This document shows positions 1 to 64,000 of a stretch of DNA of 64,000 nucleotides, piece after piece. Positions within the stretch are counted from its first letter, which is position 1. The number at the start of each line of letters is the position of its first letter. The stretch is from Rickettsiales bacterium. Its GTDB lineage: Bacteria > Pseudomonadota > Alphaproteobacteria > G027485855. Made by a program: the position numbers and the translations under genes. The notes below the pieces were generated by a model. That model made no database searches. It was not told the origin of the DNA and worked only from the letters and a program-made list of their open reading frames with translations. The stretch covers positions 186,001-250,000 of the forward strand of contig JAIXQD010000030.1 in assembly GCA_027485855.1 (NCBI GenBank), given 5' to 3'.

Positions 1-482
1 TCGCCCAACACGCGCACCACCCCTTCATGCTGCCAGCGTGCCAAAGGCTCGCGCTCGAATATTTGTACATAAAGTGTTTGTGGCAAACGGCGGCGCACCA
101 CGGCATCTTTAACCCAAGGCAGCTCTAATAATCTTTGCCGCACCAGCTCAAGATCAATATCAAGCAGCGGGTCACCCTTTTTTGCGCGAATAGCGCGGAT
201 ACTGGCGGCAATATCGGTTTGTTTGCGCCCCACCAGCTGAATATCATTAAGTACAAAGCCGGCCGCATGCGCTTGCTGCCGTAAAAATATTTGCCCTGCG
301 CGCCATTGTTCGCCAAACCAGCCAATATGAAACAGCCATAAAGCGATACTCAGCAATAACAGCGCGCCCAAATAAGGCAGGCTGGCAAAAAACAGCATCA
401 GTTTGCGGCCACGCTTTTTACGCCGCTTATCATCGCGGGCAAGCGCGCGCACCAGCCAGTCGGTTGGAATCAGCCCGGGCAT
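1..482 (-). CDS. ftsQ: Cell division protein FtsQ (3' end outside the window)
   Basis: Divisome protein that bridges cytoplasmic and periplasmic division proteins. The ATG at 482-480 lies inside the end of ddl (13-bp overlap), which fits dcw order. About 160 codons are visible. They show a basic cytoplasmic N-terminus (RDDKRRKKRGRK), one membrane segment at about residues 29-50, then a periplasmic POTRA-type domain (VLNDIQLVGRKQTD, later LLELPWVKDAVVRRRLP). The family is usually 250-300 residues, so the beta domain lies beyond position 1. Context and POTRA sequence make the call firm. ftsA and ftsZ would be expected next, outside the window. Confidence 0.93.
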   Translation of the reverse strand, partial: MPGLIPTDWLVRALARDDKRRKKRGRKLMLFFASLPYLGALLLLSIALWLFHIGWFGEQWRAGQIFLRQQAHAAGFVLNDIQLVGRKQTDIAASIRAIRAKKGDPLLDIDLELVRQRLLELPWVKDAVVRRRLPQTLYVQIFEREPLARWQHEGVVRVLG

Positions 483-1426
483 GTGGGGTGGGCGAGTAGC
501 CAATCAACCAAGGCGGCATAGCTAATGCCTATGTGCGCGGCTTGCTCGGGCACCAGCGACAGCGGCGTAAAGCCTGGTTGACTATTCAGTTCAAGAAAAT
601 AAAGCCCATCGGCGCCAAGGCGCTCATCATAACGGAAATCAACCCGCGCAATGCCACGACACTGCAAGGCCGCAAAGGCGGTTTCAGCCATGCGTAGTGC
701 GGCTTCAGTAACAGCAGGCGGCAATTGAGCGGGCAGCACATGGCGCGCATGGCCTTCAGTATATTTGGCGGTATAGTCAAAAAACTCGGTGCTAAAAACA
801 ATTTCAGTGACGGCCAAGGCGCGGCCTGCCATAAGGCCCACAGTCAGCTCGCGCCCAGGAATATATTCCTCTACCAGCGCATGTTCGCCATAAACCCAAC
901 CATCTGGCGTAATGGGCGTGCGGTTATCGCCTTGGCGCACAATATGCACGCCAACCGACGAGCCCTCATTGGCGGGCTTAATCACATAGGGGCGGGGTAG
1001 GGGGTCGCCCTTGAGCAACTCATCCTTACTGATAAGCCGGCCTTTGGCGCAGCGCACGCCTGCGGCCTCAACCACAAGTTTGGTGAGGGGCTTATCCATA
1101 GCCAAGGCAGAGGACAGCACGCCCGAATGCGTATAGGGCACGCCCAAAAACTCCAGCACGCCTTGCACCGTGCCATCTTCGCCGCCGCGCCCATGCAGCG
1201 CATTAAACACAATGTCGGGCTTGCCGCCGGTGGCGGGTGCTAACACCCGCATGAGGCTGCCAAGGTCGCGCTGCACATCTATGGCGGTCACATTATGGCC
1301 GAGCTCGGCCAGCGCCTTGCACACGCCAGCACCACTCACCAGCGATACTTCGCGCTCAGACGACCAGCCGCCCATGAGTACGGCCACATGACAGGGTGCC
1401 ACTTTAGGCGTAAAAGACAATGTCAT
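470..1426 (-). CDS. ddl: D-alanine--D-alanine ligase
   Basis: ATP-grasp enzyme joining two D-alanines for the peptidoglycan stem peptide. The N-terminus shows HVAVLMGGWSSEREVSLVSG, typical of Ddl. The ATP-grasp region follows with PYVIKPANEGSSVGV and the metal-binding end FLELNSQPGFTPLSLVPEQA. The reading frame stays open upstream to 1489, but the ATG at 1426 overlaps the murB stop as ATGA and gives a normal length of 318 residues, so I chose it. It sits between murB and ftsQ as in many Proteobacteria. Confidence 0.96.
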   Translation of the reverse strand: MTLSFTPKVAPCHVAVLMGGWSSEREVSLVSGAGVCKALAELGHNVTAIDVQRDLGSLMRVLAPATGGKPDIVFNALHGRGGEDGTVQGVLEFLGVPYTHSGVLSSALAMDKPLTKLVVEAAGVRCAKGRLISKDELLKGDPLPRPYVIKPANEGSSVGVHIVRQGDNRTPITPDGWVYGEHALVEEYIPGRELTVGLMAGRALAVTEIVFSTEFFDYTAKYTEGHARHVLPAQLPPAVTEAALRMAETAFAALQCRGIARVDFRYDERLGADGLYFLELNSQPGFTPLSLVPEQAAHIGISYAALVDWLLAHPTCPG

Positions 1427-2376
1427 GCTTGCTCCTGCGTTGGGCTTGCCAGTATTGGGCCTATCTGACCAAGCCGTTGAATTTCCCACTTGAGTGTAAT
1501 GCCACTGTGCGCTTGCACACGCGCTTGCACCAGATTGCCTAATTCTTCAAGATCGGACGCCGAGGCGCCGCCCAAATTAATCATGAAATTGCAGTGTAGC
1601 TCAGACATTTGTGCGGCCCCTACACGCAGACCACGGCAGCCTGCCGCATCAATCAGCTGCCAGGCTTTGTGCCCCTCGGGGTTAGCAAAAGTGCTGCCAC
1701 CTGTCGCGCTATTTTGTGGCTGGCTGGCCTTGCGCTCGGTATCAATGATCTGCATGCGCGCGGCGATATTGGCCGGATTGTCTGGCTGTGCCAATAAGTG
1801 CGCGCTGGTAAAAATAATATCTTTAGCCACAGCGCAAGTGCGATAGGCAAAGCCCATTTCATCGGCGCTAAATATATGCTGCCGCCCTTGCCGGTCATAG
1901 CCGACAACCTGCTGCACAATATCTTTAAATTCACGGCCATAGCAGCCGGCATTCATGCGTAGGCCGCCGCCAATCGTGCCCGGAATGCCAAATAAAAATT
2001 CAAGCCCCGAAAGACCCAGTGCTAAAGCCTGCTCGGCGACAAAGCGGTCAAGGCAGGCCGCGCCCACTTGCAAGCCATTGGCGGTTTTAACGCAGCTATT
2101 AAAGCCGCGCTTGAGCTGCACCACCACGCCCGCAATGCCACCATCACGGATAATCACATTAGAGGTCACGCCCAAAATAGTGATAGGAATATCAGCCGGA
2201 CACGCTGCCAAAAACGCCGATAAATCGGCTTCATCGGCGGGGGTAAATAAAATCTCGGCGCTGCCACCGCACTTAAACCAGCTGCGCTGACCCAATGGCG
2301 CGTTTTGCTGCAACCGTCCGCGTGGCTGCGGCAATTGCGCCAAAAGCGTGCTGGTGTGGCTGAGCGCCGCAAGCAT
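1423..2376 (-). CDS. murB: UDP-N-acetylenolpyruvoylglucosamine reductase MurB
   Basis: FAD-dependent enzyme that reduces UDP-GlcNAc-enolpyruvate to UDP-MurNAc in the cytoplasm. Visible signatures are the FAD domain (ITILGVTSNVIIRDGG), the glycine-rich FGIPGTIGGGLRMNAGCYG, and SGGSTFANPEG-like text (ATGGSTFANPEGHKAWQLID) containing the catalytic serine region. It has 317 residues, usual for the shorter alphaproteobacterial (type II-like) form. It starts 3 nt after the murC stop and ends in an ATGA overlap with ddl. Confidence 0.96.
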   Translation of the reverse strand: MLAALSHTSTLLAQLPQPRGRLQQNAPLGQRSWFKCGGSAEILFTPADEADLSAFLAACPADIPITILGVTSNVIIRDGGIAGVVVQLKRGFNSCVKTANGLQVGAACLDRFVAEQALALGLSGLEFLFGIPGTIGGGLRMNAGCYGREFKDIVQQVVGYDRQGRQHIFSADEMGFAYRTCAVAKDIIFTSAHLLAQPDNPANIAARMQIIDTERKASQPQNSATGGSTFANPEGHKAWQLIDAAGCRGLRVGAAQMSELHCNFMINLGGASASDLEELGNLVQARVQAHSGITLKWEIQRLGQIGPILASPTQEQA

Positions 2377-2379
2377 AAA

Positions 2380-3813
2380 TCAGCCCTGCACGCGCTGCGG
2401 GTTTTGTGCCAGCAACGCTTCAAGCTGAGCGGGGAGCGCATTGGCCCAATAAGTGATGCTGCCTGCACCCAAACATACCACCAGATCACCCGGCACAGCC
2501 AATTCATGAATGAGGCTGGGCAAAGCCTCTGGGCTTGATAAGGGCAAAACATGCTTGTGGCCATGACGGCGCAAACCCTCAACCAGCGCATCACGATCGG
2601 CACCAGCAATGGGCGCTTCGCCTGCGGCATAAACATCGGCCACCAGCACAATATCGGCATCATTAAAGCAAGTGCAGAATTGCTCGAATAAACTTTCAAG
2701 GCGTGAATAACGATGCGGCTGCACCACAGCAATGGTGCGCCCCGTGCCCGCCACGCGTGCGGCTTTTAGCACCGCGCTGATTTCAACCGGATGATGGCCG
2801 TAATCATCAATCACGGTAATGCCGCCGACACTGCCGGTTTTGGTAAAGCGCCGTTTGACACCTTGAAAGCTGGCAAAAGTTTCGCGCAAAACGGCTTCAG
2901 GAATATTCATCTGGTGGGCAATGGCCACGCATACCAACGAGTTTTGAATATTATGCAAGCCAAACATGGGCAATTGAATATCATCAATCACGCGCGGCGT
3001 GCCGCCCGCCCGATCGGTGATAACCACACTGTAGCGCGCGCCCCCTGGGCCTTGGCGCACATCAACGGCGCGAATATCGGCTTGCGGCGAGAAACCATAA
3101 GTGATGATGCGCCGATCTTCAACGCGAGGAATAAGCGACTGCACTTCTGGGTGATCGACGCATAACACGCCAAAACCATAAAACGGAATATTTTGCACAA
3201 AATTTTCAAAGGCCAAGCGTACATTATCGAATGTGCCATAATGATCGAGATGCTCGGGGTCGATATTGGTGACCACCGCAATGGTGGCAGGCAGGCGGGT
3301 AAAAGTGCCGTCCGATTCATCGGCTTCAACCACCATCCATTCAGGCCCGCCCTGACGGGTGTTGGCGCCATAAGCATTGATAATGCCGCCATTGATAATG
3401 GTGGGGTCAAGGCCGGCTTTTTCAAACAGCCAGCCTACCAAAGAAGTGGTGGTGGTTTTGCCATGCGTGCCCGCCACCGCCACCGACCATTTAAGCCGCA
3501 TGAGCTCGGCCAGCATTTCAGCACGGCGCACGACAGGCAAGCCCAAGGCGCGCGCAGCGGCCAGCTCGGGGTTGTCGCGCTTTACGGCTGATGAGTAGAC
3601 CACCACCGATACGCCCTGCACTTGCTCGGCTTTGTGGCCAATAGCCACACGAATGCCTTGTGCGCGCAAACGCTGCACATTGGCATTGTCGCTACTATCC
3701 GAGCCCGAGACACTATAGCCCAAATGATGCAGCACTTCGGCAATGCCGCTCATGCCAATACCGCCAATGCCAATAAAATGAAGCGTGCCAATCGATAAAG
3801 GAAGTTCGCGCAT
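2380..3813 (-). CDS. murC: UDP-N-acetylmuramate--L-alanine ligase MurC
   Basis: Mur ligase adding L-alanine to UDP-MurNAc. The N-terminal nucleotide-type domain starts [20 protein letters not shown]. The P-loop is [16 protein letters not shown] (about residues 110-125). The central domain has [16 protein letters not shown] and the C-terminal domain has [16 protein letters not shown] and VVQPHRYSR, all typical of MurC. It has 477 residues, the normal length. A GAGG sequence precedes the ATG. A 66-bp gap separates it from murG, the largest gap inside the cluster, so an internal promoter is possible there. Confidence 0.97.
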
Positions 3814-3879
3814 TTTGCCTCGCCGAATCAGGTGTAAACACAGATTAAGCGCATATTGTGCCTGTTTTATGGCTAAAAG

Positions 3880-4965
3880 TTAAGCCTTGAGCACCAAATT
3901 AGCCAGATTTTGCGCCGCTTGCGGATGTCCTTGGGCGCGGGCCTCTTGCGCTGTGCGTATCAGCGTATCGGGCAAGTTCAAAAATGCTTCAAGCCGCACG
4001 GCAATACTATCAGGGGTAAAGGCCGCTTCAGGCATCAGCCAGGCGGCATGATGCGCCGACAACGCCTCGGCATTGGCGCTTTGCTCATCGCCCAAAGCAT
4101 AAGGGTAGGGCACTAAAATGCCCGGACGCCCAACGCAAGTGAGCTCGGCCACTGTGCTGGCGCCGCCGCGGCCAATCAGCAAATGCGCTTGCGCGAGGCG
4201 CTCGGGCATGTTGGTGAGAAAGGGCGCCAGCTCGGCTGCAAGCCCTAGTGAATCATAAACTGCCCGCACTTGCGGAATATCCTCGCTGCGGCATTGTTGT
4301 TGTAATTGCAGCCGCGCCCGATAAGCGGCGGGAAGGCGCTTTAAGGCCTCGGGCAAAATCTGGCCAAAAACTTTGGCGCCCTGACTGCCGCCGGTGACTA
4401 ATATACGCAACGGCGTTTGCATATTGAGGGTGGGGTAGGGCACGTCACGCGCCGCCACAAAGCCCGCCCGCACGGGATTGCCGGTTAAAGTAATTTTGTG
4501 CAAATAGCGGCCCATGCCCTGCACCCTGAGAAAACAGGTGGCAATTTTATCGGCAAAAGGTGCCAGCAATTTATTGGCTCTGCCCAACACGGCATTTTGC
4601 TCGTGCAATATAATGGGCAGGCGCAAACTGGCCGCGGCTAAAATTGTGGGCACGCTGGCATAGCCACCAAAGCCCACCACTAATTTTGCCTGATGCGCTT
4701 GCAGCTGTTGTCTGGCCTGCCACACCCCTTGCGCTATTTCGCCCAAGGCCTGCACCCGCTGTATCATCTTTACGCCTGAAGGCGTGCGCCCTTTAATGCG
4801 CACTACGGGCGCTGCCACATCGGCACTAAAAGCCTGCCCGCGACTATCGGTAAAAAGCGCCACAGCATGACCGCGTGCGGTAAGCTCGCTCGCCAAAGCC
4901 TCGGCCGGAAAAATATGCCCGCCTGTGCCACCCGCGGCCAGAACAATACTATTCATCATGCTCAT
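3880..4965 (-). CDS. murG: UDP-GlcNAc:lipid I N-acetylglucosaminyltransferase MurG
   Basis: Peripheral membrane glycosyltransferase converting lipid I to lipid II. It has the glycine-rich N-terminal loop AAGGTGGHIFPAEALA, the second loop VTGGSQGAKVFGQILPEA, and the UDP-sugar site LIGRGGASTVAELTCVGRP with PYPYALGDEQSANA. It has 361 residues, as usual. The ATG at 4965 overlaps the ftsW stop (ATGA). Two further methionines at positions 3 and 4 are alternative starts, but the overlap favours the first. Confidence 0.97.
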   Translation of the reverse strand: MSMMNSIVLAAGGTGGHIFPAEALASELTARGHAVALFTDSRGQAFSADVAAPVVRIKGRTPSGVKMIQRVQALGEIAQGVWQARQQLQAHQAKLVVGFGGYASVPTILAAASLRLPIILHEQNAVLGRANKLLAPFADKIATCFLRVQGMGRYLHKITLTGNPVRAGFVAARDVPYPTLNMQTPLRILVTGGSQGAKVFGQILPEALKRLPAAYRARLQLQQQCRSEDIPQVRAVYDSLGLAAELAPFLTNMPERLAQAHLLIGRGGASTVAELTCVGRPGILVPYPYALGDEQSANAEALSAHHAAWLMPEAAFTPDSIAVRLEAFLNLPDTLIRTAQEARAQGHPQAAQNLANLVLKA

Positions 4966-6095
4966 GCTGCACCTGTATTATAAAGAGGATGTTCGTTACG
5001 TTTTTTTGTCAGCGCCAAAACCATACCCATACCTAAAGCCATGGCCCAGAGCGATGAACCACCATAAGAGATAAACGGCAAGGTCATGCCTTTGGTGGGG
5101 ATAAGATGCAGTGTCGAGGCCATGTTGATAAAGGCTTGTAAGCCAAATTGAAAAAATAAACCACTGGCAGCCAGCACCACAAACAGATTTTTTTCGCGCC
5201 GCAGGCGCAGCAGGCCGCGCACCACAATAAACACAAACAGTGCCCATAATAATAAGCAGCCAATCAGGCCAAATTCTTCGCCGGCGACGGCATAGATAAA
5301 ATCGGCATGCACATCGGGGATAGACATTTTAATGGTGCCTTCACCCGGGCCCGTGCCAAATAAGCCGCCTTGGCCAAAAGCCTCGCTGGCGCGCTGCACT
5401 TGAAAGGTGTCGCCTGTTTCTGGCTGCAAAAAGCGGTTCACGCGACTGGCCACATGCGGAAAAATAAAATAAGCCGCAACGCTGCCGCCTGCCGCACACA
5501 CAAAAAGCAGCGCCACAATAATGAGCGGTAAGCCGGCCAGAAAAATCTGTGCCAGCCAAATGCAGCCCAGCACAAAGGTCATGCCAAAATCGGGTTGCAG
5601 CAACAGCAGCATGGCGCAGAGGCCAAAAATCATCGCGCTTAATGCATGACCGGGAAAGCCGATAACCTCGTGACTGCGCGCTAACAGCCATGCGGCCACC
5701 ACGGCAAAAGCAGGCTTTAAAAACTCTGAGGGCTGTAACGAAAAACCAGCCACATGCAGCCAGCGGGTGGCGCCCTTAATCTCGGTGCCAATAACCAAGG
5801 TTGCCGCAACCATAGCCAAGCTTACCACCAGCGCCAAAAGGGCCAAAAGGCGCACGCCGCGCAAACTGAGCAGGCTGCTGCCCAATAATAAAAGAATGGC
5901 CGGCAGCAGCATCAGCAAATGCCGCTCAACAAAATGGAAGGTATCAAGGCCGATGCGCTCGGCCACAGCCGGGCTTGCGGCTTGAATCAGCCACACGCCA
6001 ATGGCCATTAGGAGTGCCAGCGCCAAGAGTGTCCAACGGTCGACGCACCACCACCATTTGCCCAAAACCGATTGGTCGCGTTTCAGATTCATCAT
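4962..6095 (-). CDS. ftsW: Lipid II polymerase / SEDS protein FtsW
   Basis: SEDS-family septal glycosyltransferase working with FtsI. It is a polytopic membrane protein of 377 residues starting with a basic cytoplasmic stretch. Family signatures include GFSLQPSEFLKPAFAVVAAW, LLQPDFGMTFVLG, VNRFLQPETGDTFQVQRA and, near the C-terminus, LPFISYGGSSL. It overlaps murD (upstream) and murG (downstream) by ATGA. Confidence 0.96.
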   Translation of the reverse strand: MMNLKRDQSVLGKWWWCVDRWTLLALALLMAIGVWLIQAASPAVAERIGLDTFHFVERHLLMLLPAILLLLGSSLLSLRGVRLLALLALVVSLAMVAATLVIGTEIKGATRWLHVAGFSLQPSEFLKPAFAVVAAWLLARSHEVIGFPGHALSAMIFGLCAMLLLLQPDFGMTFVLGCIWLAQIFLAGLPLIIVALLFVCAAGGSVAAYFIFPHVASRVNRFLQPETGDTFQVQRASEAFGQGGLFGTGPGEGTIKMSIPDVHADFIYAVAGEEFGLIGCLLLWALFVFIVVRGLLRLRREKNLFVVLAASGLFFQFGLQAFINMASTLHLIPTKGMTLPFISYGGSSLWAMALGMGMVLALTKKRNEHPLYNTGAA

Positions 6096-7432
6096 TGAGC
6101 GAATTCCTTTACAAGGGCAATAAAATGGGCGCCACGCGCTTCAAAGCTTTTATATTGGTCCCATGAGGCGCAAGCGGGCGATAACAACACAATGCTGGGT
6201 GCTGCTTGTGCTGCGGCTTTGGCCGCTGCTGCAAAAGCATGGCTCAAATCACCATGACCGCTACAAGTTACATGGTGAGCGCGGAGCCAGTTTAAAAAAT
6301 CGGCCTCGGCCGCGCCATAAACAAAGGCCGCTTTAATGCGCGGCAAAAAGGCCTCAAGCCCAGCAAGCCCGCCTTCTTTGGCTTGGCCACCCAGCAGCCA
6401 AAAAATATTATCGTAGCAAGCCAGCGCTTTGCCGGCGGCATCGGCATTGGTGGCTTTGCTGTCATTGATATAATTCACGCCTTGGTGCTTGGCCACCAGC
6501 TGCTGCCGGTGCGCAAGGCCGGGGAAGCTCTCAAGCCCCGCAATAATTTTGGCGTCGGCAATGCCGATATGCTGTGCCACAGCCACGGCTGCCGCGGCAT
6601 TTTGGCCATTATGCGCGCCGGGTAAAGCCGCACAATTTTCCATATTTAGGAAAATTTCCCCATTATAATAAAGGCAATTTTTTTGCCAGCTGATACCCTG
6701 CGCCAATAGCTGCTGGCAGCTAATAAGCGTGCGGGGGCCATTATAGGCTTTGCTGGCGGCTTGTGTTTCAGGCTCGTCAATGCCCAACACCGCAAGGCCT
6801 GTTGGGGGCATATTTAAAATATTGGCCTTGGCTTTGATATAGCCTGCCATGCCGCCATGGCGGTTTAAATGGTCGGGGGTGATGTTAAGCAGCACGGCCA
6901 CAGCGCAGCGTAAGCTGGGGCATAGCTCAAGCTGGTAGGATGATAGCTCCAGCACATAATAGCCGTTGGCACTGAGGGTGGGTAAGGTCAGTGCGGCTGT
7001 GCCTAGATTGCCGCCTACAGCCACTTCAAGGCCGGCTTGTTGCAGCATATGGCCAATGAGTGCGGTTGTGGTTGATTTGCCATTAGTGCCGGTAATGCCA
7101 ATAATTTTGGCTTGTGTGTTTGCTTGCACCAATAATTCGATATCGCCAATAATGGGCACATGGGCCGCCCGCGCTGCCGCTGCAAAAGCGTGTGGCGCAG
7201 GGTAGGTATGCGGAATACCCGGTGACAGCACCAACGCATCAAGGTGTGGCCAATCGGGCGCATCGGTCACGGTCAGGCCCAAGGCCTGCGCTTGCTGCCG
7301 TGATGCAGGATTATCGTCCCACACTTGCACGTGCGCGCCGCTGGCCTGCAAAGCCTGTGAGGTGGGCAAGCCCGATGTGCCAAGGCCCAGCACAAAATAA
7401 TGTTTATCTTTGGCGAAGGGCAGTTGCATCAT
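6092..7432 (-). CDS. murD: UDP-N-acetylmuramoyl-L-alanine--D-glutamate ligase MurD
   Basis: Mur ligase adding D-glutamate. The N-terminal domain begins [18 protein letters not shown]. The P-loop is [20 protein letters not shown]. The central domain has [21 protein letters not shown] and the C-terminal domain has [17 protein letters not shown] and [15 protein letters not shown]. The open frame extends to 7486, but the ATG at 7432 overlaps the mraY stop as ATGA and gives 446 residues, the normal size. The extra 18 residues of the longer frame look unlike MurD. Confidence 0.96.
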
Positions 7433-8514
7433 CTGAGTTTGAGGCTTGACAGGCCAATCAGCGCCAGCACGGCCGAGATAATCCAAAAGCGCACCACAAT
7501 GGTGCTTTCGGGCCAGCCGAGTTTTTCAAAATGATGATGCAGCGGCGCCATTTTAAAAATGCGTTTGCCGGTGAGTTTAAAATAACCCACTTGCAGCATC
7601 ACGCTGACAGTTTCGGCCACAAACAGCCCGCCAATCACGGGCAGCACCAGCTCATGTTTGCTGGCAACGGCAATGGCACCAATGCCGCCACCCAAAGCCA
7701 GCGAGCCAGTGTCGCCCATAAAAATTTGTGCGGGCGGCGCGTTGTACCATAAAAAGCCAAGCCCTGCGCCAATCAGCGCGCCGCATAAAACCGCAAGCTC
7801 ACCCGTGCCCGGCACATGGGTAATTTGCAGGTAATTGGCAAAAACCGCATTGCCGGCAAGATAGGCAATCAGCCCAAAGCTGGCAGCGCAAAAAATCATC
7901 GGCACTGTGGCCAAACCATCAAGCCCATCGGTGAGGTTCATGGCATTGCCAGCGCTCACCATCACCACGGCGGCAAAGGCAATGTAAAAATAACCCATCT
8001 GCCACAGCCAATCTTTAAAAATGGGAAAGGCCAATGCCGTGGCATGTTCGGGGTTGGCCACTTGTGTGAGGAGTAAGGCCGCACAACCGGCAATCAGAAA
8101 TTGCCACAATAGCCGTACTCGCCCCGATACGCCCGCATGGTTGCGCGCGCGTAATTTGGCAAAATCATCGGCAAAGCCAACCAGACCAAAGCCAGCCATA
8201 ACCAGCAACACAATCCAGATATAGGGGCTAGATAAATCGGCCCACAGCAATGTGCTGATAAACAGCGCAATCAGCATTAACAGCCCGCCCATGGTGGGCG
8301 TGCCTTTTTTCTTGAAGTGGGTTTCAGGGCCGTCACTGCGAATGGGCTGACCATCGCCCTGCATTGAGCGCAGCCAGCGAATAAAGCTGGGGCCAATCAG
8401 CCAGCAAATCAGCAGCGCCGTCATAAGGGCAGCACCGGTGCGGAAGGTCAGATAGCGCAGTAGGTTGAAGATAATATGCTCATCATTCAAATGAGCTAAG
8501 AGCAAATAGAGCAT
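7429..8514 (-). CDS. mraY: Phospho-N-acetylmuramoyl-pentapeptide transferase MraY
   Basis: Integral membrane enzyme transferring phospho-MurNAc-pentapeptide to undecaprenyl phosphate (lipid I). It has 361 residues and about ten membrane segments. Signatures are [35 protein letters not shown] with the catalytic acidic pair, [33 protein letters not shown] followed by [14 protein letters not shown], and [14 protein letters not shown]. It lies 3 nt after murF and overlaps murD by ATGA. Confidence 0.97.
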
Positions 8515-8517
8515 CGG

Positions 8518-9939
8518 TTAATCCTTCTTACGGTTTTTTGCTTGGAGTGCTGCCACAATTTTACTGGTGCCGGTGCCCTTCGAGCTTTTAATCATAATCA
8601 CATCGCCACTTTGCAGCGCGGCCTCGATGTGTGGCAACAAGGCCAGTGCATCGGGCGCGCTCATGCCTTGCTGATTTTTGGGTAATTGCAAAAATAAATT
8701 ATGCATGAGCGGGCCGCAGGTGAAAACCATGTCAATCTCTTTGCCGATGCTGGGCAAGAGCGCGGTATGAAAACTGGTTGCGTCAAAGCCCAGCTCGAGC
8801 ATGTCGCCCAAAACGGCAATGCGCTTACTGCCCTGTGTAGGCTTGCTGCTTTTCAGCAAATCGAGCGCGGCGCGCATCGATACCGGGCTGGCATTATAGC
8901 TTTCGTCAATCAGCGTGATGGTGCCTTGCGGCAGGCGCAAGGTTTGTTGTTGCCCACGTCCGGCGGGTGGGGTGAAGTGTGCCAAACTTTGCGCGGCCAA
9001 AGCAATATCGGCGCCTGCGGCTTTGGCAGCTAACAACACGGCAAGGCTATTTTGCACCCAATGACGGCCAGGGGCACCAATGTCATAGCTCAGCTCTTGC
9101 CCCATAAAACTAGCACAAACGGTGCTGCTTTGCGCTTGCAACTGATAGCTGATGAGTTGTGCTTGTGCGCCTGCGCTTTCGCCAAAGCCCCAAATATTGG
9201 TGGCATGATGTTGTGCGGCAACATCGCGCAGACGCGCAAAAAAAGGATTATCGGCATTTAAGATGGCCGTGCCGCCCGCAGTCAGGCCCGTAAAAATTTC
9301 GGCCTTGGCCTCGGCAATAGCGGCGACATTGGCAAAATGCGCCAGATGCACGGCTTCAACCGTAGTAATTAACACAATATGCGGCTGCACCATGGGGCTG
9401 AGTTGTGCCAATTCGCCCGCATGGTTCATGCCTAATTCAAAAATGCCAAAATGCGCTGTGGGCGGCAGTTGCGCCAAAGAGAGCGGCGCCCCCCAATGAT
9501 TATTAAAGCTGCCCTTGGTGGCATAAGTTTGGCCCTGCCGTTGCAGCATATGATAGAGCGCATCTTTGCTGCCGGTTTTACCAACCGAGCCGGTAATGGC
9601 AATGATTTTACCGCGGGCGCGCTTACGCCCCGCTTGGCCTAAAGCCACCAGAGCGGCCATGGTGTCGGCCACTTTAATGCAGCGCTCGCCTAAGTTATCT
9701 TGATGCACAATACAGCCCGCAGCGCCGGCATCGAGGGCTTGTTTGACAAAATCATGCCCGTCATGGTTGGGGCCTTTAAGGGCAATAAATAAATCGCCCG
9801 CTTTTATGCTGCGGCTATCGATGGCCACATCAAATGCCACAAAATCGCCACCCCCTGTGCCGCCGCCTGTGCCAGACACTGCTTGCCGAATATCGTCGCT
9901 TTGCCAAAGTGGGGCCGATTGCGGGTTTGGCTTATTCAT
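8518..9939 (-). CDS. murF: UDP-MurNAc-tripeptide--D-alanyl-D-alanine ligase MurF
   Basis: Mur ligase adding the D-Ala-D-Ala dipeptide made by Ddl. The N-terminal domain contains DSRSIKAGDLFIALKGPNHD. The P-loop is IAITGSVGKTGSKDALYHML, and NNHWGAPLSLAQLP follows. The C-terminal domain has LIDESYNASPVSMRAALDLL and VLGDMLELG. It has 473 residues, normal. The start overlaps the murE stop (ATGA). A run of glycines (GTGGGTGGGD) near residue 25 is a small local expansion. Confidence 0.96.
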   Translation of the reverse strand: MNKPNPQSAPLWQSDDIRQAVSGTGGGTGGGDFVAFDVAIDSRSIKAGDLFIALKGPNHDGHDFVKQALDAGAAGCIVHQDNLGERCIKVADTMAALVALGQAGRKRARGKIIAITGSVGKTGSKDALYHMLQRQGQTYATKGSFNNHWGAPLSLAQLPPTAHFGIFELGMNHAGELAQLSPMVQPHIVLITTVEAVHLAHFANVAAIAEAKAEIFTGLTAGGTAILNADNPFFARLRDVAAQHHATNIWGFGESAGAQAQLISYQLQAQSSTVCASFMGQELSYDIGAPGRHWVQNSLAVLLAAKAAGADIALAAQSLAHFTPPAGRGQQQTLRLPQGTITLIDESYNASPVSMRAALDLLKSSKPTQGSKRIAVLGDMLELGFDATSFHTALLPSIGKEIDMVFTCGPLMHNLFLQLPKNQQGMSAPDALALLPHIEAALQSGDVIMIKSSKGTGTSKIVAALQAKNRKKD

Positions 9940-11435
9940 GCGGCATGTCCTTTAGCAAAATGCTGCGCTATGGCAGCGTCATCGAAGGGGTGTGTCTCGG
10001 TGCCAATAATTTGCCCGCGCTCATGACCCTTGCCGGCAATGACCAGCACATCGCCTGCTTTAAGGTTTTCAATGGCGCTGGCAATGGCGCGACTGCGCTC
10101 GGCAATCTCGGTGGCGTTAGGGCAGGCGGCCAAAATTTCAGCACGAATGGTAGCGGGGTTTTCCAGGCGGGGGTTATCGTCGGTGATTATAATCCTATCG
10201 GCTAGTGCATGGGCAATGCCACCCATCAGTGGGCGCTTGCCCTTATCGCGGTTGCCGCCACAGCCAAACACCACATGTAATTGGCCCATTGTGTGTGGTC
10301 GCAGTGCGCGCAGCACGGTTTGCAGTGCGTCCGGCGTGTGGGCGTAATCTACGTAAATGGCGGCATTATTAACGCTTGCCACTTGTTGTAAGCGCCCCGG
10401 CACGCCTTGCAAGCGGGGCAGATGTGCCAGCGTTTGCGCCGCATCACCGCCACTGGCCACCACAAGGCCGAGCGCGGCTAAAACATTATCGGCTTGGAAC
10501 GCGCCCACCAGCGGCAGGGTTATGGCAAAATTTTGTGCAAAGGCGTTGCCGGTTATTTCTAGCCCGTGCGGGGTTGGGGTGCAGCTTTTAAGGCGTATTT
10601 CATCGCCCGCCATACCATAGCGCCAGATGCTTTGTTGGCGCTGCGCGCAGATTTTTTGCAGTTCGCTGGCATAGGGTAAATCGGCATGTAAAACTGCGAT
10701 GCCGTGCTGCGGCAAAACCTCGCCAAATAAGCGGGCTTTGGCGGCAAAATAATGCGGCATGTCTTGGTGATAATCGAGATGATCACGCGTAAGGTTGCTA
10801 AAGGCCGCGGCTTTAAGCTGCAAGCCCAACAGCCGCTCTTGGTCTAGCCCGTGTGATGAGGCCTCAAGCGCGCAGTGGCTGATGCCGTGTTGGGCAAGCT
10901 CGGCCAAAAGGCGATGCAGCGTTATGGGGTCGGGCGTGGTAAGGCTGCCCTCTTGCTGATAAGCATCGCTGATAACGCCTAATGTGCCAATGCTGGCACT
11001 GGCTAAACCCGCCATCGACCATAATTGCCGCGTGAAATTCACAATCGAGGTTTTGCCATTGGTACCCGTAACCGCCACTTGCGTTTGTGGTTGCGCATCG
11101 TAAAAGGCGCGGGCGAGCAAGGTGAGCGCGGCGCGTGGTGTATCGCTGGTCAGTAATTGTGCTGGGCTATTCTGCGGCAGTTGTGTGCCGGTGGGTGCTA
11201 AAATGGCGCTGGCGCCTGCGGCAAGTGCGGCTGCGATAAAATTGCGGCCATCATGGGCAGTACCGGGCAGTGCGGCAAATAAAAACCCCGGCTGCACGGC
11301 TCTGCTATCTGTCGTAAGACCCGCAAGTGTTGGCGTATCAGTTGTGCAGGGGCAGGTTATCATCCACGGTGAGTGGATTGCTACTTTCTGCAGCAGGTGC
11401 AACAGCGGCTGGGGGCGAATCATTTTTGTCATCAT
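9936..11435 (-). CDS. murE: UDP-MurNAc-tripeptide synthetase MurE (meso-diaminopimelate type)
   Basis: Mur ligase adding the third stem residue. It has LTTDSRAVQPGFLFAALPG, the P-loop VAVTGTNGKTSIVNFTRQLW and LEASSHGLDQERL. The substrate motif reads DDNPR (ITDDNPRLENPATIRAEIL), which in this family marks meso-diaminopimelate rather than lysine. The start is uncertain. The ATG at 11435 gives the usual LLHLL-containing N-terminus but overlaps ftsI by 98 nt. In-frame ATGs at 11423 and 11363 shorten the overlap, and none has a good ribosome site. Function is secure. Confidence 0.94.
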   Translation of the reverse strand: MMTKMIRPQPLLHLLQKVAIHSPWMITCPCTTDTPTLAGLTTDSRAVQPGFLFAALPGTAHDGRNFIAAALAAGASAILAPTGTQLPQNSPAQLLTSDTPRAALTLLARAFYDAQPQTQVAVTGTNGKTSIVNFTRQLWSMAGLASASIGTLGVISDAYQQEGSLTTPDPITLHRLLAELAQHGISHCALEASSHGLDQERLLGLQLKAAAFSNLTRDHLDYHQDMPHYFAAKARLFGEVLPQHGIAVLHADLPYASELQKICAQRQQSIWRYGMAGDEIRLKSCTPTPHGLEITGNAFAQNFAITLPLVGAFQADNVLAALGLVVASGGDAAQTLAHLPRLQGVPGRLQQVASVNNAAIYVDYAHTPDALQTVLRALRPHTMGQLHVVFGCGGNRDKGKRPLMGGIAHALADRIIITDDNPRLENPATIRAEILAACPNATEIAERSRAIASAIENLKAGDVLVIAGKGHERGQIIGTETHPFDDAAIAQHFAKGHAA

Positions 11436-13164
11436 ATAAGGCTACACTGTCAGGGCCAATCAGCCTAGTGGCTGTGCGAATGGCGGGGTCGGTTTCGTCT
11501 GCCGGCATAAGCCCCAAAAGTGGCGCCATTTGGGCGATGATGCGACCTATGGCGGGCGCGGCCACCCAGCCGCCTGTGGCATAGCCATGGCTGCTGGCAT
11601 TGGGCTTGGGCTCATCCACCATGACAAACACCACATAGCGCGGATTTTGCATAGGAAAGGCGCCCACAAAAGAGGATAACCGCGCATTTAAACTATAGCG
11701 CTTGCCGGTGGTTTTTTCGGCCGTGCCGGTTTTGCCGCCCACAATATAGCCTTTGGCATCGGCCGCTTTGGCGGTGCCGCTTTCAACCACCAGACGCAGT
11801 AATTTGCGCATGGTGGCCGAGCTTTGCTCGCTTATAACCCGCGTGTAACGCAGCGGTTTGTCGCTGGCGGTTTGCCGCTCTAATAATGTGGCCTCGGGCA
11901 AGAGCCCGCCATTGACCATGGCGGCGGTGGCGCGCATCAATTGCAGCGGGCTGATGGATAGGCCATGACCAAAAGCAACGGTCATAGTGGTAAGATCGCT
12001 CCATTTTTGTGGCACAAGCGGGCGGCCAATTTCGGGCAGTTCAAGCTTGGGTGCTTCAAAAAAACCAAGCTGGCGCAAAAATTCGCGCTGGGTGGCGCCG
12101 CCCACAATCAGCGCCATGCGCGCCGAGCCAATGTTAGAAGAATGCTGAAAAACTTCGGGCAGGGTCAGAAACCGATTTTCGGGCTTAAAATCATTGATGG
12201 TAAAGCGGCCAAAGCGAATAGGCTGCGTCGCATCAAATTTTTGCCACAGGCTAATTTTGCCGCTTTCAAGCGCAAGGGCGCTGTTAAAGCTTTTAAGGGT
12301 TGAGCCCATTTCATAAACGCCCAAAGTGGCCCGATTAAACAGCGCCTCGGCATCGGCACTGCCTGGGTCGTGCGGGTCGAAGTCGGGCAGCGAGACCATG
12401 GCTAAAATCTCGCCATTTTGTGCATCCATAATCATGCCAGAGCCGCCAATGGCATTAAAATCGGTGATGGCCGTTTGAATTTCGTGGCGCAAAATATGCT
12501 GCAAACGAATATCAACACTCAGACGCAGGCTTTGGCCAGCGCGCAGTGTGGCATCAAAATATTTTTCAATGCCGGCAAGGCCGTTATTATCCACATCGGC
12601 ATAGCCCAGCACATGGGCCGTAAGAGCCCCTTGCGGATAAAGCCGCCGCTCTTCTTGCTGAAACTCAATGCCCGGCAAACCTAAATGCAGCACTTGCTCA
12701 TATTGCTTGGGCGTTAAGTGGCGCTGTAGCCAGACAAAGCGCTTTTTACTGGCAAACTCGGTGGCTAAAGCTTTGGCATCGAGCGTGGGCAAAACTGTGC
12801 GCAGCGCTTTGATGGTGCGCTCGGGCTCGATGACGCGGGCGGGGTCGGCATAAAGCGAGATGGTCGGTATCGAGGTTGCCAGCAATTCGCCGTTGCGATC
12901 AAGAATGGCCGCTCTGCTGGTGCCCGATAGGCTTTGTGCGGCTTGTGCGGTAAGGCCGCTGCCTTCGCGGCTCAATAATGTGGCATCGACCAAGCGCACG
13001 CCCACCACGCTAAAGGCCAAAAATAAACAGCTGGCTAAAAATAAAATGCGCCCCCGTGCGGTGCTCAGCGCTTGCTGCTGCATGGAGACGCCTTGGTCAC
13101 GCGCCACCCGCCGGCGATTAAGGCCGGGTAAAAAAAGTTGTTTTTCGGGTGGTTTTGCGCTCAT
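11338..13164 (-). CDS. ftsI: Septal transpeptidase FtsI (PBP3)
   Basis: Class B penicillin-binding protein that cross-links septal peptidoglycan. It has a basic cytoplasmic tail, one membrane anchor at about residues 38-60, a dimerisation domain (AAILDRNGELLATSIPTIS) and a transpeptidase domain. Active-site motifs are STLK with nucleophile S288, SSN (QHSSNIGSARMAL) and KTG (VGGKTGTAEKTTG). It has 608 residues. The last 35 or so are low-complexity (proline, alanine, serine rich) and are encoded in DNA shared with the 5' end of murE. It starts 9 nt after the ftsL stop. Confidence 0.96.
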   Translation of the reverse strand: MSAKPPEKQLFLPGLNRRRVARDQGVSMQQQALSTARGRILFLASCLFLAFSVVGVRLVDATLLSREGSGLTAQAAQSLSGTSRAAILDRNGELLATSIPTISLYADPARVIEPERTIKALRTVLPTLDAKALATEFASKKRFVWLQRHLTPKQYEQVLHLGLPGIEFQQEERRLYPQGALTAHVLGYADVDNNGLAGIEKYFDATLRAGQSLRLSVDIRLQHILRHEIQTAITDFNAIGGSGMIMDAQNGEILAMVSLPDFDPHDPGSADAEALFNRATLGVYEMGSTLKSFNSALALESGKISLWQKFDATQPIRFGRFTINDFKPENRFLTLPEVFQHSSNIGSARMALIVGGATQREFLRQLGFFEAPKLELPEIGRPLVPQKWSDLTTMTVAFGHGLSISPLQLMRATAAMVNGGLLPEATLLERQTASDKPLRYTRVISEQSSATMRKLLRLVVESGTAKAADAKGYIVGGKTGTAEKTTGKRYSLNARLSSFVGAFPMQNPRYVVFVMVDEPKPNASSHGYATGGWVAAPAIGRIIAQMAPLLGLMPADETDPAIRTATRLIGPDSVALYDDKNDSPPAAVAPAAESSNPLTVDDNLPLHN

Positions 13165-13173
13165 GCGTAAAGC

Positions 13174-13668
13174 TTAGTTGGCTTGCGCCGATGGGTAAAG
13201 CAGCCAGTGCAGCTGCTGCGATTGCTCGATGGACGGCGCGGCAAAACGTGTGGGCGCAATGGCGGTTGTGGCATCTGCCCGCAATACACGGCCTAAAACA
13301 GGTTTGCCGCTGCCATCATCGGCGGCCAAAATAACCACGGGTGCGGTGCGGCTGGGTAAGCTGGCAATTTGTGATAATTGGCGGCCTTGTGCGGCTTGCA
13401 ATTGCGGCAGATGCTGCTTGGCCAAACGCGCCAGACGATCGGGCGCATTCAGATAGGCCCACTCAGCGCGCAGCAACTGAATTTCTTTGCTGGTGTCGGT
13501 GAGTTGGGCCTCGATGCGCTCTACCTCGCGCTGCATTTTTTGCGTTTGCCCTGAAGTTTGATAAAGCCCAAGGCTGGCTATCAGCGTCAGCCCCAACCAA
13601 AAAAGGGTGCTGCGGCGCATGAGGCCCGATTTGCTGCTTGGTGCTTTGTTGAAGAGGTTTGTCTGCAT
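13174..13668 (-). CDS. ftsL: Cell division protein FtsL
   Basis: Small bitopic divisome protein expected to pair with FtsB and FtsQ. It has 164 residues, with a membrane segment at about 20-38 (LFWLGLTLIASLGLYQTSG), then a short coiled coil (QKMQREVERIEAQLTDTSKE) ending LLRAEWAYLNAPDRLARLAK, a pattern typical of alphaproteobacterial FtsL. The C-terminal 65 residues are poorly conserved. Identification relies on architecture plus position between rsmH and ftsI. Confidence 0.9.
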   Translation of the reverse strand: MQTNLFNKAPSSKSGLMRRSTLFWLGLTLIASLGLYQTSGQTQKMQREVERIEAQLTDTSKEIQLLRAEWAYLNAPDRLARLAKQHLPQLQAAQGRQLSQIASLPSRTAPVVILAADDGSGKPVLGRVLRADATTAIAPTRFAAPSIEQSQQLHWLLYPSAQAN

Positions 13669-13685
13669 GAGGGGTCTCTTTGGGG

Positions 13686-14669
13686 TCAGAGAAGATTTTC
13701 AAAATTATATTCGCTGAAGGCAGGCGGGGGTGTTTGCTGTGGGGGGGTATTCAGGCGGGTGGCCCAGCGCAGTTTAGCCGAGCGGGCGCGGGGGTTACGA
13801 TCCCGCTCGGCATCACTTGCGATAACAGGTTTACGCTGTACCAGTTTAAAGCTCGCCGCCTGCCTTTGGGGGGATAAGGGCAAATGCCGCGAGACGCTCT
13901 CCTCATCACCCGAGCGATGACGTAGGAAATCTTTCACAATTCTATCTTCAAGCGAATGGAACGATACCACCGCCAAGCGGCCATCGGCATTCAGCAATTC
14001 TTCGGCGGCCATGAGGCCGGCCATCAGCTCGGGCAGTTCGTCATTAACGGCCAGGCGCAAGGCTTGAAAGCTGCGGGTGGCGGGGTCAATGCCGCTATTA
14101 TCAGCGCGCACGACGCTGCGGATAATTTCGGCGAGTTCGCTGGTGCGCTGAAATTTTTGCGTGAGGCGCTTTTGCACAATGGCGCGGGCAATGGCGCGGC
14201 TGCGGCGCTCTTCGCCAAGGCGATAAATGAGATTAGCCAGCTTATCTTCGGCGGCGCTGTTGACAATATCGGCTGCACTGCGGCCTTCGCTGCTCATGCG
14301 CATATCAAGCGGGCCATCCGCCCGAAAAGAAAAACCGCGCTCTGCATCATCAAGCTGCGGCGACGAAACACCCACATCCAGCACTACGCCATCAACCGCT
14401 TGCACGGCAAAGGGTGCCAAAAGACGCGGCATTTCGCTAAAGCGGCCATGAATGAGGGTGAGGCGCTGTTTATATTTTTGTGCCAGCTCTTGTCCGGCGG
14501 CAATGGCGCTGGGGTCACGGTCGATGGCGTAAACCTTAGTATCGGGCGTGGCTAAAATGGCCGCGCTATAACCGCCAAGGCCAAAAGTGCCATCGACATA
14601 AATGCCACCGGGTTTTACCGCGAGCGCTTCGAGGGCTTCTTGCAACAGAACTGGGATATGTGTGCTCAT
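13686..14669 (-). CDS. rsmH: 16S rRNA (cytosine-1402-N4)-methyltransferase RsmH
   Basis: SAM-dependent methyltransferase (formerly MraW) modifying C1402 of 16S rRNA. It opens HIPVLLQEALEALAVKPGG with the SAM loop DGTFGLGGYSAAIL. Further motifs are VDGVVLDVGVSSPQLDDAER, RGFSFRADGPLDMRM, FQALRLAVNDEL and VVSFHSLEDRIVKDFLR. It has 327 residues. It overlaps the mraZ stop by ATGA and lies 17 nt upstream of ftsL. Confidence 0.97.
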   Translation of the reverse strand: MSTHIPVLLQEALEALAVKPGGIYVDGTFGLGGYSAAILATPDTKVYAIDRDPSAIAAGQELAQKYKQRLTLIHGRFSEMPRLLAPFAVQAVDGVVLDVGVSSPQLDDAERGFSFRADGPLDMRMSSEGRSAADIVNSAAEDKLANLIYRLGEERRSRAIARAIVQKRLTQKFQRTSELAEIIRSVVRADNSGIDPATRSFQALRLAVNDELPELMAGLMAAEELLNADGRLAVVSFHSLEDRIVKDFLRHRSGDEESVSRHLPLSPQRQAASFKLVQRKPVIASDAERDRNPRARSAKLRWATRLNTPPQQTPPPAFSEYNFENLL

Positions 14670-15157
14670 AGGGCCCCGCTATTTTGTTGTTGTTGTTGTT
14701 GTTGGGCTAAGGCAAAAATACGCGACAAAGAAACATCTTGCGCTTTGGCGGCCGCGCGTTGTTGCTCGGTATAGGCCGCAAGTTTAGCGGGCTGCCATAA
14801 TTGAAAAGTTTTGCGGCGGCCAAAGAAGGCCACTTCCTCGTTAATGCCAACAGCGCGGCTGAGGGCTTCGGGCAGGCAGACGCGGCCTTCGCCATCAAAG
14901 GATAGCTCAACGGCGCTGCCAAAAATGGTGCTTTCAATCAGCTCATAGGTGCTGGCGGGTAAATCAAGCTTATCAAGGCTGGCCGAAAGCTCGGCTAAGT
15001 GCGCGACTGCACAACCTTCAAGCGCATCATGATTAAGGGCACGAAACACCACAATGCCGCTGGCATCAGCCGGCAGGGCCGCACGAAAGCTGGCAGGCAC
15101 GGAGACCCGTCCCTTGCGGTCGATGCGGTTGATGATGGTGGATAAAAATTGTGCCAA
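14666..15157 (-). CDS. mraZ: Transcriptional regulator MraZ, probable TTG start
   Basis: DNA-binding regulator of the dcw operon, made of two AbrB-like halves. The family core begins FLSTIINRIDRKGRVSVPAS and the second half has VELSFDGEGRVCLPEAL. No ATG lies close to the core. A TTG at 15157 gives MAQFLSTIINR and 163 residues, near family length. The next in-frame ATG (15259) would add 34 residues encoded by repeated leader DNA that look unrelated to MraZ. The C-terminus carries seven glutamines from a (TTG)n tract at about 14684-14704. The stop overlaps rsmH by ATGA. The start call is an inference. Confidence 0.88.
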   Translation of the reverse strand: MAQFLSTIINRIDRKGRVSVPASFRAALPADASGIVVFRALNHDALEGCAVAHLAELSASLDKLDLPASTYELIESTIFGSAVELSFDGEGRVCLPEALSRAVGINEEVAFFGRRKTFQLWQPAKLAAYTEQQRAAAKAQDVSLSRIFALAQQQQQQQNSGAL

Positions 15158-15180
15158 GTGTTTAAAGCCCGCGCCAGAGT

Positions 15181-15236
15181 GTTTAGAAAACTGTGTGTTT
15201 AGAAAACTGTGTTGTTCAAAAAACCCAGAATGTTGT
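15181..15236. repeat. Short tandem duplications in the mraZ leader
   Basis: A 16-bp unit (GTTTAGAAAACTGTGT) occurs twice without change at 15181-15196 and 15197-15212. It is followed by a looser duplication of a TTGTTCAAAAAA segment. This is the region between the proposed MraZ operator and the proposed TTG start, so it would be part of the 5' untranslated leader. Confidence 0.75.
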
Positions 15237-15327
15237 TCAAAAAAACATGCCCACATCACCCGACTAAAATGTTAAGCAAACGAAATAAGTTTAATTTGGC
15301 TTAACATGGTCCCATTTGGTACCTTGG

Positions 15328-15361
15328 TGGGTATTCGTGGGATATATTGGGTTATAATGGG
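15328..15361. promoter_or_regulatory. Candidate MraZ operator: four TGGG repeats at 10-bp period
   Basis: TGGG occurs at 15328, 15338, 15348 and 15358 on the plus strand, each separated by 6 bp, so the period is exactly 10 bp (one helical turn). Two weaker TGGT copies sit at 15307 and 15317, one base out of phase. MraZ proteins are known to bind direct TGGG-type repeats with about 10-bp spacing upstream of their own gene. The block lies about 170 bp upstream of the proposed mraZ start. The repeats read on the strand opposite to the operon, and I did not find a convincing -35/-10 pair to place them against. Confidence 0.75.
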
Positions 15362-15527
15362 AAAATCGCTAAAAATTGATTAATATTTTATAAATATTCG
15401 TTTTTTTATCGGCCTCGGTGCGGTACGGCAATGTTTTTCGTTTCGCAAAATGAGCTGTGACTAAAACGCCACTTTGCGCCTGTCAAATAATCATGATTTT
15501 GCATCATGTTAGGGCACTGTGGCTAAA

Positions 15528-15644
15528 ATGCACAAAGATATGTGGCAAATCGGCTGGGTAACGGGCGGGTTTATCGGCTGGCTGATTTTGTGTTACGGGC
15601 GTGCCCGAATTGGTGCTGGCCGAATTGGCGGCCACACAAAATAG
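15528..15644 (+). CDS. Possible 38-residue membrane micro-protein
   Basis: An ATG-initiated frame of 38 codons in the 420-bp gap between mraZ and the deamidase-like gene. The translation begins MHKDMWQIGWVTGGFIGWL and continues hydrophobic to about residue 24, then turns basic (RARIGAGRIGGHTK), a plausible single-pass topology with a cytoplasmic C-terminus. There is no strong ribosome site (an AGGG lies rather far upstream). It points away from the dcw operon. It could equally be chance; conservation in relatives would decide. Confidence 0.25.
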   Translation: MHKDMWQIGWVTGGFIGWLILCYGRARIGAGRIGGHTK

Positions 15645-15679
15645 TATAGGACAATTATCCTAAAAAATACAAAGAGTGC

Positions 15680-16582
15680 CTATAAATACAGGCTTTCTTG
15701 CATGGTTGTGGCCAGCCTTGGTGGTGCGGTGGGTTTTGGCTGGCTCAGCTCTTGCCATTGGCTGGCAGGCAGTCTTGCGCGGCTATACCAATTGGGGCCT
15801 TGTGCTTTAAGCAGCACATCTTTGCCGCGATTTTCTACATCAACAGCGGCAAGCCTTTGCCGCATTTCGCTGGGGTGCAGCTCGCGCATTTTTTGGGCAT
15901 ATTTATCGGAGCATTCGTCTAAGGCGCTTTTTGCGGCTAAAGAAACCTCAAGCGGGTCGCTATGGTTTGTCACCAAAGCGCGCAGCGTATCGACAAACAT
16001 ATAATGGCTTTTGCTTTTTGGCGGTTTTTCTTCAAAGCCGACCGTATGAATCTGGCTGGCTTGTGCGCCCATGATGTTGCCCCATTGTGCCAGGGTAATT
16101 GGGCCATCAAACAAGCCTGGGTCGATAACCATGGTTTGCACCGTGCCATCCATCTGTTGCACAGGCACAGTGACGGCCACATGCCACCACCAGGTGGTTT
16201 GATCGGCAGACAGAAATTGCGGTTGCAGCAGATTGCCGTGTTCATCTTCAAAGGCCCAGGCGCGCCCTGGTTCTATGCCCATGCGGCGCAAATCTTCGCC
16301 CATGAGTTGGGCGCGGGCGTAGCATAAATCGTAAATATAGGCGAATTTATATTCGGCTTTATTGGCCAGAACATCAAAAGCCGCCAAAGCTTCAGCTTCG
16401 CTTAGGGCTTTGGGTGTTTGTGCCGGCGGCGGCGGGGTTTGGTCTAACTGTGGCTCTCGGGGGCCGCCTTTAAGGATATATAAATCGCCATTCATCGAGC
16501 TGCCGCTGAGGCTGATGGGCTCAGTCAAAAACTTAGCCATAGACTTAAAAAAATCGAGGATAGGGGCAGCTTTCGTGGCCAT
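15680..16582 (-). CDS. Protein-glutamine-deamidase-like protein with Cys-His-Asp triad
   Basis: A 300-residue protein without a signal peptide. After a proline-rich linker (about 48-58) it shows the papain/transglutaminase-like order I associate with the bacterial protein-glutaminase family: a cysteine motif YDLCYARAQLMGEDLRRMGI (Cys87), a histidine strand TTWWWHVAVTVP (His134) and an aspartate strand MVIDPGLFDGPITLAQW (Asp154). Members deamidate protein glutamines or belong to related uncharacterised groups; the substrate here is unknown. The C-terminal third (to about 300) has no match I recognise. Its ATG overlaps the stop of the 97-residue gene upstream by one base, so the two are probably co-translated. 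Family assignment is from memory of the motif pattern. Confidence 0.6.
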   Translation of the reverse strand: MATKAAPILDFFKSMAKFLTEPISLSGSSMNGDLYILKGGPREPQLDQTPPPPAQTPKALSEAEALAAFDVLANKAEYKFAYIYDLCYARAQLMGEDLRRMGIEPGRAWAFEDEHGNLLQPQFLSADQTTWWWHVAVTVPVQQMDGTVQTMVIDPGLFDGPITLAQWGNIMGAQASQIHTVGFEEKPPKSKSHYMFVDTLRALVTNHSDPLEVSLAAKSALDECSDKYAQKMRELHPSEMRQRLAAVDVENRGKDVLLKAQGPNWYSRARLPASQWQELSQPKPTAPPRLATTMQESLYL

Positions 16583-16875
16583 CAGAGTTTTAACTCGGCT
16601 GCTTGAATGGCAAGCTCGGGCGTGTGGCTAACCAGCAGTGGCTGTGTTGTTTGTTCGATTAAAGCGCGCAGCTGCGCTTCTGCTTCGGGCGTTAGCGTTT
16701 TGGCCAAGCTGAAATAAGCCGGATGCTCATGAAAGCTGACTTGCCAATTTTGCGCATCGGCCCTGATGCGGCGCACATGCAGCACAGTTTGGCGAATGTC
16801 GCCGCGAGCTTCGTCGCGCTTTTCGTCGCGAGTTTCGTCGCGCTTTTCATCGCGCTTTATGGGGTCGGTATCCAT
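16582..16875 (-). CDS. Small protein with Lys-Arg-Asp-Glu repeats, coupled to the deamidase-like gene
   Basis: A 97-residue protein of unknown function. Residues 7-25 are a tandem tetrapeptide repeat (KRDEKRDETRDEKRDE) encoded by 12-bp repeats at about 16805-16857. The remainder is a small alpha/beta-looking domain (TVLHVRRIRADAQNWQVSFH, then a helix TPEAEAQLRALIEQ). TAGGG precedes the ATG. The stop overlaps the start of the next gene (TGATG), which suggests a functional pair. The repeat looks like a local slippage product. No family recognised. Confidence 0.6.
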   Translation of the reverse strand: MDTDPIKRDEKRDETRDEKRDEARGDIRQTVLHVRRIRADAQNWQVSFHEHPAYFSLAKTLTPEAEAQLRALIEQTTQPLLVSHTPELAIQAAELKL

Positions 16876-16961
16876 AGACCCTAGATTGTCATTTCGTGCT
16901 TAAAACAAGCTTAATTTGCCTGTCTAGCTAGTTATGGCTGGCCGTGGGAGGGGGGGTAAAA

Positions 16962-17316
16962 TGCCAGATGGTCTATAAGCCGGGTTCTGTTATGGCTGTT
17001 GCCAGCCACCAATGACCATTCATCTACGCTGTTTGTTGCCAAACAGCTTAAGCGCGCAACCCGAGCGCGAGGCAGGCACCCCATTTGCGCTCCTATTTGC
17101 ACTTGCTGCCGGTGCAGGTTGTCATGCCAGCGCTGTTACCAGCCCTGCGGTGCGCTCTTACCGCACCTTTGCACCCTTACCCATATAAAATGGGCGGTTC
17201 TGTTTCTGTGACCCTGTTGCGTGGGTCGCCCCAGGCGGACATTATCCGCCACCGTTGCCTGTGCAGCCCGGACTTTCCTCGGAGCTTGCGCCCCGCGGCC
17301 ATCCAACCATCTGGCT
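16962..17316 (-). ncRNA. rnpB: RNase P RNA (class A)
   Basis: Catalytic RNA for tRNA 5' maturation. On the minus strand the conserved core GAGGAAAGTCCGGGC is present near the 5' end and the universal 3' block ACAGAACCCGGCTTATAGAC near the 3' end. The ends pair as helix P1 (GCCAGATGGT near 17315 with ACCATCTGGC near 16963). The length of about 355 nt and internal GGTAAGGGTGCAAAGGTGCG text are normal. The end positions are set by P1 and may be a few bases off. Frames open across this region are not genes. Confidence 0.96.
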
Positions 17317-17321
17317 CGGCC

Positions 17322-17350
17322 ATTATGACCAATATGCCGAAAAGTCACAA
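17322..17350 (-). promoter_or_regulatory. Promoter of rnpB
   Basis: Minus strand: -35 TTGTGA (17350-17345), a 17-bp spacer, then -10 CATAAT (17327-17322). The first pairing base of RNase P RNA lies about 6 bp further on, the expected distance to a transcription start. Both hexamers match the housekeeping consensus at four or five of six positions. Confidence 0.75.
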
Positions 17351-17369
17351 GCGCGCCATGCCCGTGCAC

Positions 17370-17398
17370 CTGTTGCTGTGTAGCAACAGTTATTTTTT
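17370..17398 (+). terminator. Terminator-like hairpin upstream of rnpB, reading on the plus strand
   Basis: A perfect 8-bp stem CTGTTGCT / AGCAACAG (17370-17377 and 17382-17389) with a GTGT loop, followed by TTATTTTTT on the plus strand. No plus-strand gene precedes it. It sits between the divergent rnpB promoter and ompA. It may stop plus-strand or antisense transcription before ompA. Confidence 0.55.
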
Positions 17399-17516
17399 AA
17401 CGCTGTGAGCAGGGTTATTCGCACAAAACTTTGCTGAAATTATGAGCAAATTTGGCTAGAGTGCAGTTTGCATTGTAGGCTCAATAATTTGAGCTTGGTG
17501 TTTAAGGAGAACCCAC

Positions 17517-18665
17517 ATGAAAAGATTTTTAATAGCGGCCGCCGCACTTTTGACTTTGGCTCAGCCCCTTTTAACCTCGCCCGCTTTTGCCCAAGATGGC
17601 AGCGCTTGGTATGAACGCGATTTCTCGACCAGACTTTACGGCCCCTATGTGAGCGGCGCTGTCGGCGGCAACTGGCCAACAAATGGCCATGCGCAAATTT
17701 TGGGTATCGACAATAAAGTGCGCTATGAGCGTCCGGCTTTGGCGGGCGCTTTGGCCGCTGGTTGGAGCTGGGGCGATGGTTTGCGCACCGAACTTGAATA
17801 TAGCTATCGCAGCAACGAGGTGAATAAAGTCACCGGCGCCAGCTCGGCTGGTGGTGCGGGCGAAATAACCACCAATGCAGTATTGGCCAATCTTATTTGG
17901 GATTTTGACGATTTAGGCTGGGTGATTGTGCCTTATGCCGGTGGTGGTATTGGTTATTCTTGGGTCAATGTTGATAATATCCGCACCATCAACGGCACTA
18001 GCTTTAACAAAGATCAGGGCCGCTTTGCCTATCAATGGATTTTTGGGGTGCAATATCCGTTTAATCCGAATGTGCGCGCCTTTACCGATTATCGTTATTT
18101 CCACACCGAAGAGGTGGACGAAATCACCACAACTTTGGGCTCTAACTTTAGAGGCCGCCTGAATAATCGGCATCACACCTTTATGGCTGGTTTGCGTTAT
18201 CAGTGGGGCGATGTTGTGCCTATGGCCGCGCCCGCGCCAGAGCCTGTTGCGGCACCCATTATGCCAGCGCAGCCTTTAGCCGCAGCCCCACCGCCCATGC
18301 CCGCACCAGCGCCAGCACGCGTGATGCCGGCTGTGCCCAATGTCTATATGGTGTTCTTTGATTTTGATAGATCAGTGCTCACCCCAGAAGCCAAGCGTAT
18401 TTTGCAGCAAGTGGCGCAAGATATGCGCATTGGCCGTGGCGCACAAATCCATGTGGTGGGTCACACTGACCGCGCCGGCAGCCCACAATATAATATGCGC
18501 TTAAGCCAGCGTCGCGCCAGCGTGGTGCGCGATGAGTTGGTGCGTTTGGGCGTGCCCAGCAACGATGTCAGCACGCAAAGCGTTGGTGAGAGCCAGCCCC
18601 GCGTGCCCACGGCCGATGGTATTCGTGAGGCGCAAAACCGCCGCGCTGAAATCATCTTCCGCTAG
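17517..18665 (+). CDS. OmpA-family outer membrane protein
   Basis: An eight-stranded-barrel porin with a peptidoglycan-binding C-terminal domain. It has a signal peptide (MKRFLIAAAALLTLAQPLL, cleavage after AFA at about residue 25), then a barrel of about 200 residues rich in alternating aromatics (RFAYQWIFGVQYPFNPNVRA). An alanine/proline linker (about 240-275) follows, and an OmpA domain (YMVFFDFDRSVLTPEAKRIL, HVVGHTDRAGSPQYNMRLSQ, QNRRAEIIFR). It has 382 residues. An AAGGAGA site precedes the ATG. It stands alone, with a terminator directly after it. A lipoprotein Pal is excluded by the barrel and the absence of a lipobox. Confidence 0.93.
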   Translation: MKRFLIAAAALLTLAQPLLTSPAFAQDGSAWYERDFSTRLYGPYVSGAVGGNWPTNGHAQILGIDNKVRYERPALAGALAAGWSWGDGLRTELEYSYRSNEVNKVTGASSAGGAGEITTNAVLANLIWDFDDLGWVIVPYAGGGIGYSWVNVDNIRTINGTSFNKDQGRFAYQWIFGVQYPFNPNVRAFTDYRYFHTEEVDEITTTLGSNFRGRLNNRHHTFMAGLRYQWGDVVPMAAPAPEPVAAPIMPAQPLAAAPPPMPAPAPARVMPAVPNVYMVFFDFDRSVLTPEAKRILQQVAQDMRIGRGAQIHVVGHTDRAGSPQYNMRLSQRRASVVRDELVRLGVPSNDVSTQSVGESQPRVPTADGIREAQNRRAEIIFR

Positions 18666-18682
18666 GACGATAAGCACACATT

Positions 18683-18716
18683 AAACCCCGCAGACGCAAG
18701 TTTGCGGGGTTTTTTG
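18683..18716 (+). terminator. Rho-independent terminator after ompA
   Basis: Stem AACCCCGCA (18684-18692) pairs with TGCGGGGTT (18703-18711) around a 10-nt loop, followed by a T run, about 20 bp after the stop codon. Confidence 0.9.
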
Positions 18717-18794
18717 TGCGCGCGTTTTTGGGGCCATTTTTTGGGTGCGTTTTTTGGGGTGCGTTTTTATGTTGATGAGGCGGGTATTGATGCT

Positions 18795-18840
18795 GGGGTT
18801 ATATTTAATTGGGGCTATATTTAATTAGGGCTATATTTTA
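18795..18840. repeat. 16-bp tandem repeat, three copies
   Basis: GGGGTTATATTTAATT, GGGGCTATATTTAATT and a shorter AGGGCTATATTTTA follow one another. The last copy contains the stop codon of the TylF-type methyltransferase gene. Just upstream (about 18725-18768) is a looser G/T-rich repeat built on GGGTGCGTTTTTT. Confidence 0.8.
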
Positions 18841-19565
18841 ATAGCCGCCCGACAGCCATGGGTGACGCGCTGCCATAATAGCGGCGGCTGTGTGGCAAAA
18901 AATGCATCGCAGGCTTTGCGTGCCCCTTGCGCATAGCCGTAATCATCTAAAATAATTATGCCGCCCGCAACCAAGCGCGGGTAAAGCTTGGCCAAGGCCA
19001 CTTCATAACTTAAAAATGTGTCGGTATCGAGCCGCAAAAGTGCAATGGGCCCTGTATCGGTTATAGGAATTGTATCCTCAACGGCGCCAGCAATAATATG
19101 GCTGTGGCTGGCAGGGTAATTGATGGTGGCAAAGTTGGCCATAAATTGCTGGCGAAAATCGGCAACATCGCCGCCTAACGCTTGACCGGCATAATTGATA
19201 TCATCGGCGGTTTGTGGCCCGCTGAACATTTTAAACGTATCGAATGCATAAAGGTGGCGCGGTGTCTGCTGGGCTAAACAGGTTGCCGCACTCAGCATAA
19301 AACTGCCGCCAAAAAACACGCCGGTTTCAACCAAGGCGCCACTGATCTGCCGTTGCTGCAGATATTGCACAGCGCAATAAAGCTGCCATAATTTTTCGAG
19401 CCGGCATTGGGTGTAATCATAAACTTTGGGGATAATCTGCCAAAAAAGCCTATCTTGTATATCGAAATGCTCTTGCTCGAGGCTTGGCGCATAAGGCGCT
19501 TTGCGCTGATCAAAGCCCGCGGCTAACAGTGTTTTTGCCGCAAAGGACGAGGTTTGTTCAGTCAT
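18831..19565 (-). CDS. TylF/MycF-type SAM-dependent O-methyltransferase
   Basis: A 244-residue Rossmann-fold methyltransferase of the macrocin O-methyltransferase (TylF) family. It has the SAM site GALVETGVFFGGSFMLSAA, the acidic strand HLYAFDTFKMFSGP, a metal-type segment IALLRLDTDTFLSYEVALAK and LVAGGIIILDDYGYAQGARK. Family members methylate sugar hydroxyls in antibiotics or surface glycans; no sugar genes are nearby, so the substrate is unknown. The ATG lies inside the end of the glutamate dehydrogenase gene (8-bp overlap), implying co-translation. Confidence 0.85.
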   Translation of the reverse strand: MTEQTSSFAAKTLLAAGFDQRKAPYAPSLEQEHFDIQDRLFWQIIPKVYDYTQCRLEKLWQLYCAVQYLQQRQISGALVETGVFFGGSFMLSAATCLAQQTPRHLYAFDTFKMFSGPQTADDINYAGQALGGDVADFRQQFMANFATINYPASHSHIIAGAVEDTIPITDTGPIALLRLDTDTFLSYEVALAKLYPRLVAGGIIILDDYGYAQGARKACDAFFATQPPLLWQRVTHGCRAAIKI

Positions 19566-22500
19566 CGGTCAGTTCGCGCAGCGCCTGCACCAGCAAAGTG
19601 AATGATGCCAAATCAGGCGTGGCTTTGTAACTTTGCCAGAGCTGCTGATAGCGTTTTACGCCGTCATCGGTCGCCAAAAAGTTATTGAGGGCAGAAGCAG
19701 GTTTATCCTTGCCCGATTTTTGCCCCAGTTTTTGGTCAAGCTTTTGCGCCAGTTTTTGGTCGAGTTTTTGGCTGAGCTTTTCAGTCAGTTTGCGGTGTGC
19801 GGCAAAGGCCTCGTCGCGCAGAACCACTAACGCCTCGCGCTCAATCTGGCTTGAAGGGGCATAGTCTTTTATAGCCACGCGCAAAGCCGAAAGCGACAAA
19901 TGCTCATCAAGGGTTTGATAGATATGTGCCAGCGCATTGTGGGGCGCATGCACGCGCTCGGCTAAATCGGCCAGATCCAGCACGGGCACTAAATGCGGCA
20001 AAATTGCCAGCTTGTTGGCGAGCGTCATGGGGGCATCGGTCAGCTCGGGCGGTAGCTCACCTTTAAAATTACCCACCGATTGCAGCGCCGGCCTGAAACG
20101 CTTGAGCGCTTTATCAATATCAAGCGGGCGTGGGCCGCGCAGCAACATCCAGCTCATCGCTTGCTTGGCTTGCTGTGTGACAAATTGCAGCAAAGCATAT
20201 TGCCGCGTGGTGGGCATTTGCCCATCTTGCGCTTCAATGGCGTTAAACAGGCTGGGCAGCTCAAATAATTCGCGCACCAAGACATAGGCGGTCATGACGG
20301 CGGTTACGCTCACGCCATGTTTTTGGGCCAGCTGTGGCACCGTATGCAGGCCAAGGCGATTAATAACCTCGTTGGCAATGCTGGTGGCCAAAATCTCGCG
20401 GCGCAGCTTATGTGTTTCAATAAAACTGGCATAGCTGCGCTGCAATGGTTTGGGGAAATAGGCCAGCAAATCTTGCTGCAAAAGATTATGCTGCAAAAGT
20501 TCGCTTTGCAGCATTTGTTGCTTCAGCCAAATTTTAACATAGGCCAGCAGCACGGCTAATTCTGGCCGCGACAGGCCCTCGCCATTGCGCGCGCGCTCTT
20601 TAAGTTGGGCGTCTTGCGGCAAATACTCAACCTTACGGTTTAGGTTGGCCTCACGGCTGAGTAAATCAAGCAGTGCGCGGTGCTGGGGCAAAAGCTCGGC
20701 GGCACGGCGCTCGGCCAGCGACAGAGTTTGCGTTTGCAAATAATTATCGCGCAGCACCAGGCTGGCCACTTCATCGGTCATTTTGGCCAGCAATGTATCG
20801 CGCTGTTTTAAGCTGAGCGCGCCTGCGGCCATTACATTTTGCAGCAGAATTTTTATATTCACTTCATGGTCTGAAGTATCAACCCCGCCTGAATTATCAA
20901 TCGCATCGGTGTTGAGCCGCCCGCCTTTGCGCGCAAAAGCAATGCGCGCCCGTTGCGTGAGGCCCAGATTAGCGCCTTCAGCAATAATGGCCGCGCCCGC
21001 TTCCTCGGCATCGATACGCAGCGCATCATTGGCTTTGTCGCCCACATCGCTATGGGCTTCGTCAGCGGCTTTAATAAAGGTGCCGATGCCGCCAAAATAA
21101 AGCAATTCAACTTCGGCCTGGAGCAAGGCGCGCACTAACTCAGACGGGCTGAGCGTGGCCTGCGGCAGCTTAAAGCGTTTGACCGCATCAGCGCTCACCG
21201 TAATACTTTTGGCCGAGCGCAAAAACACCCCGCCGCCTTTGCCTAAGGCTTTGCTGTTATAATCGCCCCAGCCTAAGACGCCCTGAAAGAGGCGCAGCCG
21301 CTCTTGATAGCTTTTTTTGGCATCAGGGTTCGGGTCTAGGAATATATGACTATGGTTAAAGGCGGCAACCAGCTGAGTGTGCGGCGATTGCAGCAAGCCA
21401 TTGCCAAACACATCGCCCGCCATATCGCCCACGCCAATGCAGCTAAAGCTTTGCTGCTGGCAATCTTTGCCGCGCTCACGGAAGTGACGTTTAACCGCCT
21501 CCCACGCGCCTTTGGCAGTAATGCCCATATGTTTATGGTCGTAGCCGGCGCTGCCACCACTGGCAAAGGCATCATCGAGCCAAAAGCCATATTCGCGCGA
21601 TAAAGCATTGGCAATATCCGAGAATTTTGCCGTGCCTTTATCGGCCGCCACCACCAAATAGGGGTCGTCATCATCATGGCGCACCACCAGTGGCGGCGGC
21701 ACAATTTTATCTTGCTTGATATTGTCGGTGATATCTAAAAGGCCGCGCACCAAAAATTTGTAGCATTCAATCGCTTCGGCCTGACGGTTTTCGGCGGGCT
21801 GCTTGACAATAAAGCCACCTTTCGCCCCCACCGGCACAATGATGCTGTTTTTGACCATTTGGGCTTTCATCAGGCCCAAAATTTCAGTGCGGAAATCTTC
21901 CAACCGGTCAGACCAGCGAATGCCGCCGCGCGCGACTTTGCCGCCGCGCAGATGCACCGCTTCCATGCGTGCGCTATAAACATAAACTTCAAATTGTGGG
22001 CGTGGCAGGGGTAGGTCGGTGATACGGGCCGCATCAAACTTAAACGAGACATAAGTTTTGGGGCGCTTATCGGCATCGACCTGATAATAGTTGGTGCGTA
22101 AAGTTGCTTGCTGCAAATTCAGCAAGCGCCGCAAAATGCGGTCTTCATCGATATTGCTGATGGCTTCAAGCGCGTCCAAAATCTGTGCTTCAAGAGCGCT
22201 GGCTTGTGCTGTGGCTTTGGCGCGTGGCAGGCTTGGGTCAAATTTGGCATGAAACAGCTGCACCAGCAATTTTGCTAAGGGCGCATGCTGGGCCAAGGTT
22301 TGCGCGATAATCTCAAGGCTAAAGCTAAGGCCGGTTTGGCGCAGATATTTGGCATGTGCGCGCAGCAACAACACTTCGCGCCAGCTCAGGCCAGCCAGCA
22401 GTACCAGCCGGTTAAAGCCGTCATTCTCAAGCTCGCCCGACCAGGCTTTTATCAGTGCATCTTCAAACAGCAGTTTGACGCTGGGCAAATGAATTTCAAG

Positions 22501-24378
22501 ATTATTTTGTGGGGTGGCTCTAAAATCGTGCAGCCAAATTTTGTGGCCGGCTTTGGGGGTTATTTCAAAGGGGCCATTTTCAGAAAAAACCGCGAGCCCC
22601 ATATTTTCAAGCAGCGGCATGACGCGCGCCAGCGTAATGGGCGCTTGCGGGTGATAAAGCTTAAGCGATAATTCGCGCCCTTGTTGCTGTAAATTGACCG
22701 AGAGGCGCTCATGGCGCAGTACCCATTCGGCCAGATCAATATCGGCGAGTGCGGTATCGGCCACAGTCTGTTCGCGGTAGGCCATTGGGAAAGCCTGCCC
22801 CCATTGCGCGGCGCGGGCTTTGCCTTGGGTGTCGCCCATGCGTTGAATAAGAGCGCGGCGCAATTTATCGCCCCAGCTGCGCGCAGCATCGACTAATTGT
22901 TGCTCAAGTTCGGCAAGATCGGTTTTGTGACTGCTGCCTGGCTCGGTGCGCAAAACTAAAAAGCAACGCGCAAAGGCATTGTCGTCGATGCGCACATTAA
23001 AATGTGTGGTGCGGCCACTGAGGCCTGCCTCTAAAATTGACTGAAATTTTTGCCGCAACTCAGTGTTGTAGCGATCCCGCGGGCAATAAACCAAGCAGGT
23101 GACAAAACGTTGAAACGGATCGCGCCGAATAAACAACGCCACGCGCTGCCGCTCTTGTAATTGCAAAATGCCCGCGGTGATAACCGTGAGTTCATTTTCG
23201 CCAATTTGATAAAGCTCATCGCGCGGATAGGTGGCTAAAATATGTGCCAGGGCTTTGCCATCATGGCCTTTGGGGTCAAGGCCAGAGCGGGCCATAACGC
23301 GGGCTAATTTTGCGCGCAGCAATGGCACTTCATGCGCATTGCGGCCATAAGCCATAGAAGTGAACAGACCGACAAACAGCCGCTCACCCACCACCTGACC
23401 TTTGCTATTGAAGCGTTTAATCATAATGGCATCAAGCGGCACCGCGCGATGCACGGTTGACAGGCGATGCGTTTTAATAATGGCCACCAGTCGGGGTGCG
23501 GTCATAAATTTACGCAATTCGGGTGGTTGTGCGGCAAGATCGCGCAGCCCCTCAAACACCAGCGTGGCATCGCGCCGTAAAATGCCCAGCCCCTTATTGG
23601 GCGTGATGGAGAGGCGCAATTCATGATCGCTGCCGGTGCGGGTGTAATCGCGATAGCCTAAAAAAGTAAAATGGTCGGCCTCTAGCCAGCGCAAAAACTC
23701 TTGCACTTCGGTACATTCTTCAGCACTGGCGGCATTAGCGGGTAATTGCTGTATTTGCGTTATAGCTTCTTGCACTTGCGTGCGCATATCGAGCCAGTCA
23801 TCGGTGGCGGCAATCACATCGGCCAGCACGGCTTTCAGCGCGGTTTCAATTTGTTGTAATTGTGCGTCATCGCGGCATTCATCAAAAGCAATTTGTATCA
23901 GCGACTCTGCCTGCCCGCCTTCGCTTTGCAGTGATAATAATTTGCCCTTGTCATCGCGCTTCATGCGCAGCACCGGATGCAGCACCAAGCGCACCGTAAA
24001 GCCCAATTGGTTCAGTGCGGCTGTGACGGAATCCACCAAAAACGGGCGGTCTTGATTAACCAGCTCCAGCACGGTGTGGCGTGCCTGCCAGCCATTTTTT
24101 ATCATGGTAGGATTAAAAGCCCGTATCTTGCTTTGGCCGGCTTGGCGCTCGCGAGCAAAATCGAGCAGCGAGAGCGCAGCGCCCGCCCAATCTTCGGGGC
24201 TGCCTTGGGCAAGGTCTTCAACGGCCACGGGCGAAAGCATATGGCGCATAAACTCTTCGGCCAGCTTGTGCTGGGTTTTGGGGGCGAGCTTATAGAGCTC
24301 GGCGGTAATGGCCTCTAGGCGCATTTCCAGACTATCGGGCTTAGAAGAAGATGAGCTGCGTGCCATGTGCTTAACCAT
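19558..24378 (-). CDS. gdhB: NAD-specific glutamate dehydrogenase, large (180 kDa-class) type
   Basis: Oxidative deamination of glutamate to 2-oxoglutarate, linking amino-acid catabolism to the TCA cycle. It has 1606 residues, as expected for this class. The N-terminal half holds regulatory ACT-like regions (RPFLVDSVTAALNQLGFTV). The catalytic part has GKVARGGIRWSDRLEDFRTE, KAQMVKNSIIVPVGAKGGF near residues 835-855, and CIGVGDMAGDVFGNGLLQS for NAD binding. Near the C-terminus is a run of near-repeats (LSQKLDQKLAQKLDQKLGQK) from a local tandem duplication. It is followed by an overlapping methyltransferase gene. The gene symbol follows Pseudomonas use. Confidence 0.95.
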   Translation of the reverse strand: MVKHMARSSSSSKPDSLEMRLEAITAELYKLAPKTQHKLAEEFMRHMLSPVAVEDLAQGSPEDWAGAALSLLDFARERQAGQSKIRAFNPTMIKNGWQARHTVLELVNQDRPFLVDSVTAALNQLGFTVRLVLHPVLRMKRDDKGKLLSLQSEGGQAESLIQIAFDECRDDAQLQQIETALKAVLADVIAATDDWLDMRTQVQEAITQIQQLPANAASAEECTEVQEFLRWLEADHFTFLGYRDYTRTGSDHELRLSITPNKGLGILRRDATLVFEGLRDLAAQPPELRKFMTAPRLVAIIKTHRLSTVHRAVPLDAIMIKRFNSKGQVVGERLFVGLFTSMAYGRNAHEVPLLRAKLARVMARSGLDPKGHDGKALAHILATYPRDELYQIGENELTVITAGILQLQERQRVALFIRRDPFQRFVTCLVYCPRDRYNTELRQKFQSILEAGLSGRTTHFNVRIDDNAFARCFLVLRTEPGSSHKTDLAELEQQLVDAARSWGDKLRRALIQRMGDTQGKARAAQWGQAFPMAYREQTVADTALADIDLAEWVLRHERLSVNLQQQGRELSLKLYHPQAPITLARVMPLLENMGLAVFSENGPFEITPKAGHKIWLHDFRATPQNNLEIHLPSVKLLFEDALIKAWSGELENDGFNRLVLLAGLSWREVLLLRAHAKYLRQTGLSFSLEIIAQTLAQHAPLAKLLVQLFHAKFDPSLPRAKATAQASALEAQILDALEAISNIDEDRILRRLLNLQQATLRTNYYQVDADKRPKTYVSFKFDAARITDLPLPRPQFEVYVYSARMEAVHLRGGKVARGGIRWSDRLEDFRTEILGLMKAQMVKNSIIVPVGAKGGFIVKQPAENRQAEAIECYKFLVRGLLDITDNIKQDKIVPPPLVVRHDDDDPYLVVAADKGTAKFSDIANALSREYGFWLDDAFASGGSAGYDHKHMGITAKGAWEAVKRHFRERGKDCQQQSFSCIGVGDMAGDVFGNGLLQSPHTQLVAAFNHSHIFLDPNPDAKKSYQERLRLFQGVLGWGDYNSKALGKGGGVFLRSAKSITVSADAVKRFKLPQATLSPSELVRALLQAEVELLYFGGIGTFIKAADEAHSDVGDKANDALRIDAEEAGAAIIAEGANLGLTQRARIAFARKGGRLNTDAIDNSGGVDTSDHEVNIKILLQNVMAAGALSLKQRDTLLAKMTDEVASLVLRDNYLQTQTLSLAERRAAELLPQHRALLDLLSREANLNRKVEYLPQDAQLKERARNGEGLSRPELAVLLAYVKIWLKQQMLQSELLQHNLLQQDLLAYFPKPLQRSYASFIETHKLRREILATSIANEVINRLGLHTVPQLAQKHGVSVTAVMTAYVLVRELFELPSLFNAIEAQDGQMPTTRQYALLQFVTQQAKQAMSWMLLRGPRPLDIDKALKRFRPALQSVGNFKGELPPELTDAPMTLANKLAILPHLVPVLDLADLAERVHAPHNALAHIYQTLDEHLSLSALRVAIKDYAPSSQIEREALVVLRDEAFAAHRKLTEKLSQKLDQKLAQKLDQKLGQKSGKDKPASALNNFLATDDGVKRYQQLWQSYKATPDLASFTLLVQALRELTDD

Positions 24379-24582
24379 TTGAATTTAGGGTTAAAAATGG
24401 GTGTTAAATATGGCCTTGAGACTAAGCGTATTTTTATGTCGCGTCTATGCACTTATCCGGCATTGCAAAAGCGGGCTTAACGGCAATAAAAATTGACGCG
24501 AAACCGAAATAATGCTGGCATTGCGGGCGGCTTTGCCAATATATTGTTGCCCATCAACAACCATTTTTAAGGCGAGACACTC

Positions 24583-25701
24583 ATGAGCCGTAAAACCACA
24601 GCTAAAAAGATTCCGTTGCGTTTGGCCCTGCAAGGCGGTGGTGCGCATGGGGCGTTTCAGTGGGGTTTTATCGAGCGTCTGCTAGAAGAAACCGACATTG
24701 AGATAGAGGCGGTGGCGGGCTCTTCGATTGGCTCAATTAACAGCACCTTGTTGGCCGCAGGTTTAACGCAAGGCGGTGGTGGGCAGGCGGGCAAAGATAA
24801 AGCCAAAGAGATGCTGCGCATATTTTGGCAAAGCATGGGCCAGCCCGGCACGCATTTGGTGGGGCGCCTGCCTAAGCGCACGCAAAAAGCCGCAAGTTTA
24901 ATGACCGCTTTTGTCAGTATGAGCATTCAAAACTGGGCGTCTATTTTGCTCACCCGCGAAAAAGCCTATAAATTGCTGTATAAACGCAATGAAGACACCA
25001 TGAATAAGCTGGTCGATTTTGAGGCGCTGCGCCAAAGCAAAATTGTTGAGCTTTATGTAACGGCGGTTGATGTTGAAACGGGTGCCGTTAAAGATTTTAC
25101 CGGCGCCGAGCTTTCGCCCGATGCGGTGCAAGCCAGCTGTGCCGTGCCGGGCATATTTAAGCCGCCTGTTATTAATGGCCGCCAATATATCGATGGTGGC
25201 TTTGCTGCAAATCCGTCGCTTTATACTTTGGTGCCCAAAGATGGCCGTGATGCCGATATTTTGCTGGTGCAGCTCTCGCCACAAACAGGCGCGCAAACAA
25301 CCGGCCCCGTATCTGAGGTGCGCCGCTCGGCTGAAATTGTCATGAATGCCTCTGCCATTGCTGAAGCCCGCGGCATTGAAATGGCTAACGCATATCGCCA
25401 GCAATTAGGGCAAAAGCCCATTCGTTTGCACATTCAACAAGCCGGTGACGCGTTGCGCAAATATACCGTGCTGACCATGCTTAACTTTGATGCCAGCATG
25501 ATTGAGCAGCTTCACCAAGATGGCCGCAAAGAAGCCGAGAAATTTTTGGCCGCGCACAAAGCCGATTTGGGTCAGCGCAGCAGCTTTACCACCAGCCAGC
25601 TTGATGCTGCCCCGTCTTTATTGCCCACAGCTCCGCTTGTGCCAGCTTTGCCGGCGGCGCGTGCGGGTCGGGTGCGTGCGGCTAAAACTGGCCCGCGCTA
25701 A
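24583..25701 (+). CDS. Patatin-like phospholipase
   Basis: Serine lipase of the patatin family. The anion hole is LALQGGGAHGAFQWG. The nucleophile elbow GSSIG carries Ser48. The catalytic aspartate is in YIDGGFAANPSLY (Asp204), giving the Ser-Asp dyad. There is no signal peptide, so it is probably cytoplasmic. It has 372 residues; the last 45 or so are alanine/proline/arginine rich. AAGGCGAGA precedes the ATG. In bacteria such proteins act in membrane lipid turnover or, in PHB-making species, granule-associated depolymerisation; which applies here is unknown. Its stop overlaps the pgeF stop on the other strand. Confidence 0.9.
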   Translation: MSRKTTAKKIPLRLALQGGGAHGAFQWGFIERLLEETDIEIEAVAGSSIGSINSTLLAAGLTQGGGGQAGKDKAKEMLRIFWQSMGQPGTHLVGRLPKRTQKAASLMTAFVSMSIQNWASILLTREKAYKLLYKRNEDTMNKLVDFEALRQSKIVELYVTAVDVETGAVKDFTGAELSPDAVQASCAVPGIFKPPVINGRQYIDGGFAANPSLYTLVPKDGRDADILLVQLSPQTGAQTTGPVSEVRRSAEIVMNASAIAEARGIEMANAYRQQLGQKPIRLHIQQAGDALRKYTVLTMLNFDASMIEQLHQDGRKEAEKFLAAHKADLGQRSSFTTSQLDAAPSLLPTAPLVPALPAARAGRVRAAKTGPR

Positions 25702-26486
25702 AACTGGCTTGCGCTTAGGCCAATAGCCGATAATTGTCTGCCATAATTGGCTTCGGCCTTATGGGTGCAGCGCCGATAGCTAAAAAATTGCTGCGGCTGG
25801 CTATAGGTATCTTGTCCTATATTGCTTACAGCCACACCGGCCGCTGTTAATTGCGCGACAATGTAAGCCGGTAAATCAAACTGCCAGTGGCCGTGCCGTG
25901 TGCCCCCGTGCTGTACGCCCGTGCTGAAGAATTGTTGGTGCTGCGGGGCTTGCGCCAAAAAGGGCAGCAAAAACGCATCGCTCACTTCATAGCTGGCCTG
26001 CGCAATGGTAGGGCCAAGGGCCGCGATAATGTTTGTTGCACCCAGCTTGCGCATTTCGGCAACGCAGTTAAGCAATACGCCATCAAGTGCGCCTTTCCAG
26101 CCGGCATGGGCGGCACCAATAATGGGCAAATGCTGGTCGGCAAATAAAACCGGCGCGCAATCGGCAGTAAGTATGCCCAATAAAATATGCGCTTGGTTCG
26201 TCACAAGGCCATCACCCACAACGCGGCCCGGGTTGCTGTTATCGGTGATAGAGATAATTTTATTGGTATGTTCTTGCTTAAGCGTAAGCAGTGCTGGCGC
26301 AGCAAAGCCCAGGCTTTGCGCACAGCGTGCGCGGTTTTCAGCCACGGCCTTTGCATCATCATCGGTGCCAAGGCCACAATTCAGGCTGGTATAAACGCCG
26401 GAAGACACACCACCCTCGCGGCCAAAAAAACCATGGCGCACATGTTTGGGCATATTATCTGCGGTAAAGGGGTTGGGCCTTGTCAT
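25698..26486 (-). CDS. pgeF: PgeF / YfiH-type multicopper-like purine nucleoside enzyme
   Basis: Laccase-domain (YfiH) protein. Members act on purine nucleosides and, as PgeF in E. coli, keep wrong amino acids out of the peptidoglycan stem. Motifs are RHGFFGREGGVSSGVYTSLN, GDGLVTNQAHILLGILTADC, IIGAAHAGWKGALDGVL and FSYRRCTHKAEANYGRQLSA. The frame is open to 26621, but the ATG at 26486 overlaps the preceding gene (ATGA) and gives 262 residues, the family size. The order lgt - methyltransferase - pgeF is common in Alphaproteobacteria. Confidence 0.9.
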   Translation of the reverse strand: MTRPNPFTADNMPKHVRHGFFGREGGVSSGVYTSLNCGLGTDDDAKAVAENRARCAQSLGFAAPALLTLKQEHTNKIISITDNSNPGRVVGDGLVTNQAHILLGILTADCAPVLFADQHLPIIGAAHAGWKGALDGVLLNCVAEMRKLGATNIIAALGPTIAQASYEVSDAFLLPFLAQAPQHQQFFSTGVQHGGTRHGHWQFDLPAYIVAQLTAAGVAVSNIGQDTYSQPQQFFSYRRCTHKAEANYGRQLSAIGLSASQF

Positions 26487-27523
26487 GTAAAACCTGCGGG
26501 GGTTGGGGCCTGTGGCGCGGTGAGTGCCATGGCTTGAAAAATCAGCCCCATTTGTGCGGGGGCTAATAATCGTTGCAGTGCGGCTAAAATCTGTGTGGCG
26601 TCTTGCGGGTAAAGTTGGCATAGCTGGTGGGCGCGTTGTTCAATGCCAAGGCGGCGCAGAAACACACCTTGGGCAATGGGCTTGGTGCATGAGGCGCCAG
26701 CAGCAATAATAGTTTGGCTGAGCAGGCCAAAATCGACATGCGCGGTAAGGTCGGTCGCGCCAGGGTTAGCCAGCGGCGTTTGGCTTTGTTGCTGGCCAAT
26801 GGCTTGCAGCGTATCGCCAAAAGCGGGGCCAAAATAGCCATAATCGATAATCAGGCCAGCGCCCCCTTGTGCGGCTATATGCTGCGCCAAAGTGTGAGCC
26901 ATGGTTAGCGCGGTAGGATTATATTCAGCAATGGTATTAAGCGGTGCAGTGGGGGGTAAATGGGCTGGTAGCTGGGCTGTGGGCCTGCTGGTAAAATGCG
27001 CCTGCGGGCCTGATTGCACGCAGCGCTCTTGCCAGCCTTGCGCGGTAAAAATAAATTGCTGCACGGGCAGCGCATCAAAAAACTCATTGGCGATAAAAAA
27101 TAATGGCAGCGGCGGCAACTGGTTGACCGCATCAATAAATATGGCGTTGCGGGGGGCGATGCTGTGTGCTTGCTCGGTGCGTCGCCGTGGGCTGTTTTCA
27201 AGCGCGTAAAGCTGCATCGCCTTGTTAAAATCGGCAAAGTTGCGGGTGGCATGCAGTGCGGCTTTCAGGAGATGCCCGCGCCCGCCACCGAGCTCACATA
27301 AAATAAAGGGCGTGGGTGCGCCCTGCTGTTGCCAGCTATGATAAAGCCATAGCCCCAGCATTTCGCCAAACATGGGGGTCAGCTCGGGGGCAGTAATAAA
27401 ATCGCCCGCACGCCCAAAAACTATGTGCTCGGCATAATAATGTGCATTACACAGCGCCATATAGTCGGCCAGTGTTATGGGCGCTGTGGTGTTTGGCGCC
27501 ATGGTGTCTGGTGCAACGGGCAT
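26483..27523 (-). CDS. SAM-dependent methyltransferase, NDUFAF7/MidA family
   Basis: Bacterial homologue of the mitochondrial arginine methyltransferase NDUFAF7, which modifies a complex I subunit. It shows ITLADYMALCNAHYYAEHIV, GDFITAPELTPMFGEMLGLW and the SAM loop FILCELGGGRGHLLKAAL, later LFFIANEFFDALPVQQFIF and GGAGLIIDYGYFGPAFGDTL. Longer starts (27586, 27553) overlap lgt and add unrelated residues; the ATG at 27523 lies 2 nt after the lgt stop and fits the family. The typical YHPEHGYY segment is altered here (AHYYAEHIVFG). Substrate assignment is by homology only. Confidence 0.85.
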   Translation of the reverse strand: MPVAPDTMAPNTTAPITLADYMALCNAHYYAEHIVFGRAGDFITAPELTPMFGEMLGLWLYHSWQQQGAPTPFILCELGGGRGHLLKAALHATRNFADFNKAMQLYALENSPRRRTEQAHSIAPRNAIFIDAVNQLPPLPLFFIANEFFDALPVQQFIFTAQGWQERCVQSGPQAHFTSRPTAQLPAHLPPTAPLNTIAEYNPTALTMAHTLAQHIAAQGGAGLIIDYGYFGPAFGDTLQAIGQQQSQTPLANPGATDLTAHVDFGLLSQTIIAAGASCTKPIAQGVFLRRLGIEQRAHQLCQLYPQDATQILAALQRLLAPAQMGLIFQAMALTAPQAPTPAGFT

Positions 27524-27525
27524 TT

Positions 27526-28317
27526 TTAAGGTGAGGGGCTGCGACGTTGCCATAAATATAAACCCAGCAAAGCCATGGGCACGCATAAAATCTGCCCCAT
27601 GGTGATGTGGCCCAAGATAAAACCTAATTGTGCATCAGGCTCGCGGAATGACTCGCCGATAGCACGCAAGGCCGCATAAAAAATTAAAAATATCGCCGAT
27701 AAGCGCCCTGGTGTGGCCCATAGGTTTTTATTCCGAGCCAGCAGGTTTATGGCAAGCAACAATAATAAGCCTTCAAGACCGGCTTGATAAAGCTGGCTGG
27801 GGTGCCGTGCGCCCTCATGCCCTGGAAAGACCATGGCCCACGGCACATCGCTGACACGCCCCACCAGCTCGGCATTGATGAAATTGGCCAGGCGCCCCAA
27901 AAATATCCCAATGGGTGCCACCACTGCCACTAAGTCCGACAGGCCCAGCAATGATAATTTATGCCGCCGGCAAAAAATGGTACCGGCCAGAACCAGCCCC
28001 GCCAAACCCCCATGAAACGACATGCCACCATGCCAGATTTTTAAAATTTCTAACGGCTGCTGCCAGTAAAGCGCGGTTTGATAAAATAAGGCATAGCCAA
28101 TGCGCCCGCCTAAAATAATGCCAATCACCGACCAACTGACAAAATCATCAAGCTGCTGTGCTGTGGGCTGATGCGGCAGGCGCAGGCGTGTGGCCCAATA
28201 GGTGGCAAGCCGCCAGCCGGCCAGCACGCCCACAACATAGGCCAGCGCGTACCAGCGAATGGCCAAGGGGCCAATTTCTAGTGCAATCGGGCTGATTTCA
28301 GGAAAAGCAAGTGCCAC
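27526..28317 (-). CDS. lgt: Prolipoprotein diacylglyceryl transferase Lgt
   Basis: Inner-membrane enzyme adding diacylglycerol to the lipobox cysteine of prolipoproteins. It has 263 residues and about seven membrane segments. Signatures are WYALAYVVGVLAGWRLA, GGRIGYALFYQ, WHGGMSFHGGLAGL, GRLANFINAELVGRVSDVPW and the C-terminal GESFREPDAQLGF. The start codon is GTG (28317-28315). It is divergent from ubiK and first in a three-gene minus-strand unit with the MidA-like methyltransferase and pgeF. Confidence 0.96.
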   Translation of the reverse strand: MALAFPEISPIALEIGPLAIRWYALAYVVGVLAGWRLATYWATRLRLPHQPTAQQLDDFVSWSVIGIILGGRIGYALFYQTALYWQQPLEILKIWHGGMSFHGGLAGLVLAGTIFCRRHKLSLLGLSDLVAVVAPIGIFLGRLANFINAELVGRVSDVPWAMVFPGHEGARHPSQLYQAGLEGLLLLLAINLLARNKNLWATPGRLSAIFLIFYAALRAIGESFREPDAQLGFILGHITMGQILCVPMALLGLYLWQRRSPSP

Positions 28318-28387
28318 AGCTTAAGGCCTTTATATTTGTATCAAGACTGTTATATAAAGAGCTGTCGTTTGCCGCAAGGAGATATCA

Positions 28388-28816
28388 ATGGCTCGCCCTC
28401 GTTCTGCATCTAAAGCCAATAATCAAAATCAGCGACATGACCATGAGCAGGGGGCCGATGATAACAGCAGCGCGCATTTTGCCGGCAATATCAAAGCCAG
28501 TATTATGGCCGAATTAGCCAAGTTGGCCGGCGGCGCTTTTAGCGTTGCGGTTGGCTTGCGCGATGAGTTTCGTGAGCGCGGGCAGGCACATGCCGCCAAT
28601 GTGGCACAAGATTTAGACTTAGTCAGCCGTGACGAGTTTGAAGTGCTTAAACAAATGCTGGTTAAGGCAAGGCTGGTGCAAGATGAGCTGTTGCAGCGCG
28701 TTAAAGCACTCGAGCAAGGGCAGCACGCTGATAGCGCGTCCAAAGCAGCTGCCAAAAAGCCAGCTAAAAAGCTTGCTATAAAACCGGCGCAAAAGACTCG
28801 TAAAAAAGCAAAATAG
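28388..28816 (+). CDS. ubiK: UbiK-type (BMFP) ubiquinone biosynthesis accessory factor
   Basis: A small helical protein of the YqiC/UbiK family, which forms coiled-coil trimers and supports the Ubi complex. The conserved part is the helix AELAKLAGGAFSVAVGLRDE followed by DLVSRDEFEVLKQMLVKARL and QDELLQRVKALE. It has 142 residues, longer than the usual 80-100 because of a lysine/alanine-rich tail (AAKKPAKKLAIKPAQKTRKK) and a polar N-terminus. A perfect AAGGAGAT site precedes the ATG. It lies upstream of ybjN-proC, a common alphaproteobacterial arrangement. Confidence 0.82.
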   Translation: MARPRSASKANNQNQRHDHEQGADDNSSAHFAGNIKASIMAELAKLAGGAFSVAVGLRDEFRERGQAHAANVAQDLDLVSRDEFEVLKQMLVKARLVQDELLQRVKALEQGQHADSASKAAAKKPAKKLAIKPAQKTRKKAK

Positions 28817-28854
28817 CGTCTAGCCAGCGTCGGCAAATTCGCCCATCATGGGGC

Positions 28855-29409
28855 ATGTCTGTTGCCCGCCTGCATTCCACCCCTCATGCCGATCCGCTTA
28901 GCTTGGCGCGCGAGCTTGCGCAGTTTCAAGGCTGGCATTGCCGCACGCTCGATGAAATGCTTTGTCTCACCATTCCGGGCAGGTTCGGTGAGTATGAGGC
29001 GCAAATCGCCTGGCACGATGAGCCCGAGGCGCTACAATTTCTGTTTCGTTTTGCTGCGCCCTTGCAAGATGTTGCCGGCGATGCCGTCAAGGCCATGTTG
29101 GCCGCGCTTAATCCGCGTTTGTTTCTGGGGCACTTTGAATGCAGCGAAAAATTTCTTGAAGATGAGAGCGCCAGTGAAGGCACCAGTGAAAGCACCAGTG
29201 AGAACACAAGCGAGCCTGAAATTTTTTACCGCTACACATGGCTGTTGCGCCTCACCGATTTAGATTTAGCGCAACTTGAGGCGGCCATGTTGTTAGCGCT
29301 TGATGAGATAGAGCGTTTTATCCCGGCTTTTCAGTTATGCGCTTATGGCATTACGCCCTCAAGCGAGGCTTTGTCGGCCTGTTTACTTGAACCTGAAGGG
29401 CAGGCATGA
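28855..29409 (+). CDS. YbjN domain-containing protein
   Basis: A 184-residue cytoplasmic protein matching the YbjN family pattern by memory: HCRTLDEMLCLTIPGRFGEY, ALNPRLFLGHFECSE, FYRYTWLLRLTDLDLAQLEA. Its role is unclear in general (motility and stress links in E. coli; possible chaperone fold). A serine/threonine/glutamate repeat (SEGTSESTSENTSEP, about residues 104-120) is an insertion from a small tandem duplication. It overlaps proC by ATGA, so the two are co-translated. Confidence 0.8.
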   Translation: MSVARLHSTPHADPLSLARELAQFQGWHCRTLDEMLCLTIPGRFGEYEAQIAWHDEPEALQFLFRFAAPLQDVAGDAVKAMLAALNPRLFLGHFECSEKFLEDESASEGTSESTSENTSEPEIFYRYTWLLRLTDLDLAQLEAAMLLALDEIERFIPAFQLCAYGITPSSEALSACLLEPEGQA

Positions 29410-30236
29410 GCAAGGCGCCGCTTACTTCGCCCGCTCATATTTTGCTGCTCGGTTTTGGTAAAATGGGCGCAGCTTTGTGGCGCGGTTGGCAAACAGCTTT
29501 GCCCCACACGGTTTTTACTATTATCGAGCCCGAGGCCGCGCTGCATTTGCCGCAGCAAGCCCGCACTGAGTTTTTTGTATCTTTGCAACATATGCCACCA
29601 GCTGCCAAGCCCGCGATTGATGTAGTGCTGTTGGCGGTCAAGCCGCAAAGCCTGCCGCAGATTTTGCCGCAGCTTGCTTCTTTTGTAGGGCAAAGCTTAT
29701 TTGTCAGCATTGCTGCGGGGCGCAGCTTAAGTTTTATAGAGCAGGGCTTGGGCAGTGGTAATGCCGCAATTGTGCGCACCATGCCTAATTTGCCTTTGGC
29801 CGTGGGCGCGGGCGCGGTGGTGGCGGTGGCAAATCAGCAGGTCAGCGAATTACAAAAACAGCAGGCCGAGGCACTGTTTGCGCCATTAGGTTTATTTGCC
29901 TATACCGACAATGAGGCGCTTTTAGATGCAGTGACAGCGCTGTCGGGCAGTGGCCCTGCCTATGTTTTTTTGTTGGTTGAGGCCATGCGTGATGCGGGCA
30001 TAAAATTGGGCCTGCCGGCTGATTTAGCGGCAAATTTGGCCACAGCCACACTGATGGGCAGTGCAAAAATGCTGGCCGAGAGCGCAACCCTGCCCGAAGA
30101 TTTGCGCGCGGCAGTGACCAGCCCTGCCGGCACCACGGCGGCAGCGCTGGCACAGCTGATGCCGGCCTTGCCCGATTTATTGTTTAAGGCCATGCAAGCC
30201 GCACAACAGCGCGCCATCGAGCTGGCCGAAGGCTAG
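29406..30236 (+). CDS. proC: Pyrroline-5-carboxylate reductase
   Basis: Last step of proline synthesis, NAD(P)H-dependent. It has a Rossmann start ILLLGFGKMGAALWRGW, AVKPQSLPQILPQLASFVGQ, IVRTMPNLPLAVGAGAVV, a dimer domain ALSGSGPAYVFLLVEAMRDA, and the C-terminal signature AAVTSPAGTTAAALAQL. It has 276 residues, normal. It is coupled to the YbjN gene by ATGA. Confidence 0.96.
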   Translation: MSKAPLTSPAHILLLGFGKMGAALWRGWQTALPHTVFTIIEPEAALHLPQQARTEFFVSLQHMPPAAKPAIDVVLLAVKPQSLPQILPQLASFVGQSLFVSIAAGRSLSFIEQGLGSGNAAIVRTMPNLPLAVGAGAVVAVANQQVSELQKQQAEALFAPLGLFAYTDNEALLDAVTALSGSGPAYVFLLVEAMRDAGIKLGLPADLAANLATATLMGSAKMLAESATLPEDLRAAVTSPAGTTAAALAQLMPALPDLLFKAMQAAQQRAIELAEG

Positions 30237-30271
30237 GGCTATTTTAAAGGCCGCTTTGCATTATCAATTTT

Positions 30272-30853
30272 ATGCCCTATATAAAAACCATGAAAAAATC
30301 CACACCCAAAAACACCACAACTCATAAAATAGATGATGCGCAGCTGGTAAAAGCCGCTTTGGTTTTGCTACAGCAAAGCCCGCAGGCGCTGCGTTGGACG
30401 GCGCTGGCACGCGCCTTGCGTATTACGCTTGCACAGCTACGCATGCTTGTGGCCGATGAAGGGCAGTTGCTGCAAAAAATATTAGCGCAATTTGACCAAG
30501 CCATGCTGCAAGCCAATTTAGATGGCGCCAGCAAGCGCGAAAAATTATTTGAATTGCTCATGGCACGGGCTGACGCCATGCAGCCGCACAAGCTGGCCTT
30601 GCGGCATATGTGGCGGCGCTTGCGCCCGCAAACGGCCCCTGCCTTGGTTATTAGTTTTAGCCGCACATTAGAGTGGCTGGGTGCGGCAAGCGGGCTTGAT
30701 AACCGGCCATTGCCGCAGCATTTGGCGCTGGCCTATGTGTATGGGCGTATGCTGAAAGCCTTTTGGGTGGATGAGGGGGCCGATATGGCTAAGACCATGG
30801 CCGCACTTGATAAATCGCTTGAGCAAATCGAAAGTTGGGGCCTGCTTCGTTAA
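30272..30853 (+). CDS. TetR/COQ9-like helical protein, possible regulator
   Basis: A 193-residue all-helical protein. The N-terminal part (QLVKAALVLLQQSPQALRWT, ALARALRITLAQLRMLVADE, GQLLQKILAQF) fits the three-helix TetR head. The second part (KLFELLMARADAMQPHKLAL) resembles the TetR/COQ9 branch common beside proC in Alphaproteobacteria. The start may be 30272 or the ATG at 30290; neither has a clear ribosome site. It could control the phasin downstream, or act in ubiquinone synthesis like COQ9 given ubiK nearby; the sequence cannot separate these. Confidence 0.65.
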   Translation: MPYIKTMKKSTPKNTTTHKIDDAQLVKAALVLLQQSPQALRWTALARALRITLAQLRMLVADEGQLLQKILAQFDQAMLQANLDGASKREKLFELLMARADAMQPHKLALRHMWRRLRPQTAPALVISFSRTLEWLGAASGLDNRPLPQHLALAYVYGRMLKAFWVDEGADMAKTMAALDKSLEQIESWGLLR

Positions 30854-30880
30854 TGGGTTCGTTAACCAATCAACACCATT

Positions 30881-30962
30881 TTTGTGCAGCGCAATAATAT
30901 TTTGCTGGTAGGCCCCGTCAATATCGGTTATATAAGCATCAACGCTGTTTGTGCAGCGCCAT
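30881..30962. promoter_or_regulatory. Paired direct repeat upstream of the phasin gene, possible PhaR sites
   Basis: TTTGTGCAGCGC occurs exactly at 30881-30892 and 30948-30959, 67 bp apart. Each is part of an imperfect palindrome (TTGTGC-A-GCGCAA in the first copy). PhaR-type regulators of PHB granule genes in Alphaproteobacteria bind TGC/GCA-containing palindromes, so these are candidate operators for the phasin gene starting at 31025. The motif match is from memory. Confidence 0.45.
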
Positions 30963-31024
30963 AAAACAGAATAATTTCTAACCCCGCGCTTACGCTCTGG
31001 TGGGCGCATTTCAGGAGAGTCATC

Positions 31025-31510
31025 ATGACCAAAACAGCTACAGCACAAGATACGGGCTTTAACCCCAATGTCGTCACCCCCAATTTCACCGCTTGGCAAG
31101 ACAGCTTCAAAGGCTTTGATTTCAGCAAAATGATGGGCGAGATGCGTTTCCCCACCATGGACATCGACGCCATCATGGTTGCCCAGCGCAAAAATATGGA
31201 AGCCCTCCAGCAAGCCAACCAATTGGCGCTAGAAGGCATTCAAGCCATTGCTAAGCGTCAGGCTGAAATTGCCGCGCAAACCGTGCAAACGGCGGGCGGT
31301 CTTATCAACCAAATCGTCAGCGCTGCCACCCCAGAAGAAAAGTTTGCCAAGCAAACCGATATTCTGAAAGCGGCTTACGAGAAAATGCTGATCAACACCA
31401 AAGAACTTTCGGATCTGGCCAATAAGGCAGGCGCCGAAGCCGCTGGCGTTATCAATCATCGCTTTGTTGAAAGCCTTGACGAAGTGAAGGCTGTCGCCAA
31501 AAAGAAGTAA
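31025..31510 (+). CDS. Phasin family protein (PHB granule coat)
   Basis: A 161-residue amphipathic helical protein of the phasin family: KNMEALQQANQLALEGIQAI, AKRQAEIAAQTVQTAGGLI, AATPEEKFAKQTDILKAAYE and LSDLANKAGAEAAGVINHRF. Phasins coat polyhydroxybutyrate granules and control their size. AGGAGAG precedes the ATG, and its own terminator follows, so it is probably monocistronic and well expressed. It implies that the organism stores PHB, although synthase genes are not in the window. Confidence 0.9.
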   Translation: MTKTATAQDTGFNPNVVTPNFTAWQDSFKGFDFSKMMGEMRFPTMDIDAIMVAQRKNMEALQQANQLALEGIQAIAKRQAEIAAQTVQTAGGLINQIVSAATPEEKFAKQTDILKAAYEKMLINTKELSDLANKAGAEAAGVINHRFVESLDEVKAVAKKK

Positions 31511-31552
31511 GCTAAAACACTTACTCTTTGCGTGATTTAATTGAGTAATTTA

Positions 31553-31586
31553 AGCCGCCAGAGCACACCGCTCTGGCGGTTTTTTT
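31553..31586 (+). terminator. Strong terminator after the phasin gene
   Basis: CCGCCAGAGC and GCTCTGGCGG form a perfect 10-bp GC-rich stem with an ACACC loop, followed by seven T residues. Confidence 0.95.
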
Positions 31587-31695
31587 CTGTCAATTGGTGT
31601 GCTTAGCCGCCAATAGTTCGAAATTCGTTGTAAAACACTTCTAAGGCCGAAGCATGGTAAACAACATCTTAACTGCGTCGGGCATAAGATGATGC

Positions 31696-32292
31696 ATGTC
31701 TTTTGCAGCTCTGTCTCTCGCTCGCCTTTGTCGCCAGCTTAAAAAGCGTGATGGCGTCACCATGCTTGAATTTGCGCTGATTGTGCCAGTGCTGGTAACC
31801 TTGCTGGTGGCTATTATTGAATTGTCACTCATTTATATGACGCAAGCTCTTATGGAAAATGCCAGTGCCAGTGCCTCACGCTTGGGCAAGACTGGTTATG
31901 TGGCCTCAGGCATGACGCGCGAGCAAACAATTTTGGCCGATTTGCAGCGGTTTAATAATCAGCTGTTTCGTGTCGATGAAATGTCGGTGACGTCTTTATC
32001 TTATGCGCGCATTCAAGATATCGGCCAGCCCGAACCCTTTGTTGATGCAAACCACAATAACCAGTGGGACACCACTGAGCGTTACGACGATATCAACAAT
32101 AACGGCCAGTACGATACCGACCAAGGCACCCCTGGTTATGGCGGCTCGGGCAATGTGGTGGTGTTCACCTTGGCCTATCCGTGGCGCATTATGACGCCGC
32201 TTTTAGGCGAGGCTTTGGGCGAGGGCGGTGTGCGTGTTTTATCGGCGCGGATGGTTGTTAAAAATGAGCCTTATGATGAATCCGCATTTTAG
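31696..32292 (+). CDS. TadE-like pseudopilin with an acidic repeat segment
   Basis: A 198-residue protein with the TadE pattern: a short basic leader, then VTMLEFALIVPVLVTLLVAI with the conserved glutamate at +5 of the hydrophobic helix. The exported part contains a duplicated asparagine/aspartate segment (VDANHNNQWDTTERYDDINN, then NNGQYDTDQG, about residues 116-143) that looks like a calcium-binding loop. It is first of three Tad-type genes; no TadA ATPase, TadB/C or secretin is present here, so the secretion machinery must lie elsewhere. Confidence 0.82.
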   Translation: MSFAALSLARLCRQLKKRDGVTMLEFALIVPVLVTLLVAIIELSLIYMTQALMENASASASRLGKTGYVASGMTREQTILADLQRFNNQLFRVDEMSVTSLSYARIQDIGQPEPFVDANHNNQWDTTERYDDINNNGQYDTDQGTPGYGGSGNVVVFTLAYPWRIMTPLLGEALGEGGVRVLSARMVVKNEPYDESAF

Positions 32293-32848
32293 ACGCGGCA
32301 TTGCCAGCTTTAAAAGCAGACGCGGCATTGCTGCGGTTGAATTCGCACTCACTTTGCCCATTTTGGTGTTGTTGCTGTTGGGTGTTATTGAAACCACGCG
32401 TTGGCTGCTCATGAACCAGAAGATTGATAAAATCGCTTATTCGCTGGCTGACCTTGTGGCGCAAGGACAAGAAGATACTGTTTATACCGCCGATTTAGAT
32501 GTGCTGGCGGCGGCGGCCACGCAAATTATGCACCCTTATATTTTTCGTAATGGGCAAATTATTTTTTCGGCAGTCAGAAAATCGCCTAATTTGCCGGCAA
32601 AAGTATTGTGGCAATATCGGCCCGATACCGGGCCTGCGTCAGTTAGCCGGCTCGGTCGCACCAATGATGATGCAACCCTGCCCGATGGTTTTGTTTTGCA
32701 AGATAATGAAATGCTGATAGCGGCCGAAGTTTATTTTGAGCCTTATTCATTATTTGTGGGCGCGCCCAATATTTTTGCGCCCATGTATCGGCGGGCTTTT
32801 TATGCGCCGCGGGTGGGCACGCTGCAAACATTGGTCGATAATAATTAG
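32264..32848 (+). CDS. TadE/TadG-like pilus assembly protein
   Basis: About 194 residues from the chosen start. The N-terminus carries FKSRRGIAAVEFALTLPILV followed by LLLLGVIETTRWLLMNQKID, the TadE/G signature, then an exported domain (KIAYSLADLVAQGQEDTVYT) with no recognised motif. Its 5' end overlaps the previous gene. ATGs at 32264, 32273 and 32276 are all possible and none has a clear ribosome site. It lies 24 nt upstream of the TadG-like gene. Confidence 0.8.
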   Translation: MSLMMNPHFRRGIASFKSRRGIAAVEFALTLPILVLLLLGVIETTRWLLMNQKIDKIAYSLADLVAQGQEDTVYTADLDVLAAAATQIMHPYIFRNGQIIFSAVRKSPNLPAKVLWQYRPDTGPASVSRLGRTNDDATLPDGFVLQDNEMLIAAEVYFEPYSLFVGAPNIFAPMYRRAFYAPRVGTLQTLVDNN

Positions 32849-32872
32849 CGCATAAAAATTAGGGAGGTTGCC

Positions 32873-35113
32873 ATGCTCAGATTTTGCCCCAATCAATTGG
32901 TGCGTCAATTAGTGCGCCAATTGGCGTCTAAGCGTGGTGCGGTGCTGCCGATGGTGGCGTTAAGCTTTATGGCCTTGTCGGGCTTTGTCGGGCTTGGCAT
33001 TGATGTGGGGCGCGTTAAAACCGCCGAGTCGCGTCTGGCCAATGCGCTTGATGCGGCAGCGCTGGCGGTGAGTAATAAAATAAATAGCAGCGCCGATTTA
33101 AAGATTGAGGTTGAGCGTTATTTAGATCTCAATTTTGTTTCTACCACAGCGGGCGCCACGCTCACTTGGGTTAATGTTGAGAAAGCCAATAATAATACGG
33201 TGGTCAAGCTAGATGCGCGCGCTAAGGTTGATACAACTTTTATGCGCCTTTTTGGCATTAATGAGCGCGAATTTGCCGCACACAGTGAGGTCACGCGCGA
33301 AAATCGTGGCATGGAGCTGGTCTTGGTGCTGGATGTGACCGGCTCGATGTGGGGCAATAATAAATATATTTCGTTGCGCAATGCCGCAACCGATCTTATC
33401 AATATTGTTTTTGGCGATAATAGCAGCCTTGATAATTTATTTGTGGGCGTGGTGCCTTATAGCACTGCGGTTAATATTGGCCCAAGTCGTGAGGCTTGGG
33501 TGCAAAATCTCGATCTCACGCGTTATCCAAGCTCATATCCTGCGGCAGCCACCAAATGGAAGGGCTGTGTTGAAGAGCGCCTAACCCCACAAGATGTCAG
33601 CGATGCGCCACCGCAAGCCGGCAATAGTGGCGCACAAATTGCCAGCCGCTTTCCGATGTATTTTTGGGCCGATACAGTGGCTGCCCAAGATAATAATTGG
33701 ATTAGCGATGGCGTCATTAGCATCAATCTAACCAATAGTGGCAATGGTTATGTCAGCGCCCCCACTGTCACACTCACGGGCGGTGATGGCACAGGCGCCA
33801 CTGCCACTGCTAACCTTGCGGGTAATGGCACATTGTCTAGCATCACTGTTGCTAACCCGGGTGAGGGCTATACCGTGGCACCAACCGTGACTTTTACCGG
33901 CGGCAATGCGGCGCTGGCCAGCGGCACTGCGGCTATCAGTAATGGGCGCTTAAGCAGCATTACGGTGACACAAGCGGGCGCCGGCTATACCACAGCACCA
34001 ACCGTAACCATAACAGGTGGTGGTGTGCAGCAGGCCACAGCGACAGCCACTGTGAGTGGTGGGCGGGTTACGTCTATTACAGTCACCAATGGCGGGCAAG
34101 GCTATACCAGCGCGCCTAGCATTAGCTTTAGTGGTGGTGGGGGCAGCTCGGCTGCGGCCACAGCCATTGTCAGTAATGGCCGCATTACTTCAATTAATGT
34201 CACCAATCAGGGGCGTAATTATACGTCTGCGCCAACAGTCAATGTAAGCACCAGCGCCGTGCAGCAGGCGGTTGCCCGCGCTAACATCAGCAATGGCCGC
34301 GTCACTAGTTTTACTATAACGCAGCAGGGGCGTGGTTATACCAGCGTGCCCACCGTGACGCTGACGGGTGGCGTGGTGATACAAGCCTTTACGCCAGCCA
34401 CGGCCACAGCCACCGTTGGCTCGGCGGTAACGCTCAATGAAAGCGCTGGCTATAGCGACTCTGCGGCGCGTGGCCCCAATGTCGGTTGCCCCAATGAGGT
34501 TCTGCCCTTTACCAGCAACAAACAAACCACCTTAGATTATATCGCCACATTAGTGCCGTGGAATAAGGGCGGTACGATGTCGAATATCGGCATGGCTTGG
34601 GGCTGGCGCATGATTTCGCCTTTGTGGCGTGGCGTGGGCTGGGGGCATCAGCAGGTGAATGGCGAAAATATTTTGCCCTTGGACTATAACAGCCCGCTGA
34701 TGGATAAGGTGGTGGTGCTGATGACCGATGGTGAAAACCAATTTTACGATAGCATCGGCGCCGACCCATTTTATTCGGACTATACTTCAATGTTGCGTTT
34801 GGGTTTAACCACCGATGGCGGGCGGAGCGATATTAATAGCCGCGATTGGGATACCTCACGCCGCGCGCTTAATAATAAAACCGCGCAACTCTGCACGGCG
34901 ATGAAAGCCGCTGGAATTACCATTTATACTGTCACTTTTCAGCTCGGTAATAACACCGCCCAAAACGAGGCGCGCACCATGTTTCGTAATTGTGCCAGCA
35001 AGCCCGAATATTATTTTGACGCTGAGAGCCAAGCCGGTGGCGCCACTGTCGATTTGCGCACGGCCTTTAAACAAATCGGCGATAGCTTGGCCAATTTACA
35101 TATCAGCCGGTAA
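32873..35113 (+). CDS. TadG-like protein with a split von Willebrand A domain
   Basis: A 746-residue exported protein. The TadG-type N-terminus (RGAVLPMVALSFMALSGFVG, then DVGRVKTAESRLANALDAAA) is followed by a vWA domain starting ELVLVLDVTGSMW (MIDAS Asp/Thr/Ser at about 154-158). The domain is interrupted at about residues 282-519 by six copies of a 38-40 residue beta repeat, then resumes with KVVVLMTDGENQFYD and ITIYTVTFQLG. GGGAGG precedes the ATG. A small duplication (LVRQLVRQL) is seen at residues 9-17. The last 18 bp overlap the histidine kinase gene on the opposite strand. It is probably a minor tip or adhesion component of a Tad-type system. Confidence 0.85.
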   Translation: MLRFCPNQLVRQLVRQLASKRGAVLPMVALSFMALSGFVGLGIDVGRVKTAESRLANALDAAALAVSNKINSSADLKIEVERYLDLNFVSTTAGATLTWVNVEKANNNTVVKLDARAKVDTTFMRLFGINEREFAAHSEVTRENRGMELVLVLDVTGSMWGNNKYISLRNAATDLINIVFGDNSSLDNLFVGVVPYSTAVNIGPSREAWVQNLDLTRYPSSYPAAATKWKGCVEERLTPQDVSDAPPQAGNSGAQIASRFPMYFWADTVAAQDNNWISDGVISINLTNSGNGYVSAPTVTLTGGDGTGATATANLAGNGTLSSITVANPGEGYTVAPTVTFTGGNAALASGTAAISNGRLSSITVTQAGAGYTTAPTVTITGGGVQQATATATVSGGRVTSITVTNGGQGYTSAPSISFSGGGGSSAAATAIVSNGRITSINVTNQGRNYTSAPTVNVSTSAVQQAVARANISNGRVTSFTITQQGRGYTSVPTVTLTGGVVIQAFTPATATATVGSAVTLNESAGYSDSAARGPNVGCPNEVLPFTSNKQTTLDYIATLVPWNKGGTMSNIGMAWGWRMISPLWRGVGWGHQQVNGENILPLDYNSPLMDKVVVLMTDGENQFYDSIGADPFYSDYTSMLRLGLTTDGGRSDINSRDWDTSRRALNNKTAQLCTAMKAAGITIYTVTFQLGNNTAQNEARTMFRNCASKPEYYFDAESQAGGATVDLRTAFKQIGDSLANLHISR
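33718..34430 (+). repeat. Six-copy beta repeat inside the TadG-like gene
   Basis: Each unit runs GYTSAPTVTLTGG, a variable alanine/threonine stretch, then NGRVTSITVTNGG. Copies start at GYVSAP, GYTVAP, GYTTAP, GYTSAP, NYTSAP and GYTSVP. DNA copies differ at many third positions, so the array is not brand new. Similar GY-repeat strands occur in phage tail and surface proteins. Confidence 0.9.
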
Positions 35114-36469
35114 AATAATGCTGGCGCGTAAGCCGCCCATAGCACTTTGATTAAGGGCAATATCGCCGCCATGCATGCGGGCAATATCGCGGGCAATGGT
35201 CAGACCAAGGCCAACCCCGCCACTGCCGGGGCTGCGGGCGGCATCAAGCCTGGTGAAGGCTTTAAATACTTGCTCATGCTGCTCGGCCGCAATGCCTGGG
35301 CCATCATCATCCAGATGAATTTGCACAGTGTGGCCGACAATTTCGACCGATAGTTTAGCGTGCGTGGCATAGCGCAACGCATTGCCAATTAAATTATCAA
35401 GGCAGCGGCGCAGCGCAAAGGGCCGTGCCGAAAGATTGATATTGGCCGGCGCTTCAAGCTGCAAGGTGCGGCCTTGTCGGGCGGCTTGCTGTACGGCCTC
35501 TTGCAACAGTTTGGGTAAATCAATTTGTTGAATGCGCTCTTCTACTTCGCCACGGGCAAAATCAAGATAGGCATCACACATTTGCTGCATTTCCTGCACG
35601 TCGCTTTTTAGCCCTTCGGCTGCGCTTTTTAGCCCTTCGGTGGCGGGGCTGCTGTTTATTAGCTCAAGCTGCAATTTCATGCGGGTGAGGGGTGTGCGTA
35701 AATCATGTGAGATACCCGCCAGCATGGCGGTGCGTTGGCTAATTTGCCGGCGGATACGGTCACGCATCACTAAAAAAGCCACGGCCGCACGCCGCACTTC
35801 AAGCGCGCCCTCGGGCTTAAAATGCAATGCTTCTTGGTTGCGGCCAAAGGCCTCGGCGGCATCGGCCAAGCGATGAATCGGCCGAATTTGATTGCGCAAA
35901 AAAACTATCGCCACAGCAAAAAGCGTGAGCGCGCTGCCCAACATCCAGCCAATAAAAATGGTGCTGGTGGGAGTGTAAAGCCGTCGCTCGGGGCATAAAA
36001 TACGCAATGCCCCTTGCGGGAGTTGCACGTCAATGCCAATCCATTCAGGGGCGGCATTGCGGTCGATATTAAATTTGAGCGGTGCGTCATTTTTGGGCAG
36101 GCGCTCTTGGAGCGCTTGCTGCAACATGGTTTCGGCCAAGGTGCCGCGGCTGGCTTTGGCGGGGGCGATTTGTGCTTGCGGCTCAAACCGAATTTGAAAA
36201 TCAGTGGCGCTGGCAATATTGGCCAAGGCCGCGCCTTGCTCGGTAGCGTTGCTGCTGCGTGTAACGGCATCAACCACAAGCCGCACTTCGCCTGCAACCG
36301 CCACCGCTAAACGATTAGATACAGTCGTCCAGTGGCGGTCGTAAAAAACAAAAGTCGCCACGGTTTGTGCGAGCACCAGCGGCACCAGCAAAATCATCAC
36401 GGTGCGGCCAAACAAAGTGCGTGGCAAAAAGCGCTTCGACCAAAGCAGGGTTGGTGCAAAGAGGCTCAT
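35096..36469 (-). CDS. Sensor histidine kinase (EnvZ/RisS-like)
   Basis: Membrane sensor kinase of 457 residues. It has TM1 at about 22-43, a periplasmic domain to about 168, TM2 at about 170-190, a HAMP linker, and the phosphoacceptor AGISHDLRTPLTRMKLQLEL (His255). The ATP-binding boxes are RRCLDNLIGNALRYA, IHLDDDGPGIA and GGVGLGLTIARDIARMHGG. A duplication (EGLKSAAEGLKSD) sits in the dimerisation helix region, from an 18-bp DNA repeat near 35605-35640. It is coupled to the regulator gene by ATGA. The signal is unknown. Confidence 0.92.
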   Translation of the reverse strand: MSLFAPTLLWSKRFLPRTLFGRTVMILLVPLVLAQTVATFVFYDRHWTTVSNRLAVAVAGEVRLVVDAVTRSSNATEQGAALANIASATDFQIRFEPQAQIAPAKASRGTLAETMLQQALQERLPKNDAPLKFNIDRNAAPEWIGIDVQLPQGALRILCPERRLYTPTSTIFIGWMLGSALTLFAVAIVFLRNQIRPIHRLADAAEAFGRNQEALHFKPEGALEVRRAAVAFLVMRDRIRRQISQRTAMLAGISHDLRTPLTRMKLQLELINSSPATEGLKSAAEGLKSDVQEMQQMCDAYLDFARGEVEERIQQIDLPKLLQEAVQQAARQGRTLQLEAPANINLSARPFALRRCLDNLIGNALRYATHAKLSVEIVGHTVQIHLDDDGPGIAAEQHEQVFKAFTRLDAARSPGSGGVGLGLTIARDIARMHGGDIALNQSAMGGLRASIILPADM

Positions 36470-37161
36470 TCGGCATCCGCATAAAGCACATAACCCTCAC
36501 CGCGCACCGTTTGTAAATAGCGTGGCGTTTTGGGGTCGGTTTCTAATTTACGCCGCAGACGGGTGATTTGCACATCAATGGCGCGCACATCGCCGCGGCT
36601 TTTAGATAAATCGGCCAATTGCTCGCGGGTGAGGGGTTGGCCTAAATTTTCGGTGAGGATACGCAGCAAGTTGCTTTCGGCGGTGGTGAGTTTTTGTGTG
36701 TGCGCGCCATCTTCAAGCAGGCCCAAGCTTGCGGCAAATTGCCAGCGACCAAAGCGCAGCCTTGGGGCTTCGCGCCGCAGCTTGGCCACACGGCGCAAAA
36801 TGGCTTGCAAGCGCAGCAGCAATTCACGCGGCTCGAAGGGCTTGGGCAGATAATCATCGGCGCCTGCTTCAAGGCCGGCAATGCGGTCGGGGGCGTCGCC
36901 CATGGCGGTGAGCAGCAACACCGGCAAGGTGCCTTGGCTGCGAATAAAGCGCGTTAAACTTAGGCCGTCTTCTTTGGGCATCATCACATCGCACACGGCT
37001 GCATCAAATTGAAAGAGCGGCAGCAAGGCGCGTGCATCGGCGGCATTGGCGGCGGTGCTCACTAAAAATTGTTGCTCGCGCAGATAGCTGGCCAAAAGCT
37101 CGCGCAGGCGCGGGTCGTCGTCAATGACCAGCAAATGCGGCTGTTGCAAAAAATCATTCAT
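36466..37161 (-). CDS. OmpR-family response regulator
   Basis: A 231-residue regulator. The receiver domain has the acidic pocket VIDDDPRLRELL, phosphoacceptor Asp58 in AAVCDVMMPKEDGLSLTR, and PVLLLTAMGDAPDRIAGLEA with GADDYLPKPFEP. The winged-helix output domain has LTREQLADLSKSRGDVRAID and VQITRLRRKLETDPKTPRYL. It pairs with the overlapping histidine kinase gene. A 10-codon leader ORF made by a start-region duplication overlaps its ATG. Confidence 0.94.
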   Translation of the reverse strand: MNDFLQQPHLLVIDDDPRLRELLASYLREQQFLVSTAANAADARALLPLFQFDAAVCDVMMPKEDGLSLTRFIRSQGTLPVLLLTAMGDAPDRIAGLEAGADDYLPKPFEPRELLLRLQAILRRVAKLRREAPRLRFGRWQFAASLGLLEDGAHTQKLTTAESNLLRILTENLGQPLTREQLADLSKSRGDVRAIDVQITRLRRKLETDPKTPRYLQTVRGEGYVLYADAE

Positions 37162-37190
37162 AGTATTTCATTCATGGGCATTTCATTCAT
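37158..37190 (-). other. 10-codon leader ORF overlapping the response regulator start
   Basis: Minus strand: ATGAATGAAAT occurs twice (starting 37190 and 37175) and ATGAATGA once more at the gene start (37161). The first ATG opens a 10-codon frame (MNEMPMNEIL) whose TGA (37160-37158) overlaps the regulator ATG as ATGA. The reading is exact; a role in translation is inferred. Confidence 0.5.
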
Positions 37191-37359
37191 GGGCACTTTA
37201 TAGGTGTTTTTATGCTGCAACGCAAAGAGGCTTATATTTATCTTGCGTGCGCTGGCACTTTTTTGCAATCTGCACCGCTTGATTTGTGCGCCGCACATTA
37301 GCGACAATGAATATTCAATTTAACCTGCGCATTTACTGGCGCACCCCAAAGGAGCCACT

Positions 37360-38256
37360 ATGACTTTGCTGCCCTATGATGATCGCGATGGCTTAATCTG
37401 GCTTGATGGCCAAATGGTGCAGTGGCGTGAGGCAAAAATTCATGTGCTCACCCACGGCTTGCATTATGCCAGCGCGGTGTTTGAGGGCGAGCGCGCTTAT
37501 GGCGGGCGTATTTTTAAACTGCATGAGCACAGCCAGCGTTTGATTAAATCGGCCGAAATTATGGGCATGATTGTGCCCTACACCGCCGAACAAATCGACG
37601 AGGCCTGCAATGCGGTGCTGGCGGCCAATAAGCATGTTGATGCCTATGTGCGGCCCGTCGTGTGGCGTGGCGCCGAGCAAATGGGTGTGTCGGCACCTAA
37701 AACCAAAATTCACCTCGCCATCGCCACTTGGACCGATTGGGTGCATTATTTTAATGCCGAAGCAAAAATGCGTGGCCTGAAACTCACTTGGGCCAAATGG
37801 GCGCGGCCAGCACCCAACACGGCGCCCACAGCGGCAAAGGCTGTTGGCAATTATGGTATTGCCACTTTATGTAAACATGCGGCCGAGGCTGAAGGCTGCA
37901 ATGACGCGCTGATGCTGGATTGGCGCGGCCAAGTGGCCGAGGCCACCGGCGCCAATTTCTTTATGGTGAAGGATGGCAAATTACACACGCCCATCCCCGA
38001 ATGCTTTTTGGATGGTATCACCCGCCAAACCGTGATTGAGCTGGCGCGGCAGCGTAATATCACCGTGGTTGAGCGGGCGATTTGGCCGGATGAACTCAAA
38101 ACCGCCGATGAGATGTTTTTAACCGGCACCGCGGCTGAAATAGCCCCCATCACCCAATTGGGCGAGTGGAGCTATAAGGTGGGCACACTTACGCAAGCCC
38201 TTATGAGCGATTACAGCAATTTGGTGCGGGCGCATCAGGGCAGTGCGGCGGCATAA
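37360..38256 (+). CDS. ilvE: Branched-chain amino acid aminotransferase
   Basis: PLP-dependent class IV aminotransferase making leucine, isoleucine and valine from their keto acids. It shows GLIWLDGQMVQWREAKIHVL, THGLHYASAVFEGERAYGG, the PLP lysine in TAAKAVGNYGIATLCKHAAE (Lys160), GQVAEATGANFFMVKDGKLH and the C-terminal EMFLTGTAAEIAPITQLG. It has 298 residues, as usual. AAAGGAG precedes the ATG. It is divergent from the two-component system, with about 200 bp between. Confidence 0.95.
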   Translation: MTLLPYDDRDGLIWLDGQMVQWREAKIHVLTHGLHYASAVFEGERAYGGRIFKLHEHSQRLIKSAEIMGMIVPYTAEQIDEACNAVLAANKHVDAYVRPVVWRGAEQMGVSAPKTKIHLAIATWTDWVHYFNAEAKMRGLKLTWAKWARPAPNTAPTAAKAVGNYGIATLCKHAAEAEGCNDALMLDWRGQVAEATGANFFMVKDGKLHTPIPECFLDGITRQTVIELARQRNITVVERAIWPDELKTADEMFLTGTAAEIAPITQLGEWSYKVGTLTQALMSDYSNLVRAHQGSAAA

Positions 38257-38306
38257 ATCTTTGCGGCTTTAAGCATTTTGCCATAAAAGCTCTATTAGGG
38301 TGTGGT

Positions 38307-39260
38307 ATGGCAAAAATCTCTCAATCGCTGCGTTATATATATTTGGGCTTTTCGGTTGCTGTGCTATCGGCCTGCACGGCGGTGGGCCTGTGGGCGGTGA
38401 ATAGCCCGGCTATTTTGGGCGGCGGCTATTCTATCGAGACGCGGGCTTATGGCCCGCTGGCTATACAAAGACTCGATATTTATTGGCCCGATAATGCCGC
38501 AACAGCAAAAGGCGCGGCAGAGCCCCCCACAGCTAAAGCCCCAGCAGCTAAAGCACCCACACCTAAAGCCCCAACACACAAAGGCCCCACACCTAAAGGT
38601 TTCGTGTTTTTTATACATGGGGGCCGCTGGACCGAGGGCAAAAAAGAAGATTATCGTTTTATCGGCGCCTATTTTGCCCAACAGGGCTATGTGGTTATTA
38701 TTCCTAACTACCGTAAATATCCGCAAGTGAAGTTCCCTGAATTAGTCGATGACGCAGCCAAAGCCTTGGCCTATGCCAGCACGCATATTGATGGGGTGTC
38801 GCAACATAGACTGCATCTTATGGGGCATTCATCGGGTGCGCATGTGGGGGCGCTGCTTGCGGCCGATGCGCGCTATTTGGCCCGCGAAGGCAAAAAAGTA
38901 AATGATGTTATTGCCAGTTTTGTAGGCATTGCTGGCCCTTATGCCTTTACGCCCGACGCGCCAGATTTAATTGATATGTTTGGCCCGCCCGAAAAATATC
39001 CGCAGATGCAAGCCAGCAATTTTATTGATGGCACCGAACCCGCCATGTTGCTGCTGTGGGGACAGAAAGATAATCTGGTGGGCACAATCAATATTGAAAA
39101 AATGCAAGCGGCGATAAACAGCAAGCACGGCAAAGCCACGATTATCAGCTACCCCGCGCTTGATCATGTTAGCCTTATCAGCACATTTTCTAAATTGGGG
39201 CCAAAGTCAGATTTGCCGCAAGATGTTTTAAATTTTATCGCGGCACATAAAACGCCATGA
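38307..39260 (+). CDS. Putative alpha/beta-hydrolase lipoprotein
   Basis: A 317-residue alpha/beta-hydrolase of the carboxylesterase / HSL-like type. The N-terminus has a hydrophobic segment ending VAVLSAC, a plausible lipobox (Cys23), so it may be membrane anchored. After a low-complexity Ala/Pro/Lys pentapeptide stretch (about 76-97, units like KAPTP), the fold shows the oxyanion loop FFIHGGRW, the nucleophile LMGHSSGAHVGAL (Ser175), a late aspartate (LLLWGQKDNLVG) and a histidine (YPALDHVSLI). The substrate is unknown. The stop overlaps the DUF4345 gene by ATGA. Confidence 0.8.
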   Translation: MAKISQSLRYIYLGFSVAVLSACTAVGLWAVNSPAILGGGYSIETRAYGPLAIQRLDIYWPDNAATAKGAAEPPTAKAPAAKAPTPKAPTHKGPTPKGFVFFIHGGRWTEGKKEDYRFIGAYFAQQGYVVIIPNYRKYPQVKFPELVDDAAKALAYASTHIDGVSQHRLHLMGHSSGAHVGALLAADARYLAREGKKVNDVIASFVGIAGPYAFTPDAPDLIDMFGPPEKYPQMQASNFIDGTEPAMLLLWGQKDNLVGTINIEKMQAAINSKHGKATIISYPALDHVSLISTFSKLGPKSDLPQDVLNFIAAHKTP

Positions 39261-39670
39261 GGGCTCAATATTTTGCCCGTGGTCATTTAATGAAGCGCGC
39301 TTTGCAAGGGGCGATTTTGCTGTGTGGGTGTGTGCCGGTTTTAGCGGGTGGCTTTGGCCTACTAATGGGCACTGGTTTTTTATCGGCCACAGCAGATATT
39401 TTGCTGAATAGCCATTTCCGTTATTTGTCGGGGCTGTTATTGATGATTGGCCTGCTATTTTGGAGCCTTGTGCCACACATCGAACAACGCGGCACAGCCA
39501 TGCGTTTGCTGACTGCCATTGTGTTTGTTGGTGGTTTGGCACGGCTTTATGGCGTGCTGGTGGGCGATGCGCTTACGCATTTTGTGCTATTCGCCCTTGC
39601 TATGGAGCTGTGCGTTACGCCATTGCTGTGCTGCTGGCAATGGCGCGTGGCGCGCTTTTATCGGCCTTAA
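39257..39670 (+). CDS. DUF4345-type small membrane protein
   Basis: A 137-residue protein with four hydrophobic helices. The central LLNSHFRYLSGLLLMIGLLF and VPHIEQRGTAMRLLTAIVFV followed by GGLARL match the DUF4345 pattern (from memory). Function is unknown. The ATG at 39257 overlaps the hydrolase stop (ATGA); the ATG at 39290 (MKRALQGAILL) is an alternative that looks like a more natural N-terminus. Confidence 0.7.
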   Translation: MRAQYFARGHLMKRALQGAILLCGCVPVLAGGFGLLMGTGFLSATADILLNSHFRYLSGLLLMIGLLFWSLVPHIEQRGTAMRLLTAIVFVGGLARLYGVLVGDALTHFVLFALAMELCVTPLLCCWQWRVARFYRP

Positions 39671-39688
39671 ATAAAGTAAATTGTCACT

Positions 39689-39712
39689 AGGCGCTTTCGC
39701 CTTTAAGCGCCT
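39689..39712. repeat. Perfect inverted repeat between convergent genes
   Basis: AGGCGCTT (39689-39696) and AAGCGCCT (39705-39712) are exact complements around an 8-nt loop, spanning the stop codon of the last paralogue gene. Without a T run on either side it is not a standard terminator. Related, less perfect versions sit at the other paralogue boundaries (about 40398, 41168 and 41890). Confidence 0.7.
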
Positions 39713-40386
39713 TCACCGGGGGCGGCCCCAGGGAGGCGCACTGTCACGCGCTTGTCACCAATAGTGCTGCGCGCTGGCCGGATGGCTGGCTCTATAACGG
39801 GTGCAGCAACAGCAATGGGTGCGGCTAATTGTGCGGGCTCGGCCTTTGCTTTTTGTGCTGCTTTTGCGGCGGCTTTTTCTGCTGCTTTTTCTGCTGCGGG
39901 GGCTTGCTTTTCTTGCGCCAGCACGGGGTTGCCAAACACAAGCTTAATGGGCGCAGTAATAGTTTGTACAAATGCTTGTTTGAGGCTGTCGGAACCTTCG
40001 GCGGCTTTCATGCTATTTTTAACCACAAAACTAATTGGCCATAAAAGCGGTGAAGCGATCGGCGCAAAGAGCAAGAAGCCAGTTAAAAAAGCCTGCCCTT
40101 TGTTATTTTTGTAGGAGATATTTTCAATTTTATTCTCTTCCCATTTATAAAAATCTGATGAATTCTCATCTGCTATAGCTCCTCGAAGGAGGCCTAACAC
40201 TACTGCGCCAAAGCCGACACCCAAACCCCATAAGGGTAAGCCCGCTATAAAGGCCAGTGCCAGCCCTGCCAAAAGCGGCACGCCAAGCCAGCCAAAAAAG
40301 ATACCAGCGGTGACACCATTATCGGCTGTTTTAGCTAATTGCTTTAGCCAATCTTCTTTGCTGATAGTTTGTGCGTGGTCGCTCAT
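39703..40386 (-). CDS. Tandem membrane paralogue 1 of 4, unknown function
   Basis: A 227-residue protein. It opens TISKEDWLKQLAKTADNGVT, has a two-helix hydrophobic hairpin (about 26-68), then YKWEENKIENISYKNNKGQA, a third helix GFLLFAPIASPLLWPISFVV, and NPVLAQEKQAPAAEKAAEKA. A linker rich in alanine, lysine and proline leads to the shared tail RSTIGDKRVTVRLPGAAPGE. No signal peptide or known domain. It is last in the minus-strand operon and convergent with the DUF4345 gene (32-bp gap). Confidence 0.75.
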   Translation of the reverse strand: MSDHAQTISKEDWLKQLAKTADNGVTAGIFFGWLGVPLLAGLALAFIAGLPLWGLGVGFGAVVLGLLRGAIADENSSDFYKWEENKIENISYKNNKGQAFLTGFLLFAPIASPLLWPISFVVKNSMKAAEGSDSLKQAFVQTITAPIKLVFGNPVLAQEKQAPAAEKAAEKAAAKAAQKAKAEPAQLAAPIAVAAPVIEPAIRPARSTIGDKRVTVRLPGAAPGEGA

Positions 40387-40411
40387 GGGTGCTCCTTAAG
40401 CGCTTTCGCTT

Positions 40412-41155
40412 TTATGCGCCTTCACCGGGGGCGGCCCCAGGGAGGCGCACTGTAACGCCTTTATTGCCAATGGTGCTGCGGGCTGGGCGGATGGGCGGTT
40501 CGCTTATAACAGGCGCGGCAACAGCAATGGCAGGTGCGGCCAATGTGGTGGCAGGTGCAGTTGTGTCAGGCACTGCAATTTGCATGGGCGCTAATTTTGC
40601 TTTTTGTGCGGCTTTTGCGGCCGCTTCGGCTTGCTTGCGCTCTTGCGCAATGGGGCTGGTAAAAATATTGGCCGCCATGGCTTTTATGCCAGCTAAAAAA
40701 CTGGTTTTAGCATTGCCAGCATTTTCGGCGGCTTTCATGTTGCCTTTAATAATAAAACTCGCTGGCCATAATAAGGGCGATGCCACGGGCAAGCACAGCA
40801 GCAGGCCAATAAAAAACGCCTCAAATTTATTACGTTCAGGGTTGAGGTTATCAATTTTCTTTTCTTCCCATACCAGAAAACGTTGAGGCTCCCCACGAGA
40901 CTTGCGTCCTTCGTCAGCACTTACTTGGGCCATAGCGCTGAAGGCACCAAGCAGAGCGCTGCCAAAGCCAAGAAGGAGGCCCGCCCCCGGCAGGCCAAAA
41001 ACTAAACCCAAGGTGAGACCAGCTAAAATCGGCACAGCAATCAGCCCTATAAGCAGCCCGGTCACGGCACCACTGGTAGCAACTTTTGCTAACTCTTCTT
41101 GCCACGCTTTTGCTTTATCGCTGGTGGGGGCGCTATTTGCGGTGGTGTTGCTCAT
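40412..41155 (-). CDS. Tandem membrane paralogue 2 of 4, unknown function
   Basis: A 247-residue protein, the most divergent of the four. The N-terminus (KAWQEELAKVATSGAVTGLL) leads into a helical hairpin. Then come VWEEKKIDNLNPERNKFEAF, a third helix (LLLCLPVASPLLWPASFIIK) and MKAAENAGNAKTSFLAG. The C-terminal linker ends in the same tail, RSTIGNKGVTVRLPGAAPGE. The 25-nt gap to the gene upstream contains an AAGGAG site and repeats the boundary sequence seen between the other copies. Confidence 0.75.
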   Translation of the reverse strand: MSNTTANSAPTSDKAKAWQEELAKVATSGAVTGLLIGLIAVPILAGLTLGLVFGLPGAGLLLGFGSALLGAFSAMAQVSADEGRKSRGEPQRFLVWEEKKIDNLNPERNKFEAFFIGLLLCLPVASPLLWPASFIIKGNMKAAENAGNAKTSFLAGIKAMAANIFTSPIAQERKQAEAAAKAAQKAKLAPMQIAVPDTTAPATTLAAPAIAVAAPVISEPPIRPARSTIGNKGVTVRLPGAAPGEGA

Positions 41156-41180
41156 CTTTGCTCCTTATGCGCTTTCACCT

Positions 41181-41876
41181 TTATGCGCCTTCACCAGGCG
41201 CGGCCCCAGGGAGGCGCACTGTCACGCGGTTATTGCCAATGGTGCTGCGCGCTGGGCGGATGGGCAGCTCGGCAATAACCGGTGCGGCAACAGCAATGGC
41301 GGGTGCGGGCGTATCGGTTGTGGTAATTTGCACGGGCTCGGCTTTTGCTAATTCTGCAGCTTTTTCTGCGGCGGCGGCTTGTTTCTCTTGCGCCAGTACG
41401 GGGTTGCCAAAAAGCGTTTTGCCAACCGTGCTGATGCCGAGAATGGGTGCAGTAATGGTTTGTGCGGCCGCTTGTTTTAAACTGCTAGAATTTTCTGTGG
41501 CCTTCATGCTGTTTTTAACAATAAAACTGATTGGCCATAAAAGGGGTGAAAGGGCAGGGGCATGCAGTAAGAAGCCAGTTAGGTAAGCCTGCGTTCTGTT
41601 TTTTTTGTACGAAATATTTTTAACTTTATCACTTTCCCATTTATAAAAACCTTGCCGGTTTGCTAGTAACATGCCCAGGCTACCTAATAGAACAGCGCCA
41701 ACACCGATGTTCAAAGCCAATCCGGGCAGGCCCGCAACAAAAGCCAGTGCCAGCCCCACCACAAGCGGCAAGCCAAGCCAACCAAACGCCAGGCCATGCA
41801 TCGAACCATCTTCGGCAATTTTGGCTAATTTTTTTTGCCAATCTTCTTTGCTGATAGTTTGTTCTGGGTCGCTCAT
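41181..41876 (-). CDS. Tandem membrane paralogue 3 of 4, unknown function
   Basis: A 231-residue protein. It has TISKEDWQKKLAKIAEDGSM, a hydrophobic hairpin (GWLGLPLVVGLALAFVAGLP and on), then YKWESDKVKNISYKKNRTQA and a third helix GFLLHAPALSPLLWPISFIV. VGKTLFGNPVLAQEKQAAAA follows, with a shorter alanine linker and the tail RSTIGNNRVTVRLPGAAPGE. Close to copies 1 and 4 at the DNA level, which suggests recent duplication or gene conversion. Confidence 0.75.
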   Translation of the reverse strand: MSDPEQTISKEDWQKKLAKIAEDGSMHGLAFGWLGLPLVVGLALAFVAGLPGLALNIGVGAVLLGSLGMLLANRQGFYKWESDKVKNISYKKNRTQAYLTGFLLHAPALSPLLWPISFIVKNSMKATENSSSLKQAAAQTITAPILGISTVGKTLFGNPVLAQEKQAAAAEKAAELAKAEPVQITTTDTPAPAIAVAAPVIAELPIRPARSTIGNNRVTVRLPGAAPGEGA

Positions 41877-41901
41877 GCTTGCTCCTTATGCGCTTTCACC
41901 T

Positions 41902-42555
41902 TTAGGCGCCTTCACCGGGGGCGGCACCCGGCAAGCGCACTGTCACGCGGTTATTGCCAATGGTGCTGCGCGCCGGGCGGACGGGTGCATTTGCGACTGC
42001 TTCTATAACGGGTGCGGCAACAGCAATGGCGGGTGCGGGCAATTGTGCGGGTTCGGCCTTTGCTTTTTGTGCGGCTTTTGCGGCGGCTTTTTCTGCTGCG
42101 GCGGCTTGTTTCTCTTGCGCCAGCACGGGGTTGCCAAACAGATCTTTGCCGGCAGCGACTATGCCGGCTCCTTCGGTAATTTTTATAGTGTTTTTAACCA
42201 CAAAACTTATTGGCCATAACAGGGGCGACAAAACTGGTGCAGCTAACAAGAAACCAGTTAAGTAGGCTTGCACTTTATTTTTTTTGTAAGAGATATTCTC
42301 AATTTTATCTTCTTCCCATTTATAGAAATTTGGACCGTCTGTAAATGGTAGGCGAAAGAGGCCTAAAACAATCGTACCAAGGCCGACACCCACACCCCAT
42401 AAGGGTAAGCCCGCTATAAAGCCCAGTGCCAAACCTGCCAAAAGCGGCACGCCAAGCCAGCCAAACATTGAGCCAGTATCAGCCCCATCTTCGGCAATTT
42501 TGGCTAATTTTTTTTGCCATTCTTCTTTGCTGATAGTTTTTGCTTGGTCGCTCAT
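41902..42555 (-). CDS. Tandem membrane paralogue 4 of 4, unknown function
   Basis: A 217-residue protein. It has TISKEEWQKKLAKIAEDGAD, helices at about 31-50 and 51-70, YKWEEDKIENISYKKNKVQA (about 78-97), a third helix GFLLAAPVLSPLLWPISFVV (101-120), DLFGNPVLAQEKQAAAAEKA, an Ala/Lys/Pro linker and the tail RSTIGNNRVTVRLPGAAPGE. It is the first of the four in transcription order, 11 nt after the 187-residue gene, with AAGGA before its ATG. Both ends of the chain likely face the cytoplasm or periplasm unequally (three helices); orientation cannot be decided. Confidence 0.75.
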   Translation of the reverse strand: MSDQAKTISKEEWQKKLAKIAEDGADTGSMFGWLGVPLLAGLALGFIAGLPLWGVGVGLGTIVLGLFRLPFTDGPNFYKWEEDKIENISYKKNKVQAYLTGFLLAAPVLSPLLWPISFVVKNTIKITEGAGIVAAGKDLFGNPVLAQEKQAAAAEKAAAKAAQKAKAEPAQLPAPAIAVAAPVIEAVANAPVRPARSTIGNNRVTVRLPGAAPGEGA

Positions 42556-42566
42556 GCCACGCTTCC

Positions 42567-43130
42567 TTATGATTGGCTCTCTTGCGGCTCAGATTGTGCA
42601 GCGGTTTTGCTGGCACGTTGCGGCATGTTTTGCTGATTATTGCCAGTGAAGTTTTGGCCGATATATTTTTGGCCGATATATTTTTGGCTGGTGTTTAGTT
42701 GTGCGCGTAGCTCGGCTTCAAGCACGGCAATTTCAAGCATTTTGGGGGTCATGAGCGTTACTCTTGGCGCGCCCATAGTTTCGCGGGCAAAGAGCGTGGC
42801 GGGCAAAAGTGCCGGCGCATAAAATATGCCGCATGCAAAGGCGTAAAATAATGTGGCGATAGTGCCGCGGCCTTCCAGCTTGCTTTCGGCAAAATCGGCC
42901 TCTTGCCATAATTCAATCAGCTGGCAATAGCGCTGCGTTGTGGCGTTGCTCCAAAGGCTGCTGATGCTGATGCCAAAGCAAAGCGCAGCATAAGTCAGCG
43001 CACAAAGGCCCAGCAATGGCATGCTGCCCACTATGCTTGATGCAGCATAAGCAATAACCGCGCAAATCAGCAAATTGCCGGCAAAGGCGCTGGCAAGGGC
43101 GGTGTCTTTAGCGAGATTTTTTTGAGTCAT
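42567..43130 (-). CDS. Three-helix membrane protein related in layout to the tandem paralogues
   Basis: A 187-residue protein of unknown function. Helices at about 13-35 and 38-60 form a hairpin. A polar loop containing LIELWQEADFAESKLEGRGT leads to a third helix (ATLFYAFACGIFYAPALLPA), then a polar tail. The W-x3-D-F motif and the third helix match the position of YKWEEDKI and LLAAPVLSPLLW in the four paralogues. The tail has a 5-residue duplication (KYIGQKYIGQNFTG) encoded by 15-bp repeats near 42655-42690. The ATG overlaps the stop of the gene upstream. Confidence 0.7.
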   Translation of the reverse strand: MTQKNLAKDTALASAFAGNLLICAVIAYAASSIVGSMPLLGLCALTYAALCFGISISSLWSNATTQRYCQLIELWQEADFAESKLEGRGTIATLFYAFACGIFYAPALLPATLFARETMGAPRVTLMTPKMLEIAVLEAELRAQLNTSQKYIGQKYIGQNFTGNNQQNMPQRASKTAAQSEPQESQS

Positions 43131-43618
43131 TCTGGGCTCCGATGGTAAGTCAGCATCTGTGCATGATGGCGCAGCTGCGGTTGATTATGTTGCATGTAAA
43201 TGGGTGCCATTTGCGCCGGCATTTGCGCTGGTTGTGTTGCTTTATCACGCAAATAAATATGCAGGTTCGCGGTGAGCGGTGCATAGCTTAGGCCGCGAAA
43301 AAACCCGTAAAGCAGCGCCAGCCACAAGGGCAAGCCCGCCAGCGCTACGGGCGAAAAATCTTGCTGGCTCCATTGGTCGAGCTGTTGTTGATAATTGCTG
43401 TGCTGCTGGTTCAATGCCGCAGTCATTTGCCCATAGGCGGTAAATAAACTGAACAGACTATAAATAAGCAGCAAAAACAGACCGATGCCGATGTTATCGA
43501 TGTGCGCTATAGCAAAGAAAAACAGCCACATAGGCAGCAGCACAGCACCAAAAAGCAGCCCCACAATAGCGGCGCGTAAGCTAAGCATATGTATTTTGGC
43601 AAAATTTGAGCTTTCCAT
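43127..43618 (-). CDS. Three-helix membrane protein, first gene of the operon
   Basis: A 163-residue protein of unknown function. A hydrophobic hairpin (about 14-37 and 42-63) is followed by a glutamine-rich loop (AALNQQHSNYQQQLDQWSQQ, then DFSP) and a third helix (PLWLALLYGFFRGLSYAPL). The C-terminus is polar, with methionine, glutamine and histidine. DQWSQQDF matches the W-x2/3-D motif of the genes downstream and LSYAPL matches FYAPAL in the 187-residue protein. It ends in ATGA with that gene. It is divergent from the secreted protein at 43745, with about 125 bp between. Confidence 0.7.
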   Translation of the reverse strand: MESSNFAKIHMLSLRAAIVGLLFGAVLLPMWLFFFAIAHIDNIGIGLFLLLIYSLFSLFTAYGQMTAALNQQHSNYQQQLDQWSQQDFSPVALAGLPLWLALLYGFFRGLSYAPLTANLHIYLRDKATQPAQMPAQMAPIYMQHNQPQLRHHAQMLTYHRSPE

Positions 43619-43744
43619 GTCTTATTTTTAACAAATTGTTAGGCTAGTTACCAATGCGGAATTAGTTGCATCGGCAATGAGGGGCAATGTTAACCATTTT
43701 GCTGCATCTTAGTGGCAGATTTCGGCTTTAGCAGGATGATTAAA

Positions 43745-44746
43745 ATGAAAAAATTCAAACTTACGCATCATCTTTCGGCTTTTGGTTTATTGCTGGCGCT
43801 GCTGTTAGCTCCGGCACAGCTTATGGCGCAAGAATTGCTACCCGACCCTATCGATGATTGGCAGCGGCCAAAACTAAGCTTAGAGCAGCTTAATGATGTG
43901 GCCCCTTATCGCGAAATAATGAAACAATTTGGCGTGCCGCAATTGGTTATGGCTACATTTGGCGAAAATACGCAGCACTATGTTTTTGCGGGCCCCGATG
44001 ATTTGCCGGCCACAGCCCCCATGCAAGTTTCGGTGACGCGCAATTTGCAGCGTGAGGCCGATTATGCCAGCGCCAAAGCTGCGGCCGAAGCGATGCTGGC
44101 GGTCACCCGTGCGGCCTTGCCTGAGGGCGCCAAACTAGATGTGGCCGCAGGTGCTGAAGCGCCGCTGTTTTTAGTGCAAAATCCTGATGAGGCACCAAAC
44201 GATGCCAAGCTTTATTTTGTGCAAGAGCCCGGTGTGCTGACGCATATAGAGCTGCAAGCCAAAGAGGGCACGGCATTAAGTGATGCCGCGCTTGGCACAT
44301 TGCTAGAGCTTTATAATAAGCTACAGCAAAGCCAAAGCGTGGCCGAAAATGACCGTCATGTGCAGTGTGCCACCGAGCAAGCTTTGCCCAGCGACATTCC
44401 CTATGGCCGTTATGTGCGCAGTGCTGGCCGCTATGATGGTAATTTAGTCTTTGCGGCTTGCGCTGAGGGCGGCATGATATTTAAATTATCGGCGCGCGAG
44501 GGTTTTATTATCGGCCCCAATGACAACCCCAGAACCCCTGATGATTTTGAGCGCTTTGCCGAATTTAGCGGCTGGCTCAGCCGTACCGAAAAAGGCTGGC
44601 AATCTGAGGCACAAGATTGCGCCTTAGAGTTTGTCTTTGATGCCGATGTGGTGACAGTGCAACCAAAAAACGAGTCGCGCTGCGGCCCCTTTAGCCTTTT
44701 TGGCGAATATGGCTTTGCCGGCCGCGCGCCCAGCTCAGTTGAGTAG
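43745..44746 (+). CDS. Secreted or periplasmic protein with four cysteines, unknown function
   Basis: From the ATG at 43745 the protein has 333 residues. It opens with a clear signal peptide (MKKFKLTHHLSAFGLLLALL, ending AQLMAQ). The frame is open to 43712, but those residues do not fit a signal peptide and AGGA lies upstream of 43745. The mature protein has two halves: a first part with VAPYREIMKQFGVPQLVMAT, and a second with four cysteines (HVQCATEQ, VFAACAEGG, AQDCALEF, SRCGPF) that could form two disulfides. No family recognised. The last codons run into a four-copy 24-bp repeat. Confidence 0.75.
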   Translation: MKKFKLTHHLSAFGLLLALLLAPAQLMAQELLPDPIDDWQRPKLSLEQLNDVAPYREIMKQFGVPQLVMATFGENTQHYVFAGPDDLPATAPMQVSVTRNLQREADYASAKAAAEAMLAVTRAALPEGAKLDVAAGAEAPLFLVQNPDEAPNDAKLYFVQEPGVLTHIELQAKEGTALSDAALGTLLELYNKLQQSQSVAENDRHVQCATEQALPSDIPYGRYVRSAGRYDGNLVFAACAEGGMIFKLSAREGFIIGPNDNPRTPDDFERFAEFSGWLSRTEKGWQSEAQDCALEFVFDADVVTVQPKNESRCGPFSLFGEYGFAGRAPSSVE

Positions 44747-44827
44747 TTTGCTGCAAGCACAGTCGAATAGCGTGCGACGAGCACAGTTGAGTAGCGTGCG
44801 CCCAACGCAGTTGAATAGCCAGTTATA
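44732..44827. repeat. 24-bp tandem repeat, four copies, at the end of the secreted-protein gene
   Basis: Units start at 44732, 44756, 44780 and 44804, each built on AGCACAGTTGAGTAGCGTGC with changes. The first copy contains the gene's stop codon (GTT GAG TAG), and the later copies repeat that stop in the same frame. The array lies between convergent genes. Confidence 0.85.
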
Positions 44828-44849
44828 ACTGCTTTATAGGTTTTAGTTC

Positions 44850-46703
44850 CTATGCGGCCAAGCTGCGCTGCAACACATGACCCAGCCTTTGGGCAAAAGC
44901 ATGGGCATCTTGCACGCCATAGCCGGCCAGCAAACTAGCCTGATCGAACAGCAGCCATAAAGCCTCTTGCACCGACTCTGCGCCTTTTTCTTTTACTTGT
45001 GCCTGCAATTGCTGCACCAGCGCATGGCTGGGGTTAAGCTCTAAGATTCGCTTGCTGCTGGTTTGCATCTGCCCATGGGCCTTGAGCAATTTTTCAAGCC
45101 GTAAATCCATATCTTGCTCATCGGCCACCAAACAAACGGGGCTATCAGTCAGGCGCTGGCTTTCACGCACATCTTTAATGGCATCGGCCAAGAGTAACTT
45201 CGCCGCTGCAACCAAATCATCGATGCTGCCAGTGGCGGTGTCGGTTTTGTCTTTGGCTTTAATTTTTTCAAGGTCAGGCGTGCCACGGGTAATCGAGGCA
45301 AAAGCCTTGCCCTCATAGGTGCCTAAAGTTTGTGGCCAAAAATCATCGACGCTGTCGGTGAGTAACAGCACTTCAATGTTACGGGCCTTAAAGCCCTCTA
45401 GCTGCGGGTTTTGCTGCATTTGCGCCATATCTTCGCCAGTCAGATAATAGATTTGCGTTTGCTCGGGCGGCATGCGGCTGACATAATCGGCAAGGCTCAC
45501 GGGCGTATCGCTTTGGCTGCTGTGACAACGCAGCAAAGGCAGCAGCAATTCGCGCTGACTGTGATCTTCGTAAAGGCCCTCTTTTAAAACCGCGCCAAAA
45601 TTTTGCCAAACGGATAAATAAGCCTCGGGCTTGGTTTTGCTGAGCGTTTTTAGCTCGGCCAAAATTTTGCTGATGAGTGAGGTTTTTATTTTTGTCAGCA
45701 GCGGGTTGTTTTGCAAAATCTCGCGGCTGACATTGAGCGGTAAATCTTCGCTATCGACCACGCCACGCACAAAGCGCAGCCATGGCGGCAACAGCCCTGC
45801 CACTTTGTCGCTGATAAACATGCGCTTAACATAAAGCTTCACGCGGTTGTCGCGCGCGGGCTCAAATAAATCGAAGGGGCGGGCACCCGGCACAAACAGC
45901 AGCGCCCGATAATCGATGGTGCCTTCCGCATGCCAGTGCAAGGTCAGCGCGGGGTCATCGAAGGCCAGCGCGGTTGCTTGGTAAAATTGTTTGTAATCGG
46001 CCTCGCTGATACTGTTTTTGCTGCGGCACCACAGAGCTTCAGCGCTATTCAGGCGGTTGTCGCCCTCTTCGCCATAGTAAATGGGTAGCTGCAAATGGTT
46101 AGAATATTTTTGCACAATCTGCCGCAGGCGGGCTTCATCGGCAAAATCTAAGGCATCATCTTTAAGGCTGAGAATGACCCGCGTGCCTTGAGCAGGCGCG
46201 GCCTCATTGTCGGCGATAATTTCAAAACCTTCAGCGCCGCGACTTTCCCAGCGCCAGCCCTCGGCCTCGCCGGCTTTGCGGGTGAGCACGGTAACTTTAT
46301 CGGCCACCATAAAGGCCGAATAAAAGCCCACGCCAAATTGGCCAATCAGCTGACTGTCTTTTTTATTTTGCAGCGCCTCTAAAAATTTGGCCGTACCCGA
46401 GCGCGCCAAGGTGCCAAGATTATCAATCAGCTCTTGCTGGTTCATGCCGATGCCATTATCGCTGATAATCAGCAGCCTTTGCGCACGGTCGGGGATAAGC
46501 CTTACGGCCAGATTTTGCGCTTGTTTGGCAAGCCCCGCCTCTTGCTGGGCCGCAAGGCGCAATTTATCGCAGGCGTCAGCAGCATTGGCGATGAGCTCGC
46601 GTAAAAAAACCTCACGCTCGCTGTAAAGCGAATGGGTGACTAAATGCAGCAGGCGGGCAATATCGGCTTGATATTGAAATTGTTCGGTTTTGCTGTCTGA
46701 CAT
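44850..46703 (-). CDS. htpG: Chaperone HtpG (Hsp90)
   Basis: ATP-dependent Hsp90 chaperone. The N-terminal ATPase domain has FQYQADIARLLHLVTHSLYS, EREVFLRELIANAADACDKL, LLIISDNGIGMNQQELIDNL and QLIGQFGVGFYSAFMVADKV. The middle domain has LFVPGARPFDLFEPARDNRV and GVVDSEDLPLNVSREILQNN. The C-terminal domain ends in LGHVLQRSLAA. The frame is open to 46892, but the ATG at 46703 has AGGAG upstream and gives 617 residues, the normal length. Confidence 0.97.
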   Translation of the reverse strand: MSDSKTEQFQYQADIARLLHLVTHSLYSEREVFLRELIANAADACDKLRLAAQQEAGLAKQAQNLAVRLIPDRAQRLLIISDNGIGMNQQELIDNLGTLARSGTAKFLEALQNKKDSQLIGQFGVGFYSAFMVADKVTVLTRKAGEAEGWRWESRGAEGFEIIADNEAAPAQGTRVILSLKDDALDFADEARLRQIVQKYSNHLQLPIYYGEEGDNRLNSAEALWCRSKNSISEADYKQFYQATALAFDDPALTLHWHAEGTIDYRALLFVPGARPFDLFEPARDNRVKLYVKRMFISDKVAGLLPPWLRFVRGVVDSEDLPLNVSREILQNNPLLTKIKTSLISKILAELKTLSKTKPEAYLSVWQNFGAVLKEGLYEDHSQRELLLPLLRCHSSQSDTPVSLADYVSRMPPEQTQIYYLTGEDMAQMQQNPQLEGFKARNIEVLLLTDSVDDFWPQTLGTYEGKAFASITRGTPDLEKIKAKDKTDTATGSIDDLVAAAKLLLADAIKDVRESQRLTDSPVCLVADEQDMDLRLEKLLKAHGQMQTSSKRILELNPSHALVQQLQAQVKEKGAESVQEALWLLFDQASLLAGYGVQDAHAFAQRLGHVLQRSLAA

Positions 46704-46740
46704 TTTAATGGCTCCTGTAATGCTACCGTAACTTGGCCCC

Positions 46741-46774
46741 AGATATATGCGAGCCACAAAGCTTTTATGCAAGC
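46741..46774 (-). promoter_or_regulatory. Possible heat-shock (RpoH-type) promoter of htpG
   Basis: Minus strand: CTTGCA (46773-46768) is followed after about 17 bp by GCATATATCT (46750-46741), about 40 bp before the htpG start. CTTG plus a C/A-T-A-T -10 resembles alphaproteobacterial sigma-32 promoters. The match is partial. Confidence 0.35.
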
Positions 46775-46878
46775 CCCCCGCTTGCGTTACGGCCAAAAAA
46801 CCGCTTATATGGCGCAGTGTTTTTAGGTAAGAGTATTTATATATAAGTGTGTTTTGCCAAACTAAGGGGGGATTTAAC

Positions 46879-47589
46879 ATGAGCCACAGCAAAGTTTACA
46901 CCGATGCTAAAACGGCCCTTGCCGGATTGTTAAAAGATGGCCTAACCATCGCGTCAGGTGGTTTTGGTTTGTGCGGTATCCCTGAAAACTCAATTGCGGC
47001 CATCAAAGAGTCGAACGCCAAGGGCCTCACCTGCATCAGCAATAATTGCGGCATTGATGGTTTTGGTCTTGGTTTGCTGCTGGATAATGGCCAAATCAAA
47101 AAAATGATTTCGTCTTATGTGGGCGAAAATAAATTGTTCGAGCAGCTTTATTTATCGGGCAAGCTTGAGCTTGAATTTAACCCACAAGGCACTTTGGCCG
47201 AGCGTTTGCGCGCGGGTGGCTGCGGCATTGCGGGCTTCTATACCCGCACGGGCTATGGCACCGTGGTGGCCGAGGGCAAAGAGACCAAAAACTTTAATGG
47301 CGAGCATTATGTGCTTGAAACCGGCCTTGTGGCTGATATCTCTATTGTTAAAGCGTGGAAGGGCGATACCGATGGTAATTTGGTTTATCGCAAAACCTCG
47401 CGCAACTTTAACCCGCTGGTGGCCATGGCCGGCAAAGTGACCGTGGCCGAAGTGGAAGAGCTGGTGCCCGCCGGCAGCCTTGGCCCCGATGAAATTCATA
47501 CACCCGCTATTTTTGTGCAGCGTATTTATCAGGGCAAAGCCTATGAGAAGCGCATCGAAAATCGCACCGTCACCAAAAAAGCGGCCTAA
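46879..47589 (+). CDS. scoA: 3-oxoacid CoA-transferase subunit A
   Basis: Alpha subunit of succinyl-CoA:3-ketoacid CoA-transferase, which activates acetoacetate during ketone body or PHB breakdown. It has LTIASGGFGLCGIPENSIAA, NNCGIDGFGLGLLLDNGQIK and KMISSYVGENKLFEQLYLSG, plus LEFNPQGTLAERLRAGGCGI. From the ATG at 46879 (preceded by GGGGGGA) it has 236 residues, normal. The longer frame start at 46849 adds ten residues. Pairs with scoB 36 nt downstream. The phasin in this window fits PHB turnover. Confidence 0.94.
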   Translation: MSHSKVYTDAKTALAGLLKDGLTIASGGFGLCGIPENSIAAIKESNAKGLTCISNNCGIDGFGLGLLLDNGQIKKMISSYVGENKLFEQLYLSGKLELEFNPQGTLAERLRAGGCGIAGFYTRTGYGTVVAEGKETKNFNGEHYVLETGLVADISIVKAWKGDTDGNLVYRKTSRNFNPLVAMAGKVTVAEVEELVPAGSLGPDEIHTPAIFVQRIYQGKAYEKRIENRTVTKKAA

Positions 47590-47625
47590 ACTTTAAACCT
47601 AAACATAAATAAGGGAGATATTCCT

Positions 47626-48273
47626 ATGGCGTGGACAAGAGAAGATATGGCGGCGCGCGCGGCCTTGCACCTTAAAGATGGTTACTATGTTAATTTGGGC
47701 ATCGGTATTCCAACCCTTGTGGCCAATTACATTCCTAAGGGCATGAAAGTGACCTTGCACAGCGAAAATGGCATGCTGGGCGTGGGGGCTTTTCCGCTTG
47801 AGGGCACCGAAGACGCCGACATTATCAATGCTGGCAAGCAAACCGTTAGCGAAGTTGCCGGCACCAGCTATTTTGATAGCGCCATGAGCTTTGGCATGAT
47901 TAGAGGCGGCCATATCGACATTACTATTTTAGGTGCGCTGCAAGTAGCCGAAAATGGCGACTTAGCCAATTGGATGGTGCCCGGTAAAATGGTGAAAGGT
48001 ATGGGCGGCGCCATGGATTTGGTGGCAGGCGTTAAAAAAGTTGTGGTGATTATGGAGCACAACGCCAAAGATGGCAGCGCCAAGCTGGTTAAAAATTGCA
48101 GCCTGCCACTGACCGGCACAGCTGTGGTCGATTATGTGATTACCGATCTTGGCGAGTTTTCTATCGAGCCCGATGGTTTGCGTCTTGTGGCTTTAGCCAC
48201 AGGGGTGAGCCTTGATGAGGTGCGCGCCAAAACGGAAGCCAAGTTTGCGGTTGCGCAAAATCTTGCGGCCTAA
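47626..48273 (+). CDS. scoB: 3-oxoacid CoA-transferase subunit B
   Basis: Beta subunit carrying the catalytic glutamate. It shows [40 protein letters not shown] (Glu47 is the expected CoA-thioester glutamate), [20 protein letters not shown] and [20 protein letters not shown]. It has 215 residues, normal. GGGAG precedes the ATG. Together with scoA it forms the usual two-gene unit. Confidence 0.95.
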
Positions 48274-48277
48274 CTTA

Positions 48278-48493
48278 ATGTTTCAGCATTTGCACCATGC
48301 GGGCGAAAGCTATTGGCAGCATTTGCGTGTGTGCTTGTGGGTGGCAGGCCAGCTATTGCTGGGGGCGTTTACGGTGGTGTTGCATGGGCTTTGTCCAGCG
48401 ATTTTTCCACGCGCCACCTCAGAGCGTATTGTGATGCTGGCCGATAAGCTGGAATTGCGGCGCGACCGCGTGCGGCGCCATGAGCATGAGTAA
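48278..48493 (+). CDS. DUF6356-type small membrane protein
   Basis: A 71-residue protein: a short N-terminus (MFQHLHHAGESYWQHLRVCL), one long hydrophobic helix (WVAGQLLLGAFTVVLHGLCP), then ATSERIVMLADKLELRRDRV. The H-x-ESYxxHL start and the HxLCPxxF...TS pattern match DUF6356 (from memory). Function is unknown. It starts 4 nt after the scoB stop and overlaps the FAD protein by 14 nt. Confidence 0.7.
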   Translation: MFQHLHHAGESYWQHLRVCLWVAGQLLLGAFTVVLHGLCPAIFPRATSERIVMLADKLELRRDRVRRHEHE

Positions 48494-49937
48494 TGTGCCA
48501 CCCAGTAACGGGGGCGCTGATATAGCAATAGTGGGTGGCGGTTTTGCCGCCATGGCTGTGCTGCAAGCAATCATCGAGCAAAAATTACCACCGCTGCATA
48601 TTATCGTTTTTGCGCCGCGGGGCCTGGCCAGCAGCATGGCGTATGATACGCCCTGCTTGGCGCATTTGCTCAATGTGCCCACGGGGCGTTTGGGACTTTC
48701 GGCGAACGCGCCGGAAGATTTTTTGGCCTGGTGCCGTGGCCGCTACAACCACGAGCTTGAGTCTTATAGTTTTGTGCCACGCGCTTGGTATGGCGAGTAT
48801 CTGCGCCTTTATGCTGAAGCTGTGCAAGCGCAAGCGCAGCAGCAAGGGCATAAGTTAGAAGTGCTGCGGGGCGCGGTTTCTGCCATTGCGCCTACAAGCA
48901 CGCCCGCCAACCCCGCAACTTATGCCATAAGCAGTGACGCAGGGCAGTTCTTGGCGCAGCACATTGTGCTGGCCACGGGGCCCAAGCCCGCAGCGCCATT
49001 GCCCAGCTCGGCCAATTTGGCGGCATCGGGGGCTGAGCATTATTTGCCCGATTTATGGCAAGCGGATAATTATCCTATTTTGCAGTCCATCGCCAAATTG
49101 GGGGCGCGGCAAGCAGGCAAGGCGCCGAGCGTGGCAATTATCGGCTCTGGTCTTACCGCGCTGGATGCCGTTTTATGGCTCGAAGAATTGGGCTTTACGG
49201 GCGAATATTTGCTGTGTAGCCGCCATGCGCTGTTGCCTTTACCACATGCGCCCAGTGCGGGTGGCGTGGCAACGTTAGTAGCGCCACCTGATATCAGTCG
49301 TTTAAGCATAGGCTTGCAGCAAATGCGCCAGGCCGTGCAAACGCGGGCAGGGGCCTATGCTTATGTCGATAGTTTGCGCGCGCAAACGCCGCAACTTTGG
49401 GCAGAGCTGGGTATATCCGGTCAGCGACAATTTTTGCGGCACTTGCTGCCTTATTGGAACCGCTTACGCCACAGAGCCGCGCCCGCCGCATGGCAAGTTC
49501 TGCCCCGTTTACAGCTGCAAGGCCGCCTGCGGCTGGTGCCGCAGCGTGTGGCCAGTATCAGCGCCAAGGCCAAGCAACTTACTTTGCATCTACCTAGCCA
49601 AAGCGCGCCAGAGCATAAAATTATGGTGGCGGGCGCTATAAGCTGTCGTGGTTGGAATTTGTCGGGCGATGTGGCCTATCTTCAGCCACTGATTAAAGCG
49701 GGGTTGTTGCAGCAACATGCTTTGGGTGGGTTGGTGCCGCGAGGCTCTGGCGGGGCTGAACCCGTCACTGGCCAGCACACGCAAGTGGCACCAAATATCT
49801 ATGCTTTAGGCTGTTTGCTGTGGGGCGCTTATTTTGAAAGTACCGCTATTCCTGAAATACGCGCTCAAGCCCAGCAAACGGCAGAAAATATAGCGCGCAC
49901 GCAGGCTAAACAGCTCGATTCGGCCAATTACTGCTAA
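48480..49937 (+). CDS. FAD/NAD(P)-binding oxidoreductase
   Basis: A 485-residue flavoprotein of the FAD-NAD(P)-binding (PF13454-like) group. The N-terminal dinucleotide loop is DIAIVGGGFAAMAVLQAIIE. The family feature AYDTPCLAHLLNVPTGRLGL follows, with a second loop PSVAIIGSGLTALDAVLWLE and a C-terminal NIYALGCLLWGAYFESTAIP with IRAQAQQTAENIA. The start is a duplicated ATGAGC/ATGAGT (48480 or 48486). The electron partner and substrate are unknown. It is probably co-transcribed with the DUF6356 gene. Confidence 0.8.
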   Translation: MSMSNVPPSNGGADIAIVGGGFAAMAVLQAIIEQKLPPLHIIVFAPRGLASSMAYDTPCLAHLLNVPTGRLGLSANAPEDFLAWCRGRYNHELESYSFVPRAWYGEYLRLYAEAVQAQAQQQGHKLEVLRGAVSAIAPTSTPANPATYAISSDAGQFLAQHIVLATGPKPAAPLPSSANLAASGAEHYLPDLWQADNYPILQSIAKLGARQAGKAPSVAIIGSGLTALDAVLWLEELGFTGEYLLCSRHALLPLPHAPSAGGVATLVAPPDISRLSIGLQQMRQAVQTRAGAYAYVDSLRAQTPQLWAELGISGQRQFLRHLLPYWNRLRHRAAPAAWQVLPRLQLQGRLRLVPQRVASISAKAKQLTLHLPSQSAPEHKIMVAGAISCRGWNLSGDVAYLQPLIKAGLLQQHALGGLVPRGSGGAEPVTGQHTQVAPNIYALGCLLWGAYFESTAIPEIRAQAQQTAENIARTQAKQLDSANYC

Positions 49938-50287
49938 ACACTAGCCGTAGTGGTTGAATAAAAGCAGAACCACCACATATCGGCCATAATTATTTATTAT
50001 GTAAATTGACAATTTTGCCTAAGTTGCTTGAAATTATGCGCCGCTGGCCATATAGTCCTCGCTTGTGCGTAATTAAAATATTGAATTCATTGATATTTTC
50101 TATTTTTGTTTACTTTTTCTTTATCTTTTTTTCTTGTTTTGCGCACAATTTTGCCGCATAGTTTAACTGTTCGGTGGTTTTAACGGTTTGTTAGGTTTTA
50201 TATTTTTCAAACTGTCTGATTTATTTTTTGGCTGTTTCGTTACCGATTTGCTGCAATTGGCGCAATCTTCTAACGTAAAGGGATGTG
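49938..50287. other. AT-rich 350-bp gene-free stretch
   Basis: Clearly richer in A and T than its surroundings. It contains an imperfect inverted repeat GTGGTT...AACCAC soon after the FAD gene and a TTGACA hexamer at 50006-50011 with only a weak -10 partner (TGAAAT, 17 bp on). No gene, RNA or mobile element recognised. It presumably carries the promoter for the two genes that follow. Confidence 0.5.
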
Positions 50288-50512
50288 ATGCCTTACTTCT
50301 GGCATGATTATCTTCCCATCGCCACTGCCTTGCGTCTGGAGCATCCGGACGCGGATGTATCAACATTGCCGCATGATAAGCTTCGTTTAATGGTGGTTGA
50401 GCTCGCCGATTTTGGCGATCAATCACAGCCGCCATCCGACCGCTGGTTGGATTTAATTTTATATGCTTGGATTAAACTAGTGCAGGACGATGTTCTGCAG
50501 GAAAGCGCATAA
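50288..50512 (+). CDS. IscX-like small acidic protein
   Basis: A 74-residue acidic helical protein. The pattern W-x3-L-x-IA-x2-L, then HPDADVSTLPHDKLRLMVVE and LADFGDQSQPPSDRWLDLIL followed by YAWI, matches IscX (YfhJ), which binds IscS and iron and tunes iron-sulphur cluster assembly. No isc genes are adjacent; instead it lies 11 nt upstream of an RNase J-like gene. AAAGGGA precedes the ATG at 50288 (a GTG at 50285 is possible but sits too close). The family call rests on the residue pattern only. Confidence 0.6.
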   Translation: MPYFWHDYLPIATALRLEHPDADVSTLPHDKLRLMVVELADFGDQSQPPSDRWLDLILYAWIKLVQDDVLQESA

Positions 50513-50523
50513 GGGAGCTTGCC

Positions 50524-52692
50524 ATGAGTGACGACGAAAAATCCCTCTCGCCACTTGTGATTGATGCCGCGCAAACCGGCCTGTTCTGGCAAAGCCTTGG
50601 CGGTAATAACGACGACCGCATCGGCGGCAACACCCATGTTTATAGCTATGTTGACCCGCAAAAACCAACCGAGGCGCCACTTCGCATTATGGTTGAGCTG
50701 GGCTTGATGTTTGGTAGTCGTCGGCGTCATGGGGTTGATGAGCTCTTCCCCGATATGTCTGACTTTTTCGTCAATAAACATACGCCCGACATTAAGCCTC
50801 GCCAGCCGGTTGAGGCTTTGTTTTTAACCCATGGTCACGCCGACCATGTGGGCGCTGTGGCGCATTATCTTAATCTTGGTTATGAGCTGCCGCCCATTTA
50901 TGCGCCGCAACTGACTGTCAGAACTTTGCTTAATCAGCTGGCTCGCCAAAAAATACCGTCCGATGTTCTGGCGCGGCTGCAAATTCATGTGCTGCAAGAC
51001 CAAATTCCCGTAGGCGTGGGGCCTTTTGTGATTATGCCCTTTACGGTATCGCACTCATTTGGTTTTTCCATGGGCTTTGGCATTAGCACGCCCACGGCCA
51101 ATGTTTTCCACTCGGGCGATTTAAAGGCCGATACCACAACCGAGCTGGGCGCTACCGATTTTGGCGCGCTGGCACGTTGGGCGCGCGATAACAAAGTGGC
51201 CGCCTTGATGATGGATAGCACGGCCGCGCCAAAGCCTGGTTTTACCACGGCTGAAAGCACCGTGCGCGATGAATTGGTCAGGCTTATCAAAGAGCAACCT
51301 AAAAAACGTTTCATTGCCGCCGTTATGGCGCAAAACCATCAGCGGCTTGATACGTTGGCCGCTGTTGCTGCCGCCACCAATCGGGTGATGCTGGTAACCG
51401 GTGATGCTATTCAAAATAGCTTGCGGGCGCTACGCGATGCCGGCATTGATTTTGAGCAAAAATACGGCTGCAAAATTATTTCTGACCCGGCCAAGGTGCA
51501 GCTTGCTCTTGTGCCGCCCGTTCAGCGCCGTGATGAGATAAAGCGCTTAGCCCGCCGCATCGAGCAGCTTGCTACACAACAGCAGCAGCTTAAAAATGGT
51601 GGAGCGGCTTTGCTCTTGCGCGAGAAAGAATCCGAGAACCGTAAACTTAATAACGTCATGGGCAAAATACAGCGTCAAATCAACGCGCTGTCGAGCGGTG
51701 ATGATGTATTGGGCGAGGTTGAAATTTTAACCGAGCAGCTGCAAATTAAAAACGCTCAGCGCGCCGAACTGGAAATTGCCATAGCTGAATTGCGCCGTGG
51801 TGATGCCGCTTTATCAATCAAGCGTCTCGGCGCTGAGCTGAGCAAAGTACGTGCACGTCACAAGCGCCTTTCCGAGCTTGAAGAGAGCGGCCTGCGCCCC
51901 GAGCAAACTTTGGTGGTAGCCAGCGGTACGCAGGGCGAGCCTTTGGCTAATCTTTATAAATATGCGCATGGCCAGCACGACCATCTTAAGCGCAACCCGC
52001 GGCAGGATGTGGTTTTGCTGTCGGCCATCATAATTCCCGGTAATGACAATGCGGTATCGCGCCTTGTTAACAAACTAGATCTGGAAAAAATTCCGGTCAT
52101 CACGGCCGATAAAGCCACTATCCATTCATCCGGTCATGGGGCGCAGCTCGATCTTAAAAAATATTACGACACTTTGCAGCCGCGCTCGGTTGTGCCCATG
52201 CATGGCGATGTCGAGCAGCTGACCATGCACAAACGTTGGATTAAAGATTGCGGCTTTGTGCCGCTGTTGCTTTCAAGCAATGCGCAAATCGTAACAATTA
52301 CGGCAGAGGGTGCAAGGCTGGTTGCTGGCCCGCGCCCCATGGAGCGCTGGATTGGCGCACGGCAAGTGGGCAGCTTTGCCTCGCCCGTTTATGAATATGT
52401 GTTCAACCTTGATACGCAGGGCCGCCCCTTGATGGGCCTGCCGCAGCAGCCCTTCATTACGCCGCAGCCATTGCGCCCCGTGCCGCCGCCTATATCGTCG
52501 GCGCCGGCCAATAGCAATTCTGGTCAAGATAACTCAGGGCAAGAGGCGGGCGACAATGCCGCACGCCTCTTTGGTGGCAGACCGGCCGGCCTGCAGCATG
52601 GCCCTGGCAATAATATCGATAATACACGTCTGCCAGCGCCGCGTCGGCCAATCACTCATATACCGATACATCGTCGTCCTTGGAGACGGTAA
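50524..52692 (+). CDS. RNase J-like metallo-beta-lactamase nuclease with coiled-coil insertion
   Basis: A 722-residue nuclease of the MBL/beta-CASP class. The metal motif is LFLTHGHADHVGAVAHYL (His103, His105, Asp107, His108), then TVSHSFGFSMGF, VFHSGDLKADTT, GDAIQNSLRAL, SGTQGEPLANLYKYAHGQH, ATIHSSGHGAQLDLKKYY and VVPMHGD. RNase J degrades and processes mRNA. Normal RNase J is about 550 residues; here roughly residues 334-456 are a charged coiled coil (EIKRLARRIEQLATQQQQLK and on) inside the beta-CASP part, and the C-terminus is proline/arginine rich. The N-terminus differs from standard RNase J. GGGAG lies upstream. It may be a specialised paralogue. Confidence 0.8.
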   Translation: MSDDEKSLSPLVIDAAQTGLFWQSLGGNNDDRIGGNTHVYSYVDPQKPTEAPLRIMVELGLMFGSRRRHGVDELFPDMSDFFVNKHTPDIKPRQPVEALFLTHGHADHVGAVAHYLNLGYELPPIYAPQLTVRTLLNQLARQKIPSDVLARLQIHVLQDQIPVGVGPFVIMPFTVSHSFGFSMGFGISTPTANVFHSGDLKADTTTELGATDFGALARWARDNKVAALMMDSTAAPKPGFTTAESTVRDELVRLIKEQPKKRFIAAVMAQNHQRLDTLAAVAAATNRVMLVTGDAIQNSLRALRDAGIDFEQKYGCKIISDPAKVQLALVPPVQRRDEIKRLARRIEQLATQQQQLKNGGAALLLREKESENRKLNNVMGKIQRQINALSSGDDVLGEVEILTEQLQIKNAQRAELEIAIAELRRGDAALSIKRLGAELSKVRARHKRLSELEESGLRPEQTLVVASGTQGEPLANLYKYAHGQHDHLKRNPRQDVVLLSAIIIPGNDNAVSRLVNKLDLEKIPVITADKATIHSSGHGAQLDLKKYYDTLQPRSVVPMHGDVEQLTMHKRWIKDCGFVPLLLSSNAQIVTITAEGARLVAGPRPMERWIGARQVGSFASPVYEYVFNLDTQGRPLMGLPQQPFITPQPLRPVPPPISSAPANSNSGQDNSGQEAGDNAARLFGGRPAGLQHGPGNNIDNTRLPAPRRPITHIPIHRRPWRR

Positions 52693-52762
52693 TAAGCACA
52701 AGCTGGTCAAGCTGAAGCAATTAGAGTAGTTTGCGCCCGCGAGATAATTGCGGATTGTAGCT

Positions 52763-53329
52763 GTGCTGGAAATTTCAAATCTTACCATACAAAGAGGGAT
52801 GCGTTTGGTGCTGCGCGGCTTGTCGCTTGAGGCGCAGGCAGGGCAATTGCTTTGGGTGCGGGGCGCGAATGGCAGCGGTAAATCTACCTTGTTGCGTGCC
52901 TTAACCGGCTTGTTGCCGTGGCAAAGTGGCAGGCTGCGTTGGCAGGGGCAAAATATAGCACCGCAAAGCGCGGTATGGCGGCAAACAATTGGCTATTTAG
53001 GGCATGCGCATGGGTTGCTGGGCTCGTTAACTGCGCGGGCGCAATTGCCAGCGGCGGCCTTGGCACATTTTGGTTTGGCGGCTTTTGCCGATAAGCCCGT
53101 GCGGCAACTTTCGGCAGGGCAACAGCGGCGCTGTGCTTTAGCAAGGTTGGTTGCAAATACTGCACCGCTCTGGCTGCTTGATGAGCCAGACACGGCGCTT
53201 GATACGGCTCATCAGGCGCATTTAACCCGCTATCTTCAAGAGCATTTACAGCAAGGTGGCATTATTTTGCTGGCCGCGCACGCAGCCCCGGCCATAACGC
53301 CAGCGCATATCATTGAGCTTGCTACATGA
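52763..53329 (+). CDS. ccmA: Heme exporter ATPase CcmA
   Basis: ATP-binding subunit of the CcmAB transporter needed to release holo-CcmE. It has the Walker A LWVRGANGSGKSTLLRALTG, the signature PVRQLSAGQQRRCALARLV, and the Walker B LWLLDEPDTALDTAHQ. From the GTG at 52763 it has 188 residues, normal for CcmA; an upstream TTG at 52748 is less likely. It ends in ATGA with ccmB and heads the ccm operon. Confidence 0.93.
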   Translation: MLEISNLTIQRGMRLVLRGLSLEAQAGQLLWVRGANGSGKSTLLRALTGLLPWQSGRLRWQGQNIAPQSAVWRQTIGYLGHAHGLLGSLTARAQLPAAALAHFGLAAFADKPVRQLSAGQQRRCALARLVANTAPLWLLDEPDTALDTAHQAHLTRYLQEHLQQGGIILLAAHAAPAITPAHIIELAT

Positions 53330-53949
53330 GAAATTTTTTGCACATAGATCTGATGCGCCTATGGCAGCAGCGGGCGGTTATTTTGCAGGCCTGTGGTTTT
53401 GCCGCTTTGGCCGTGCTGTTGCCAGCTTTGGCGATTGGGCCTGATCAGGTGTTTTTAGCCAAAATTGCTTTGCCGCTATTATGGCTGGCGGCGGTTTTAG
53501 CCATATTGCTGGCCAGCGAACGGCTCTTTGACCAACTCATGCAAGATGATTTTTTGGCCAGCGCCTATATCGCTGGCTATGCTTGGTGGCAATTAGCGCT
53601 GATATTGTGGCTGACGCAGTTTTTATGTTTGGGGCTGCCGCTGCTCTTGTTGCTTTGTGTGGCGGGCAGTATGTTGGGCGTGGCTTTAACCAGCTTACCG
53701 CTGTTGGCGCTTGCCTTGCTGTTGGCTTTGCCAGTGCTGCAAGGCTTGGCTTTATGTGGGGCAGCTTTAGTGCAAGGCAGTCGAGCGGGCGGGCTGTTAT
53801 TATCGCTCTTGTTACTGCCGCTTTTGGTGCCCGTGTTAATTTTTGGCGCGGCGCTGGCGGTGTGGTGGCTGGCGGCTTTATTATGTTTAACCCTAACGCT
53901 GCTCTTGCCAGTTTTGGCCACAGCTTTATCTATGGCACATGAGGAGTAG
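53326..53949 (+). CDS. ccmB: Heme exporter permease CcmB
   Basis: Six-helix membrane partner of CcmA. It opens LHIDLMRLWQQRAVILQACG, and LLASERLFDQLMQDDFLASA is the family-typical segment after the second helix. It has 207 residues, slightly short of the usual 220. The ATG overlaps the ccmA stop. Confidence 0.92.
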   Translation: MRNFLHIDLMRLWQQRAVILQACGFAALAVLLPALAIGPDQVFLAKIALPLLWLAAVLAILLASERLFDQLMQDDFLASAYIAGYAWWQLALILWLTQFLCLGLPLLLLLCVAGSMLGVALTSLPLLALALLLALPVLQGLALCGAALVQGSRAGGLLLSLLLLPLLVPVLIFGAALAVWWLAALLCLTLTLLLPVLATALSMAHEE

Positions 53950-53950
53950 C

Positions 53951-54688
53951 ATGAGCAGGAGTGGCATGACCTTCGCCTTCGATTATCTGGCCAATCCGGC
54001 GCGCTTTAAGCGTCTTGCGGCGTGGCTGCGGCCCTTATGCGGCTGGCTGGCGCTGGCGCTGTTGCCGGTGGGTTTGTTGGGGGCTTTAGTGCTCGCACCG
54101 CCCGATTATCAGCAGGGCGATAGTGCACGCATTATGTATGTGCATGTGCCCAGCGCCTGGCTGGCTTTGGCGCTTTATGCTGCCATGGCTGTAGCGGCCT
54201 TATGTAGTTTAGTGTGGCGACACCCTTTGGCCGATTTGTTTTGCAGGGCCGCTGCCCCCGTGGGTGCCACTTTTACGGCGCTGTGTTTAATCACTGGCAG
54301 TATTTGGGGGTTGCCCATGTGGGGCACATGGTGGGTGTGGGATGCGCGCCTGACCAGTGTGTTGATTTTATTCCTATTATATCTTGGCTATATGGCGCTG
54401 CTCGATGCCTTTGCCCAGCCCCAGCGCGGCGAAAAGGCCGGTGCTTTGCTGTTGTTGCTGGGCGTGGTGAATTTGCCCATTATTAAATATTCGGTAGAGT
54501 GGTGGTACACGTTGCACCAAGGCAGCAGCATTAATCTTGTGGGCCGCGATGCGGTGCATATCAGCATGGCCTGGCCGCTGCATATTATGGGGCTGGCTTT
54601 TGCCGCCTTGGCGGGCTGGCTGGTGCTGCTGCGCCTTTTGGCGGAAATAAGCAAACGGGCACATTATTTACGCGAGCTAGCCGCATGA
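53951..54688 (+). CDS. ccmC: Heme transporter CcmC
   Basis: Membrane protein that loads heme onto CcmE at the periplasmic face. It has six helices with the tryptophan-rich WWD motif LPMWGTWWVWDARLTSVLIL and the conserved heme-ligand histidine regions IMYVHVPSAWLALALY and WYTLHQGSSINLVGRDAVHI. The ATG at 53951 has GAGGAG upstream and gives 245 residues. It ends in ATGA with ccmD. Confidence 0.95.
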   Translation: MSRSGMTFAFDYLANPARFKRLAAWLRPLCGWLALALLPVGLLGALVLAPPDYQQGDSARIMYVHVPSAWLALALYAAMAVAALCSLVWRHPLADLFCRAAAPVGATFTALCLITGSIWGLPMWGTWWVWDARLTSVLILFLLYLGYMALLDAFAQPQRGEKAGALLLLLGVVNLPIIKYSVEWWYTLHQGSSINLVGRDAVHISMAWPLHIMGLAFAALAGWLVLLRLLAEISKRAHYLRELAA

Positions 54689-54804
54689 GCTACGGACTTT
54701 ATGTTTTAGCAGCTTATAGCATAACCGGTGTTGGCTTAGCCCTGCTGGTATGGCGCAGCTGGCGCTTTTACAAAAAATATCACTCGCCACGTGATGACCA
54801 ATGA
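54685..54804 (+). CDS. ccmD: Heme exporter small subunit CcmD
   Basis: A 39-residue single-helix protein that bridges CcmABC and CcmE. It begins MSYGLYVLAAYSITGVGLAL and ends in a basic tail (WRFYKKYHSPRDDQ), the CcmD pattern. Its ATG overlaps the ccmC stop and its TGA overlaps a five-codon ORF that leads to ccmE. Its position between ccmC and ccmE confirms the call. Confidence 0.92.
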   Translation: MSYGLYVLAAYSITGVGLALLVWRSWRFYKKYHSPRDDQ

Positions 54805-54828
54805 AACCTAAAAGATGAAACCTAAGCA
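54801..54828 (+). repeat. 14-bp start-region duplication before ccmE (creates a five-codon ORF)
   Basis: ATGAAACCTAAAAG is followed directly by ATGAAACCTAAGCA. The first ATG (54801) overlaps the ccmD stop as ATGA and reads five codons (MKPKR) to a TGA at 54816-54818, which overlaps the true ccmE ATG (54815) again as ATGA. The chain of stops and starts is exact. Confidence 0.8.
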
Positions 54829-55252
54829 GGCGCGCCTTTTACTGTTGTTGCTTTTGGTGGGTGGCTTAGCGCTCACTGTGGCATTAACTTTGCGTGCCTT
54901 ATCTGAGCAGGTCAGTTTTTTCCGCACGCCCACGCAGCTGTTGCAGCAGCCCACTGATGCCGCGGTGCGCTTGGGTGGCCTCGTTAAAGAGCAATCGGTG
55001 CAACGACTGCCAAACAGCCCCACCATAGAATTTACCGTAACCGACTTAAAGCAAGAGCTGCGCGTGCGTTATACGGGCATTGTGCCCGACCTGTTCCGTG
55101 AAGGGCAGGGTGTGGTGGCCGAAGGCACGCTCGATGCCAGCGGCATTTTTATGGCCACAACTTTGCTGGCACGTCACGATGAAAATTATATGCCGCCCGA
55201 TGTTGCCAAAGCCTTGGGCTTGCCGGTCAATAGCAAGGGCGCGCCACCATGA
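54815..55252 (+). CDS. ccmE: Heme chaperone CcmE
   Basis: Periplasmic heme chaperone anchored by one N-terminal helix (LLLLLLLVGGLALTVALTLR). The OB-fold domain contains EFTVTDLKQELRVRYTGIVP and the covalent heme site LARHDENYMPP with His121 and Tyr125. It has 145 residues, normal. The start is preceded by a duplicated copy of itself; the downstream ATG is the one in frame with the whole protein. Confidence 0.95.
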   Translation: MKPKQARLLLLLLLVGGLALTVALTLRALSEQVSFFRTPTQLLQQPTDAAVRLGGLVKEQSVQRLPNSPTIEFTVTDLKQELRVRYTGIVPDLFREGQGVVAEGTLDASGIFMATTLLARHDENYMPPDVAKALGLPVNSKGAPP

Positions 55253-55290
55253 GTCTTTTGCCATGAGTCTTTTGCCATGAGCCTTTATGT
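55249..55290 (+). repeat. 14-bp start-region triplication before ccmF (two five-codon ORFs)
   Basis: ATGAGTCTTTTGCC occurs at 55249 and 55263, and ATGAGCCTTTATGT, the real ccmF start, at 55277. Each of the first two ATGs reads MSLLP and stops at a TGA that overlaps the next ATG. The first ATG itself overlaps the ccmE stop. This gives three linked ATGA junctions. Confidence 0.8.
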
Positions 55291-57178
55291 AGCCGAGCTT
55301 GGACATTACGCCCTGTGGCTGGCTTTTTGCGTCAGCCTGTTTGGCGCCTATTTTGGCGGGCGTGGTGTAAGCCATAACGCACCGGCAAAAGCTGCAAAAC
55401 TGGCCAGTGCGGCCGCTTTGGGTTTAGTGGCTATTGCTTATGCCGCCTTAACGCAAGCCTATATCAATAGCGATTTTACCTTGCTGAATGTGGTGAGCAA
55501 CAGCCACAGCGATAAGCCATTATTATATAAAATAAGCGGTGTTTGGGGCAATCATGAGGGCTCGCTGTTATTTTGGTGTTTGCTGTTGGCGGGCTTTGCG
55601 CGTGCGGTGCATAGTGCGCCTCGTGCACCCTTGCCGTTGCGCAGTTTGGCGGGTGGGCTATTGGCGCTGCTGTTGGCGGGGTTTTTGGCTTTATCACTTT
55701 TTACCGCCAACCCCTTTGCCCGCCTGCTTGAAGCCCCCGCCAATGGTCAGGATTTAAATCCTTTATTGCAGGATATTGGTTTAGCTATTCATCCGCCGTT
55801 GCTTTATTTGGGCTATGTTGGCTTTAGCGCGGTGTTTGCTTTGGCGCTTGCGGGCCTTTATTTGCGCGGCATTGATAAAAACTGGGCGCAATGGGTGCGG
55901 CCATGGGTGTTGCTGGCTTGGGGCTGTTTAACATTAGGCTTGGCCCTTGGCTCGTGGTGGGCTTATTACGAATTAGGCTGGGGTGGCTGGTGGTTTTGGG
56001 ACCCGGTTGAGAATGCCGCGCTTGTGCCGTGGCTGACGGGCACGGCGTTGTTGCATAGCTTAGTTACATTGCGGCAAAGCGGTGGCCTTAAACGGTGGAC
56101 GGTGCTATTGGCGCTGCTCACTTTTGCCACTTGTTTATTGGGCACATTTTTAGTGCGTTCAGGCGTGCTGACCTCGGTGCATGCTTTTGCCAACGACCCG
56201 GCCCGTGGTCTGGCGATATTGCTGCTTTTTGCTGTCACAGTTGGCGGCGCTTTAGCGCTTTATGCGTGGCGTGCGGCCGATTTACACAGCCCGCCACCCG
56301 CGGCCGCTTTTGGTCGTGAGGGGCAGTTGCAGCTCAATAATTTATTTATGGCCTGTGCAGCAGGTGTGGTGCTGCTGGGTACGGTTTACCCGCTATTGCT
56401 CGAGGCACTGGCTTTGCCGCCAGTGTCGGTTGGCGCACCTTTTTATAATAGCGTGGTGTTGCCGCTTTTTGTGCCGGCCCTGTTGCTGATGGGGCTGGCG
56501 CCTTTTGCTACAGCCAAACGCGCAGCGCCCTGGCCCGTTATGAAAAATATCATGCTGGCAGTGGCGGCATTATTGCTGGCGGCGCTACTCATTTGGGATA
56601 TTGGCTTAGGCTGGGGGTTGGGCGGCTTAGCTTTGGGCCTGTGGGTGATGGTTGGTACTATTTTTTATGCACGGCAGCATTGGCGGGCAGGCAATATTAG
56701 TGTGCAGCTGATGGTTTTGGCGCATTTTGGTTTTGCCTTGGCCGTGCTGGGCATGGCGGGCAGTGCTTTGGCGCAAAGCCGTGTGCTGCTGCTGCTGCCA
56801 GGGCAAAGTACGCATCTGGCCGGATATGATTTTAGTCTTATTGGTTTTTCGGCGGGCAATGATGGCAATTATGATTATACCCGCGCACATATTAATGTAA
56901 CCAAGGCAGGCACCCACACAATTTTGCTGCCTGAGAAACGCTGGTACCCTGTTGCAGAAATGGCCACAACGGAAGCCGCCATCAGCACCAATGGCCTGCG
57001 TGATTTATACGCAACCCTAGGCGACCAGCATGAAAATGGTTGGACGATGCGCTTTTATGTAAAGCCGCTTATGCCATGGTTGTGGTTTGGTGCGGCTTTG
57101 GTGGGGCTGGCGGCCATTGGTGGTGCGGCACGTTTATGGCGCAAGCAAGCGCAAGATGAGGCACAGCAAAATGCGTAG
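55277..57178 (+). CDS. ccmF: Cytochrome c heme lyase subunit CcmF
   Basis: Large membrane protein of the heme ligation complex with CcmH/I. It has 633 residues and many helices. Signatures are LYKISGVWGNHEGSLLFWCL, LLQDIGLAIHPPLLYLGYVG, the WWD motif WGGWWFWDPVENAALVPWLT and GTFLVRSGVLTSVHAFANDP. The C-terminal periplasmic part has LPEKRWYPVAEMATTEAAI and DLYATLGDQHENGWTMRFYV. The last 8 bp overlap ccmG. Confidence 0.96.
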   Translation: MSLYVAELGHYALWLAFCVSLFGAYFGGRGVSHNAPAKAAKLASAAALGLVAIAYAALTQAYINSDFTLLNVVSNSHSDKPLLYKISGVWGNHEGSLLFWCLLLAGFARAVHSAPRAPLPLRSLAGGLLALLLAGFLALSLFTANPFARLLEAPANGQDLNPLLQDIGLAIHPPLLYLGYVGFSAVFALALAGLYLRGIDKNWAQWVRPWVLLAWGCLTLGLALGSWWAYYELGWGGWWFWDPVENAALVPWLTGTALLHSLVTLRQSGGLKRWTVLLALLTFATCLLGTFLVRSGVLTSVHAFANDPARGLAILLLFAVTVGGALALYAWRAADLHSPPPAAAFGREGQLQLNNLFMACAAGVVLLGTVYPLLLEALALPPVSVGAPFYNSVVLPLFVPALLLMGLAPFATAKRAAPWPVMKNIMLAVAALLLAALLIWDIGLGWGLGGLALGLWVMVGTIFYARQHWRAGNISVQLMVLAHFGFALAVLGMAGSALAQSRVLLLLPGQSTHLAGYDFSLIGFSAGNDGNYDYTRAHINVTKAGTHTILLPEKRWYPVAEMATTEAAISTNGLRDLYATLGDQHENGWTMRFYVKPLMPWLWFGAALVGLAAIGGAARLWRKQAQDEAQQNA

Positions 57179-57686
57179 CACATTATGGCCCGCAATAATT
57201 TTTTTGCTGCTGCTGCTTATGCTGGCGGTAAGCCTATGGCGCAATCAGCAGCCTGCTACGGCCAATATGCTGGAACAGCCAATGCCGGCTTTTACGGCGC
57301 CACTGCTTTTTAGTGCGGGCGAATTAAGCAGCGAGCAATTACGCGGCAAGCCTTATATGCTCAATATTTTTGCCAGCTGGTGTTTGCCTTGTGTGGCCGA
57401 GCATCCGCAATTGCTGCAATTGGCCAAAAAGGCCCCGCTTTATGCTTTGGCTTATAAGGACAAGCCGGAAAACACCAAGGCTTTTTTGCAGCGCCGTGGC
57501 AACCCGTTTATTGCCTTGGCACAAGACAGCAATGGTCGTATCGCCATTGATTTGGGCGCAACCGGCGTGCCGGAAACATTTTTGATTGATGCTTCAGGCG
57601 TTATTCGTTATCGGCATCAAGGGCCCATCATGCCGCAAGATATGGAAACAATAGAGCAAATATGGCAAAAATTATCTGCACCCTAA
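57171..57686 (+). CDS. ccmG: Thiol:disulfide oxidoreductase CcmG/DsbE
   Basis: Membrane-anchored thioredoxin that reduces apocytochrome c in the periplasm. It has one anchor helix (LWPAIIFLLLLLMLAVSLW), then the fold with NIFASWCLPCVAEHPQLLQL (WCLPC redox site) and ATGVPETFLIDASGVIRYRH (cis-proline region). The ATG at 57171 inside the ccmF end gives 171 residues, normal; the longer open frame is a ccmF shadow. Confidence 0.93.
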   Translation: MRSTLWPAIIFLLLLLMLAVSLWRNQQPATANMLEQPMPAFTAPLLFSAGELSSEQLRGKPYMLNIFASWCLPCVAEHPQLLQLAKKAPLYALAYKDKPENTKAFLQRRGNPFIALAQDSNGRIAIDLGATGVPETFLIDASGVIRYRHQGPIMPQDMETIEQIWQKLSAP

Positions 57687-58060
57687 TTTGGCTGCTGGCA
57701 CTCATGCCCTCGGCCATGGCATTAGAAGGCGATGAGCCTTTAGCCAATGCCGCGCTGGAAGAGCGCGCGGTTGCCATTGGGCAAAGTTTGCGCTGCGTGG
57801 TGTGTGAGATGCAATCGGTGAATGATAGTCCGGCGGATATGGCGCGGGATGTGCGGCTGCTTATTCGTGAGCAATTACAGCAAGGCCAAAGTGATGCGGC
57901 CATTATGCACTTCATTCAAAGCCGCTATGGCGATAGTGTGTTGTTGCAGCCGCCCTTGCAGGCTACCACCATGCTGTTATGGCTTGCTGCGCCCTTGTTG
58001 TTGCTTTTTGGCGTCGTGCTGCTTTATCGGCAGCATCATAAGCAAGGGCCGCGCCCATGA
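57662..58060 (+). CDS. ccmH: Cytochrome c biogenesis protein CcmH
   Basis: Periplasmic thiol protein of the heme lyase complex. It has a signal peptide (MAKIICTLIWLLALMPSAMA), the redox motif QSLRCVVCEMQSVNDSPADM, ending DSVLLQPPLQATTMLLWLAA, then a C-terminal membrane helix. It has 132 residues, the short CcmH form. It overlaps ccmG by 25 bp and ccmI by ATGA. Confidence 0.93.
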   Translation: MAKIICTLIWLLALMPSAMALEGDEPLANAALEERAVAIGQSLRCVVCEMQSVNDSPADMARDVRLLIREQLQQGQSDAAIMHFIQSRYGDSVLLQPPLQATTMLLWLAAPLLLLFGVVLLYRQHHKQGPRP

Positions 58061-58626
58061 GTTGGCTATTTGTATCTTTGGCCGCCATGCTGACGGCTTT
58101 TGTTGCGCTGAGCATCGCGAGGCCCTTGGCGCACAGCAAGCAGTGGCGCAGTTTGCTGCTATTGCCGTTTATGGCTTTGGCGCTTTATGGCTGGCAGGGC
58201 AACCCCGATATGGCCGATATGCCTTGGCGCGATAATCCGGCGCGGCAGGCCCGCGCCCGCACCCTCGATGAGCTTGAGCAGCATTTGCGCGCCATGCAAA
58301 CCAAACCGCCCGCCATACCCACCACCGATGATTGGGTGCTTTTGGGGCGTTTGCAGCTGGCGCTGGGTGCCCGCCCCGAGGCCAAAAACGCCTTGCAAGA
58401 AGCAAGCCTGCAAGGCACCGATGGCGTGGCTGAGCTAATGTTGGCCAAGCTGATCTTGGCAGATGATGCGAATAATCGGGGTGCCGAAAAGCTGCTGTTG
58501 CAAGCCACGCACAAAAACCCGCAGCTTTTTCTGGCGTGGGTTTTTTTAGCTAGTTTTTACGAATCTCAAGGTGAAATGGCCAAAGCCGAACAAGCGCGTC
58601 AATTTTTGCAAAAAAACACCCAATAA
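58057..58626 (+). CDS. ccmI: Cytochrome c biogenesis protein CcmI (short form)
   Basis: Apocytochrome chaperone. Two N-terminal helices (LFVSLAAMLTAFVALSIARP and LLLLPFMALALYGW) flank a short basic loop. A TPR-like periplasmic part follows (TTDDWVLLGRLQLALGARPE, LFLAWVFLASFYESQGEMAK). It has 189 residues, shorter than many CcmI proteins because the long C-terminal TPR domain is absent. Last gene of the ccm operon. Confidence 0.88.
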   Translation: MSWLFVSLAAMLTAFVALSIARPLAHSKQWRSLLLLPFMALALYGWQGNPDMADMPWRDNPARQARARTLDELEQHLRAMQTKPPAIPTTDDWVLLGRLQLALGARPEAKNALQEASLQGTDGVAELMLAKLILADDANNRGAEKLLLQATHKNPQLFLAWVFLASFYESQGEMAKAEQARQFLQKNTQ

Positions 58627-58729
58627 TTACAATTATTTAGTGGCAATCATGCGCTTTGCTTGTGAAGCCAGATAAAATGGCCTATCCTCTTTTGCCTTTT
58701 GCTTCAAGGCGTTAACAAAGAGAGAGCCT

Positions 58730-59449
58730 ATGCCCGTTGCTAAAAATAACAAAAAAGCTGCACCCAGCAAGCCTGTCGCCAAAAAAGCGCCAATCGCCAA
58801 AGCCACGCTGACTAGCGAGCGGCCCAAGGCACCAGCCAAGTCTGCCGAAAAGCCAGCAGCCAAGGGCGCACCCGACACGCTGCAAAGCCTGCTCGATAAG
58901 CAAGCCATTCATGAGCTGATGGTTGATTATTGCCGCGCGGTTGACCGTCTTGATGTGAATTTACTGAAAAGCCTGTTTCATGCCGAGGGCACCATCGATT
59001 TGGGCCATGGCATTTTTCAAGGCGCGGTGACACCCTTTGCCGAATGGTTGCTCGAGGCTTTTAGCCAATATGTGCGGGCCACGCAAACCTGCTTATCGAA
59101 TGTGCGCATTCAGCTGCGCGCTGAACAGGCTTTGGTTGAAAGTTATTTTGTGATGCAGCAGCGTGTCGAAAAACCCGGCCAAGCCGAGGATGTTTTTATT
59201 GCCGGGCGCTTTTTAGACCGAGTCTCGCGCAAGAATGGCGTGTGGAAAATTATTCATCGTAAATGGGTGCTCGATTGGACGCGCACTTTGCCGGTTGCCG
59301 ATATTTTTGCCACGCGCAACCCCGATACGCATTTTGCCGCGCGCGGTTTGGCCGACCTTTCGGCCAAGCTTGAAAATTTTCCGGGTGCCCCGGGGCGTGA
59401 GCCAAGCTTTCCGCGTCGGCCCTTTAGTGCCGACTCAATAAAATATTAG
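58730..59449 (+). CDS. NTF2/SnoaL-like domain protein with a basic N-terminal extension
   Basis: A 239-residue protein. Residues 1-48 are lysine/alanine/proline rich low complexity. The rest is an NTF2-like (SnoaL_4) domain: LLDKQAIHELMVDYCRAVDR, LDVNLLKSLFHAEGTIDLGH, VFIAGRFLDRVSRKNGVWKI and IIHRKWVLDW. Such folds include dehydratases and the small subunits of ring-hydroxylating enzymes; without partners no reaction can be given. GAGAGAG precedes the ATG. It ends only 8 bp before the kdp small ORFs. Confidence 0.8.
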   Translation: MPVAKNNKKAAPSKPVAKKAPIAKATLTSERPKAPAKSAEKPAAKGAPDTLQSLLDKQAIHELMVDYCRAVDRLDVNLLKSLFHAEGTIDLGHGIFQGAVTPFAEWLLEAFSQYVRATQTCLSNVRIQLRAEQALVESYFVMQQRVEKPGQAEDVFIAGRFLDRVSRKNGVWKIIHRKWVLDWTRTLPVADIFATRNPDTHFAARGLADLSAKLENFPGAPGREPSFPRRPFSADSIKY

Positions 59450-59457
59450 CAGGCAGC

Positions 59458-59544
59458 ATGGAAGATACGCTCACTGTCATAGCTATCGTGGTGTTTTTTG
59501 TGTTGTGCGGGCTTTATGCTAAGCTCTGCGAGCGCGAGGAGTAA
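59458..59544 (+). CDS. 28-residue single-helix protein ahead of kdpF
   Basis: Begins MEDTLTVIAIVVFFVLCGLY and ends AKLCEREE. It has one membrane helix, an acidic N-terminus and a cysteine-containing charged end. It sits 3 bp upstream of kdpF, with an AGG-containing site before its ATG. I recall similar tiny ORFs upstream of kdpF in other Proteobacteria, usually unannotated, but cannot confirm that here. Confidence 0.6.
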   Translation: MEDTLTVIAIVVFFVLCGLYAKLCEREE

Positions 59545-59547
59545 GCC

Positions 59548-59658
59548 ATGGGCCAGTTAGCAAATCCAACTGTGTGGGAGCTTTACTTAGGTGCCATAAT
59601 TGTTGTGGCGTTGCTGGTTTATTTATTTTATGCGCTGGTTCGCCCCAATAAATTTTGA
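59548..59658 (+). CDS. kdpF: Potassium-transporting ATPase small subunit KdpF
   Basis: A 36-residue single-helix protein. The C-terminal half (LLVYLFYALVRPNKF) is the KdpF signature (Y-x2-YAL-x-RP-x-x-F); the N-terminus is about 7 residues longer than in E. coli. KdpF stabilises the KdpABC complex. It lies 43 bp before kdpA. GAGGAG precedes its ATG. Confidence 0.9.
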   Translation: MGQLANPTVWELYLGAIIVVALLVYLFYALVRPNKF

Positions 59659-59701
59659 GCAAGCTTTAAGCATTTTTTTAGTTTGAACTGGCAGGGATTC
59701 T

Positions 59702-61444
59702 ATGACCTATCAAGGCTGGGTTGAAATTGGCTTATTGCTGAGCATCAGCTTTATTGTCGCGTGGCCGCTTGGTTTATATTTGGTGCGCATGTGCGGCGAC
59801 CCGCATTATCTGGTGCCAAATGCTAAGCCAGCCTTAGCGCCGCTTAAAAGCCTATTGCTAAAACTGGCGGGCAGTGCCGCGCAGCGCGAGCAAAGCTGGG
59901 GCGATTATTGTAAAAGCCTGTTATGTTTTTCGGCCGTTTCTACAATTTTGCTCTTTGCAATTTTGCGCTTGCAGCATTGGTTGCCGCTTAACCCGCAGGC
60001 TTTGCCGCCCATGGATACAGCTTTGGCCCTGAACACAGCCATAAGCTTTGCCAGTAATGTTGATTGGCAATCTTATAGCGGTGAAACAGCGCTGAGCATG
60101 TTTAGTCAAATGGTGGGTTTGGGCGGGCAGATGTTTCTATCGGCCGCGGTGAGCCTGGCTGTGGCCATGGCCTTTATCAGGGGTTTTGCGCGCGAAAAAA
60201 GCAAAACCATTGGTAATTTCTACCAAGATTTGGTGCGTGGCACAGTTTATGTATTGCTGCCCGGCGCTTTCATTTTGGCTGTGCTGCTGCTGTGGCAAGG
60301 CAGCCCGCAAAGCTTTGATGCGCCCGCGGCGCTCACCACAATGGAGGGCGCTACTCAAACAATTCTGTTGGGGCCTGTTGCCAGCCACACAGCCATTGAA
60401 GTTTTTGGCACCAATGGCGGCGGTTATTTTAATGCAAATTTGGCGCACCCTTTTGCTAACCCAACCCCGCTGAGTAATGTATTTCTGCTGATTGCGGTTT
60501 TAGCTTTGCCTTTGGCGGTTTTTGTGGCGTTTGGTTTGTGGCTGCGTCGCAGCCAAGAGGCCGTGTCTTTGTTATTGGTGATGGCGTTGCTGTTTTCAGT
60601 CAGCCTCATCGCCAACTATTGGAGCGAGGCACAGTCTTTGCCGGGGTTAATGGCCAATAGCAATATTGAAGGCAGCAATACTTTGCGTGCCGACATTGAG
60701 GTGGGCAATATGGAGGGCAAAGAGCAGCGCTTTTCTATTGCCAGCGCCAGTCTTTTTCAAACGGCGGCCACGTTAACGGCAATTGGGGCGAGCAATAGCT
60801 CTTTAGGCGGCTCTACCAGCCTTGGCGCATTATCGTTTATGGTCAACCTCACTTATGGCGGGCCGATTTTTGGCGGCCTTGGCAGTGGCTTATATTCGAT
60901 GTTGCTTTATGTGCTGCTGGCCGTTTTTATTGCCGGATTGATGGTGGGTCGCACGCCCGAATATTTAGGCAAAAAAATTGAGGCACATGAAATTAAGCTG
61001 GTGATGCTGGCGCTGTTGGTGGTGCCAGTGGCAACTTTGCTGCTGGCGGTTATTTATATATTGTGTGCCGATACAGCATATTTGCCCAGCGCTTCGCCTG
61101 AGGTGGTTTTGGGGCGCGTGCTTTATGCTTTTACTTCGGCTGTGGCCAATAATGGCTCGGCCATGCCGGGCATGGATACCAGCAATGCGCTGTTTAATAA
61201 TCTTATGGCGCTGGGAATTGCGGTGGGCCGCTTTATGGTGATTGTGCCCGTTTTGGCTTTGTCTGGCGCGCTGGCGGCCAAGCAAATTCACCCGCCATCG
61301 GTGGGCAGCTTTCCAACGGCTACACCATTATTTATCGTGCTACTCTTGGCAGTGGTTTTAATTGCCGGCGCACTTACTTTTATGCCCGTATTGGCTTTAG
61401 GCTCGATTGTGGAGCATCTGAACACACTTATGGTGCAGCCATGA
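59702..61444 (+). CDS. kdpA: Potassium-transporting ATPase subunit KdpA
   Basis: Channel-like potassium-binding subunit. It has 580 residues and about ten helices. Selectivity-type loops are visible: NTAISFASNVDWQSYSGETA, EVFGTNGGGYFNANLAHPFA, and TAIGASNSSLGGSTSLGALS (divergent from typical), plus FTSAVANNGSAMPGMDTSNA. AGGGA lies upstream. It ends in ATGA with kdpB. Confidence 0.95.
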   Translation: MTYQGWVEIGLLLSISFIVAWPLGLYLVRMCGDPHYLVPNAKPALAPLKSLLLKLAGSAAQREQSWGDYCKSLLCFSAVSTILLFAILRLQHWLPLNPQALPPMDTALALNTAISFASNVDWQSYSGETALSMFSQMVGLGGQMFLSAAVSLAVAMAFIRGFAREKSKTIGNFYQDLVRGTVYVLLPGAFILAVLLLWQGSPQSFDAPAALTTMEGATQTILLGPVASHTAIEVFGTNGGGYFNANLAHPFANPTPLSNVFLLIAVLALPLAVFVAFGLWLRRSQEAVSLLLVMALLFSVSLIANYWSEAQSLPGLMANSNIEGSNTLRADIEVGNMEGKEQRFSIASASLFQTAATLTAIGASNSSLGGSTSLGALSFMVNLTYGGPIFGGLGSGLYSMLLYVLLAVFIAGLMVGRTPEYLGKKIEAHEIKLVMLALLVVPVATLLLAVIYILCADTAYLPSASPEVVLGRVLYAFTSAVANNGSAMPGMDTSNALFNNLMALGIAVGRFMVIVPVLALSGALAAKQIHPPSVGSFPTATPLFIVLLLAVVLIAGALTFMPVLALGSIVEHLNTLMVQP

Positions 61445-63489
61445 ATAATTTTTCTTTACTGGCTGAACTTGGTCGGCGTGATATTTGGTGGGCCAGCCTT
61501 AAAAAACTAGATCCGCGCACGCTGTTTTGGCAACCGCTTAGTTTTGTGGTTTGGGTGACAGCACTATACGCCACCTTGCTGGCATTACGCGATGGTGTGG
61601 CAGGCCACGAACAATGGTTGCAGCATCTGTTTATCTGTTTTTGGCTGTGGTGCACCTTGCTGTTTAGCAATCTGGCCGAGGCCATGGCCGAAGGGCGCGG
61701 CAGAGCCACCGCCGAAAGTTTGCGCGCCGGCAAGGCCGAGGCTATGGCCAATAAGCTGGATGCGCCGCGCCTCGATGCCAAATATAAAACTATATCGGCC
61801 ACACGCTTGCAGTTGGGCGATTATGTGCTGGTGCGCGCGGGCGAGATGATTCCGACCGATGGCGAGATTGTGCAGGGCATCGCCACGGTCAATGAAAGCG
61901 CCATGACCGGCGAGAGCGCGCCGGTTATTCGCGAGAGCGGCTCAGATAGGTGCGCGGTAACAGGCGGCACCTTTGTGGTCACCGATGCCATTGTGGTGTG
62001 TGTGAGCAGCGTGGTTGGCGGCAGTTTTATTGACCGCATGATTAGACTGGTTGAGGGGGCCGAGCGGCAAAAAACCCCATCCGAGCGGGCGCTTAATTTA
62101 TTGCTGCTGGGTCTGACATTAATTTTTTTGGTGGTGTGTGCGTCGCTGGCGGTTTTTACCTATAAGGCCGGTGGGCAAACATCGCCCATCTATTTTGTGG
62201 CGCTTTTTGTGACCTTAATTCAAACCACCATTAATGGCCTTTTAGCGCCCATTTCTATTGCCGGCATGTCACGGCTGTTGCAGCATAATGTTATTGCAAA
62301 ATCAGGGCAGGCGGTTGAGGCCGCGGGCGACATTGACGTATTGATGCTTGATAAAACCGGCACCATCACCCATGGCAACCGCATGGCCAGTGAGTTTTTG
62401 CCCCTGCCGAATATCTCGGCGCGTGAATTGGCCGAAACCAGCTTATTATGCTCGCTGGCGGATGACACGCCCGAAGGCCGCTCGATTGTGGCGCTAGCTG
62501 AAAGCCAATTTGGCTTAACAGCAGCCGAGCTACAATTGGCCGAGCTGACCTTTGTGCCCTTTAGTGCCAGCACCCGTCAAAGTGGTGTTGATTATACGGG
62601 CCATTCTATCCGCAAGGGCGCGCCCGATGCTATTTTGCATAGTCTTAATCTGAATAAAGATACCGCGCCAAAAGAATTGCTCGCCGCCATAGAGCAAGTG
62701 GGTGCCACGGGCAGCACGCCCTTGGTGGTGCATCATAATGGCCGTTTGCTTGGGGTGATTTGCCTGAAAGACGTGATCAAAGAGGGCATTCGGGCGCGTT
62801 TTGCCTTGCTGCGGCAAATGGGCATTCGCAGCATTATGGTGACGGGCGATAATGCGCTCACGGCTGCCACCATTGCCGCTGAAGCGGGCGTTGATGGTTT
62901 TCTGGCCGAGGCCACGCCCGAGAAAAAGCTGGAGCTTATTCGGCGCGAGCAGGCCCAAGGGCGCATGGTGGCCATGTGTGGCGATGGCACCAATGATGCG
63001 CCTGCTTTGGCACAGGCCGATGTTGGCATGGCGATGGGCAGTTGCACCGCAGCCGCGCGTGAAGCTGGCAATATGATTGACCTTGATAGTAACCCCACCA
63101 AGCTGATTGAGATTGTGGGTGTGGGTAAACAGCTGCTCATGACTCGTGGCGCCTTAACAACTTTTTCGGTAGCCAATGATGTGGCAAAATATTTTGCGCT
63201 GTTACCCGCAATGTTTGTTGGGCTTTATCCGCAATTAACCGTCCTTAATATTATGCAGCTTAACCCCGCCACGGCTATTTTATCGTCGGTGATTTTTAAT
63301 GCGCTGATTATCTTGCTGCTGATTCCGTTGGTGTTTCATGGGGTGCGTTATCAACCCAAAACGGCGGCGGCGCTGTTGCGGCATAATTTAATTATTTATG
63401 GTTTGGGCGGTTTGCTGCTGCCATTTATTGGCATTAAGCTGGTCGATATGGCGCTTAATTTATCGGTTTTTGCGGGGCTATGGCAATGA
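61441..63489 (+). CDS. kdpB: Potassium-transporting P-type ATPase subunit KdpB
   Basis: ATP-hydrolysing P-type subunit of 682 residues. It has the actuator motif NESAMTGESAPVIRESG, the phosphorylation site MLDKTGTITHG (Asp304), the nucleotide domain FSASTRQSGVDYTGHSIRKG, and the hinge motif VAMCGDGTNDAPALAQADVG. It is coupled to kdpA and kdpC by ATGA. Confidence 0.97.
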   Translation: MNNFSLLAELGRRDIWWASLKKLDPRTLFWQPLSFVVWVTALYATLLALRDGVAGHEQWLQHLFICFWLWCTLLFSNLAEAMAEGRGRATAESLRAGKAEAMANKLDAPRLDAKYKTISATRLQLGDYVLVRAGEMIPTDGEIVQGIATVNESAMTGESAPVIRESGSDRCAVTGGTFVVTDAIVVCVSSVVGGSFIDRMIRLVEGAERQKTPSERALNLLLLGLTLIFLVVCASLAVFTYKAGGQTSPIYFVALFVTLIQTTINGLLAPISIAGMSRLLQHNVIAKSGQAVEAAGDIDVLMLDKTGTITHGNRMASEFLPLPNISARELAETSLLCSLADDTPEGRSIVALAESQFGLTAAELQLAELTFVPFSASTRQSGVDYTGHSIRKGAPDAILHSLNLNKDTAPKELLAAIEQVGATGSTPLVVHHNGRLLGVICLKDVIKEGIRARFALLRQMGIRSIMVTGDNALTAATIAAEAGVDGFLAEATPEKKLELIRREQAQGRMVAMCGDGTNDAPALAQADVGMAMGSCTAAAREAGNMIDLDSNPTKLIEIVGVGKQLLMTRGALTTFSVANDVAKYFALLPAMFVGLYPQLTVLNIMQLNPATAILSSVIFNALIILLLIPLVFHGVRYQPKTAAALLRHNLIIYGLGGLLLPFIGIKLVDMALNLSVFAGLWQ

Positions 63490-64000
63490 AACGTGAGTTA
63501 CGTGCCTCTCTTTCACTGTGCTTGCTGCTCACTTTTTTGGCAGGTGGCGTCTATCCTTTGGCGGTGTGGCTGATGGGGCAGGCCTTATTTACCCAGAGTG
63601 CCAATGGCGGCCTTTTGCTTAATCCGCGGGGTGAATATTTTGGGGCAAAACTTATCGGGCAAAATTTCACCAGCGCGCGTTATTTCTGGCCTCGCCCATC
63701 GTCAAGCAACTACGACCCCTTGGCCAGTGGCGGCCGTAGTCACAGTGAGGGGTTGCCCGCACAAAAGCAGCAATGGCTTACAAATTTGTCCGAAGCGCAG
63801 AAAGTTTGGGGGGAAAGTTTTGCGCAAGGGTTTGTTCCCGCAGATGCGCTGACAGCGTCGGCCAGCGGCCTTGACCCTGATGTCAGCCCCGCTTATGCGC
63901 GCCTGCAAGTGGCGCGTATTGCCAGCGCCCGCGGCATGGCCGAGGCCGAGCTGCAAGCCTTGCTCGAGCGTCACATCAAGCCGCCCACTCTGGGTGTTTT
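63486..64000 (+). CDS. kdpC: Potassium-transporting ATPase subunit KdpC (3' end outside the window)
   Basis: Single-span subunit that aids ATP binding by KdpB. 171 codons are visible of about 190 expected. The N-terminus (MKRELRASLSLCLLLTFLAG) has one helix. Then come YFWPRPSSSNYDPLASGGRS, the family core, and near the edge ASGLDPDVSPAYARLQVARI with LLERHI. The start overlaps kdpB by ATGA. KdpDE regulators are not seen in the window. Confidence 0.95.
   Translation, partial: MKRELRASLSLCLLLTFLAGGVYPLAVWLMGQALFTQSANGGLLLNPRGEYFGAKLIGQNFTSARYFWPRPSSSNYDPLASGGRSHSEGLPAQKQQWLTNLSEAQKVWGESFAQGFVPADALTASASGLDPDVSPAYARLQVARIASARGMAEAELQALLERHIKPPTLGV

What the first reader, a model, noticed from the sequence alone, without database searches (positions are those of the whole stretch)
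15680..16875. Protein-glutamine-deamidase-like enzyme coupled to a small repeat protein
The 300-residue protein has an ordered Cys-His-Asp set (C87, H134, D154) like bacterial protein glutaminases but has no signal peptide, so it would act inside the cell or be exported by another route. The overlapping 97-residue gene could be an inhibitor, immunity partner or substrate. A cytosolic deamidase with a dedicated partner would be unusual for a housekeeping region.
Basis: partly seen in the sequence, partly recalled or inferred. Interest (0 to 1): 0.52.

Follow-up and report, generated by a model that had tools for sequence, protein, structure and literature searches.

The report
Protein deamidase with detached inhibitor gene
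This is a bacterial enzyme that probably turns glutamines in proteins into glutamates, encoded next to a small protein that looks like the enzyme's own built-in safety catch made as a separate gene; the same pair turns up in several distant groups of bacteria.

Summary
The 300-residue protein is a protein-glutaminase (PF18626, E 1.3e-19); C87, H134 and D154 match the known triad and are invariant in 38 of 38 aligned relatives. It has no signal peptide. A 97-residue gene overlaps its start by one base. Stand-alone copies lie beside the enzyme gene in 25 of 52 non-Chryseobacterium loci and in 49 of 49 Chryseobacterium loci; 7 of 52 carry two copies fused to the enzyme. No separate hit in 9764 open frames lay away from an enzyme gene. 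Most pairs share the same export type. Best reading: a zymogen split into two genes, the partner plugging the active site in trans, as Spi does for SpeB. The host genome has DotI, DotH and DotG genes of a type IVB secretion system, so the enzyme may be an exported effector; that step is inferred. Inhibition has not been shown experimentally.

The parts
15680..16582 (-). protein-glutaminase (protein-glutamine deamidase), 300 aa, no signal peptide
   Evidence: PF18626 E 1.3e-19; NF040782 E 5e-13, below its cut-off; predicted fold matches 2ksv/3a54/2zk9
16073..16378 (-). catalytic domain (residues 69-170)
   Evidence: PF18626 match
16322..16324 (-). codon of Cys87, catalytic Cys
   Evidence: aligned with the Cys of the CYARA motif of 2zk9; invariant in 38 of 38
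16181..16183 (-). codon of His134, catalytic His
16121..16123 (-). codon of Asp154, catalytic Asp
16582..16875 (-). partner protein, 97 aa: stand-alone homologue of the protein-glutaminase pro-region, putative inhibitor
16585..16761 (-). pro-region-like domain (residues 39-97 of the partner)
   Evidence: segment used in HMM and hhalign comparisons
16711..16725 (-). predicted active-site plug loop H51-P52-A53-Y54-F55, equivalent of the Ala47-Gln48 stretch of the known pro-region
   Evidence: alignment A7, loop statistics; numbering
16799..16858 (-). 12-base tandem repeat coding for the charged N-terminal extension of the partner; not in relatives
16582..16582 (-). one-base overlap (TGATG) between partner stop and enzyme start, suggesting translational coupling

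Best explanation
The two genes make a split zymogen. The 300-residue enzyme is a protein-glutamine deamidase (Cys87-His134-Asp154). It lacks the covalent pro-region that keeps the Chryseobacterium enzyme silent until cleaved. Instead, the overlapping upstream gene supplies that pro-region as a separate protein. The partner is predicted to lay its loop H51-P52-A53-Y54-F55 over the active site as a substrate mimic that cannot be deamidated, so the enzyme is inactive while both are together in the cell. Leaving the cell, or losing the partner, would free the enzyme. Shown here: enzyme family and triad, homology of the partner family to the pro-region at profile level, gene adjacency in distant lineages, and matched presence or absence of signal peptides in most pairs. 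Inferred: binding, inhibition, the plug loop, release by export, and the export route (a type IVB Dot/Icm system whose DotI, DotH and DotG genes lie on the same contig).
For: Enzyme. Partner: an HMM from four stand-alone partners (the window and two alphaproteobacterial MAGs) searched against 5809 ORFs gave seven further hits at E<0.01; all seven are the ORF directly next to a protein-glutaminase gene. On 18 loci not used to build it it found an adjacent partner in 12. Overall 25 of 52 distinct non-Chryseobacterium loci have a separate adjacent partner, 7 of 52 have two copies fused to the enzyme, and no separate hit below 0.05 lay elsewhere in 9764 ORFs. In 49 of 49 Chryseobacterium loci a lipoprotein-like ORF with the same domain lies near the enzyme gene (48 directly downstream; L087 upstream). 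Homology to the pro-region: hhalign of the stand-alone partners against the Chryseobacterium pro-region scores 27.8, with 0 of 100 column shuffles reaching it (max 17.4); with 11 partners 30.1, 0 of 100 (max 16.2). The 11-partner HMM hits pro-enzymes directly, e.g. L090 E 0.0017. Fold: the best Foldseek match of the 97-aa model among 350,542 chains is pro-protein-glutaminase 3a56, aligned to its pro-region residues 22-93. Loop: in 27 non-Chryseobacterium partners the Ala47 position is A15/S6/P3/D3 and never Q. Export type: neither protein has a signal-like stretch in 15 of 15 alphaproteobacterial loci; both have one in L024, L027, L028, L036, L038 and L095. Enzyme and partner distances correlate, r 0.67, 0 of 2000 permutations. 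Export: DotI, DotH and DotG on the same contig. Other members are fused to DUF4280 or WXG100.
Against: No inhibition or binding has been measured. HMMs of the Chryseobacterium pro-region, or of all fused pro-regions, do not list the window's own partner even at E 100; the link runs through intermediate sequences. The fold match is weak (E 0.014), and VIA-align puts it level with unrelated OB folds (Z 8.5). The model is modest (pLDDT 67.9), and 15 of the 34 rows of its alignment were Chryseobacterium pro-regions or lipoproteins, so the fold match is not independent. 20 of 52 loci show no partner. The distance correlation was not controlled for species phylogeny. Co-occurrence of PF18626 with DotH across Alphaproteobacteria (3 of 4 enzyme genomes against 12 of 381, p 1.9e-4; 0.0036 without the window) is confounded by lineage, and G050, the relative with several copies, has no DotH hit.
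Confidence: 0.72

Rival explanations
1. The partner is chiefly a folding or secretion chaperone that hands the enzyme to a type IVB (Dot/Icm) system; inhibition is secondary or absent.
For: The host genome has DotI/DotH/DotG genes; a published classification of papain-like enzymes puts PF18626 near Dot/Icm genes (PMC10318531, passage seen); the one-base overlap suggests coupled synthesis. Pro-regions of secreted enzymes often also help folding (general knowledge).
Against: The same partner family goes with enzymes that have signal-like N-termini in the Bdellovibrionota-type loci, and is lipoprotein-like in Chryseobacterium, where no type IVB chaperone is needed. G050, with two such partners, has no DotH hit.
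Confidence: 0.15
2. The partner is a dedicated substrate that the enzyme deamidates (a regulatory pair).
For: Tight linkage; the partner contains Gln residues.
Against: At the loop that aligns with Ala47-Gln48 of the known pro-region, 27 non-Chryseobacterium partners have A/S/P/D then G/A/S, never Gln at the first position.
Confidence: 0.05
3. Ordinary intracellular deamidase with an unrelated small neighbour; adjacency is incidental in the window.
For: The direct similarity of the window partner to pro-regions is below detection.
Against: The same small family sits beside the enzyme in 25 of 52 non-Chryseobacterium loci, upstream or downstream, and nowhere else in the ORFs searched.
Confidence: 0.05

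Closest known systems
Protein-glutaminase of Chryseobacterium proteolyticum (EC 3.5.1.44; 2zk9, 2ksv, pro-forms 3a54/3a56; PF18626)
   Same: Catalytic fold, Cys-His-Asp triad, CYARA and IDP motifs; a pro-region of the same domain family
   Different: There the pro-region is covalent, secreted with a signal peptide and removed for activation (PMC12791059, passages seen; PMC9396377, passages seen). Here it is a separate gene and neither protein has a signal peptide.
SpeB-Spi of Streptococcus pyogenes (C10 protease and adjacent propeptide-analogue inhibitor)
   Same: Cysteine enzyme gene juxtaposed to a gene for a propeptide-like inhibitor (PMC2873492, passages seen)
   Different: Different enzyme family and activity (protease, not deamidase); the inhibitor sequences were not compared here
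Effector-immunity pairs of polymorphic toxins (T6SS/T7SS/eCIS)
   Same: Small gene next to an enzyme, export type matched in most pairs; relatives of the enzyme fused to DUF4280 or WXG100
   Different: No VipB in the host genome; killing and protection not tested

Membership tests
Protein-glutaminase (PF18626 Gln_deamidase_2) | domain score above the curated cut-off | tested here: met
   70.8 bits, cut-off 25
Protein-glutaminase (PF18626 Gln_deamidase_2) | ordered Cys-His-Asp triad in conserved motifs | tested here: met
   (38 of 38)
Protein-glutaminase (PF18626 Gln_deamidase_2) | papain/transglutaminase-like fold | tested here: met
   model pLDDT 72.9; Foldseek E 1.8e-8 to 2ksv
Protein-glutaminase (PF18626 Gln_deamidase_2) | deamidation of protein-bound Gln | not testable with these tools
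   needs an ammonia-release or mass-spectrometry assay
NCBIfam NF040782 (secreted Chryseobacterium-type protein-glutamine glutaminase) | equivalog cut-off | tested here: not met
   48.9 bits, cut-off 250
Protein-glutaminase pro-region (stand-alone) | sequence-profile relation to the pro-region | tested here: met
   hhalign score 27.8 against shuffled max 17.4, and HMM hits through intermediates; not by direct HMM on the window partner
Protein-glutaminase pro-region (stand-alone) | fold of the pro-region | tested here: inconclusive
   top Foldseek match 3a56 but E 0.014; Z 8.5 tied with OB folds; the model's alignment contained pro-regions
Protein-glutaminase pro-region (stand-alone) | inhibition of the mature enzyme | not testable with these tools
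   needs purified proteins
Dot/Icm (T4BSS) effector | a type IVB system in the genome | tested here: met
   DotI, DotH and DotG genes in G000:C18; other components not searched
Dot/Icm (T4BSS) effector | translocation | not testable with these tools
   needs a translocation reporter
T6SS effector-immunity pair | T6SS sheath gene (VipB) in the genome | tested here: not met
   no match in the own genome

The most novel reading that the evidence does not exclude
Protein-glutaminases are, across several bacterial phyla, exported protein-deamidating weapons whose zymogen pro-region has become a separate immunity protein. The window shows a cytosolic version shipped by a Dot/Icm system, and the industrial Chryseobacterium enzyme itself has an overlooked lipoprotein immunity gene beside it.
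Probability: 0.4. Interest if true: 0.75.

Novelty: new variant of a known kind. Interest (0 to 1): 0.6.

Why it matters
It would give protein-glutaminases, known mainly as food-industry enzymes, a biological context: an exported deamidase with a dedicated inhibitor. It would show how a pro-region and an immunity protein can be the same module, once fused and once free. It also makes a direct prediction for the enzyme type already in commercial use: the small lipoprotein-like gene near it in 49 of 49 Chryseobacterium loci examined should inhibit it.

Tried and rejected
Tried without result: P0001 in plasmids and phages (no match); viral contigs with A5 (34 pattern hits, none confirmed); a single-sequence scan of genome contigs (none); PDB profile search with the three-row partner alignment (none); PHROGs, PADLOC, NCBIfam and Pfam for the partner: nothing in Pfam and only weak unrelated matches elsewhere (SixA 0.027, phrog_10127 0.012, ZorB 0.012), rejected. 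VipB and VirB4 in the own genome: none. No excess of sigma-70-like promoters. G+C of the pair (about 0.51-0.53) is slightly below that of the dcw genes beside it and gives no clear sign of recent import. C-termini of the alphaproteobacterial enzymes were printed to look for a type IVB signal; no common motif was evident, so no claim is made.

Rejected readings: 'repeat protein' (the repeat is private to the window partner); substrate (no Gln at the plug position); T6SS effector.

The T4BSS co-occurrence was looked at also within the order of a Micavibrio genome and gives no contrast there: DotH in 132 of 142 genomes, and in 21 of the 22 with PF18626. An earlier count said 13 of 18 new loci; the correct count is 12 of 18.

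Full report
WHAT IS THERE. On the minus strand, between rnpB (16960-17314) and mraZ (14666-15259), lie two genes. The first, 16582-16875, codes for 97 residues; the second, 15680-16582, for 300. They share one base, TGATG, which suggests coupled translation (inference). The own genome (G000, 2.37 Mb, 34 contigs, completeness 97.84, contamination 9.54) has one PF18626 match only.

THE ENZYME. PF18626 (Gln_deamidase_2) matches residues 69-170 with 70.8 bits against a cut-off of 25. phmmer against PDB sequences returns five distinct sequences, all protein-glutaminases. In an alignment of 38 sequences C87, A89, R90, A91, H134, A136, D154, P155 and W167 are invariant. The AlphaFold2 model (pLDDT 72.9) finds protein-glutaminases in ranks 1 to 6 (E 1.8e-8 to 3.3e-7), followed by the N-terminal glutamine amidohydrolase NTAQ1. 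The distances of the triad atoms in the model were not measured.

THE PARTNER. Pfam, with E up to 10, shows nothing for the 97-residue protein. Relatives gave the clue. In G050 (the same contig as L020, Rhodospirillales MAG SZUA-500) two 128-residue ORFs stand directly upstream of enzyme copies. In L021 (Rhodospirillales MAG palsa_926) a 77-residue ORF overlaps the end of the enzyme gene. An HMM from the relevant 58-60-residue segments of these and of the window partner was run on 5809 six-frame ORFs of the window and 80 loci. Besides its four seeds it found seven hits below E 0.01: L053, L027, L028, L036, L095, L024 and L038. All seven are the ORF next to the enzyme gene. Adding these seven gave an HMM that reaches Chryseobacterium sequences: the pro-enzymes themselves (for example L090, E 0.0017) and ORFs just downstream of the enzyme (for example L075, E 2.4e-5).

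COUNTS. Of 111 relatives found, 80 were kept by the tool: 49 Chryseobacterium and 31 others. One search examined 103 loci: the window, these 80, 20, L010 and L015. Two (L110, L121) repeat L021 and L022 and were dropped, leaving 101: 49 Chryseobacterium and 52 others. Of the 52, 25 have a separate partner next to the enzyme at a domain E below 0.05, 7 have two pro-region-like repeats fused in front of the enzyme (L029, L030, L031, L032, L033, L035, L046; seen), and 20 have neither detected. L051, counted among the 20, has a downstream ORF with the loop pattern by eye but E 8.3. None of the separate hits below 0.05 in 9764 ORFs lay away from an enzyme gene. Of the 18 loci that newly brought in, 12 have a partner (L109, L111-L120, L122) and 6 do not (L123-L128); some of these are close relatives of one another, and one search gave loci for 20 of its 24 matches. 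In 49 of 49 Chryseobacterium loci an ORF with a lipoprotein-like start and the same domain pattern lies near the enzyme gene: 48 directly downstream, one (L087) upstream. These were recognised by motif and by eye; many of them score above E 1 individually with the HMM, but a set of 10 of them taken as a group reaches hhalign 27.4 against a shuffled maximum of 16.5.

RELATION TO THE PRO-REGION. hhalign of the four stand-alone partners against 26 Chryseobacterium pro-regions: probability 78, score 27.8, 0 of 100 column shuffles as high (max 17.4). With 11 partners: 87, score 30.1, 0 of 100 (max 16.2). Eleven partners against the second repeat of the fused type: 93, score 34.9, 0 of 100 (max 11.9). 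First and second repeats of the fused type match each other at probability 87.6. Against this: HMMs made only from fused or Chryseobacterium pro-regions do not list the window partner at E up to 100. The predicted fold of the window partner is three strands, a helix and two strands, pLDDT 67.9. Foldseek ranks pro-protein-glutaminase 3a56 first, with 3a56_B and 3a54 third and fourth, at E 0.014-0.042. VIA-align gives Z 8.5, level with OB-fold domains of tRNA synthetases, and aligns the model with residues 22-93 of the pro-enzyme. The alignment used for the model contained 11 Chryseobacterium pro-regions and 4 lipoprotein rows among 34, so this is support, not independent proof.

THE PLUG LOOP. 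Chain numbering puts Tyr50 at 'YEIKP', so the 'AQF' before it (seen in the near-identical L056) is Ala47-Gln48-Phe49. PDB entry 3a54 is titled as the A47Q1 mutant of the pro-enzyme. The paper on these structures was not available; its title, seen as a reference, speaks of pro forms converted into an enzyme-substrate complex. That Ala47-Gln48 occupies the active site is recalled, not read. In alignment A7 this pair corresponds to P52-A53 of the window partner. Over 27 non-Chryseobacterium partners the column before it is His in 23, the Ala47 column A 15, S 6, P 3, D 3, and the next column G 15, A 11, S 1. Gln at the first position is absent. In one fused protein (L046, Agrobacterium) the second repeat has Gln there; this is a single case and unexplained.

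SAME EXPORT TYPE. With a simple hydrophobicity rule neither protein has a signal-like stretch in 15 of 15 alphaproteobacterial loci (window, L020, L021, L109, L111-L120, L122; the highest values are 1.32 for an enzyme and 1.97 for a partner; the values of the signal-bearing set below start at 2.28). Both have one in L024, L027, L028, L036, L038 and L095. In L034 and L044 only the partner passes; the script limited the choice of enzyme start there. L053 has a DUF4280 N-terminus on the enzyme and a hydrophobic stretch only on the partner. In L043 the partner is cut by the contig end. Enzyme and partner distances correlate (25 pairs r 0.67; 17 alphaproteobacterial pairs r 0.64; 0 of 2000 permutations each; L043 and L044 were left out), without control for species phylogeny.

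EXPORT ROUTE. Own genome: no VipB, no VirB4, DotH/IcmK at G000:C18:27459-28166 (E 3.7e-74). Beside it are DotI/IcmL (NCBIfam 180.9 bits, cut-off 175) and a DotG/IcmE C-terminal match (146 bits, cut-off 750). The pair lies on the same contig about 172 kb away. In 385 alphaproteobacterial genomes PF18626 is in 4 and DotH in 15; three have both. Fisher p 1.9e-4, or 0.0036 without the window's genome. Two of the three are weak PF18626 matches, and lineage is not controlled. In the order of G746, 21 of 22 genomes with the enzyme have DotH, but so do 132 of 142 in all. A published survey mentions Dot/Icm genes near PF18626 (PMC10318531, passage seen). Export by this system is a reasonable inference, no more.

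WHAT IS KNOWN. The covalent pro-region of the Chryseobacterium enzyme is removed on activation (PMC12791059, passages seen). An adjacent propeptide-analogue inhibitor is known for the protease SpeB (Spi) (PMC2873492, passages seen). In the held library no paper on a stand-alone protein-glutaminase inhibitor or immunity gene was found with the searches; subscription journals and preprints are mostly not in that library, so this is no proof of absence. I therefore rate it a new variant of a known kind: it works like SpeB-Spi and is not a member of it.

VERDICT. Observation confirmed; the inhibitor reading is well supported by comparative evidence but untested; the effector reading is plausible.

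Noticed in passing
L014:9793-12414 (same contig as L020): One MAG (SZUA-500) has two small partner genes and three protein-glutaminase domains in a row; the first enzyme copy is frameshifted and the last two domains are in one open frame that runs to the contig end.
   Followed up: partly
49 Chryseobacterium loci among L041-L099: A lipoprotein-like gene with the same domain as the pro-region lies near the protein-glutaminase gene in all 49 loci examined.
   Followed up: partly
L053:4563-5516; L023:4425-5522: Protein-glutaminase domains fused to DUF4280 (Saprospiraceae) and to WXG100 (Herpetosiphon), suggesting payloads of secretion systems.
   Followed up: partly
L031, L032, L033, L035 (Reyranella and relatives): Two pro-region-like repeats plus enzyme followed by about 700 residues without a Pfam match, ending in apparent membrane helices.
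   Followed up: no
L046:4671-4847: Gln instead of Ala at the position equivalent to Ala47 of the pro-region: a natural counterpart of the A47Q mutant of 3a54.
   Followed up: no
window 17517-18665: Protein with an OmpA domain and Surface_Ag_2/OMP_b-brl barrel matches.
   Followed up: no
L132:8332-11611 (own genome, C18): DotI-DotH-DotG gene row of a type IVB secretion system in this deep alphaproteobacterial lineage.
   Followed up: partly
L112:2227-2711: Two tandem partner genes upstream of one large protein-glutaminase ORF.
   Followed up: no

Follow-up and report, generated by a model that had tools for sequence, protein, structure and literature searches.

The closest described systems are of two kinds. 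FtsZ carries a disordered linker of variable length that ends in a short conserved binding peptide (PMC12607630), and the chlamydial Inc proteins, which are type III secreted, combine a bilobed hydrophobic hairpin with many divergent members per genome (PMC3048545, PMC3290821). The tandem array described here, from a window of 64,000 nucleotides of a Rickettsiales bacterium, resembles FtsZ in its linker and terminal peptide and the Incs in its hairpins and its number of divergent members. FtsZ, however, is a soluble GTPase, whereas the carriers here are orphan membrane proteins, and the analogy is one of working, not of homology. Of the Inc features, the bilobed hydrophobic domain is present according to hydropathy, but no SctV was found in this flagellated alphaproteobacterium, and no family search matched the present proteins. 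DUF2456, CrgA and DUF2244 share a short hydrophobic stretch with them. The families are new orphans; the arrangement of anchor, linker and short motif is itself of a known kind and takes an unusual multi-locus form here.

Organization of the array

Six minus-strand ORFs make up the array; they run from 43618 to 39703 as F, E, A, B, C and D (Table 1). F and E overlap by 4 nt (ATGA), and the following gaps measure 11 nt (E-A) and 25 nt each (A-B, B-C, C-D), which confirms the six-gene operon with tiny gaps and an ATGA overlap described in an earlier note on this DNA. An AAGGA-type ribosome site precedes each of A-D and forms part of a repeated intergenic sequence of the type AAAGGTGAAAGCGCATAAGGAGCA that is held in the gaps between these genes. 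The hairpin just past the last stop is a variant of this conserved repeat; its fold has a z of -2.0, with 6 of 200 shuffles equally good, and it has no strong T run. In the other intergenic repeats of the array, the predicted RNA fold was not above shuffles.

Upstream of gene F, across an intergenic gap of 93 nt, lies a divergent gene (window 43712-44746, plus strand) for a 344-aa orphan with a signal-peptide-like start and without family match. The window further contains a TadE/TadG-like cluster (32873-35113, plus strand), including a large protein into which a series of degenerate GxGYTSAPTVTITGG repeats is inserted, and a gene (15680-16582, minus strand) whose 300-aa product has a domain matching Gln_deamidase_2 (protein glutaminase, PF18626) at E=1.3e-19.

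Table 1. Features of the array and of the second tandem array; positions refer to the window unless a contig is named.
Feature	Position	Strand	Description	Basis
Gene F	43127..43618	-	163 aa; hairpin membrane protein without shared tail; opens operon	ORF, homology to E
Gene E	42567..43130	-	187 aa; hairpin membrane protein without shared tail	ORF, E+F versus A-D profile
Gene A	41902..42555	-	217 aa; paralogue with tail	ORF, alignment, low-confidence AF2 model
Gene B	41181..41876	-	231 aa; paralogue with tail	ORF, alignment, codon comparison
Gene C	40412..41155	-	247 aa; paralogue with tail; most divergent body	ORF, alignment, codon comparison
Gene D	39703..40386	-	227 aa; paralogue with tail; closes array	ORF, alignment, codon comparison
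Tail of A	41905..42039	-	AP-rich linker and RPARSTIG..VTVRLPGAAPGEGA	alignments, own-genome tail search
Tail of B	41184..41309	-		alignment, own-genome tail search
Tail of C	40415..40540	-		alignment, own-genome tail search
Tail of D	39706..39825	-		alignment, own-genome tail search
Putative weak terminator or RNA end	39674..39702	-	hairpin just past last stop	pairing with gene D end
Second tandem array (C31)	L028 5246-8981 (contig C31), adjoining rpoN		four orphan membrane proteins	

Relationship of the six proteins

In a full-length alignment of A-D, the other three paralogues were 72, 75 and 56% identical to A. For E and F, ungapped comparison of the 52-residue segment from the W to the third helix gave a score of 62, against a local-shuffle mean of -4.8 (sd 7.7) and with 0 of 3000 shuffles as good; on this score the two are clearly homologous. 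The link of E and F to A-D is weaker than that between E and F, but supported: 25 of 3000 shuffles reached the score observed for E, the score of F alone lay within the shuffle range, with the predicted register as the best one, and hhalign placed the profile of E+F on that of A-D over 114 columns with P=1.3e-4. All six proteins share an ungapped frame in which W is followed by [SA]P at +31 and, ten positions beyond this, by K/R, so that the similarity around the W motif and the third helix, asserted before for the whole set, is kept in a proper alignment. We consider one common ancestry for all six proteins very probable on these comparisons, though not certain. In the third helix of A-D, codon comparison gave a pN (0.11-0.28) well under pS (0.53-0.77), so A-D are genuine coding genes under selection; the third helix is under purifying selection in old copies.

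Search for known families and relatives

None of the proteins matched Pfam or NCBIfam above the curated cut-off. PHROGs gave no credible family (best E=0.022) and neither did PADLOC, where the best match (E=3.7e-4) was to part of LeoBC and came from a single protein of the second array only; among PDB sequences no homologue was found, the best match (E=0.51) being due to chance. The best Pfam names, DUF2456, CrgA and DUF2244, all remained under the curated cut-off and are most likely chance matches of membrane segments; CrgA reached 14 bits over 36 residues in one paralogue only, where a full-length two-TM match needs 24.8 bits. No relatives were found in GTDB contigs, viral contigs, plasmids and phages, or by profile searches of 58 + 385 genomes of the class, all comparison genomes belonging to the same class only and seemingly none to the same order, family or genus; the weak class-genome matches (E 0.001-0.05) that were inspected were judged to be chance. 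The neighbouring IlvE had a best match of 65% identity in GTDB contigs, and the 80 flanks fetched in the IlvE search held no array-like ORFs. By these comparisons the lineage is isolated, a deep-branching alphaproteobacterium, and absence elsewhere therefore fits a young gene as well as an unsampled clade and does not tell the two apart. The earlier note knew of no family with this layout, and the family, PDB-sequence and genome searches were all negative in line with that statement, with no confident match to a characterised family; its suggestion to look for the same operon in related genomes was followed through class genomes, GTDB contigs and the 80 flanks, which yielded no second case.

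Predicted membrane topology

In 6 of 6 proteins, hydropathy gave a long hydrophobic stretch with two lobes and, in addition, a third hydrophobic stretch, from which their membrane location and topology are predicted. Single chains of A and F were modelled with AlphaFold (pLDDT 48.5 and 56.9, respectively, too low to support a fold search). In both low-confidence models, a helix hairpin leads into a third helix and then into a disordered tail. Being short and kinked at SPLLWP/YAP, the third segment may be re-entrant. In F, with model helices at residues 3-40, 43-85 and 98-127, the third helix carries Arg, His and Asn and makes a poor membrane span; the proposal of a hairpin plus third helix in every product agrees with hydropathy throughout and with the two models, but falls short for the third segment of F.

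Constraint and homogenization of the tail

As claimed before, the four tandem paralogues have one C-terminal tail in common: A-D (4 of 4) end in RPARSTIG-x3-VTVRLPGAAPGEGA, which E and F do not carry. Over the last 25 codons, pairs of A-D have a pN of 0.02-0.06 and a pS of 0.18-0.41. In pairs with C, tail pS (0.18-0.36) lies well below body pS, which is near saturation at about 0.65-0.72 (Fisher P 0.0009, 0.00015 and 0.010); the difference is borderline for A-B, and there is no significant drop for A-D and B-D. The unusually low tail pS with C implies that part of the tail's fixity comes from gene conversion or from 3' ends having been shared recently, and the 24-nt intergenic repeat downstream of the tails is conserved as well. 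The tail thus combines constraint at the protein level with homogenization at the DNA level. In the stretch past the third helix, pN nears pS in pairs with C, and this stretch behaves as expected of a free spacer.

Occurrence of the tail outside the window

The own genome (2.37 Mb in 34 contigs, assembly 97.8% complete) was searched with a profile of A-D, which gave a weak extra match on contig C31. Profile searches with the proteins and the tail, as proposed in the earlier note, returned no family and located the tail at two more loci of the genome, an observation outside the window that goes beyond that note: six further orphan membrane proteins end in a like tail, four on C31 and two on C6. 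On C31 they form a tandem array between a gene reading as rpoN and a HIT-like gene, and the proteins (260-293 aa, 24-27% identical to the first member) combine hydrophobic hairpins with an Ala-rich linker and finish in sequences such as IKPAVRTIGDSIKPPPATPTL; those on C6 end in LRPRAARIGAKFDVPNA and ARPLTTRVGRGVGEVPQV. Across the three loci, the tail consists of an Ala/Pro-rich linker followed by [KR]P-x(1-4)-[TR]-[IV]-G, beyond which only a few residues remain; on C6 the motif is degenerate (RIG, RVG where others have TIG). The bodies of A-D and the C31 proteins do not align, the tail being the sole matching block (hhalign P=2.3e-4), and those of the C6 proteins do not align to A-D either. 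At the DNA level, the tail of the second C31 gene (C31_2) matches the array with E=3e-10, the matches measuring 34-80 nt, and a 34-nt stretch of one C31 tail is near-identical to the array (94% identity).

In a held-out test, a tail profile from the window and C31 ranked both C6 tails over all 1597 background C-termini, a background drawn from mechanically called ORFs of 200 aa or more rather than from curated genes, and each of the two also beat every one of its 200 shuffles. A profile trained on a single locus (window or C31 alone) recovered the other loci, with 0-2 of the 1597 background ends equally good. These scores argue that the shared cross-locus tail is not due to chance. The regular expression [KR]P.{1,4}[TR][IV]G, which was fitted to the data and is descriptive only, occurs in 9 of the 10 tails and in 1 of the 1597 background ends. 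Nothing else credible in the genome was retrieved by the tail profiles; weak matches on C9, C19, C34 and C10 were inspected and rejected.

The first and the fourth C31 gene are each preceded by an AT-rich, promoter-like stretch of 35 nt with a sigma-54-like core; the two stretches are similar, and the sigma-54 site is good upstream of the first gene and weaker before the fourth. A sigma-54 promoter shared by the three loci was rejected, as neither the window nor C6 showed such a site. Genes for a protein with a YadA-type trimeric adhesin C-terminus (L047 9739-10929) and for an ankyrin-repeat protein (L047 4189-5679) were found upstream of the C31 array. Repeated proteins that combine an LPTE[YF] motif with an H-x-G motif late in the sequence lie in several copies near the C31 and C6 loci (L028 2634-3533, L047 8077-9613, L045 17481-17972); they have no Pfam match and are apparently another lineage-specific family. 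Directly downstream of the C6 tail pair, L045 8119-8793 (minus strand) encodes a 224-aa orphan hydrophobic protein without tail, perhaps the counterpart of E/F.

Discussion

We favour a reading, with a probability of roughly 0.4, in which the tail acts as a tethered docking peptide and brings many membrane anchors to a single common partner. The six genes would code for two related kinds of orphan inner-membrane protein, tail-less E/F and tailed A-D, the latter being part of a set of ten orphan membrane proteins with such tails, spread over three loci of the genome. Each member would consist of a helix-hairpin body, a flexible Ala/Pro-rich linker and a short C-terminal linear motif, by which unlike membrane anchors could recruit one common soluble partner in the manner of the FtsZ C-terminal peptide; E and F, lacking the tail, would be partners within this assembly. 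The array probably grew by tandem duplication, with 3' ends partly homogenized via recombination.

A short motif is kept across unlike carriers with a variable linker between, as in tethered docking peptides, and the recurrence of the tail on unlike bodies, its held-out recovery, its low pN, the spacer-like linker and the disordered tails of the low-confidence models all speak for docking. The earlier note had proposed a docking or sorting element from fixed tails and varied linkers. With homogenized tail DNA, that inference from fixity alone is too strong, and the low tail pS weakens it; the return of the motif on six orphans at two further loci strengthens the proposal, and we would regard this cross-locus motif as better evidence for docking than fixity in the array. 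Against docking, the homogenized tail DNA and the near-identical C31 stretch indicate that some of the spread may be functionless recombination, the C6 motif is degenerate and AlphaFold confidence is low. Moreover, should A-D span the membrane three times and the C31 and C6 proteins four times, their tails could end up on different sides of it, and the idea of a common partner would fail.

The same DNA-level signals are what would be seen if the tail had little function and were a low-complexity Ala/Pro end that gene conversion and segmental recombination had copied among genes: tail pS is far under body pS in pairs with C, the downstream 24-nt repeat is likewise conserved, and C31_2 shares its DNA matches with the array. 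We think this unlikely, though deserving serious weight, since tail pN/pS is about 0.1 and the divergent C31 and C6 tails still retain P..[TR][IV]G above the level of composition shuffles. That A-F form a hetero-oligomeric membrane complex, a channel or scaffold assembled through the hairpins, would agree with the overlap and short gaps of the operon, the related bodies and the conserved W and SPLLWP core; the tail would then be a mere solubility spacer, yet it is more conserved than a spacer requires and is common to unrelated bodies, and we hold this version to be quite unlikely.

Export is improbable in our view. Under this explanation the tail would be an export or sorting signal of exported, Inc-effector-like hairpin proteins, as the bilobed hydrophobic layout and the tandem clusters might suggest in a genome that also codes for ankyrin repeats, a YadA-type adhesin and a glutaminase-domain protein. 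In the 97.8% complete assembly, however, VirB4 (PF03135) is absent, while the control matches in Caulobacter, VipB was not found, and the sole SctV-like protein is the flagellar FlhA, which makes export by those three machines unlikely. A degron or protease-recognition tag setting the turnover of all ten proteins would account for a flexible tail near the C-terminus of unlike proteins. The last residues of a C-degron are usually fixed, however, whereas the ends here differ (GEGA, PTL, PNA, PQV) and the motif lies about 10-25 residues inside, and we rate the degron reading as highly improbable.

Extending the docking-peptide reading, we tentatively entertain a lineage-specific membrane system of at least ten proteins with at least two unrelated bodies at three loci, in which a common recruitment motif would gather modular anchors around a hub protein, the anchor set perhaps being a membrane microdomain or organelle-like scaffold. 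If the recruitment motif proves false, the tandem orphan array would still be a useful case of concerted evolution of gene ends. If it is true, one short peptide would tie together three orphan clusters that annotation leaves as unrelated hypotheticals, a single peptide pull-down would expose the common partner, and the set would provide a clear bacterial case of a linear motif shared across unlike membrane anchors.
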